A DNA stretch of 22,309 nt from IMG/VR virus record IMGVR_UViG_3300007735_000487, positions 1 to 22,309 of that record; one strand, given 5' to 3'. Positions 1-22,309 of the stretch are shown here, piece after piece. How positions within the stretch are numbered: position 1 is the first letter of the stretch; each line of letters begins with the position of its first letter. The notes beneath the pieces were generated by a model, which worked only from the letters and a program-made list of their open reading frames with translations, ran no database searches and was not told the origin of the DNA. The position numbers and the translations under genes are program-made. Source of the stretch: a virus.

Positions 1-1053
1 CGACTTTTAGGCCGTGGCACAGTGGAAAAAGCCTTCAATATGCAGAAAGCTATTGATGCTCAGATTCGTTCTCACTTAGATTCATTGGCGCTGACTACCA
101 GCCCCATGATTGCAATGGATGCAACCCGTTTGCCCCGTGGTGCTAAGTTTGAAGTCAAGCCTGGAAAGGCAATTCTGACCAATGGCGCACCTTCAGAGAT
201 TCTCTATCCCTTTAAGTTTGGTGCAACTGATGGCAACAACCTAGCCACTGCCAAAGATTTTGAGCGTATGCTCCTGCAATCTACAGGAACTTTGGATTCT
301 CAAGGCATGGTCAGTGCTGGTGCTAGAGACATGGGCCAAGGTGGTATGTCGATGGCAGTTGCCACCATCATCAAGAAGTACAAGCGTACTCTGGTGAACT
401 TCCAAGAAGACTTCCTAATACCTTTCATCCAGAAGGCGGCTTTCAGGTATATGCAGTTTGACCCAGAGCGTTACCCCTCTGTGGACATGACCTTCATTCC
501 TACTGCCACTCTGGGCATCATTGCCCGTGAGCATGAACAACAGATGTTTATTGGCTTGCTCCAGACCCTTGGCCCTAACACTCCTGTGTTGCCATTGATT
601 CTCAAAGGTGTTTTGGCTAATTCTTCTCTGACCAATCGCTATGAGTTGATGGAGCAGTTGGACAAGATGAGCCAACCTAATCCTGAAGCACAGCAAATGG
701 CTCAGATGCAACAGCAGTTGGCAATGCAAGCGGCACAGGCTCAAATTGCTGTCAATACGACTCAAGCTGAACAAAATCGTGCAGAAGCACAGAAACTGTC
801 TATTGAGGCTCAGTTGATGCCCCAAGAAGTGCAAGCCAAGAACATGGCGGCAATGACGAAGAACCTACCAAACCAAGATGATGCTGGTTCAAAAGAGTTT
901 GATAAGCGGGTTAAGATTGCTGAATTAATGCTGAAAGAAGCTGACATTAAGAATAAGTCCAAGATTGTCGAGTTGCAAATGGCAGACAAGAAGGGCAAAA
1001 TGTCGAGCGTTGAAGATGAGTTTCTCAATCGTCTTTCCAGGGAATTGACCTAA
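1..1053 (+). CDS. Portal protein, C-terminal part (5' end outside window)
   Basis: The frame is open from base 1 (reading RLLGRGTVEKA before the first GTG at 22), so the gene begins upstream. The visible 351 residues look like the C-terminal part of a podovirus head-tail connector (portal) protein, the dodecameric ring through which DNA is packaged and ejected. A mixed alpha/beta region comes first, with segments such as GIIAREHEQQ and the helical stretch VNFQEDFLIPFIQKA. From about residue 225 a long Gln/Ala-rich helical region follows (QQMAQMQQQLAMQAAQAQ), then charged helices, which suits a portal barrel or crown. It ends one base before the ATG of the next gene. The identification rests on family resemblance and on lying upstream of scaffold and capsid genes; no catalytic motif exists to check. 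Confidence 0.75.
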   Translation, partial: RLLGRGTVEKAFNMQKAIDAQIRSHLDSLALTTSPMIAMDATRLPRGAKFEVKPGKAILTNGAPSEILYPFKFGATDGNNLATAKDFERMLLQSTGTLDSQGMVSAGARDMGQGGMSMAVATIIKKYKRTLVNFQEDFLIPFIQKAAFRYMQFDPERYPSVDMTFIPTATLGIIAREHEQQMFIGLLQTLGPNTPVLPLILKGVLANSSLTNRYELMEQLDKMSQPNPEAQQMAQMQQQLAMQAAQAQIAVNTTQAEQNRAEAQKLSIEAQLMPQEVQAKNMAAMTKNLPNQDDAGSKEFDKRVKIAELMLKEADIKNKSKIVELQMADKKGKMSSVEDEFLNRLSRELT

Positions 1054-2427
1054 ATGGACATTGCTGACCTTGAGCGTAAGCTAGGAATTGATGGAATCTC
1101 TGCTGAACAGCAGATGGAGATCATTACTGCTTTGCAACAGTCTGCCGCTGAAAAGATTGCCAAGGCCAAGAGCGAATCTATTGGCAAGGGTGCTGAACTT
1201 GTTATCCAAGGCTTAAAGAAGATCAAGTCAGACATGGAGCAAAAGTTTGCTCAGTTGAATGGCGAGATTCAGAGCAAAGTTGCCTCTGTACAAGATGGAC
1301 AGGATGGCAAGAATGGAAAAGATGGACGAGATGGCAAGCAAGGGCCAGCAGGAGCAACGGGGCCAGCAGGACGAGATGGTGTTCCTGGGCGTGATGGAGT
1401 TGATGGTTCTGACGGCACTGGTGTTGCCTCTGCTCGCATTGATTTTGATGGTAGCCTTGTCATCACTCTTGATGATGGTCGTGAGATTAATGTTGGTGAG
1501 GTTGTTCCTTTTGATGTTGCTGAACGCATCAAAGTTATTACCAATGGTGGCGGTACTTCTCAGTCTGTACTTGATACTCTAACGAGTCTTCAGTCTCAAA
1601 TTACGGCTCTGTCTGGATTTGTGAACTATGAAGGCACTTGGAACGCATCAACCAACACGCCTACCCTTGTTTCTAGCACAGGAACAAAGGGAGACTACTA
1701 TGTTGTCTCTGTAACAGGATCAACCAATCTCAATGGGATTACAACTTGGACTCAAGGCGATTGGGCAATCTTTAATGGAACTGCTTGGGAAAAAGTAGAT
1801 AACACTGACCTTGTAACTTCAGTTGCAGGGCGCACTGGTGCTATTACTCTGACCACTGCTGATATTGGTGGTTTAGGAACAATTGCTACCCAGGCTGCAA
1901 ACAATGTCTCTATCACTGGTGGCTCAATCACAGGTATCACAGATTTAGCAGTTGCTGATGGTGGTACGGGCGCATCTACGGCATCAGGAGCCAGAACCAA
2001 TCTAGGGCTAGTGATTGGGACTGATGTTCTGTCTCCAAGTGGCTCGGCTGCAAGTCTGACTTCTTTTCCCACTCTTAATCAAAATACCACTGGCAATGCT
2101 GCCAATGTAACGGGTACTGTTGCGGTTGCCAATGGTGGTACAGGTGGGACAACCGCCGCTACCGCCAGAACAAACCTTGGTTTGGTAATTGGTACAGATG
2201 TTCTTGCCCCCACGGGATCAGCGGCATCTTTGACCTCATTCCCAACATTTAACCAGAACACCACTGGAACTGCAGCATCTACACCTAAACTCTTGACTAC
2301 AAACTTCACAATTGAAGAAAGTGGTGGAAAGTTGTTGTTCAAGTATGGGGCAACGACAATTGCATCAATGTCTTCAACTGGATTGATTACATCTGCAACT
2401 GACATAGTTGCAAATGGAACACCTTAA
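1054..2427 (+). CDS. Collagen-like tail fibre protein with tandem GGTG repeats
   Basis: This 457-aa protein starts directly after the portal stop (TAAATG). Residues 1-80 are helical and charged and may be the virion attachment part. Residues 82-123 are fourteen uninterrupted Gly-X-Y triplets, which predict a trimeric collagen-like shaft. Residues 190-250 hold a Trp-rich module (YEGTWNAS, KGDYYVVSV, TQGDWAIFNGTAWEKVDN) seen in many phage fibres, followed by SVAGRTGAITLT. From about residue 300 there are two 58-residue tandem copies built around GGTG...ARTNLGLVIGTDVL, a common fibre shaft repeat. The C-terminus ends DIVANGTP. It is probably a trimeric receptor-binding or side fibre. A fibre between portal and scaffold is unusual. 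The fibre call is strong; the receptor cannot be told. Confidence 0.82.
   Translation: MDIADLERKLGIDGISAEQQMEIITALQQSAAEKIAKAKSESIGKGAELVIQGLKKIKSDMEQKFAQLNGEIQSKVASVQDGQDGKNGKDGRDGKQGPAGATGPAGRDGVPGRDGVDGSDGTGVASARIDFDGSLVITLDDGREINVGEVVPFDVAERIKVITNGGGTSQSVLDTLTSLQSQITALSGFVNYEGTWNASTNTPTLVSSTGTKGDYYVVSVTGSTNLNGITTWTQGDWAIFNGTAWEKVDNTDLVTSVAGRTGAITLTTADIGGLGTIATQAANNVSITGGSITGITDLAVADGGTGASTASGARTNLGLVIGTDVLSPSGSAASLTSFPTLNQNTTGNAANVTGTVAVANGGTGGTTAATARTNLGLVIGTDVLAPTGSAASLTSFPTFNQNTTGTAASTPKLLTTNFTIEESGGKLLFKYGATTIASMSSTGLITSATDIVANGTP
1297..1422 (+). repeat. Collagen-like Gly-X-Y triplets
   Basis: These bases encode fourteen consecutive Gly-X-Y triplets (GQD GKN GKD GRD and so on, ending GSD GTG) inside the fibre gene. 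Many X-Y positions carry Lys/Asp or Arg/Asp, which in bacterial and phage collagens stabilise the triple helix without hydroxyproline. Confidence 0.9.
1951..2280 (+). repeat. Two 58-codon tandem repeats in the fibre gene
   Basis: Unit 1 begins at 1951 (VADGGTGAS) and unit 2 at 2125 (VANGGTGGT), an offset of 174 bases. They share ARTNLGLVIGTDVL, then SGSAASLTSFPT/TGSAASLTSFPT and NQNTTG. The bases have drifted more than the protein, so the duplication is not fresh. Such repeats can change fibre length by recombination. Confidence 0.85.
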
Positions 2428-2440
2428 AGGAAAGTAAATC

Positions 2441-3664
2441 ATGGCAACACAAGTCTCCCTTAACTCTGGTGCATTAGCAAGTGCAGGTGCATTGGCTATT
2501 CAAACAAATGGAACTACTGAAGCAGTAAGCATCAGCACTGGTCAAGTTGCAACTCTTGCAAAAGATGCTGTAATTCAAGGAGTAACAGTAGGCCGTGGCG
2601 CAGGTGCTATAGCCACCAACACTGCGGTGGGGTATGCGGCTTTGGCGGCTAATACAAGTGGCGCTTTTAATGCGGCGCTATCGTATAACGCTTTGACCAG
2701 TAACACAACGGGGCAAAGTAATTCAGCAGGTGGGTTAAATTCTTTAGTAAACAACACTACGGGTTCACAAAATACGGCATTTGGTTCGTCTGCTTTTTCA
2801 AGCAACACCACAGCATCTAACAACACTGCTGTGGGGTATCAGGCGGGGTATACAAATAGCACGGGGACAAACAATGTATTTTTAGGCGGTGTCGCGGGAT
2901 ATACCTCAAATGGCTCATCAAATCTTCATGTTGGATACGGCGCTGGTTATTTATCAACAGGAAGCAACAATACATTTGTAGGAGCGTTTGGCACTGGAAG
3001 CACGGCTTGCGGTGGATCAATGACCACAGGCTCAAAGAACACCATTCTTGGTAGTTACTCAGGCAACCAAGGCGGCTTAGACATTCGCACAGCAAGCAAC
3101 TACATCGTGCTGTCTGATGGGGATGGGAATCCACGGGGTATCTTTGATGGTAGCGGTAACTTGCTGGTGGGGGCTACTTCAACGCTTGGCTCAACGGCTG
3201 GTATTCTTGTTGCCAATAGCGGTGCAAATGTGCAAGCTCTTACAACAAATAGCACCTCAAGTAGCGCATATTATATTGGTAGGTTTTATTCGGGTGGCAC
3301 AGAAAAAGGTTATATATATTTTGATGGAACAAATATTTCTTACACAAGTCTTTCAGACTATCGGCTAAAAGATGATGTGCAACCAATGCAAAACGCATTG
3401 GATAAAGTTGCTCAACTTAACCCTGTAACTTACAACTGGAAAGCAAATGGAAAAGCGGGGCAAGGTTTTATTGCTCACGAATTGCAAGCTGTTATTCCTG
3501 ATTGCGTAACAGGCGAAAAAGACGCAGTGGATGCTGATGGCAACCCGCAATACCAAGGCATCGATACATCATTCTTGGTCGCCACACTGACCGCTGCCAT
3601 TCAAGAACAACAAGCCCTCATCACAACCCTCACCGCCCGTATCACTGCACTGGAGTCAGCATGA
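2441..3664 (+). CDS. Tail fibre with YadA-like head repeats and C-terminal S74 intramolecular chaperone
   Basis: The 407-aa protein starts with ATG after AAAGGAAAG. Residues about 57-205 carry YadA/trimeric-adhesin-like repeats (NTAVGYAAL, NTAFGSSAF, NTAVGYQAG, NTILGSYSG), predicting a trimeric beta structure. Residues 303-407 match the S74 (endosialidase C-terminal) chaperone: SLSDYRLKDDV with the Ser305-Asp306 pair and the SDxRxK signature, LNPVTYNWK, GFIAHELQ, then a C-terminal coiled coil (ALITTLTARITAL). In this family the domain folds the trimer and then cuts itself off before the Ser, so about 103 residues should be released. Its stop overlaps the next start (ATGA). It is very likely the second fibre or spike; host receptor unknown. 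Confidence 0.9.
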   Translation: MATQVSLNSGALASAGALAIQTNGTTEAVSISTGQVATLAKDAVIQGVTVGRGAGAIATNTAVGYAALAANTSGAFNAALSYNALTSNTTGQSNSAGGLNSLVNNTTGSQNTAFGSSAFSSNTTASNNTAVGYQAGYTNSTGTNNVFLGGVAGYTSNGSSNLHVGYGAGYLSTGSNNTFVGAFGTGSTACGGSMTTGSKNTILGSYSGNQGGLDIRTASNYIVLSDGDGNPRGIFDGSGNLLVGATSTLGSTAGILVANSGANVQALTTNSTSSSAYYIGRFYSGGTEKGYIYFDGTNISYTSLSDYRLKDDVQPMQNALDKVAQLNPVTYNWKANGKAGQGFIAHELQAVIPDCVTGEKDAVDADGNPQYQGIDTSFLVATLTAAIQEQQALITTLTARITALESA

Positions 3665-3873
3665 ACGAACTCACACTTGAACAACAAATTGCTCAGCACT
3701 ACAGTGCCGCAATGGACTCAGTTAACCTCATCAATGCTGGCAAGCCCAAACTGATGGAAGATGCTGAGTGGGCAGATTGCTTGTCCCACAACAAAGAGCA
3801 TTTGAAGATCATGCTAGCAAAAGACTTTTGGACAACTGAAGATTTGGCTCCCCTACAGGCGGCATCTGCATGA
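3661..3873 (+). CDS. Small acidic protein of unknown function
   Basis: A 70-aa protein whose ATG overlaps the fibre stop by four bases (ATGA), so it is probably translated by coupling. It appears all-helical (LEQQIAQHYSAAMDSVNLI, EDAEWADCLSHNKEHLKIML) with no membrane segment or known motif. Similar small proteins occur next to fibre genes in environmental phages. A fibre-assembly role is a guess from position only. Confidence 0.7.
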   Translation: MNELTLEQQIAQHYSAAMDSVNLINAGKPKLMEDAEWADCLSHNKEHLKIMLAKDFWTTEDLAPLQAASA

Positions 3874-4109
3874 CCCCAGAACTACAGAAATATTATGAAG
3901 ATCGCTTCTCTATGATGGGAAGTGATGGGTGGAAAGACTTGGTGGAGGATATTGACACCATGATTGCATCCTTGAATAATATATCTGTGATTTCTGATGA
4001 ACAAAGCCTACAATTCAAAAAAGGTGAACTTTCTATACTAACTTGGCTGAAAACCTTGCGACAGGTCAGCGAGAGAGCATACGAGGAACTTAATGAAAAG
4101 AATGTTTGA
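3870..4109 (+). CDS. Small helical protein of unknown function
   Basis: A 79-aa protein, again joined to its predecessor by ATGA. It reads as two or three charged helices (LQKYYEDRFSMMGSDGWKDLVEDIDTMIASL, SLQFKKGELSILTWLKTLRQVSERAYEEL). It has no cysteines, signal or membrane segment. I recall a similar short protein in other podovirus-like genomes near the scaffold gene, but no function is known to me. Its end overlaps the next gene by 17 bases. Confidence 0.7.
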   Translation: MTPELQKYYEDRFSMMGSDGWKDLVEDIDTMIASLNNISVISDEQSLQFKKGELSILTWLKTLRQVSERAYEELNEKNV

Positions 4110-4320
4110 ATTTGCCTGTGCAAACGGGCATAAAACCGAAAGACTCTGTGTTTATGAGATGCAGAGTTTTAGGTGTGAATGCGGTGAAACAGCCAACCGC
4201 ATTCTTAGTGCACCAGCCTTTAGGTTGGAGGGGTGGTCTGGTTCTTTTCCATCAGCGCATGGGAAGTTCGAAAAAAGCCACCTTGACAAGCTAAAATCTG
4301 AACGCAAAGCCAACTCTTAA
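4093..4320 (+). CDS. FmdB-like zinc-ribbon small protein
   Basis: The 75-aa protein starts inside the end of the previous gene; GAGGA five to six bases before ATG 4093 favours this start over ATG 4102. It opens MFEFACANGHKTE and continues RCECGETANRIL, giving C9, H13, C19, C28 and C30. This resembles FmdB-family (putative regulatory protein) zinc ribbons, in which two Cys pairs hold a metal. The first knuckle is degenerate (C-x3-H rather than CxxC). Such proteins are common among structural genes of freshwater phages, but their role is not established. Metal binding is inferred. Confidence 0.75.
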   Translation: MKRMFEFACANGHKTERLCVYEMQSFRCECGETANRILSAPAFRLEGWSGSFPSAHGKFEKSHLDKLKSERKANS

Positions 4321-4374
4321 ACAGAAATGTCGAGTTGATTCTCCTACAACCGAAACGGCAGGAAAAGGGAAAAT

Positions 4375-5133
4375 ATGTTGATTGACCAAGAACCTGAGAT
4401 GAAGAGTGAGTTAGAAGCTGAAGAATCCAAGCTATCTAACACTATTGCGCCAGCAAGCCCTGGACTCCCTGATAAATACAGGGACAAAAGTCTGGAAGAT
4501 ATTGTTCGGATGCACCAAGAAGCTGAAAAGCTAATTGGCAAGCAAGCGCAAGAAGTGGGAGAGGTAAGGAAGCTGGCAGACGAACTCATTAAGCAGAACC
4601 TTAGTTCTAAACAGCAACCTATTAAAGAGGAAGAGCCAGAAGTAGATTTTTTTGAAAATCCACAGAAGGCAGTTCAAAAGACTATTGATAACCATCCTGA
4701 TGTTCTCGCCGCCCGTCAAGCAGGTATTGAGTTCAAAAGGATGCAGATTCAGCAAAAGCTAACGCAAGAGCACCCTGACTACACTCAGATTGCTCAAGAT
4801 CAGGACTTTGTGAATTGGGTGAAATCCTCGCCTATTCGCCTTGGTCTGTATGCAAAAGCTGATGGTGAGTTTGATTACGATAGTGCCAATGAGTTGCTGT
4901 CTACCTACAAGCAGTTGCGTGGCGTAAAACATAAGCAGACTGAACAAGCGGGTGAAACCGCCAGGAAGCAAAATATGAAGGCCGCACAAGTGGATGTTGG
5001 TGGAACTGGTGAGAGTTCAAAGAGGGTTTACAGACGGGCTGACCTTATTCGGCTGAAGATGACAGAACCTGACCGCTACGATGCGCTTTCTGAAGAAATT
5101 ATGAAAGCCTACGCAGAGGGACGGGTTAAGTAA
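4375..5133 (+). CDS. Capsid assembly scaffolding protein (putative)
   Basis: A 252-aa hydrophilic, Glu/Lys/Gln-rich, mostly helical protein directly upstream of the major capsid gene, the usual place for a scaffold. The N-terminus is acidic (DQEPEMKSELEAEESKL), then LPDKYRDKSLEDIVRMHQEAEKLI and a coiled-coil stretch (VGEVRKLADELI). The middle has a domain around HPDYTQIAQDQDFVNWV, and the C-terminus is basic (VYRRADLIRLK) then helical, as expected of a part that binds coat protein. Scaffolds diverge quickly, so the call rests on composition, length and position. The ribosome site is AGGAAAAGGG before ATG 4375. The 54-base gap upstream shows no clear promoter. Confidence 0.78.
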   Translation: MLIDQEPEMKSELEAEESKLSNTIAPASPGLPDKYRDKSLEDIVRMHQEAEKLIGKQAQEVGEVRKLADELIKQNLSSKQQPIKEEEPEVDFFENPQKAVQKTIDNHPDVLAARQAGIEFKRMQIQQKLTQEHPDYTQIAQDQDFVNWVKSSPIRLGLYAKADGEFDYDSANELLSTYKQLRGVKHKQTEQAGETARKQNMKAAQVDVGGTGESSKRVYRRADLIRLKMTEPDRYDALSEEIMKAYAEGRVK

Positions 5134-5162
5134 TTTAACTTTCGTTTCTAAGGAGAAACAAC

Positions 5163-6116
5163 ATGGCAACCTCATTTTCCCCCAGTAACTCAGTTACTGT
5201 AACCACAGGCGCAACATTCATCCCCGAAATTTGGAGTGATGAGATTATTGCTGCTTACAAGAAAAACTTGGTTCTTGCTAACCTCGTTATGAAGATGAAC
5301 TTTAAAGGTAAGAAGGGTGATGTAGTTCACATCCCTGCACCTACCCGTGGTTCAGCTTCTGCCAAGGCCGCAGAAACAGCAGTCACTTTGATTGCCGCTA
5401 CTGAGTCTGAAGTGCAAGTGTCTATAAACAAACATTACGAGTATTCTCGTTTGATTGAAGATATTGTCGAGGCCCAAGCCCTGAACAGCTTGCGTAACTT
5501 CTACACCTCTGACGCTGGCTACTCTTTGGCTAAACAAGTTGATACCGACTTGGTTCAGTTGGGTCGCTCTACCAATGGTGGTGCTGGTACAAACGCCTAT
5601 GCAACTGGTGCGTTCATTGGTGGTGATGGTACTTCTGCTTATGTTGCCGCAAGCAACAATGAGTCAGCACTGACCGATGCCGCCATTCGCCGCACTATTC
5701 AGCGTTTGGATGACACCGATACCCCTATGGATCAGCGTTTCTTCTTGATTCCTCCATCAAGTCGCAACACCCTGATGGGTTTGGCTCGTTACACTGAACA
5801 AGCCTTTGTGGGTGGTACTAACAGCACCATTCGCACTGGCGAGATCGGTAACCTGTATGGCATTCCTGTGTTTGTCTCAAGCAATTGCGACACTGCATCA
5901 GGTTCTGCTGGCGCGCGGGTTTGCTTGATGGGTCACAGAGACGCAGTGGTTCTGGTTGAGCAAATTGCTGTTCGTTCACAAGTTCAGTACAAACAGGAGT
6001 ATTTGGCTACCCTGTTTACTTCTGATACCTTGTATGGCGTTCAGATTCTTCGTGCCGCCGCAAGCACTGGTGCAGCCAAATCTGCATCTATGTTTGCACT
6101 TTTGGTTCCCGCCTAA
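5163..6116 (+). CDS. Major capsid protein (HK97 fold)
   Basis: A 317-aa protein with a near-perfect ribosome site (AAGGAG, eight bases before ATG). It follows the scaffold and precedes a strong terminator, as expected for the most highly expressed virion gene. Recognisable capsid features: N-terminal FIPEIWSDEIIAAYKKNLVLANLV, the KGKKGDVVHIPAP segment, VSINKHYEYSRLIEDI (E-loop/spine region), a Gly-rich loop around residues 135-160, RFFLIPPSSRNTLM, GEIGNLYGIPVFVSSNC and DAVVLVEQ near the end. The IGNLYG-IPVFVS pattern is typical of this coat family in podovirus-like environmental phages. Subunits would form the icosahedral shell around the scaffold. Confidence 0.92.
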   Translation: MATSFSPSNSVTVTTGATFIPEIWSDEIIAAYKKNLVLANLVMKMNFKGKKGDVVHIPAPTRGSASAKAAETAVTLIAATESEVQVSINKHYEYSRLIEDIVEAQALNSLRNFYTSDAGYSLAKQVDTDLVQLGRSTNGGAGTNAYATGAFIGGDGTSAYVAASNNESALTDAAIRRTIQRLDDTDTPMDQRFFLIPPSSRNTLMGLARYTEQAFVGGTNSTIRTGEIGNLYGIPVFVSSNCDTASGSAGARVCLMGHRDAVVLVEQIAVRSQVQYKQEYLATLFTSDTLYGVQILRAAASTGAAKSASMFALLVPA

Positions 6117-6126
6117 TTGCAGTTGC

Positions 6127-6154
6127 CTCCCCCCTAGTGGGGGGGGTCTTTTTT
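6127..6154 (+). terminator. Intrinsic terminator after the major capsid gene
   Basis: Bases CTCCCCCC (6127-6134) pair with GGGGGGGG (6139-6146) around the loop TAGT, followed by TCTTTTTT (6147-6154). This is an eight-pair GC stem with one G-U wobble and a good U-tract, ten bases after the capsid stop. Confidence 0.9.
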
Positions 6155-6176
6155 AACCTAATTAGGAGAAATCAAA

Positions 6177-6500
6177 ATGGCAGCAGCAACAGCAGTTGTT
6201 TCCCGCAGAGGAAATGACAGTTTCCGTGGTTTGTTTTCAGATACCTTTTCTGTAATAGCAACTTTGGATGCTTCATCTCTTGCAGATGGTGTAGGAGAGA
6301 CAAACACAATAGCAGTCCCAGGCGTTAAGTTGGGCGATATTGTGATGAACATTAGTATGGGTGTAGATGTTTCTGGCATCTCCATCACTTCTTATGTTTC
6401 AGCGGCTGATGTGGTGTCTATTCGTTTCCAAAACGAGTCAGGCGGCACATTAAATTTGGCATCCACCACAGTTCGCTGTGTGGTTGTTCGTTTGGTATAA
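6177..6500 (+). CDS. Probable small virion protein (decoration-like)
   Basis: A 107-aa protein with ribosome site AGGAG before ATG 6177. It looks all-beta: FSVIATLDASSLADG, NTIAVPGVKLGDIVMNISMGVDVSG, YVSAADVVSIRFQNESGG, ending in TTVRCVVVRLV. It sits alone between two terminators directly after the major capsid gene, the usual place of a head decoration or head-fibre protein. It shares its general style (GDIV/GDIL, beta strands, hydrophobic C-terminal strand) with the 112-aa protein at 8128-8466. Virion location is inferred; no family assigned. Confidence 0.75.
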   Translation: MAAATAVVSRRGNDSFRGLFSDTFSVIATLDASSLADGVGETNTIAVPGVKLGDIVMNISMGVDVSGISITSYVSAADVVSIRFQNESGGTLNLASTTVRCVVVRLV

Positions 6501-6505
6501 AGATT

Positions 6506-6530
6506 GGGGGGTTCGCCCCCCTTTCTTATT
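6506..6530 (+). terminator. Intrinsic terminator, GGGGGG-TTCG-CCCCCC
   Basis: A perfect six-pair GC stem (6506-6511 with 6516-6521) capped by TTCG, followed by TTTCTTATTT. It lies five bases after the 107-aa gene. Together with the hairpin at 6127 it brackets that gene. Confidence 0.85.
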
Positions 6531-6541
6531 TAGGGGTTTCA

Positions 6542-6748
6542 ATGGCTACTTTTCGTTGTCTTCAGTCTGGTAACACAGTAAGTTTTACCCTGCAACATGA
6601 TATTGACTCAATGAAGGGTCATCAGGGTTATGTGCGTATTGATGAGCAAGAAGTGCCTGATATTCCTGATGAAGTAAGGAGAGATACTCCTTTTATGCCG
6701 CCAGTTGTACGGCGCATGGGTCGCCCAAGGAAAGTTGCAAATGTCTGA
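6542..6748 (+). CDS. Small protein with C-terminal AT-hook-like tail
   Basis: A 68-aa protein with TAGGGG before ATG 6542. The N-terminal half looks like a small beta domain (FRCLQSGNTVSFTLQHDIDSM, HQGYVRID). The C-terminus ends VVRRMGRPRKVANV; GRPRK is an AT-hook core that binds the minor groove of AT-rich DNA. I have seen related short proteins in other freshwater phage late regions, without known function. DNA binding is inferred from the hook alone. Confidence 0.72.
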   Translation: MATFRCLQSGNTVSFTLQHDIDSMKGHQGYVRIDEQEVPDIPDEVRRDTPFMPPVVRRMGRPRKVANV

Positions 6749-6947
6749 AGAATTTGGGGCTAGAGATTTTGGAAAGCTGGAGGCTCAAGTTGAGGCTCTC
6801 CAGACAGAAGTTCACTCTTTAAGTCAAGATGTGAAGGCTTTGCTTGAGTTAGCAAACAAAGGCAAAGGTGGTTTTTGGATGGGTATGACCATCGCTTCAT
6901 TCATGGGCGGTGTTATTACCTTTGTTGCTGATCGTGTCTGGAAATAA
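6741..6947 (+). CDS. Coiled-coil plus one-TM small membrane protein (XhlA/holin-like)
   Basis: The frame is open from 6705, but ATG 6741 (MSEEFGARDF) is preferred: AAGGAAAG precedes it and the overlap with the previous gene is then only eight bases. The 68-aa product has a coiled coil (GKLEAQVEALQTEVHSLSQDVKALLELA), a KGKGG hinge and one C-terminal membrane helix (GFWMGMTIASFMGGVITFVADRV). This layout matches hemolysin XhlA-like or small accessory holin-type phage proteins. It lies far from the lysis genes, so a virion or membrane-docking role is equally possible. Confidence 0.7.
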   Translation: MSEEFGARDFGKLEAQVEALQTEVHSLSQDVKALLELANKGKGGFWMGMTIASFMGGVITFVADRVWK

Positions 6948-6958
6948 AGGAGAACGCT

Positions 6959-7129
6959 ATGTATGGAATGAAAATGGGTGGTAAGGCTAAAGAGACTAAA
7001 AGTGCTTCCAAGAAAAAGGGTGTTCCTGTGACCATCATGGTTGCAGTTGGCAAGCCAAAGATGCCAATGCCTGTGCGTGGTAGCAGAACTGCTACAAACA
7101 TGATGAAAAAATCAAGTCGTGGCAAATGA
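6959..7129 (+). CDS. Lysine-rich microprotein 1 (56 aa)
   Basis: The ATG at 6959 follows AAAGGAGAACGCT, a strong ribosome site. The 56-aa product has 12 Lys and 3 Arg against a single Glu, plus many Met (MYGMKMGGKAKETK, VPVTIMVAVGKPKMPMPVRG, NMMKKSSRGK). It opens a run of six basic small proteins and its stop overlaps the next ATG (ATGA). A short hydrophobic strand (VPVTIMVAVG) is flanked by basic tails. No family recognised; nucleic-acid contact is an inference from charge. Confidence 0.7.
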   Translation: MYGMKMGGKAKETKSASKKKGVPVTIMVAVGKPKMPMPVRGSRTATNMMKKSSRGK

Positions 7130-7272
7130 AAAAGACCAAGGCTCAAGCCAAGATCAGCAAGGTTATGAAGGAGTTTGGTGCGGGTAAGTTGACCTCCAAT
7201 AAAAAGGTTGTCAAAGACCCAAAACAAGCAATGGCAATTGCCTTGTCTGAAGCCAAAAAGGTCAAGAAATGA
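7126..7272 (+). CDS. Lysine-rich microprotein 2 (48 aa, DUF6496-like)
   Basis: Starts at ATG 7126 by ATGA overlap. The 48 residues (15 Lys) read KISKVMKEFGAGKLTSN then VVKDPKQAMAIALSEAKK. The pattern KVMxEFxxGKL...V.D.KQAiAIALSEA matches what I know as DUF6496, a small family of unknown function in bacteria and phages. Probably two helices with a basic face. It overlaps the next gene by four bases. Confidence 0.75.
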   Translation: MKKTKAQAKISKVMKEFGAGKLTSNKKVVKDPKQAMAIALSEAKKVKK

Positions 7273-7448
7273 AGACCAAATCTAAGGTCAACCAAGCTGG
7301 TGTATATACAAAACCCACCATGCGAAAAGCCTTGTTTGAGCGCATCAAGGCGGGAACTGCTGGGGGCGACCCTGGTGAGTGGTCGGCAAGAAAGGCTCAA
7401 CTGCTTGCCAAGGAATACAAAGCCAAAGGTGGAGGGTACAAGACATGA
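7269..7448 (+). CDS. Lysine-rich microprotein 3 (59 aa), conserved phage type
   Basis: Starts at ATG 7269 by ATGA overlap. Its core runs NQAGVYTKPTMRKALFERIK, then GEWSARKAQLLAKEYKAKGGGY. I recognise this pattern (YTKP.MRk.LFe.IKaG..GG.pG.WSARKAQlLa..YK..GGGY) from many environmental phage genomes, where it usually sits beside other tiny basic proteins. No function is known to me. Net charge is about +10. Two helices joined by a Gly-rich turn are likely. Confidence 0.75.
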   Translation: MKTKSKVNQAGVYTKPTMRKALFERIKAGTAGGDPGEWSARKAQLLAKEYKAKGGGYKT

Positions 7449-7594
7449 GTAAGTCCGCAACGCATTATTTGCCTGATGGCAAGGTCTATAAGGGTGAAAT
7501 GCACAAGGTAGGCAAGACTTTGATGACAGGTGCAAAACACACTCCTGAGAGCAAAAAGCTGTCACACACACCTCCAAAGAAGGCAAAGAAGTGA
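7445..7594 (+). CDS. Lysine-rich microprotein 4 (49 aa)
   Basis: ATG 7445 (MSKSATHYLPDGKVYKGE) overlaps the previous stop by four bases. The frame is open back to 7379, but the coupled ATG is preferred because it matches the pattern of its neighbours. The N-terminal half (THYLPDGKVYKGEMHKVGK, TLMTGAKHTPESKKL) occurs in other phages as a short conserved piece; the C-terminus is a basic tail (PPKKAKK). Net charge about +9. Unknown function. Confidence 0.7.
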   Translation: MSKSATHYLPDGKVYKGEMHKVGKTLMTGAKHTPESKKLSHTPPKKAKK

Positions 7595-7824
7595 AGAATC
7601 CACAGCAGTCTCTCAAAGATTGGTCTGCACAGAAATGGCGCACCAAGTCAGGCAAACCATCTTCACAGACAGGTGAAAGGTATCTGCCAGAGGCGGCAAT
7701 CAAGGCTTTGAGTCCTGCTGAGTATGCGGCAACCACCAAGGCAAAGCGCAAGGGCACTGCTTCTGGCAAACAGTTTGTCAAGCAACCCAAAGCGATTGCA
7801 AAGAAAACGGCTAGTTTTAGATGA
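7591..7824 (+). CDS. Lysine-rich microprotein 5 (77 aa, DUF5872-like)
   Basis: It starts at GTG 7591, which overlaps the previous TGA (GTGA). The 77 residues include LKDWSAQKWRTKSGKPSSQT, GERYLPEAAIKALSPAEYAA and KQFVKQPKAIAKKTASFR. The pattern (W..QkWrtKsGKpS...ERYLPe.Ai.aLs..EYAATt.aKr.g...GkQfv.QPk.IAkKt) is one I associate with DUF5872, a family found in phages and large DNA viruses without known function. Strongly basic. The family name is from memory and should be checked by profile search. Confidence 0.75.
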   Translation: MKNPQQSLKDWSAQKWRTKSGKPSSQTGERYLPEAAIKALSPAEYAATTKAKRKGTASGKQFVKQPKAIAKKTASFR

Positions 7825-7831
7825 GGTAGAT

Positions 7832-8131
7832 ATGAAAACTCCTGCATGGCAACGAAAAGAGGGGCAAAACCCGAAAGGTGGCTTAAATGCCAAAGGTCGT
7901 GCGAGTTTGAAGGCCGCTGGTCAAGATATTAAACCTCCTGTAAAATCAGGCGATAATCCACGCAGAGCAAGTTTCTTGGCTCGAATGGCTGGCAATGATG
8001 GCCCTGAGTTCAAGAATGGTGAACCAACGAGACTGCTTCTTTCGCTGAAAGCATGGGGCGCAAGTTCCAAGGCTGATGCAAAGGCAAAAGCTAGAGCAAT
8101 TTCCGCAAGGAACAAGGCAAAGGCGAAATGA
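7832..8131 (+). CDS. Lysine-rich protein 6 (99 aa, DUF6321-like)
   Basis: The frame is open from 7724, but ATG 7832 follows GAGG with good spacing and begins the conserved part (MKTPAWQRKEGQNPKGGLNA). The 99 residues contain GRASLKAAG, PVKSGDNPRRASFLARM, GPEFKNGEPTRLLLSLKAWG and a Lys/Ala-rich C-terminal helix (KADAKAKARAISARNKAKAK). I know this pattern as DUF6321, widespread in environmental phages and of unknown function. It ends the basic cluster; its stop overlaps the next gene (ATGA). Confidence 0.78.
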   Translation: MKTPAWQRKEGQNPKGGLNAKGRASLKAAGQDIKPPVKSGDNPRRASFLARMAGNDGPEFKNGEPTRLLLSLKAWGASSKADAKAKARAISARNKAKAK

Positions 8132-8466
8132 GAGCAATTTCAGTTGGTGCAAACCTAACAGCAACAACAAACACAACTCTTTTCACAATACCCACTGGGT
8201 ACTATGGACGGGTTGTTTTGCTTCGTGCCGCAAATGCCAGCGGCTCAAACAAACACATTACCTTTGATTGGACAGACACTTCTGCGGCTACCACATATTC
8301 GCTTGTCTATCAAACAACAGTTGCCTCCAAAACCACCCAAGATTGGGGAAGCTCAATGGCGTATTTTGTTATGGAAGAAGGCGACATTCTAAAAGCAACA
8401 TCTGAGTCTGCTTCAACATTTGCTGTGGCGGTGACCATTGAACTTGAAGGAGTATCCAGAATATGA
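8128..8466 (+). CDS. Probable small beta-rich virion protein
   Basis: A 112-aa protein coupled by ATGA to the basic cluster. It appears all-beta (MRAISVGANLTATTNTTLFTI, GYYGRVVLLRAANASG, YSLVYQTTVASKT, AYFVMEEGDILKATSES, AVAVTIELEGVSRI). The EGDILKA...VTIELEGV pattern is frequent in small phage head or tail proteins that decorate virions. Position between the basic cluster and the adaptor supports a virion role. No enzyme motif seen. Confidence 0.72.
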   Translation: MRAISVGANLTATTNTTLFTIPTGYYGRVVLLRAANASGSNKHITFDWTDTSAATTYSLVYQTTVASKTTQDWGSSMAYFVMEEGDILKATSESASTFAVAVTIELEGVSRI

Positions 8467-9110
8467 CGTTACTAGAACTTGTCAACGATGTGTTGATCCG
8501 CTTGCGTGAACCCGTTGTAACGACTTACAACGAAACCACCTATTCCACCTTGGTTGCAAAGTTTGTAAACGATGCAAAGCGGCAAGTTGAAGATTCGTAT
8601 GGTTGGAACGCATTAGGACAGACTATCACTGTGACTACTGCGGCCTCAACTGCATCTTACTCACTCACAGGTGCAGGTCAAAAGTTTCAGGTGCTTGATG
8701 CTATCAACACGACCAGTAATGTTGGTTTGACTAACATCACATTTGTGGACATGAACCGCAAACAGAACTTCTTACCCCTGGTTAACTCAATTCCAACAGA
8801 ATTTACTTTTGATGGCCTAGATGGGTCTTACGATACAAAAGTCAGTTTGTTTCCAATTCCTGATGGCGTGTACATACTGAAATTCAGTCTGACCATACCC
8901 CAGGCAACTTTGGCATCCAACAGCACTGTTGTTCTTGTGCCTGATGTAGTTGTTGCTCAAGGTGCGTATGCCAGGGCATTGGTTGAGCGTGGTGAAGATG
9001 GTGGATTGTCTTCATCAGAGGCATATACACTATTCCGATCCATGCTCTCTGATTACATTGCTTTAGAGGCAAATCGGTATCCAGAAAATCAGCAATTTGT
9101 ACCACAATGA
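8463..9110 (+). CDS. Head-tail adaptor protein (SU10/P22 gp4-like)
   Basis: A 215-aa protein starting at ATG 8463 (ATGA overlap; AAGGAG lies eleven bases upstream). The N-terminus MTLLELVNDVLIRLREPVV followed by STLVAKFVNDAKRQVEDSYGWNAL is the signature I associate with adaptor/connector proteins of short-tailed phages, which dock under the portal ring. A beta domain follows (TITVTTAASTASYSL, KVSLFPIPDGVYILKFSL), then a C-terminal helical part (VVAQGAYARALVERGEDGG, AYTLFRSMLSDYIALEANRYPE). It sits directly before the nozzle gene, as in P22-like plans. Good confidence for adaptor; the exact subfamily is less sure. Confidence 0.8.
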   Translation: MTLLELVNDVLIRLREPVVTTYNETTYSTLVAKFVNDAKRQVEDSYGWNALGQTITVTTAASTASYSLTGAGQKFQVLDAINTTSNVGLTNITFVDMNRKQNFLPLVNSIPTEFTFDGLDGSYDTKVSLFPIPDGVYILKFSLTIPQATLASNSTVVLVPDVVVAQGAYARALVERGEDGGLSSSEAYTLFRSMLSDYIALEANRYPENQQFVPQ

Positions 9111-10666
9111 GCCAACAAATCCAGACTTTCTCTGTTTCAGCCCCAGGCTTTTATGGGTTGAACACACAGGACTCTCCGCTTGATTTAGCGGCTGGATATG
9201 CTGCGATTGCTACAAACTGCGTGATTGACCAGTATGGGCGTATTGGCTCTCGTAAGGGTTTTTCAAGAGTTAACGCAGCCTCTGGCAACCTTGGTGCTAA
9301 CAACATCAATGTTTTGCATGAATTGGTGCAGACTGATGGCAGTTTAACTGTACTGTTTTCGGGCAACAACAAGCTGTTTAAACTGAGTTCAACAAACACA
9401 GTAACAGAATTGACCTATGGCGGTGGTGGGACTGCCCCAACAATTACGGCAACCAATTGGCATTGTGCATCTTTGAATGGAATAACTTATTTCTTTCAAA
9501 CAGGCTATGACCCACTGATCTATGACCCTGCTGTAAGTCTCACCACATTTAGGCGTGTAAGTGAGAAAACGGGTTATGTTGCCACTGCTCCCCAGACCAA
9601 CATTGTTATCTCTGCTTATGGTCGTTTATGGACTGCTAGTAGCACTGCTGACAATGTAACTGTCTATTTCTCTGACTTGCTGGCAGGACACATTTGGTCA
9701 ACAGGAACTGCTGGTTCTTTAGACATTTCACGGGTGTGGCCCAATGGGTCTGATGAGATTACAGGGTTGGCAGCACACAATGGGTTCTTGTTTATCTTTG
9801 GCAAAAGACAGATTCTTGTTTATGCCAATGCAACAACCCCTGCCAGCTTAGTTCTGAGTGACAGTATTAGCAACATTGGTTGTATCGCAAGGGATTCCAT
9901 TGCCAACACAGGCAGTGATGTGGTTTTCTTGTCAAACAGTGGTGTTCGTTCATTGCTTAGAACCATTCAAGAGAAGTCTGCACCTTTGCGTGACTTATCT
10001 AAGAATGTGCGTAATGACTTGATGGAAATTGTCAATGCTGAGACATTGGCAAACATCAAAGCAGTCTATTCAGAGTCAAATGCTTTTTACCTGATTAACT
10101 TCCCTCTTGCCACACAGACCTACTGCTTTGACACCAAAGCGGCTTTGCAAGATGGTTCTTCACGGGTAACTGTGTGGGATTCCATCACTCCAACTGCTTT
10201 CCTTGCTAAACGCAATGGAGACTTGTTGATTGGCAAGAATGGTTATGTGGGCAAGTATGGAACCTATCTTGACCATGCAAGCACATATCGATTGCAGTAT
10301 TTCACCACTTATGCTGACTTGGGACAGGCCAATGTCACCTCTATCCTCAAGCGCATTGCTGTGGTGGTGATTGGTGGATCAAGCCAAGGTTTTGTCATCA
10401 AGTGGGGATATGACTTCTCTGGTCAGTATTACGCCACTACATTGCAAATTCCTCAGTCTACTGTGTCTGAATATGGGACTGCTGAATATGGGGCAAATGG
10501 TGTTCCTGTTGCCTACTACTCAGATGGCATTTCTTTACAGACTTTGGTTGGTCAAACATCAGGTTCTGGTAAGACTGTGCAGACGGGTTATGAAGTGCAG
10601 ATCAATGGTTATCCTGTGAGCATTCAAAAGATTGAGATACAAGCCAAGAACGGCAAACTGGTTTAA
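9107..10666 (+). CDS. Tail nozzle / stabilisation protein (P22 gp10-like)
   Basis: A 519-aa protein joined to the adaptor by ATGA; no clear ribosome site precedes it, so translational coupling is likely. The N-terminus SVSAPGFYGLNTQDSPLDL, then GYAAIATNCVIDQYGRIGSRKGF, is typical of phage tail nozzle proteins. The body is beta-propeller-like with repeated strands (VLHELVQTDGSLTVLFSGNNKLF, LNGITYFFQTGYDPLIYD, AYGRLWTASSTADN, VYFSDLLAGHIWSTG, LAAHNGFLFIFGKRQILVY, NTGSDVVFLSNSGVRSL). In P22-like virions this hexameric protein closes the tail below the adaptor. Assigned from motif recall and position. Confidence 0.8.
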   Translation: MSQQIQTFSVSAPGFYGLNTQDSPLDLAAGYAAIATNCVIDQYGRIGSRKGFSRVNAASGNLGANNINVLHELVQTDGSLTVLFSGNNKLFKLSSTNTVTELTYGGGGTAPTITATNWHCASLNGITYFFQTGYDPLIYDPAVSLTTFRRVSEKTGYVATAPQTNIVISAYGRLWTASSTADNVTVYFSDLLAGHIWSTGTAGSLDISRVWPNGSDEITGLAAHNGFLFIFGKRQILVYANATTPASLVLSDSISNIGCIARDSIANTGSDVVFLSNSGVRSLLRTIQEKSAPLRDLSKNVRNDLMEIVNAETLANIKAVYSESNAFYLINFPLATQTYCFDTKAALQDGSSRVTVWDSITPTAFLAKRNGDLLIGKNGYVGKYGTYLDHASTYRLQYFTTYADLGQANVTSILKRIAVVVIGGSSQGFVIKWGYDFSGQYYATTLQIPQSTVSEYGTAEYGANGVPVAYYSDGISLQTLVGQTSGSGKTVQTGYEVQINGYPVSIQKIEIQAKNGKLV

Positions 10667-10675
10667 GGAAGAAAC

Positions 10676-10951
10676 ATGGCAAATTACACCAAAACCACCA
10701 ACTTTGCGGCTAAAGATGCTTTGTCGCCAGGGAATGCAGGAAAGGTTGTTAAGGGAACTGAGATTGATACTGAGTTCACCAACATTCAGACTGCGATTGC
10801 CAGTAAAGCAGATGGAACCTTCACCAACTTCAGCTTTGTTGAGAGTGGTTCATTTCTGTACATCAGGGCATCAGGAACAGATGTGATGAAGATTGATACA
10901 TCAGGGAACCTGACTGTGTTGGGCAACATTGTGGCTAATGGCACTGTTTGA
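10676..10951 (+). CDS. Short fibre-base-like protein (91 aa)
   Basis: ATG 10676 follows AAGGAAG. The N-terminus MANYTKTTNFAAKDALSPG, then KVVKGTEIDTEFTNIQTAIASKADG, is the usual virion-anchoring N-terminal module of many longer phage fibres. Here it is cut short and ends DTSGNLTVLGNIVANGTV. Its IVANGT end matches that of the collagen-like fibre at 1054 (DIVANGTP). It may anchor or align a fibre made by another gene, or be the remnant of a longer fibre whose distal part moved elsewhere. It seems intact rather than frameshifted. Confidence 0.75.
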   Translation: MANYTKTTNFAAKDALSPGNAGKVVKGTEIDTEFTNIQTAIASKADGTFTNFSFVESGSFLYIRASGTDVMKIDTSGNLTVLGNIVANGTV

Positions 10952-11022
10952 TGAAAATATCAAATAGCAATCTCAATGTAACTTGCAAGTGCTTGCAGGT
11001 TCTTTTGGCATTGGGAGTGTGA
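10951..11022 (+). CDS. Possible 23-aa ORF across the intergenic hairpin
   Basis: ATG 10951 overlaps the previous TGA (TGATG) and reads MKISNSNLNVTCKCLQVLLALGV to a TGA two bases before the next ATG. The fit between both neighbours is neat, and it has two Cys and a hydrophobic end. It also runs through a strong hairpin with a U-tract, which makes an RNA signal the simpler reading. Low confidence as a gene. Confidence 0.2.
   Translation: MKISNSNLNVTCKCLQVLLALGV
10980..11006 (+). terminator. Hairpin with U-tract (terminator or attenuator) before the ejection genes
   Basis: AACTTGCAAG (10980-10989) pairs with CTTGCAGGTT (10992-11001), ten pairs with one G-U wobble; the top would open to a GTGC loop. 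The bases 11000-11006 read TTCTTTT. It fills the only gap between the nozzle/fibre-base genes and the 767-aa gene. The stem is less GC-rich than the terminators at 6127 and 6506, so partial read-through is likely. Confidence 0.5.
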
Positions 11023-11023
11023 T

Positions 11024-13327
11024 ATGGCAAAAACTCTTTATATCTATAACCCAGTAAATAACACAGTATCTAAAGATGGAGAAACGAGACCATATTTAGG
11101 CGGTGTTGGTTTTGATGCTCCAACAGTTCAAAGTGGTGGTGGTGGTGTTTTTGGTGCTATTAGCAATGCCGTTACAAATGTATTTCAACCTGTTGAGCAA
11201 GCTGTTAATCAAGCTGCCGTTCAACTAGACAAGGATTTAAGCCTTTCTCAAAATGCGCCATTGATTGCAGCAATTGCATTGAGCATTGCAGCTCCAGGTG
11301 TTGGTTCGGCTATTGGTCAACAAATGATAGCTGCTGGACTGCTTCCAGCGGCAACATCTGCGGCTGTGGCTACGGCAGTCGGAACTGGTATAGCAAATGC
11401 CGCCCTACAAGTTGCACAAGGAAAGTCTCCAGAAGAAGCACTGAAGGCTGGTGTTATTGGTGCGGCTGGTGGTGCTGTTGGTAATTATCTTGTTGGCGAT
11501 CCTGGCACAGTAAATAACTTTGTCGCCAGTACATCAACTAATCTTTTGGCTGGAAAACCTCCTGAAGAAGCTGTTAAGTCTGGAATTATCAGTTCTGGTG
11601 CTGGTCTTGCTGGTGGTACTGTTGCACAAGGAACTGGGTCTGCTGTTGCTGGACAAGTAGCTGCTGGAACTGCTGCTGGTTTGCTTGCTGGTAAAACTGG
11701 TGAACAAGCATTGATTCAGGGTGTTTCCAACATTAAATTTGATTCACTTATTCCAGACTCAGGTGTAACTGTTCCTACTGAACAACAGGCTCTCGCTAGT
11801 CAACAAGACTTGCAGAGTCAGTTGGCTCCTTATGAGTCAACAATTCCAGCAAGCACAACTGCATTTGATACAACACAAGACATTTCAGATACATCTGGGT
11901 TTGATATACCCTCACCAACACCACAAACACCGATTACTGGAAATACTGGAGGAAATATGGCAACCTATGATGACCCAACAGGCGGGGCTGGTCAATATTA
12001 TGGAACAGAAGATGATTTTTACAATCAACTTTACAATTATCAAGGAACTCCAATTGATTATGCAACTGATCCAACAGGCATGATGAATAGTAGTAATACA
12101 CAGTTTTACGATGATCCAACAGGTGGTGCTGGCGGTCTTGGAACAAATCAAAACCCAGCCATGTATGGAAACCTAACTGTTGGGCAACTGCAAAGATTGC
12201 TTAGTGGTACTGCTGGTGGTGCTGGCGCAAGACCTCTAACCACCGCACAAAGAACTGCTCAACAACAGGCATTAGGATCACTTTTAGGTGGCGCTGTTGG
12301 CGGCGTTGGTGGTCTTTTGGCTGGACAAACTGCGGCTAAAGCTGGTGAAGAACAAGCCAGAATGATTTCTGAGGCAACTGGTCGAGGTGTTGCTGGCGCT
12401 CAATTTAGACCCATTGGCACAACGACAAGGTTTGGCACAAGCCAATTCCAAGTTGATCCCACAACTGGTCAATTGACAAGTGCTGGTTATCAGTTAACCC
12501 CAGAACTCAAGGCAATGCAAGATCGAGTCATGGCCTTAACTGGTCAAGGCTTGACTGAGGCAGAGCAAGCGGCTGGTCGTTATGCTCCTTTGACTGCTGG
12601 CGCACAAGGCTTGTTTGGCTTGGGTCAACAGTATCTGGCTCAGTCTCCTCAACAGGTTGCCGCTGACTACATGGCAAGACAGCAAGACTTGTTGGCTCCT
12701 AGCCGTGAGCGTCAATTGGCTCAACTACAAACCCAATTGTTTAACACTGGTCGAGGCGGTCTGTCTGTTGGTGGTACTGGTATGCGCCCAGGTGGTGGTC
12801 AAGGTCTACGGGCGGCATCTCCTGAGATGGAAGCCTACTACAACGCATTGGCTCAACAAGATGCTCAATTGGCTGCTGGCGCACAACAAGCTGGTCAACA
12901 ACAGGTTCAGTTTGGTGCTGGTTTGATGGGTACAGGTGCTAACCTGCTTGGTGCTTATGGTCAGGGCTTGACGGGTGCTTATGCGCCATTCAGCACTGGT
13001 ATTGGTGTTGGTTCCTCACTTGAGCAACTTGGACAACAACCTTTGTCGTTGAGTCAGCAATTGGCTCAATTGGGTTCTACGGCTGGTGCAAGGGCTGGTG
13101 AACTTGGAATCAGAGGAACCACTGCGGCATCTGTTGCTAGACTGCCTTCTATGCAGTACAACCCATTGGCAAGGGCATTGGTTGGTGCTGGTGGAAACAC
13201 TCAGTTTGGCAATGCCTTAGGTCAATTTACTGGTAATGCTCTTCCAGATTTGCTGGGATTATTCAGTGGCGGACTCCCAAACTATGGGACAGAAGATCGT
13301 CAGAATGATGTAAACGCTAATTTCTAA
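11024..13327 (+). CDS. Large internal virion / DNA-ejection protein candidate (767 aa)
   Basis: ATG 11024 follows GGGAGTG. The protein is Gly/Ala/Gln-rich. Residues 78-155 are strongly hydrophobic and helical (IAAIALSIAAPGVGSAIG, AAVATAVGTGIANAAL), fitting a protein that inserts in the host membrane during ejection. Three degenerate repeats occur: GKSPEEALKAGVIGAAGG (133-150), GKPPEEAVKSGIISSGAG (177-194) and GKTGEQALIQGV (223-234). A Pro/Thr linker near 290-310 leads to DPTGGAG repeats at about 317, 350 and 365. The C-terminal half is Gln/Leu-rich helix (QQYLAQSPQQVAADYMARQQ). Position after the nozzle matches P22 ejection genes gp7/gp20/gp16. An internal ATG at 11957 has its own ribosome site. 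Function inferred from context. Confidence 0.7.
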   Translation: MAKTLYIYNPVNNTVSKDGETRPYLGGVGFDAPTVQSGGGGVFGAISNAVTNVFQPVEQAVNQAAVQLDKDLSLSQNAPLIAAIALSIAAPGVGSAIGQQMIAAGLLPAATSAAVATAVGTGIANAALQVAQGKSPEEALKAGVIGAAGGAVGNYLVGDPGTVNNFVASTSTNLLAGKPPEEAVKSGIISSGAGLAGGTVAQGTGSAVAGQVAAGTAAGLLAGKTGEQALIQGVSNIKFDSLIPDSGVTVPTEQQALASQQDLQSQLAPYESTIPASTTAFDTTQDISDTSGFDIPSPTPQTPITGNTGGNMATYDDPTGGAGQYYGTEDDFYNQLYNYQGTPIDYATDPTGMMNSSNTQFYDDPTGGAGGLGTNQNPAMYGNLTVGQLQRLLSGTAGGAGARPLTTAQRTAQQQALGSLLGGAVGGVGGLLAGQTAAKAGEEQARMISEATGRGVAGAQFRPIGTTTRFGTSQFQVDPTTGQLTSAGYQLTPELKAMQDRVMALTGQGLTEAEQAAGRYAPLTAGAQGLFGLGQQYLAQSPQQVAADYMARQQDLLAPSRERQLAQLQTQLFNTGRGGLSVGGTGMRPGGGQGLRAASPEMEAYYNALAQQDAQLAAGAQQAGQQQVQFGAGLMGTGANLLGAYGQGLTGAYAPFSTGIGVGSSLEQLGQQPLSLSQQLAQLGSTAGARAGELGIRGTTAASVARLPSMQYNPLARALVGAGGNTQFGNALGQFTGNALPDLLGLFSGGLPNYGTEDRQNDVNANF

Positions 13328-13336
13328 GGAACAGTC

Positions 13337-14725
13337 ATGGCAACAGATATTGTTGGAAGTTTGTTTGGTATTAGTCCTGAGATGTATCAGGAAGAGCGCA
13401 ATCGTCAGGGGATGAAAGATGCCATTGCCATGGCACAACTTGACCCTATGCAGTATGCAAATGCCGCTATCCAAGCTGGTGCTGGTCGTGCCGCTGGTGG
13501 CTTTGCTGGCTTGATGGGCGTAGAAGACCCTCAGATGCGTTTGTATAGCCAACGCAACGCCTTGGCAAAGCAGATTGACATGAATGATCCTGAGTCCATC
13601 ATGCGTGGCGCACAGATGGCGGCACAGTCTGGCGACACAGCGGCAGCTACTGCCTTGGCTGACTATGCTCGTAAAGCGGCTAGTGAATTGGCATTGGTTC
13701 AACAGCGTACTGCTGAGAAAATGACCAATGAACAGCGTAATGCTTTGGCTTTTGCATCGTCTGTTGGTCGCCCTGGCTCTCCTGAATTCAATAGAGCATA
13801 TCAAGACAAATTGACTGAATTGACAAGCAAGCCAGAATCAACATCTACAGAGATGAGAAATGCCGCTGCTCTTGCTGCGTCTGAGTTTCCTGTTGGATCA
13901 CCTCAATATACTGAAAGATATAGAGAAGAATTAAAGCGACTAACCACAAAAGAGCCAAAAGTTGGGAATGTAAAAGAAGTTGGCGTTGCAATGGGAAGCA
14001 GAGAGCCTGTTTACCTTGATGTAAACAATGACCAACAATACATCTACCAAAAAGGCGCAGATGGCAAGCAGATGCGTGTTCCTTATTTTGGTGGCGTTGA
14101 CAGAACAACGGCAACTACAAAAGTTCAAGTAGATGCTGGAGAAAATGAATTTGTTAAAGAACTTGGAAAACTTGATGCAAAAGTTGTTGCAAATTCAATG
14201 CAAACAAAAGATTCTGCTCTTGCCGCTTTAGGTTCATTAAAGAGATTGAATCAACTTGACCAAAATGCGTTGATTAGCGGTACTTTTGCAAGTGGCAGAG
14301 TAGGAGCAACAAATTTGCTTGATACACTTGGCCTTACAAGTTCTAAAGATAAAGATGTACTTGCAAAATCTGAAAATTACCAAAAGACTGCTGGCGATGT
14401 AATTCTTGCTACTCTTGGTGGAAGACTTGGTTCAGGATTTTCAAATGCAGATCGTGAATTTATCCAAAGTCTTGTTCCTCAACTGGAGAACAGCCCACAA
14501 GCCCGTAAACAACTTATTGAGTTTATGGTTAAAAAGAATCAAGGAATTGTTGAAGAAACAACCAGATTGGAAACCTATGCAAGAGAAAATAAAGGACTTA
14601 AAGGATATGTTCCAACAATTCCAATTGTTAATTTAGGCGCAAATGCTCCAAAGCCTTTGTCAGAATTAAGCAATGAAGAATTGATGAAACAATTTAACGA
14701 ATTGAAAGGCAAGAAAAAACCATGA
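13337..14725 (+). CDS. Internal virion / ejection protein candidate (462 aa)
   Basis: ATG 13337 follows AAGGA. The mostly helical protein begins MATDIVGSLFGISPEMYQEE. It has an Ala/Gln-rich middle (ANAAIQAGAGRAAGGFAGL, GAQMAAQSGDTAAATALADYA) and a repeated motif: FASSVGRPGSPEFNRAYQDKL and ASEFPVGSPQYTERYREEL. A C-terminal domain follows (LGKLDAKVVANSMQTKD, FVKELGK, AGDVILATLGGRLGSGFSNADREF), then a charged tail. Second of three large genes in P22-like ejection-gene order; the number and size suit that role. No lytic or protease motif was found. It is joined to the next gene by ATGA. Confidence 0.7.
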   Translation: MATDIVGSLFGISPEMYQEERNRQGMKDAIAMAQLDPMQYANAAIQAGAGRAAGGFAGLMGVEDPQMRLYSQRNALAKQIDMNDPESIMRGAQMAAQSGDTAAATALADYARKAASELALVQQRTAEKMTNEQRNALAFASSVGRPGSPEFNRAYQDKLTELTSKPESTSTEMRNAAALAASEFPVGSPQYTERYREELKRLTTKEPKVGNVKEVGVAMGSREPVYLDVNNDQQYIYQKGADGKQMRVPYFGGVDRTTATTKVQVDAGENEFVKELGKLDAKVVANSMQTKDSALAALGSLKRLNQLDQNALISGTFASGRVGATNLLDTLGLTSSKDKDVLAKSENYQKTAGDVILATLGGRLGSGFSNADREFIQSLVPQLENSPQARKQLIEFMVKKNQGIVEETTRLETYARENKGLKGYVPTIPIVNLGANAPKPLSELSNEELMKQFNELKGKKKP

Positions 14726-16824
14726 GCAGCCTACAAGATGTTGAAGCAGAAATGCAACGCAGAGGATTGACAACCTCTAGTCAATCTGTTTTTGATCCAG
14801 AAGAAGGTGGAGTCTCTGAGTTTAAAAAGTTTGGCGAGTCTTTACTTAAAGGTTCAGCTAAAGGAATTGTCAGCCTTGTTGGTGGATGGGGAAACCTGTA
14901 TGACTACCTAAAAGGAAGCAAAGACCCAAATGCTTTTTCTAGTGCAGGAATTGCAAATGCTATAAAAAATCTTACTGGCGTTAACATTCAATCAATTCAA
15001 GGTTATCGTGGCGCTTATGAATTTGGAGAGGGTGGCGCTCCTGCTGCGGCATTAACTGCCGTTGGTGTGCCAGGATTGTTTGGCAGAGGAGTTAGAGGAA
15101 CTATTGGAGAGTTTGGAACTGCCGGAACAACTGGAGTTCTTGCACAACAAGTTGCACCAGATAGTCCAACGGCTCAATTGGCCTTGCAAATGTCTCCTTA
15201 TGTTGCCAAAGGTGGGCTTACTGTTGCTGGTCAGCAAATGACAAAGCCAGCAGGTCTTTTCCCGCAAACAGCAGAAACAAGTGAATTAACAAGAGTTGGA
15301 AGACTTACTCCTGGTGAACTTGGTTTAAGCAGAGAGCAATTAGCAACAGAAGCAAGAATTTCTGCTGAACCATCAACAGGAGCATTGCCATCTGAGTTTA
15401 AGAAGGCACAGGCTTATGATGTTGAGTCTTTTTTAACAAACTTGTTTAACAAAGCAAGCGACAAAACACTTAGCCCACCAGATGCTGTTCAAGCAGTTGT
15501 TTCTTCCTTTAACAACTATGGCAAATCGCTTTCTTCAAGATTGAGAAGCGATGCTGCAAAAGACTTTAGTGCCGCAAAAAGTGCTGGTGGATTGATTGAT
15601 ACAACGCCAGTTGTTTCAGTTATTCAATCTAAGTTGGGAGAAATACCAGTAGAAGTAAAAGCACTCGACCCAGTTAGAAATGCTTTGCAAAAAATTATTG
15701 ATGAGTATGCAATTCCAGCAACTCCATCAGTTACAACCCCATCAACAATTCTTGGGCCAACTGGCGCTCCAGCATCGGTAACAGTTACTCCTGCCATTCC
15801 TGCGTCAAATTTAAAAATAAACATTGATCGATTACAGAAAAACTTGTCTGCATGGGGTGAGGCGGCATATTCTGGGAAAGCAGATTTTGGCAAAGGAAAC
15901 ATCTTTGAGGGCGTTGCTCCTGGTCAAGCAAAAGGAATTGCAATATCGGTGTTAAATGGGTTTAAAAATTCCCTTGATGAAGCAATTGATGCTGGAGTTC
16001 CCGGTGCAGATAAACTTGTTGATGCCCGTGATAAGTTTAGGCAAAACATCCAAAAAATTGAGCAGTTTTCTGATAGACCACTGACAAAAGCGTTTGATGT
16101 TCAAAATGTTACCGACTTGGTTCCAGAGGTTGAGCTTGCCAAACTAAAAAAGATGCCTCCATCTCAGCAACAGTTTCTTGTTGAAGTGATGCAAAACAGT
16201 CCTAATTCTCAGGTGAATGAAGTTTTAAACACAATTCGCAGGATGAATTTTGATGATGTTTTGTCTGTTGCACAAGCCAAAGGTGGGGCGATAAATGATC
16301 CAACATTTAATATAAACATTGCACTCAAAGAACTTGACAAAAAAAGCAGTGATTTTGCCAATCTATTTCCAAATGCAAAAGATGCTACTGATGCAAGACT
16401 TGCAATGAACTGGATGCGGAGGACGCTCCAATCTGAATCTGCGGCTGGAGTTCCTGGAATTGCCGCTGGCGAGGCTTATGGCATTACTGGTGCTTTGGGT
16501 GGAAGTGCGAGAACAAGACTCCAAGCAAGGGAAATTATCCCGTTAATTCGGGACATTATTGCAAGCCCAAAGGCATTTGCTGATGTTATCTATAACCCAG
16601 ATTACAGAAAAGCAATGCTTGATTTGTCAAAGCCAAAAACAACTTTGGATAAGGCTATTGGGGCAACTCAAACTCTTGCAAAAGCCTTGGCTATTGGTGG
16701 TGTTCGTGCTGGCCCAATGCTTGAGACTGTTGGCCCAGAAATGCCTTCTGCGGAACAAGAAACAGCGCCTATCCCATCTCTCATGGAATACGAAACTGAA
16801 ATGAAGGCCCGTGGGCTAATGTAA
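14722..16824 (+). CDS. Internal virion / ejection protein candidate (700 aa) with matched terminal motifs
   Basis: Starts at ATG 14722 by ATGA overlap. An amphipathic or hydrophobic Gly-rich N-terminal third (KGIVSLVGGWGNLYDYL, PAAALTAVGVPGLFGRGVRG) is followed by a long helical region with charged coils and a Pro/Thr-rich loop near residues 330-355 (ATPSVTTPSTILGPTG). The same motif occurs at both ends: SLQDVEAEMQRRGL (residues 3-16) and SLMEYETEMKARGL (686-699). It is the last large virion gene before the lysis genes, the place of P22 gp16-like ejection proteins. No transglycosylase or peptidase motif is visible, so the ejection role rests on context. Confidence 0.7.
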   Translation: MSSLQDVEAEMQRRGLTTSSQSVFDPEEGGVSEFKKFGESLLKGSAKGIVSLVGGWGNLYDYLKGSKDPNAFSSAGIANAIKNLTGVNIQSIQGYRGAYEFGEGGAPAAALTAVGVPGLFGRGVRGTIGEFGTAGTTGVLAQQVAPDSPTAQLALQMSPYVAKGGLTVAGQQMTKPAGLFPQTAETSELTRVGRLTPGELGLSREQLATEARISAEPSTGALPSEFKKAQAYDVESFLTNLFNKASDKTLSPPDAVQAVVSSFNNYGKSLSSRLRSDAAKDFSAAKSAGGLIDTTPVVSVIQSKLGEIPVEVKALDPVRNALQKIIDEYAIPATPSVTTPSTILGPTGAPASVTVTPAIPASNLKINIDRLQKNLSAWGEAAYSGKADFGKGNIFEGVAPGQAKGIAISVLNGFKNSLDEAIDAGVPGADKLVDARDKFRQNIQKIEQFSDRPLTKAFDVQNVTDLVPEVELAKLKKMPPSQQQFLVEVMQNSPNSQVNEVLNTIRRMNFDDVLSVAQAKGGAINDPTFNINIALKELDKKSSDFANLFPNAKDATDARLAMNWMRRTLQSESAAGVPGIAAGEAYGITGALGGSARTRLQAREIIPLIRDIIASPKAFADVIYNPDYRKAMLDLSKPKTTLDKAIGATQTLAKALAIGGVRAGPMLETVGPEMPSAEQETAPIPSLMEYETEMKARGLM

Positions 16825-16828
16825 GGGG
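16823..16828 (+). promoter_or_regulatory. Ribosome site AAGGGG for a probable ATT start
   Basis: AAGGGG lies six bases before ATT 16835, while the first in-frame ATG (16859) has only CACCCTTCTGGCG before it. This placement supports initiation at ATT. Confidence 0.6.
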
Positions 16829-16834
16829 CACAAG

Positions 16835-17536
16835 ATTGATCCTCTCACCCTTCTGGCGATGGCAAATGGCTGTGTCGCAGCCATTCGCAAAGGCTGTGAA
16901 CTCTATAAAGAGGTCAAGGGAACTGTTGCCGCAGCCCAAAAGACTGTTAAAGAGGTCACGGCTATTGCTGAAGAGGTGGGTGGCTTCTTTGGGTTCTTCA
17001 AGAAGAAAAAGCCCAAGCCCACAGCAACTCCAGTTGCGCCCAAAGCAAAAAAGGCTGAGGCCGAAATTTGGGATGAAGGTAGAGTTGTGGCTGATCTGGC
17101 GGCTAATCTGTCGCAGTTCTTCAAAGTTCAACAACAGCTTGCAGACCACATTCGAGAAGAAGAAGAAAAGTCTAAGAGTGTTTATGACCCAAATCAGAAC
17201 ATCATGGAGTCGGCGCTAAATAGGGAACTTGCCAAGACCCAGTTTGAGAAGTTAGCCAAAGAGATTCGTGAGATTATGGTGTATCAGTCACCCCCAGAGT
17301 TGGGTAACTTGTACACCAGGGTTAACCAAATGAGGGTCATCATCATTGCTGAACAAGAAGAAGCAAGATTGGCACAAGAGCAGAAACAACGAGAGGCTGA
17401 ATGGCAACGAAGAAGGGTAATCAGCGCAATACAGGACAAGGCAATCTACGGGGTAGCTTGTTTAGTGTTCGTCCTCTACCTAGTCCTGTTCTTCAGTCTC
17501 CTAGTAATGGATCGAAAAGTAAGATGGGGTTTTTAG
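16835..17536 (+). CDS. Membrane-anchored coiled-coil protein, probable ATT start
   Basis: An ATG start at 16859 gives 225 aa, but the reading continues sensibly upstream as IDPLTLLAMANGCVAAIRKG from ATT 16835, spaced correctly from AAGGGG; this gives 233 aa. Start-proximal residues form a hydrophobic amphipathic helix; then KEVKGTVAAAQKTVKEVTAIAEE, FFGFFKKKKPKP and a Pro/Ala linker. A long charged coiled coil follows (VQQQLADHIREEEEKS, RVIIIAEQEEARLAQEQKQREAEWQRRR), then one C-terminal membrane helix (AIYGVACLVFVLYLVLFFSLLVM). The last 136 bases overlap the next gene. A late membrane-associated or lysis-related role is likely from position; I do not recognise a named family. Confidence 0.75.
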   Translation: MDPLTLLAMANGCVAAIRKGCELYKEVKGTVAAAQKTVKEVTAIAEEVGGFFGFFKKKKPKPTATPVAPKAKKAEAEIWDEGRVVADLAANLSQFFKVQQQLADHIREEEEKSKSVYDPNQNIMESALNRELAKTQFEKLAKEIREIMVYQSPPELGNLYTRVNQMRVIIIAEQEEARLAQEQKQREAEWQRRRVISAIQDKAIYGVACLVFVLYLVLFFSLLVMDRKVRWGF

Positions 17537-17766
17537 TTGCTCTTTGTTGCATGGTATTGGTTTTTGTATTGTTGTTGCCATTGCTTGGTAGCATCTATTA
17601 CGATACCTTGGCGGTTCAACGCGAGAGCAAAATGCAGATTGAGCGCATGGAACGGCTACGCCAACAACTTGAGCATGAACGCAAACAACTTGAAAGGTTA
17701 AAAAATGATAACTCTGTTCTCATCCCTAGTCAGCTTCCTGATGGGCGGCCTCCCAAAAATCCTTGA
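17401..17766 (+). CDS. Spanin-like membrane protein (N-terminal TM plus coiled coil)
   Basis: ATG 17401 has GAGAGG four bases upstream and gives 121 aa; ATG 17524 would give 80 aa with a weaker site. Residues 1-41 are basic and Pro/Ser-rich; 43-67 are a membrane helix (GFLVALCCMVLVFVLLLPLLG). Residues 73-103 are a coiled coil (QRESKMQIERMERLRQQLEHERKQLERL), and the end is Pro-rich (SQLPDGRPPKNP). One N-terminal anchor plus a periplasmic coiled coil is the layout of an inner-membrane spanin (Rz-like), and holin and endolysin follow. No partner lipoprotein (Rz1) was found. It overlaps the previous gene by 136 bases and the holin gene by 62. Confidence 0.62.
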   Translation: MATKKGNQRNTGQGNLRGSLFSVRPLPSPVLQSPSNGSKSKMGFLVALCCMVLVFVLLLPLLGSIYYDTLAVQRESKMQIERMERLRQQLEHERKQLERLKNDNSVLIPSQLPDGRPPKNP

Positions 17767-18208
17767 ATTTTTCCAAGACCGGGCTGACAAGAAGCATGAG
17801 TTGGCTCTTGCTGCCATGCAAACTGAGAGGGAATTGACCCTTAAAAAAGCTGGCCTGGAAGCCCAAGAGCGCATTGAGCACATCCAGACTGAGCAAATAC
17901 AAATCAACGCAGAAGTTACCAATGCCCAAACAGCTATGCAGGAGCGTCAAGCCCTGTATGCCCACGATATAGCCCTGGGCCAAGGAGCGGCGCAGTGGGT
18001 CATTAATATGAGAGCGGCTACCCGTTCTGTGATTACCTACGGCATGTTTGCCATGTTCATGTTTGTAGAAATCTTTGGTTTTTACTACGCTTGGCACACA
18101 GATGTAGCATTTGATGTTGCACTCAACCAACTGTGGGATGACGAAACCCAGATCATTTGGGCTTGTATTGTCAGCTTCTGGTTTGGTGGTCAGGCGTTCA
18201 AAAAATGA
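17705..18208 (+). CDS. Holin, three-TM type (GTA_holin_3TM-like)
   Basis: A 167-aa protein with GAAAGG before ATG 17705. The N-terminal hydrophobic amphipathic segment (MITLFSSLVSFLMGGLPKILEFF) is followed by DRADKKHELALAAMQTE, a long charged helix, then two membrane helices (SVITYGMFAMFMFVEIFGFYYAW and IIWACIVSFWFGGQAF) separated by a loop containing LWDDETQ. The LWDxET..I...IVSFWFG.RAF/QAF ending is what I know from the holin-of-3TMs family. It is directly followed by the endolysin (ATGA overlap). It would permeabilise the inner membrane to let the endolysin out. Confidence 0.8.
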   Translation: MITLFSSLVSFLMGGLPKILEFFQDRADKKHELALAAMQTERELTLKKAGLEAQERIEHIQTEQIQINAEVTNAQTAMQERQALYAHDIALGQGAAQWVINMRAATRSVITYGMFAMFMFVEIFGFYYAWHTDVAFDVALNQLWDDETQIIWACIVSFWFGGQAFKK

Positions 18209-18681
18209 ACATCAGTGCCCAAGCTGTGGAGATGATTAAGCACCATGAAGGGGTGCGGTTCAAACCATATCGTTGCCCAGCAAAACTCTGGACTGTGGGT
18301 GTAGGCCATGTTTTGTACCCAGAACAAGGAAAACTCAAGATCGAAAATCGTGATGAGTTTCTTTTACGCCCTGAAGATAATCGTGTATGGACAAAGGAAG
18401 AAGTAGATGGAATTCTTAGAGCCGATTTACAACGCTTTGAGCGTGGGGTTGTTCAACTTCTTCCCGTTGTCCTTACCCAAGGTGAATTTGATGCTTGCGT
18501 CAGCTTTAGCTTTAATGTTGGTCTGGGAACGCTACAGCGAAGCACCTTCCGTCAAAAGATTATTCGTGGCGATAAAGATGCGGCAATAGAGTCTTTATTG
18601 AAGTATTGCAAGGCTGGCGGCAAGGTTCTAAGAGGCTTGGAAACCAGACGCAAAGATGAAGCGGCATTGTTTAAATCTTAG
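18205..18681 (+). CDS. Endolysin, GH24 lysozyme with Cys at the Asp position
   Basis: The frame is open from 18157, but ATG 18205, overlapping the holin stop, gives the natural 158-aa start MNISAQAVEMIKHHEG. The GH24 (T4-type) active-site block is clear: Glu15 in HHEGVRFKPY, Cys24 nine residues later where T4 has Asp20, and Thr30 in LWTVGVGH, with the T4 spacing of +9 and +6. FDACVSFSFNVGLGTLQRSTF and the C-terminal GLETRRKDEAALF are also typical. It cuts the glycan strands of peptidoglycan. T4 lysozyme with Cys at this position is known to keep activity, so the enzyme is probably functional. No signal or SAR segment is present, so it needs the holin. The 3' end overlaps a minus-strand gene by 11 bases. 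Confidence 0.92.
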   Translation: MNISAQAVEMIKHHEGVRFKPYRCPAKLWTVGVGHVLYPEQGKLKIENRDEFLLRPEDNRVWTKEEVDGILRADLQRFERGVVQLLPVVLTQGEFDACVSFSFNVGLGTLQRSTFRQKIIRGDKDAAIESLLKYCKAGGKVLRGLETRRKDEAALFKS

Positions 18682-18865
18682 ATTTCTTGCGACTAGTCAT
18701 CTTGTTTTTCCTAAAAAAATATAAGATGACTGCATAATCAACGCCAAACCTTTTGGCAATTTCCTTCTTGTTAACACCATCTTTCCATAGTGCCAATGCT
18801 CTGGATTCACTGATTGGAGTGGGTTTCCTGCCACTTCCAGGTCTTGCGCCACCCTTAGTCTTCAT
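18671..18865 (-). CDS. Small helix-turn-helix DNA-binding protein
   Basis: The 64-aa protein, last in the minus-strand operon, has a basic start KTKGGARPGSGRKPTPISES resembling the GGARPGxGRKP head of phage terminase small subunits and other DNA binders. It is followed by a helix-turn-helix: SRALALWKDGVNKKEIAKRFGVDYAVILYFFRK. The tail is basic (NKMTSRKKSKI). It is too short for a full terminase small subunit. A regulator or DNA-binding accessory role is likely. Its start overlaps the preceding gene by 11 bases and its end overlaps the endolysin end, tail to tail. Confidence 0.72.
   Translation of the reverse strand: MKTKGGARPGSGRKPTPISESRALALWKDGVNKKEIAKRFGVDYAVILYFFRKNKMTSRKKSKI
18695..18731. 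repeat. Nine-base perfect inverted repeat at the convergent junction
   Basis: AGTCATCTT (18695-18703) and AAGATGACT (18723-18731) are perfect reverse complements around a 19-base loop that itself holds TTTTT and AAAAAAA, able to pair and extend the hairpin. It lies just past the endolysin stop, inside the coding end of the HTH gene. No U-tract follows on either strand, so it is not a standard terminator. Confidence 0.6.
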
Positions 18866-18959
18866 TCAAGGCCATCCAAACCATGATGCAAACGCCACCA
18901 ATGGCAAGTGCAATGCCTAGAAAGCCTATGGCAAAGATAGTGATTACAGTCTCGATCAC
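18855..18959 (-). CDS. One-TM microprotein (34 aa)
   Basis: It begins at GTG 18959, nested in the ATGTGA end of the previous gene, and reads MIETVITIFAIGFLGIALAI then GGVCIMVWMALNED to TAA. Nearly the whole chain is one membrane helix with an acidic C-terminus. The four-base junction and overlap with the HTH start (18865) argue for a real gene despite its size. It could be an inner-membrane modulator of host function; no family recognised. Confidence 0.6.
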   Translation of the reverse strand: MIETVITIFAIGFLGIALAIGGVCIMVWMALNED

Positions 18960-19108
18960 ATCACCCCTCTCATTTCCCACCCCGCAATAAAGTAGTTCCA
19001 CCTGCCCTGCATGGCGGCATTGTTGTACTTGTCGCCATCCATAGCTAAATCATCGCTTGTATAGCCCTTTGAGGACATTAGTGCGTGGAAAACTTGTCGT
19101 GCTTTCAT
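18956..19108 (-). CDS. Small protein of unknown function (50 aa)
   Basis: ATG 19108 follows AAAGGAAAACAC. The product reads MKARQVFHALMSSKGYTSDD, then LAMDGDKYNNAAMQGRWNYF and IAGWEMRGVM. The YxNxxMQxRWxYFxxGWEMR pattern recurs in many phage small proteins, usually as the last part of a short helical protein. Function unknown. It is coupled upstream by ATGA and downstream by ATGTGA. Confidence 0.7.
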   Translation of the reverse strand: MKARQVFHALMSSKGYTSDDLAMDGDKYNNAAMQGRWNYFIAGWEMRGVM

Positions 19109-19119
19109 GTGTTTTCCTT
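19105..19119 (-). repeat. Junction block copy 3 (AAGGAAAACACATGA)
   Basis: Third copy, with one mismatch (A for G), of the ribosome-site/start/stop block. It gives the KENT end of the 44-aa protein and starts the 50-aa gene. Confidence 0.8.
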
Positions 19120-19239
19120 TGATTTATTTACCCAACAAATCCAGTGATAAACAGTTCCGTTATCGTTCCAAAATCTATCACCAACTTTAAACAACCCAAA
19201 GCATCGTGGGCATTGATGTGGTTTAAATAAATCGTTCAT
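19105..19239 (-). CDS. Small zinc-knuckle-like protein (44 aa)
   Basis: ATG 19239 follows AAGGAGAACAC. The product MNDLFKPHQCPRCFGLFKVG continues DRFWNDNGTVYHWICWVNKSKENT. C10-x2-C13 and H32-x2-C35 could hold one zinc ion. Aromatic residues (F14, F17, F23, W24, Y31, W33, W36) would form a compact core around it. Regulatory or protein-binding roles are common for such folds, but nothing here says which. It ends KENT because of the shared junction block. Confidence 0.65.
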   Translation of the reverse strand: MNDLFKPHQCPRCFGLFKVGDRFWNDNGTVYHWICWVNKSKENT

Positions 19240-19250
19240 GTGTTCTCCTT
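19236..19250 (-). repeat. Junction block copy 2 (AAGGAGAACACATGA)
   Basis: Identical over 15 bases to the block at 19895-19909. It combines ribosome site, spacer, ATG of the 44-aa gene and TGA of the 220-aa gene. Confidence 0.85.
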
Positions 19251-19898
19251 CAATTGATAATCTTTAAAAACATTTCCTTTGCTTGCGTCACCTTTCCAGC
19301 ACTCTTTGACCCACCCTTTTGCGCCAGATTTATAGGTGCGCCAATGCCCTCTGACTTGATGCCTTCTTGGGCTTGCGTGTGTGCCACCTTGGGGGTCGTT
19401 CTTTGCTTTTGGCGGCTCAATCTGAATCGTGTGCCAATCAAATGTCAATGCTGATTTGCCTTTTGCCTGCCGCTTTTGATTTAAAAATGTGCGCTTTGGA
19501 GTTGCCCTGTACCCTTGCGCTTGTGCATTGATTTTGACCAACACAGCAAGCACCATACGATGTACAGGCTTTACATCATCAATCGTTATTTCTTTGTCTT
19601 TTTGGTAAATCTTAAACCCGTCATCAGTTGCCATGTAAGCGTATGGCGGGAAGTATTTGCCATGCCACATTGAACAGCCTCCAACGGTCACAGAACCTTC
19701 GCCCTTGAGCAACCATAGGGCAAAGTCTTTTCCCGCTGTATCAAGGCCAACAATCCCCGTTCTTTTGGATGGAAGGTGCATCAAGAAATCTGCTGGCACT
19801 TTCATTTCAAGAGTGCTTTGCATTTGACCAACATCAAACCAAAGTGCAGTTTCTGGTTCTGGCGCAAATCTGACAGCTTTTTGCACAAGCGGTGTCAT
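19236..19898 (-). CDS. Conserved phage protein of unknown function (220 aa)
   Basis: ATG 19898 follows AAGGAGAACAC. The N-terminal part reads KAVRFAPEPETALWFDVGQM, LHLPSKRTGIVGLD-like strands and KDFALWLLKG; residues 75-95 are GGCSMWHGKYFPPYAYMATD. The C-terminus has a distinctive basic/aromatic motif, GGTHASPRRHQVRGHWRTYK then SGAKGWVKECWKGDASKG, which I recognise as recurrent at the end of unknown phage early proteins. The motif's His, Arg and Trp residues suggest nucleic-acid binding or a small enzymatic site, but no catalytic family is evident. It ends KENT and is coupled to the zinc-knuckle gene. Confidence 0.72.
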   Translation of the reverse strand: MTPLVQKAVRFAPEPETALWFDVGQMQSTLEMKVPADFLMHLPSKRTGIVGLDTAGKDFALWLLKGEGSVTVGGCSMWHGKYFPPYAYMATDDGFKIYQKDKEITIDDVKPVHRMVLAVLVKINAQAQGYRATPKRTFLNQKRQAKGKSALTFDWHTIQIEPPKAKNDPQGGTHASPRRHQVRGHWRTYKSGAKGWVKECWKGDASKGNVFKDYQLKENT

Positions 19899-19909
19899 GT
19901 GTTCTCCTT
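19895..19909 (-). repeat. Junction block copy 1 (AAGGAGAACACATGA)
   Basis: First copy on the operon: ribosome site AAGGAG, five-base spacer AACAC, ATG of the 220-aa gene overlapping TGA of the 171-aa gene. Read in the upstream frame it encodes KENT-stop. Confidence 0.85.
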
Positions 19910-20410
19910 TATGTTGTGGGCGGCTTCAACTTCAAATGAAAAATGCCAAGCAAATAGGTGGTTATCGTCTTCCCCGCCCAACCACTTATTCCAAGCCTTG
20001 TTCATCAGGTCTTTGCGCTGCTCATCCGTCAGCGGCTTGCGCTGTGGTGGGGTGGTGAAGAGGGGTTGAACAGGGTTGTTATCTAACGGTTTGTCAAAAC
20101 AAAGATACCTTTCTCCTATGCTGTCTGTTGATAACCACGCCCCAGGCGCTTGCTCAATCTCTTGCCCAAGCCTTTGGACTTCACGCATGGCGTGTTCTGA
20201 CAATGCTTCTTTGATGGCGGCAAGTTCATCCTCAAGCATCTTGATGTGTGCGTTGCATCTCTCAATCTCTGGCGCATTTGCGGCAATGATGCGCTCACGC
20301 TCTGCCTCTGCCACCATTTTGGCAAAGTGATAGCGGGTAAACATCTCGCCATATTTGATTGACTCTTGCATAGCCTTTTGCCAAAGAATGTCTATTTCTT
20401 CTTTAGTCAC
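19895..20410 (-). CDS. Coiled-coil protein of unknown function (171 aa)
   Basis: The frame is open to a TTG at 20425, but GTG 20410 is preferred because GAGGAG lies seven bases before it and the product then begins MTKEEIDILWQKAMQESIKY. A helical N-terminal part (FTRYHFAKMVAEAERERIIAA) leads into a coiled coil (IERCNAHIKMLEDELAAIKEALSEHA). A Pro-rich stretch (PVQPLFTTPPQRKPLTDEQR) and a C-terminal helix with WNKWLGGEDDNH follow. Such FARxVE.AeRErIa-type coils are frequent in phage early genes of unknown role. Ends KENT. Confidence 0.7.
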   Translation of the reverse strand: MTKEEIDILWQKAMQESIKYGEMFTRYHFAKMVAEAERERIIAANAPEIERCNAHIKMLEDELAAIKEALSEHAMREVQRLGQEIEQAPGAWLSTDSIGERYLCFDKPLDNNPVQPLFTTPPQRKPLTDEQRKDLMNKAWNKWLGGEDDNHLFAWHFSFEVEAAHNIKENT

Positions 20411-20582
20411 GATCAATCTCCTCAATTTCCATCATTAAATTCCACATATGCTCGTATGTAGGTTGTTTCATTAGCCACTCAAAAAAGATTGTTTGTGCTT
20501 GGCTAATACTTTCTGCTTTGATAACTTTCCTACCTCCAAACAAGTTTTTTGCACTTGAATATGTCACAAGAAAATTTTTCAT
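20403..20582 (-). CDS. Small protein of unknown function (59 aa)
   Basis: ATG 20582 overlaps the previous TGA (ATGA). The product begins MKNFLVTYSSAKNLFGGRKV and continues IKAESISQAQTIFFEWLMKQ, ending EIEEIDRD. A beta-beta-alpha pattern is likely (KNFLVTY...GRKVIKAESISQAQTIF), as in small ferredoxin-like or modulator folds in phage early regions. No function can be assigned. It overlaps the next gene by eight bases and carries that gene's ribosome site. Confidence 0.65.
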   Translation of the reverse strand: MKNFLVTYSSAKNLFGGRKVIKAESISQAQTIFFEWLMKQPTYEHMWNLMMEIEEIDRD

Positions 20583-20800
20583 CGCTTCATTCCCCTTACA
20601 AAAGCCGCAAACGATTGCACTGTGTCTCTGCCAAATGCACCAGCAAACTTGTCTAGTTCCTTGGCGACTTCTTCAATCACTTCATTCCTAGCGTTGTTTT
20701 CAGCGTATCTAATGATCTGATGCTTGCGTGACCCTTGCAGACCCCAATCACCTTGGCGCTTTGCAAGTTCTTCAAAAGCCTCGTCTTCAGGTTCTTTCAT
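20579..20800 (-). CDS. Small charged helical protein (73 aa)
   Basis: The frame is open to 20869, but ATG 20800 follows CAGGAG with a seven-base gap and starts MKEPEDEAFEELAKRQGDWG. The rest, GSRKHQIIRYAENNARNEVI and EEVAKELDKFAGAFGRDTVQ, is helical, with a basic end (FVRGMKR). The start EDEAFEELAKRQGDW resembles short acidic proteins found near recombination genes in other phages. Function unknown. Confidence 0.68.
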   Translation of the reverse strand: MKEPEDEAFEELAKRQGDWGLQGSRKHQIIRYAENNARNEVIEEVAKELDKFAGAFGRDTVQSFAAFVRGMKR

Positions 20801-21047
20801 CTGCAATCTCCTGGTCGTTACGCTTGATTTCATGCTTGAGATATGCCAAATCAGCATAGGACAACTCATCTGTTATGTCCTTGATTTCCAGGTTAAAGCG
20901 CATCCATTTGACTGTTTTCTCACAATATGAGATTAAGCCAACAGAATCATCACCTTCATGCCATTGGTAATCAACCTCAATGCGGTCAATTTCTGGATTG
21001 AAGTCATCGTCCACCCAATCAAAAGGCACAAATTCAATTGTTTGCAT
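20787..21047 (-). CDS. Small acidic protein of unknown function (86 aa)
   Basis: Two ATG codons in tandem (21050 and 21047) follow AGGAG; the second has the better spacing (six bases) and is chosen. The product MQTIEFVPFDWVDDDFNPEI, then DRIEVDYQWHEGDDSVGLIS, looks like beta strands with many acidic residues. It ends with helices (LSYADLAYLKHEIKRNDQEIADE). Strong negative charge at the start could suggest DNA mimicry, but the chain is too short to argue this firmly. It overlaps both neighbours (14 bases each side). Confidence 0.68.
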   Translation of the reverse strand: MQTIEFVPFDWVDDDFNPEIDRIEVDYQWHEGDDSVGLISYCEKTVKWMRFNLEIKDITDELSYADLAYLKHEIKRNDQEIADERT

Positions 21048-21210
21048 CATTCACTCCTATCTGTTCAATGTCTTGTGCGGCAAGGAGGGCATCCAAGGCC
21101 ACAGATTTAAGGATTACAAGGGCACTCTCTGGCAAGGATGGATTGAGAGCCTTGTGAGCTTCTACATCCTGCCAGAAAGCGTTTAAACGATTGATTTGTT
21201 GTTGGTTCAT
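21034..21210 (-). CDS. Small helical protein (58 aa)
   Basis: ATG 21210 is preceded in frame by TGA seven bases upstream, so the start is fixed; the ribosome site (AAGGCAG) is weak. The product MNQQQINRLNAFWQDVEAHK, ALNPSLPESALVILKSVALD, ALLAAQDIEQIGVNDANN is almost all helical. Its 3' end carries the ribosome site and start of the next gene. Unknown function; translated frame and operon fit support it. Confidence 0.6.
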   Translation of the reverse strand: MNQQQINRLNAFWQDVEAHKALNPSLPESALVILKSVALDALLAAQDIEQIGVNDANN

Positions 21211-21251
21211 GCGTCAATTCTGCCTTGTCTGACAGAGATTGGAATAGGGAT

Positions 21252-21590
21252 TTACCCTAGCTTACGCATAACCCTTTGGAGTCGCCCAGAAACGCCTTTG
21301 CGGGTTCCAATGACCTCGATAAAGCCCTTGTCAATCAGCGCCTTGTATCGGGCTGTAACGCTGGAATAGGGCAGGAATGCCAGCTTGGAAAGCACATCAT
21401 CTGAGATGCAACCATCTGGGCCATAGGCTGCAATGGTTTCATACACCAGAGACTCCATCTTTGTGGTGTCGATTGCCTGTGCTGCTTGGTGGGAAGTGGC
21501 AGGGTCGTCTTTGCGAGCAAGTTTAAACGGCGCAGTTCCAAAGAACTTCTCGACTGCACCACCAAACCAAATTTTGTCTAATTTTGTCAT
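21252..21590 (-). CDS. Winged-helix-like DNA-binding protein (112 aa)
   Basis: Tandem ATGs at 21593 and 21590 follow AGGAG; the second has the better spacing. After a short N-terminal part (TKLDKIWFGGAVEKFFG), the KDDPATSHQAAQAIDTTKME segment is one I know from phage proteins of a MarR/winged-helix type. VYETIAAYGPDGCISDDVLSKL, then YSSVTARYKALIDKGFIEVI and GTRKGVSGRLQRVM, give helix, turn, recognition helix and beta wing, respectively. It is probably an early transcription regulator or DNA-binding accessory to the upstream recombination genes. Confidence 0.78.
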   Translation of the reverse strand: MTKLDKIWFGGAVEKFFGTAPFKLARKDDPATSHQAAQAIDTTKMESLVYETIAAYGPDGCISDDVLSKLAFLPYSSVTARYKALIDKGFIEVIGTRKGVSGRLQRVMRKLG

Positions 21591-21609
21591 CATTAACTCC
21601 TATTAAATT

Positions 21610-21623
21610 GGGGCCGTAGCCCC
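21610..21623 (-). other. Intergenic UNCG-capped hairpin
   Basis: On the minus strand the RNA reads GGGGC-UACG-GCCCC, a perfect five-pair stem closed by C-G around UACG, an especially stable tetraloop class. It sits after the stop of the SSB-tail gene and about ten bases before the ribosome site of the next gene. AAUUUAAU follows rather than a U-run, so it is more likely an RNA-stability or processing element, or a weak attenuator. Confidence 0.55.
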
Positions 21624-21633
21624 GTGAGGTTTA

Positions 21634-21870
21634 TCAAAAAGGAATATCGTCATCCGAATAAACTATCTTTTTAGGATTAGACGCTGGAGGCTGGGCATCC
21701 TTGGGATTGACTGCCAAGCCCATAAACTTGCCACTCTTGCCCTCTTTGATCCATGCTGAGAGCCAATATTCTTGACCATCAACAGTTATGTTACCTTTGT
21801 AATCAGGCTGGTTAGCTGATTCCTTTTTATCGTTCTTGAACAGAACACCAGAGTTGTCTTTCTTTTCCAT
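21634..21870 (-). CDS. Small protein with SSB-like acidic C-terminal tip (78 aa)
   Basis: ATG 21870 lies directly after the previous stop (TAAC ATG). The middle KGNITVDGQEYWLSAWIKEG then KSGKFMGLAVNPKD reads as a small beta-strand core, related to the short phage proteins with DG.eYWLsaWiKeGkkGKfm. The protein ends VYSDDDIPF, which repeats the DDDIPF tip of bacterial single-stranded DNA-binding protein, the tip that recruits replication and repair enzymes. It lies beside a probable single-strand annealing protein. A small single-stranded DNA-binding role is plausible; the core is too short to confirm a full OB fold. Confidence 0.75.
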   Translation of the reverse strand: MEKKDNSGVLFKNDKKESANQPDYKGNITVDGQEYWLSAWIKEGKSGKFMGLAVNPKDAQPPASNPKKIVYSDDDIPF

Positions 21871-21871
21871 G

Positions 21872-22309
21872 TTAGCCTTTCAATGATTCACCATGTTTTT
21901 TCAAAGCACTACGCACATTACTTGGAAGCAATGCCCATAACGCCACCTTTTCCTCCTGGTCATGGATTCCCAGGTATTCTTCATAAGCCCCGATCAAATC
22001 GTTTGCCTCGAACCGATCTTGAACAGCAATCGCAACATCCGCAATGATGTTTTGCCTGTCTTTGGAGACAATCACGCCATCAGTGGGCTTGATTGTTGCG
22101 CCACCTTCAGGAATATCTTCCCCAGCATAGATATACAAGCCCAAACCATGTAAAGATAAAGCCTTAGTCATGCAACGCATGATGGCAGTGTTGACTTGAA
22201 ATGCGTCTGGATTGGGGATTGCCTTGTTGCGATAGTCCATCACAGGCAGTTGGCAGGTCATTGGCTTGCCAAACATGGTGACAGTTACAAACACCATTGC
22301 AGTGCCGTT
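21872..22309 (-). CDS. Single-strand annealing protein, DUF1071/Sak3-like (5' end outside window)
   Basis: The frame is open through the window edge (reading NGTAMVFVTV), so the start lies beyond 22309. Key segments are VTMFGKPMTCQLPVMDYRNK, AIPNPDAFQVNTAIMRCMTK and ALSLHGLGLYIYAGEDIPEG, the DUF1071/Sak3 pattern of phage single-strand annealing recombinases (Rad52/Erf-like superfamily). A linker and a C-terminal helical domain follow (DVAIAVQDRFEANDLIGAYE, KVALWALLPSNVRSALKKHG). It would anneal complementary strands in phage recombination or replication, together with the SSB-tail protein next to it. The family name is from motif recall; the N-terminus is missing. Confidence 0.82.
   Translation of the reverse strand, partial: NGTAMVFVTVTMFGKPMTCQLPVMDYRNKAIPNPDAFQVNTAIMRCMTKALSLHGLGLYIYAGEDIPEGGATIKPTDGVIVSKDRQNIIADVAIAVQDRFEANDLIGAYEEYLGIHDQEEKVALWALLPSNVRSALKKHGESLKG

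Follow-up and report, generated by a model that had tools for sequence, protein, structure and literature searches.

What might six very small, very basic proteins do for a virus that encodes them one after another between its capsid and tail genes? The question is raised by a 22-kb fragment of a freshwater virus that infects bacteria, the whole of which (22,309 nt) was analysed and is referred to here as the window. Six small ORFs, designated A to F, lie in a row on its + strand at 6959–8131 (Table 1). They had been described in an earlier note as Lys-rich with net charges of about +9 or more, and this was exact; the measured charges range from +9 to +16 and sum to +75 for one copy of each protein. 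The pI values were 10.1–11.4, and charge density was 16–25 net charges per 100 residues, compared with 7.4 or less in the other window genes that were checked.

Table 1. Coordinates of the six basic genes and of their neighbours in the window
Feature	Position	Strand	Product	Family match
Major capsid protein, left syntenic neighbour	5163..6116	+	order kept in relatives	phrog_267 (1.4e-52)
Three small non-basic genes, from capsid gene to cassette	6177..6947	+	107, 68 and 67 aa	
A	6959..7129	+	56 aa, +14; starts MYGK, K/M-rich, conserved (M)P-RG-RTATN motif	
B	7126..7272	+	48 aa, +12	DUF6496 (PF20106), marginal
C	7269..7448	+	59 aa, +10; motif WSARKAQLLAK-YK--GGGY	phrog_17747 (4.7e-34)
D	7445..7594	+	49 aa, +9; motif HYLPDGKVYKG--HK-G--LMTGAKH	
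E	7591..7824	+	77 aa, +14; GTG start	phrog_14910 (2.2e-37)
F	7832..8131	+	99 aa, +16	DUF6321 (PF19846), phrog_4689
Right neighbour, 4-nt overlap with F	8128..8466	+	112 aa, net −2	
Two tail/connector genes, right boundary	8463..10666	+	215 and 519 aa	phrog_10775; phrog_5107, phrog_3287, phrog_578

Gene A is preceded by a strong Shine–Dalgarno sequence (AAAGGAG), and F starts 7 nt past the stop of E with a GAGG of its own. The four-base joins that had been noticed among the first five genes were seen at every junction (ATGA at A/B, B/C and C/D, GTGA at D/E), the starts of B–E lying inside the stop codon of the preceding gene. Overlaps of 4 nt were, however, frequent across the operon (3661/3664, 8128/8131 between F and the following gene, 8463/8466 and 9107/9110) and are therefore not peculiar to the basic genes. 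Compared with 31–99 relatives per gene, pN/pS was 0.24, 0.15, 0.08, 0.17, 0.16 and 0.18 for A to F, respectively; these are thus genuine genes under purifying selection. Of 63 loci compared, the window alone had an open antisense ORF of 234 aa (7143–7847, − strand) spanning C, D and E. It was therefore taken to be a by-product of Lys-rich coding and, not being conserved in relatives, was dropped as a candidate gene.

The family labels that had been proposed fared unevenly. F was clearly assigned to DUF6321 (68.4 bits against a cut-off of 28.5, covering positions 2–72 of the 72 in the profile) and B came just above the DUF6496 cut-off (25.9 bits, cut-off 24; 23.1 bits in a six-frame search), whereas the DUF5872-like label had to be abandoned, Pfam giving no match to this family for A–F at E ≤ 1 or for 11 relatives of E at E ≤ 10. 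DUF5872 as the identity of E or C thus found no Pfam support, and the profile of E was unlike the N-terminal module of the DUF6321 protein of phage P-RSM4. Pfam and PHROG searches gave no family for A and D; A is fused to B in one relative locus (L079:164–358). Literature searches by name found nothing on DUF6321 or DUF6496 and one mention of DUF5872, in an algal virus.

F is a member of DUF6321 by the curated cut-off, the definition of which does not include the Cys pair (SFCARM ... W.C) found in most relatives; F lacks both residues, with SFLARM and AWGAS in place of SFCARM and AWNC. Across the aligned members the pair was all-or-none, being absent as a whole from F of the window, MEP401 and L144 and present as a whole in the others, which suggests a disulfide or a shared metal site. 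No solved structures were found for F. Structure prediction, which had been recommended for these proteins, was applied to C and E as single chains using AlphaFold2; C was predicted as a two-helix protein (pLDDT 74) and E as a compact helical fold (pLDDT 87). Neither the confident model of E nor the weaker one of C showed a known DNA-binding fold or matched a solved structure in the PDB, and the structural relatives of E were confined to the viral library, with no useful name among them. Naming C and E by fold was consequently given up.

About 150 IMG/VR loci were gathered with E or D as bait, and the sample consists of the best matches to E or D. Within the lineage of the window, whose members have the capsid protein in common, the order capsid–6177–6542–(6744)–A to F–8128–tail genes was kept, and the location between capsid and tail genes was retained in dozens of IMG/VR relatives. 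In other groups the same families occurred in a new order, for example as F–C–D–E, or as C–D–E immediately before terL and portal. Shorter or longer runs of these families were present in pelagiphages, an OM43 phage, cyanopodoviruses and HMO-2011-type phages, the hosts including Pelagibacter, Roseobacter, OM43 and cyanobacteria. HTVC033P has seven consecutive basic genes, running from C through E and X (described below) to F, with charges of +15 to +22 each; HTVC034P has a run of four or five tiny basic genes, MEP401 has four followed by terL, and HTVC168P has three between the scaffold and capsid genes. The T7-like cyanopodovirus P-SCSP1i has the order MCP–F–X–gp11 (tail tube), with an F of 84 aa (DUF6321, 78 bits) and an X of 58 aa. 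The cassette is modular, in that phages draw varied combinations from a common pool (A, B, C+E, D, F, X, Y and others).

Several minor variants were also seen. Between A and B or C, relatives had an additional gene that is not basic and encodes 94 or 105 aa (L027:1770–2054 and L140:7535–7852), the 105-aa type giving a weak match to DUF7243. At L009:2952–3092 and L012:8271–8411, D was replaced by a Cys-rich basic protein of 31–46 aa (KPCAGCPTPSKCKAMGKC), perhaps a small metal binder.

The strongest link within the pool was that between C and E. A tblastn search of 50,697 phage records gave 17 records with C and 19 with E, of which 16 were common to both. The apparent cases of C without E, or of E without C, were each shown on inspection to have both, so that the two were present together in all 20 of the records with either. 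At least two phages carry a C–E fusion, Hodr (L006:4821–5219) and S-CRES1 (gp97), and S-EIVl has C plus an E-like start with the remainder of E 0.3 kb off; S-CRES2 is a near-identical sister of S-CRES1, and this exception was settled on the S-CRES1 sequence only. The two genes mostly lay side by side, but the distance between them reached 1.8 kb in HMO-2011, and physical linkage alone is therefore insufficient to explain their pairing. C and E form an obligate pair, that is, one unit. Directly upstream of the fusion gene in S-CRES1 lies a further small gene, gp96 (L180:2037–2360, charge about +29), possibly another family of the pool.

The loci selected with D, a bait that is unbiased for C or E, were used for counting these two genes. 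C and E were both present in 41 of them, X was present without C and E in 25, and mixed loci were not found. X (phrog_16028; 'MKxGLYANI') was thus a basic gene of every one of the 25 D-selected loci that had neither C nor E. It typically occupies the position of C, D then joining F directly, and was recorded at L096:4124–4276 and 28 other loci as well as in P-SCSP1u (L166:4977–5153); in T7-like cyanopodoviruses it lies between the capsid and tail-tube genes, and X–C fusions occur in L065 and L043. X can stand in for C+E. The swap amounted to six changes on both the capsid (MCP) and the tail-protein trees, only three independent pairs lying on well-supported branches, and D tended to move together with it. 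Linked block exchange therefore accounts for part of the swap, and the idea that two separate genes had each been lost independently many times was rejected.

The earlier note had taken the six genes to be one system rather than stray ORFs. This view was upheld by the conserved order, the translational coupling, the fusions, the obligate pairing of C and E and the runs in unrelated phages; relatives did not carry the genes dispersed and independently of one another, even if members were swapped and reordered between phage groups.

Evidence on where such proteins end up came from cyanophages. In cyanomyoviruses DUF6321 forms the C-terminal end of a longer Lys-rich protein (T4-GC 119), the gene for which is flanked by those for the small and large terminase, whereas F stands alone as a protein of 99 aa and has no Cys pair. 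One such protein, ORF137 of S-CREM2 (40.8 bits against the DUF6321 profile), was detected by mass spectrometry of CsCl-purified particles with four unique peptides, the coverage being only 4.1 % (PMC10665884, Table 3). The virion proteome of S-SCSM1 lists 45 proteins from CsCl-purified virions (PMC9602691), and SSCSM1_29 of this phage (517 aa, DUF6321 79.5 bits) is annotated as 'virion protein'. Both virion preparations also held enzymes that are unlikely to be structural (PMC10665884, PMC9602691). In the records of S-SM2 and P-RSM4, the DUF6321 gene carries the remark 'similar to Synechococcus phage S-SM1 protein', which is also found on the virion genes gp13, gp14 and gp15, and in S-SM2 on gp18, gp19, gp20, gp21, gp23 and gp3, but is absent from terminase and replication genes, several of whose clusters S-SM1 nevertheless shares. 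Genes bearing the remark are probably orthologous to those for the 41 virion proteins of S-SM1 (PMC3037559). Proteins ending in DUF6321 were thus detected by mass spectrometry in the virions of two distant cyanophages, S-CREM2 and S-SCSM1, though the peptides detected may fall outside the domain itself. Neither the F nor the X product is mentioned in the cryo-EM text for P-SCSP1u. In S-SM2 the DUF6321 protein (L164:6802–8928) also has a DUF192 domain (85 bits), showing that the basic module is freely fused to other proteins.

Another line of evidence concerns Y (KWIQ-AIKKPGALR...), a basic family of the pool that adjoins E in several relatives and is absent from the window (L128:765–938, L098:10380–10559, L129:6810–6983; L168:3501–3704). 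Y aligned over its full length with ORF9 of Thermus virus IN93 (hhalign E 2.2e-10, 43 % identity), which has been described as a homologue of VP2 (PMC9608457) and matched the Pfam Fusello_VP2 family (PF25632) with 54.4 bits (cut-off 27). Compared directly with PF25632, Y gave values of 0.0001–0.054, below the cut-off, and its link to VP2 runs through IN93 ORF9. SSV1 VP2 is a virion-associated DNA-binding protein that is dispensable under laboratory conditions (PMC4158269, PMC9608457). The pool thus includes at least one family from an established class of DNA-binding virion proteins, and the dispensability of VP2 fits with the swapping of cassette members. VP2 and IN93 ORF9 resemble the cassette proteins in being tiny, basic, virion-associated, DNA-binding and scattered over unrelated viruses (PMC4158269, PMC9608457); unlike these, the six window families are not VP2, as none of the six proteins matched the PF25632 profile, and the homologue Y lies outside the window.

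On balance, and by a narrow preference, A–F are best explained as small cationic proteins, forming a modular set, that are packed with the DNA or act on it in the head. Packaging with the DNA, as the earlier note had proposed, has indirect support in the DUF6321 proteins of cyanophage virions and in the homology of Y to IN93 ORF9; for the window's own proteins we infer virion presence, DNA binding and condensation, and A–F are probably packed with the viral DNA. The cassette would be expressed late and translationally coupled, and its products would join the phage DNA during or after packaging. There they might coat or bridge the DNA entering the head, or line the interior of the head, and stay with the DNA, so ending up inside the head at least in part. 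Positive charge together with the bridging of DNA segments could make tight packing easier and/or protect the DNA on ejection. C and E would act as a unit, whether as two associated subunits or fused into a single chain, and the remaining members would add charge and anchoring to capsid or DNA.

For an assumed genome of 40 kb, with 80,000 phosphates, about 100 copies of each protein would neutralise approximately 10 %. The internal proteins of T4 (IPs) are present at about 360 copies each (PMC9026906); about 100 copies are therefore possible, but this is arithmetic and not evidence. A 2012 paper states that there is no evidence for much neutralisation of phage DNA by basic proteins and that little room is left for these proteins (PMC3281028), and the simplest reading of the cassette contradicts this view of basic proteins as minor contributors in tailed phages. 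Tryptic proteomics with filter-aided preparation would be ill-suited to Lys-rich proteins of less than 10 kDa, and absence from published lists would therefore mean little.

Among the closest known parallels are T4 IPI, IPII and IPIII, which are likewise several small basic head proteins, bind DNA at low salt and are singly (nearly) dispensable (PMC9026906). The T4 proteins carry a capsid-targeting propeptide that is cut by gp21; no prohead protease gene was identified among the window genes scanned. T4 has three internal proteins, whereas the window has a single coupled block of six, whose members can be exchanged, and family searches gave no sequence relation between A–F and the T4 proteins. 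The protamine-like core proteins of adenoviruses and baculoviruses and the basic DNA-binding proteins of chlorella viruses are also basic virion proteins that are thought to neutralise DNA (PMC3281028, PMC6163548); these eukaryotic dsDNA viruses differ in using other packaging routes, and the window proteins are Lys-rich, not Arg-rich.

The T4 precedent also lends itself to another interpretation, namely that the proteins are packaged but act after ejection as injected anti-host or anti-restriction proteins, protecting the DNA or altering the host nucleoid. IPI–III leave the head along with the DNA, and IPI acts as an inhibitor of a restriction enzyme (PMC9026906); the fast swapping of cassette members resembles that of accessory anti-defence genes. 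We nevertheless consider this unlikely, if quite conceivable, since the families recur across very different hosts, which a generic DNA or head function fits better than a host-specific target, and the low pN/pS values carry no sign of arms-race diversification.

Gene position might instead point to accessories of head assembly or DNA packaging that work with scaffold, terminase or portal and are not retained in the mature virion. The genes adjoin capsid and scaffold genes, or elsewhere sit just upstream of terL (MEP401; C–D–E–terL–portal), and in cyanomyoviruses the DUF6321 gene is placed between the two terminase genes. The recovery of DUF6321 proteins from purified virions argues against this, and the interchange of unrelated families of like charge is hard to square with specific contacts to the motor; such a role is accordingly improbable.

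High charge alone is also compatible with RNA binding, and small Lys-rich proteins may bind DNA and RNA non-specifically. The products could on this account be late nucleic-acid binders of the infected cell that silence the host nucleoid or bind RNA or ribosomes and are not parts of the virion, but the genes are embedded in the late structural region wherever the context is known and the F family has virion evidence, so that we hold this to be very unlikely. Spurious or neutral short ORFs thrown up by Lys-rich (AAG/AAA) sequence, as their shortness, low complexity and long antisense open frames might suggest, have practically no probability left, this reading being refuted by the pN/pS values, by motifs and order conserved over many loci and isolates and by the lack of conservation of the antisense ORF.

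The cassette brings DUF6321, DUF6496, phrog_17747, phrog_14910, phrog_16028 and the VP2-like family together in one probable functional class. It was met repeatedly in phages whose hosts, SAR11, SAR116, OM43 and marine cyanobacteria, are very abundant in aquatic habitats. A bolder proposal, which we regard as possible but rather doubtful, is that tailed phages of aquatic habitats package, along with their DNA, varying combinations of small cationic proteins from a common pool of interchangeable families as a phage 'chromatin', in which C+E would form a unit of two parts and X would replace it; this would run counter to the view that basic proteins are hardly used by tailed phages to neutralise DNA.

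Elsewhere in the window, two tail-fibre-like genes, one of which has collagen-like repeats, lie at 1054–3664 between the portal and the scaffold/capsid genes, an unusual site for fibres in a podovirus-like late region.

Follow-up and report, generated by a model that had tools for sequence, protein, structure and literature searches.

Why does a viral protein of 700 residues carry the same short peptide at both of its ends? The question is raised by protein Y (14722..16824; all features given here lie on the plus strand), second gene of an apparent ejection-type pair in the 22,309-nt record IMGVR_UViG_3300007735_000487 from an uncultured virus of bacteria, the whole of which is referred to here as the window. 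Translation of 14722-16824 confirms an earlier note on this DNA, which had read one motif at residues 3-16 and again at residues 686-699. The N-terminal copy (SLQDVEAEMQRRGL, 14728..14769) is predicted to form a helix at residues 4-13 and is followed by a coil linker (residues 17-29, 14770..14808). At the other end, a coil linker (residues 663-685, 16708..16776), the end of which is poorly conserved in the alignment, precedes the C-terminal copy (SLMEYETEMKARGL, 16777..16818) with a predicted helix at residues 687-696. All four assignments of helix and coil in Y come from a low-confidence model (mean pLDDT only 44.7). Given Y's own residue composition, all eight fixed positions of the pattern are expected at a single specified site with P = 1.4e-10, and the first and last 32 residues of Y align locally with a score of 39. 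In the same comparison of first with last residues, a score of at least 39 is attained by 27 of the 1441 ORFs no shorter than 300 aa in the loci covered; sorted by eye, these are 13 Y relatives or other Y proteins, 11 presumed scaffolds with their own motif at both ends, and three odd ORFs.

The gene directly upstream encodes X, a partner of 462 aa (13337..14725), and 4 bases are shared between the end of this gene and the beginning of that for Y. X terminates in a different tag: its C-tail (residues 441-462, LSELSNEELMKQFNELKGKKKP, 14657..14722) has a predicted helix at residues 446-458 and hangs behind a coil linker (residues 419-440, 14591..14656; model with mean pLDDT 74.3). In the models of both proteins, that of Y being of low confidence, the predicted tag helices are short and bordered by coil. 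We refer to the RRGL-type capped helix on Y as A and to the LSNEEL-type C-tail of X as B.

X and Y are long adjacent genes located behind tail genes, as in the ejection proteins of podophages, and X of L138 contains an SLT transglycosylase while Y of L070 and of L344 contains an endolysin-like domain. This position, together with the wall-degrading domains that other phages have in one or other of the two proteins, leads us to infer that X and Y form an ejection-type pair; both would be stored inside the virus head and ejected along with the DNA. A 767-aa protein preceding X (11024..13327) is, by position only, possibly the first of the internal group. No likeness to a known ejection protein emerged from the sequences of X and Y or from the fold of X: X and Y gave no match in PHROG or Pfam, Y had no match in annotated phages, and nothing significant was returned from the PDB for the Y sequence profile (best E 0.43) or the X fold (best E 0.35). 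Against BFVD, the X fold has 15 matches at E ≤ 0.001, all of them uncharacterised or unnamed.

We propose that A on Y and B on the C-tail of X are probably the halves of a heterotypic docking pair, with the consequence that one Y could hold two X. Both Y peptides would be copies of half A, the C-tail of X would be half B, and each tag would hang from its linker; if A binds B, one Y can thereby hold two X chains. Docking would take place as the internal protein core of the procapsid is assembled, or at formation of the injected channel. In this scheme we infer the physical binding of A to B, the ratio of two X to one Y, the stage at which docking occurs, and the ejection identity of X and Y.

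The tags on Y are conserved to different degrees. Among 41 distinct Y relatives, with the window itself counted as L037, the N-copy is matched by the regular expression in 37 of the 40 that have an N-end and is looser in the other three (L384, L407, and L433); this conservation extends across relatives at 51-99% identity. The C-copy is more variable: counted by eye, R-G is retained in 19 of 34 intact C-ends, while 14 of the 34 have decayed to LxEhxxALKAL and L407 ends in EEIEAELMKK instead. The earlier note had regarded relatives that keep the protein but not both motifs as evidence against a tag; the N-copy withstands this objection, the C-copy only in part. A genome-contig search with protein alignment revealed no Y relatives among its 225 stretches, and the consensus peptide, searched against phages, gave no match.

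Two tag copies per Y are a recurring arrangement, found with at least four different peptides either in tandem or, as in the window, with one copy per end. Both-end copies of other peptides occur in L437, L406, L427, and L378. In 11 of 77 cases the tandem Y head exceeds the 99th percentile of internal stretches, whereas the N-terminus of X does so in none of 77. The overall test for both-end copies gave a modest result (117/5000).

Sequence covariation between X tails and Y heads supports a pairing of the two proteins. From 240 viral loci picked by their upstream tail gene, 106 non-redundant X|Y junctions were obtained, and 77 were kept after removal by hand of 28 T-group rows, mostly tail-to-acetyltransferase junctions, and of L376; the 11 T-group rows retained were named after part of the junction data had been viewed. 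In these 77 junctions, X C-tails and Y N-heads fall by eye into about ten matched types, and in a permutation test tail class matches head class even where the protein bodies are dissimilar. Of 2194 dissimilar-body pairs, 47 have Y heads that are alike; the X tails of these score 32.2 compared to 15.9 for the others, a result that none of 2000 permutations reached (z about 20), whereas the N-termini of X, taken as control, give 36.7 versus 33.3 (256/2000). With the same restriction to dissimilar bodies, W|X junctions show no association (z −2.1), and Y|Z junctions show a smaller but clear one (20.7 versus 15.9, z 5.0, 1/2000); the score difference amounts to 16.9 at X|Y, roughly 3.5-fold the 4.8 at Y|Z. 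When pairs are not filtered by body, the control with X N-termini is raised as well (5 to 85/2000). A first, looser test with longer stretches (45 junctions, 504 G-N cross pairs) was weak, at 150, 71, 49, and 40 of 2000, and the shorter stretches were adopted only after it. The matched pair design was not seen in five of 13 annotated phages inspected.

The two halves also occur with their sides exchanged. Where A is on X, Y bears tandem B in all eight chosen loci, two of which (L070 and L078) nearly duplicate each other, and in both unselected ones, while tandem B is found in none of the 75 other unselected junctions. Conversely, A on Y is accompanied by B on X in four of four chosen and three of three unselected loci, all three of the latter being relatives of the window's Y, compared to one X-B among the 74 other unselected junctions. 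These counts cover the loci in which the X|Y junction could be read and exclude L072, L120, and L155 (near copies of L070 and L143) as well as L057 (Y absent from the contig); the types were named by eye and the regular expressions for A and B composed after part of the data had been viewed. Two assignments were made by eye: X of L194, in which the expressions mark A plus B, was taken as B, and L387, which they miss, as A|B. In L070, L078, and L344, A is on X and the start of Y has no B; instead, tandem B follows at 185/212, 185/212, and 140/164, respectively, in L070 and L344 behind a domain matching endolysin families.

Judged from their sequences, the tags move between otherwise unrelated proteins. 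The 16 A/B loci fall into 11 groups of Y bodies with no blastp match between groups, some Y being cut by contig ends. One group of X bodies bears either tag: X of the window, with B, is homologous to those of L218 and L387 (E 1.6e-7 and 1.9e-10) and, at E 0.001 only, to that of L344, all of which carry A (L387 by eye); the Y body of the window has no blastp match to the Y bodies of these A-bearing X homologues. By eye, a second pair behaves alike, with the LPxGF half on X and a strand half on Y in L284 and the reverse in L304, L348, and L423. Covariation and the A/B swap support that part of the earlier note which suggested a docking tag and named another ejection protein among the possible partners; they point to the 462-aa X as this partner and speak against docking to Y itself.

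How else could these patterns arise? X tail and Y head might travel together through recombination as mere neighbours, without touching. They are separated by no more than a few hundred bases, and neighbours of this kind can be inherited jointly, which can account for part of the association; Y|Z junctions, the control with equal adjacency, show one too. However, the excess at X|Y over Y|Z, the lack of any effect at W|X with dissimilar bodies, and the swapping of sides all argue against such hitchhiking, as do the tandem B retained 140-185 residues into Y, past an endolysin-like domain, and the second matching copy that some Y bear at the distant C-terminus, roughly 2 kb off; we therefore regard it as quite improbable. 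That Y chains link end to end through their like tags, as the earlier note also suggested, would suit two tags at opposite termini of one chain, but many Y have both copies in tandem at one terminus, where they cannot link chains in this way. Moreover, an X tail is no more similar to the Y head of its own junction than to others (mean score 17.17 versus 17.14), and A and B sit on opposite partners, so that linking of like chains almost certainly does not account for the tags.

Alternatively, the tags could be encapsidation signals, each binding a third partner such as coat, scaffold, or portal and thereby drawing the ejection proteins into the procapsid. Precedent exists in the cargo peptides of encapsulins and microcompartments, in which a terminal helix on a flexible linker loads a protein into the shell. 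In the presumed scaffolds of G-set phages, both termini bear a separate motif, DRRxLLxQQFD, which indicates that both-end helices serve head assembly too; that of L070 is presumed from its place before the major head protein, with no family match. In addition, the protein of L195 that matches a scaffold family terminates in an RRGM helix, and ALSEEIMKAYAEGRVK, the C-terminus of the scaffold candidate in the window, is loosely similar to the X tail. A common third partner, however, predicts neither the covariation of X tails with Y heads nor A and B on opposite partners, and whereas the partner of cargo peptides is the shell, the evidence for the Y tags points to another internal protein, X. 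This explanation is consequently unlikely.

The remaining alternative, a generic amphipathic helix, capped by S/T-x-x-E where it starts and by G where it ends, that makes the ends alike by chance or by helix rules, draws on the spread of the motif. RRGL-type motifs are found by PHROG also in a DNA polymerase and an HNH endonuclease, and further carriers are presumably Fur-like, TatA-like, and SAP-like proteins; eight of ten matches in cellular genomes are internal. A set of 67 stretches includes ParB-like, HNH, and polymerase proteins, with 23 belonging to one 165-170-aa family with ParB-like matches. Frequency in unrelated helical proteins had been named in the earlier note as a point against a specific tag, and the motif does occur there; the RRGL helix alone is therefore not diagnostic. 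The conserved N-copy and the recurrence of both-end copies with other peptides nevertheless make a generic helix very improbable. Two further candidates were dropped. A universal C-terminal tag had been considered from 114 stretches, yet 85 matches, which are polymerase-like, share the LVDIEAE end of one protein, identified from one scanned representative (L043) as the N-part of a T4-type DNA polymerase. In SAP-type domains a second helix follows the RGL turn, whereas in Y the N-copy is followed by predicted coil and the C-copy by one residue and the stop.

Extended beyond the window, the docking pair may, as a tentative proposal that we hold slightly less firmly than its opposite, be part of an exchangeable code shared by short-tailed phages, in which some ten heterotypic docking peptides pair ejection proteins, matched plugs recombine, halves trade places, and the two copies borne by the larger protein set an X:Y ratio of 2:1 within the internal core. 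Such a tag code is not described in the titles and abstract openings of the open-access literature searched. If true, a tail-to-head docking code would make it easier to tell partners from their sequences, give a rationale for a gp15:gp16-like ratio in virions, and yield portable peptide pairs of use in protein engineering.

A comparable principle is described for the docking domains of PKS/NRPS systems, in which a short C-terminal tail of one protein meets an N-terminal element of the next, the classes include helix bundles and a short linear motif with a β-hairpin domain, and cognate pairs are transferable to other proteins (PMC9113145). X and Y share with them the upstream C-tail and downstream N-head, the several classes, and the movable pairs; they differ in being virion proteins rather than enzymes, in halves that swap sides, in a receiver that often has two copies, and in a contact that is proposed from sequence.

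Among known ejection proteins, the T7 virion is reported to contain a gp15 octamer with a gp16 tetramer (PMC11784390), which fits two X per Y. After ejection, gp16 stabilises the C-termini of gp15, and six gp15 are described with six gp16, while the virion may contain additional gp16 (PMC8954989); these numbers speak against a fixed 2:1 ratio. For P22, about 30 gp20 per 12 gp16 are given (PMC8402733). The window differs from T7 and P22 in that neither Y, by sequence profile, nor X, by fold, matches a solved structure, and the available portions of the T7/P22 descriptions (PMC8954989, PMC11784390) contain no terminal tag code. As with X and Y, the genes of gp15 and gp16 in T7 and of gp20 and gp16 in P22 are adjacent, and by eye the end of P22 gp20 (SGIKFTVE) and the start of gp16 (MKVTANGKTFNFPDGTS) resemble one of the matched types.

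On translation, the 700-aa protein Y (window:14722-16824) starts with MSSLQDVEAEMQRRGLTTSS and ends with PIPSLMEYETEMKARGLM, which bears out the claim of the earlier note that one motif stands at both termini (P ~1.4e-10 for eight fixed motif positions at one place). Both copies, here called tag A, are built like a self-contained capped helix, with an S/T N-cap, an acidic residue three positions on, a short amphipathic helix, and an R-G-hydrophobic C-cap. A model of Y (poor, mean pLDDT only 44.7) predicts the tags as helices 4-13 and 687-696, flanked by coil. A viral-contig scan for Y relatives returned 36 loci, and 41 distinct relatives are found among all loci, the window included. The N-terminal copy matches the regular expression in 37/40 relatives and is present in a loose form in the remaining three. 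Of the C-ends, 34 are intact; by eye, 19 of them retain R-G, whereas 14 have a decayed copy. The L017 group of relatives carries E-L in both copies at the E-M position of the window.

Wherever the junction between Y and the 462-aa protein X directly upstream (13337-14725) is readable, the protein paired with the A-tagged one has a different, LSDEEL-like tag (B). Two arrangements occur: A on the X tail with tandem B on Y, or B on X with A on Y, as in the window, where X ends in PLSELSNEELMKQFNELKGKKKP. Among the matches listed, the former is found in 8/8 loci chosen by tag, including the near copies L070 and L078, and in 2/2 unselected loci, with tandem B on Y in 0/75 other unselected loci; the latter is found in 4/4 chosen and 3/3 unselected loci, with B on X in 1/74 others. 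The regular expressions for A and B behind these counts were written after part of the data had been seen. The three unselected cases with A on Y are relatives of the window Y (51-55% identical in the best stretch) and thus not independent of it. Clear similarity to the window Y was not found for the Y of L169, and neither L169 nor L194 gave a blastp match to it. L070, L078, and L344 carry A on X, yet their Y starts without B; instead, tandem B lies inside Y, at 185/212 (L070), 185/212 (L078), and 140/164 (L344), directly behind a domain matching endolysin families in the two scanned (L070, L344).

Related X proteins can also carry different tags. The X body of the window is homologous to those of L218 and L387, and to that of L344 only at E 0.001, while the tails differ, being B in the window and A in L218 and L387 (the latter by eye), and the Y bodies of the window and of the loci with homologous X fall into different groups. 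Likewise by eye, L284 has an LPxGF half on X and a strand half on Y, and L304, L348, and L423 have the reverse. The X of L406 differs from that of the window at 3 positions in the first 78 residues; as this near-identical start is joined to another X C-part and another Y type, a breakpoint inside X is indicated.

For a covariation test independent of tag selection, 240 viral loci were picked among the matches listed by upstream tail protein motifs (two scans) and X was identified through the family of its N-terminus, giving 106 non-redundant junctions, of which 77 remained after hand cleaning. About ten matched types are seen (by eye, with some junctions untyped, among the matches listed), such as X tail IMSTDGGKTWxPV with the frequently tandem Y head LPxGFxLE, VDPxxWNVMTPEEKALW with MTxEQQxAIAxAxARLRLQ, NPxTGKVE with GPVEFPDGMSDDDV, and RxxADxIxG with YAxWIVxNxxKKGTPEFxTVAxAY. 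Where both the X and the Y bodies are dissimilar (2194 junction pairs, among the matches listed), the mean X-tail score is 32.2 for the 47 pairs with similar Y heads versus 15.9 (0/2000 permutations; X N-termini as control, 256/2000). Tightening the body limit (1367 pairs, 28 of them with similar heads) yields 34.9 versus 15.8 (0/2000; control 312/2000). Dropping the body filter (all 2926 pairs) lifts the X N-terminus control as well (5 to 85 of 2000). A previous version of the test on longer stretches, using 504 cross pairs between two groups within a set of 45 junctions, was weak (150/2000 for rank correlation; 71, 49, and 40 with thresholds).

Genome adjacency accounts for part of this association: Junctions of Y with the downstream flanking gene Z reach 20.7 versus 15.9 (1/2000). 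With dissimilar bodies in the same loci, z is 5.0 for Y|Z and -2.1 for the upstream flank W|X, versus 20 for X|Y. X tails score 17.17 against their own Y heads and 17.14 against others; being unlike their own heads, they point to heterotypic pairing. Most likely, judging from these sequence patterns, the B tail of X docks to the A tags of Y. An X would be held through its tail on a Y tag, and two tags on one Y would hold two X.

Tandem tags are commoner in Y heads than in internal Y stretches, 11/77 heads exceeding the 99th percentile of the latter compared with 0/77 X N-termini (among the matches listed). Copies at both ends occur in 6 of the 18 complete Y whose X belongs to the same class as that of the window (sample, among the matches listed): one A per end in L384 and L407, as in the window, DVSxIP in L378 and L406, LDxYIxxLE in L427, and YxPxDYEVV in L437. 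In the whole set (n=64 with the window), 5 lie above the 99th percentile of mismatched ends; 117 of 5000 permutations reached the both-end mean. Thirteen annotated phages were reached, some of them because they have a homologue of an A-tagged protein (L138, L143, L218), the others through their name or through the tail or head protein of the window. By eye, five have tandem Y heads (GB2A, RHph_Y25, RHph_N3_13, ctkAd229, Mae-Yong1326-1) and three a strand-like pair (P22, RHph_N65, RHph_I3_18); in BcepC6B, RHEph01, A-4L, CRP-3, and CRP-810, none was seen or the pair could not be placed. Some Y are very large: L228:499-7689 (-) encodes 2397 aa with a RadC-like domain, and L489:16226-23551 2441 aa with LPD1, a domain of large polyvalent proteins.

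X and Y are putative ejection proteins, named so for their position and for the wall-degrading domains that other phages encode in these genes; no known ejection protein was found as a match in PHROG or Pfam, with a Y profile against PDB sequences, or with the X fold against PDB and BFVD. Docking may serve head packing, the injected channel, or both. T7 gp15 and gp16, which share the gene order of X and Y, are described as an octamer and a tetramer in the virion (PMC11784390), and P22 gp20 to gp16 is given as ~30 to 12 (PMC8402733). After ejection, gp16 of T7 stabilises the C-termini of gp15 (PMC8954989). Both T7 proteins are then hexameric, however, which argues against a fixed ratio (PMC8954989). 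The closest kind to the X/Y tags are the docking domains of polyketide/peptide synthetases, among which are helix-bundle and peptide-with-hairpin classes (PMC9113145); by analogy, we file the tags as working like these, without membership among them. No description of such docking for ejection proteins was found in the open-access literature searched.

The search for the motif in other proteins proposed in the earlier note did find it elsewhere. A degenerate RRGL-helix pattern matched 114 viral-contig stretches, 85 of them mutually alike and polymerase-like; the non-polymerase matches include C-ends of 330-886-aa proteins (L138, with an SLT transglycosylase domain, L143, L057, L070, L084). N-ends with two tandem A copies came from this and later scans (L093, L169, L194). 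An A-like helix is also C-terminal in proteins outside the X/Y pair, e.g., L191 (HNH endonuclease) and L236. In a cellular genome collection, 10 stretches match the capped pattern, 8 of them internal; one match is on a contig carrying the same protein as phage locus L143, and one is the C-end of an 85-aa protein, which we take to be TatA-like.

In terminase small subunits (L166, L168, L170, L055; labelled by PHROG for L166 and L055), an A-like helix lies close to the C-end (EIEDELKKRGLPVPE, EIEAELKRRGAPVPE), and a scaffold-family match at L195:3829-4731 (-) (phrog_2303, E 1.5e-7) ends in SMSRAEVTAELKRRGMRGWR. Proteins of ~300-370 aa have a both-end motif of their own, DRRELLxQQFD near the N-end and DRRSxLxEQFD near the C-end (L307, L305, L269, L312, L078, L070, L339, L340, L266, L357). 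The L070 protein matched no PHROG family; as it directly precedes a major head protein (phrog_9953), it is a scaffold by place. In the window, a 407-aa protein (2441-3664) whose C-end is presumably like an S74 chaperone-peptidase lies between the portal and the scaffold candidate, preceded by a protein (1054-2427) whose GxxGxx repeats are collagen-like; fibre-like genes are unusual at this location.
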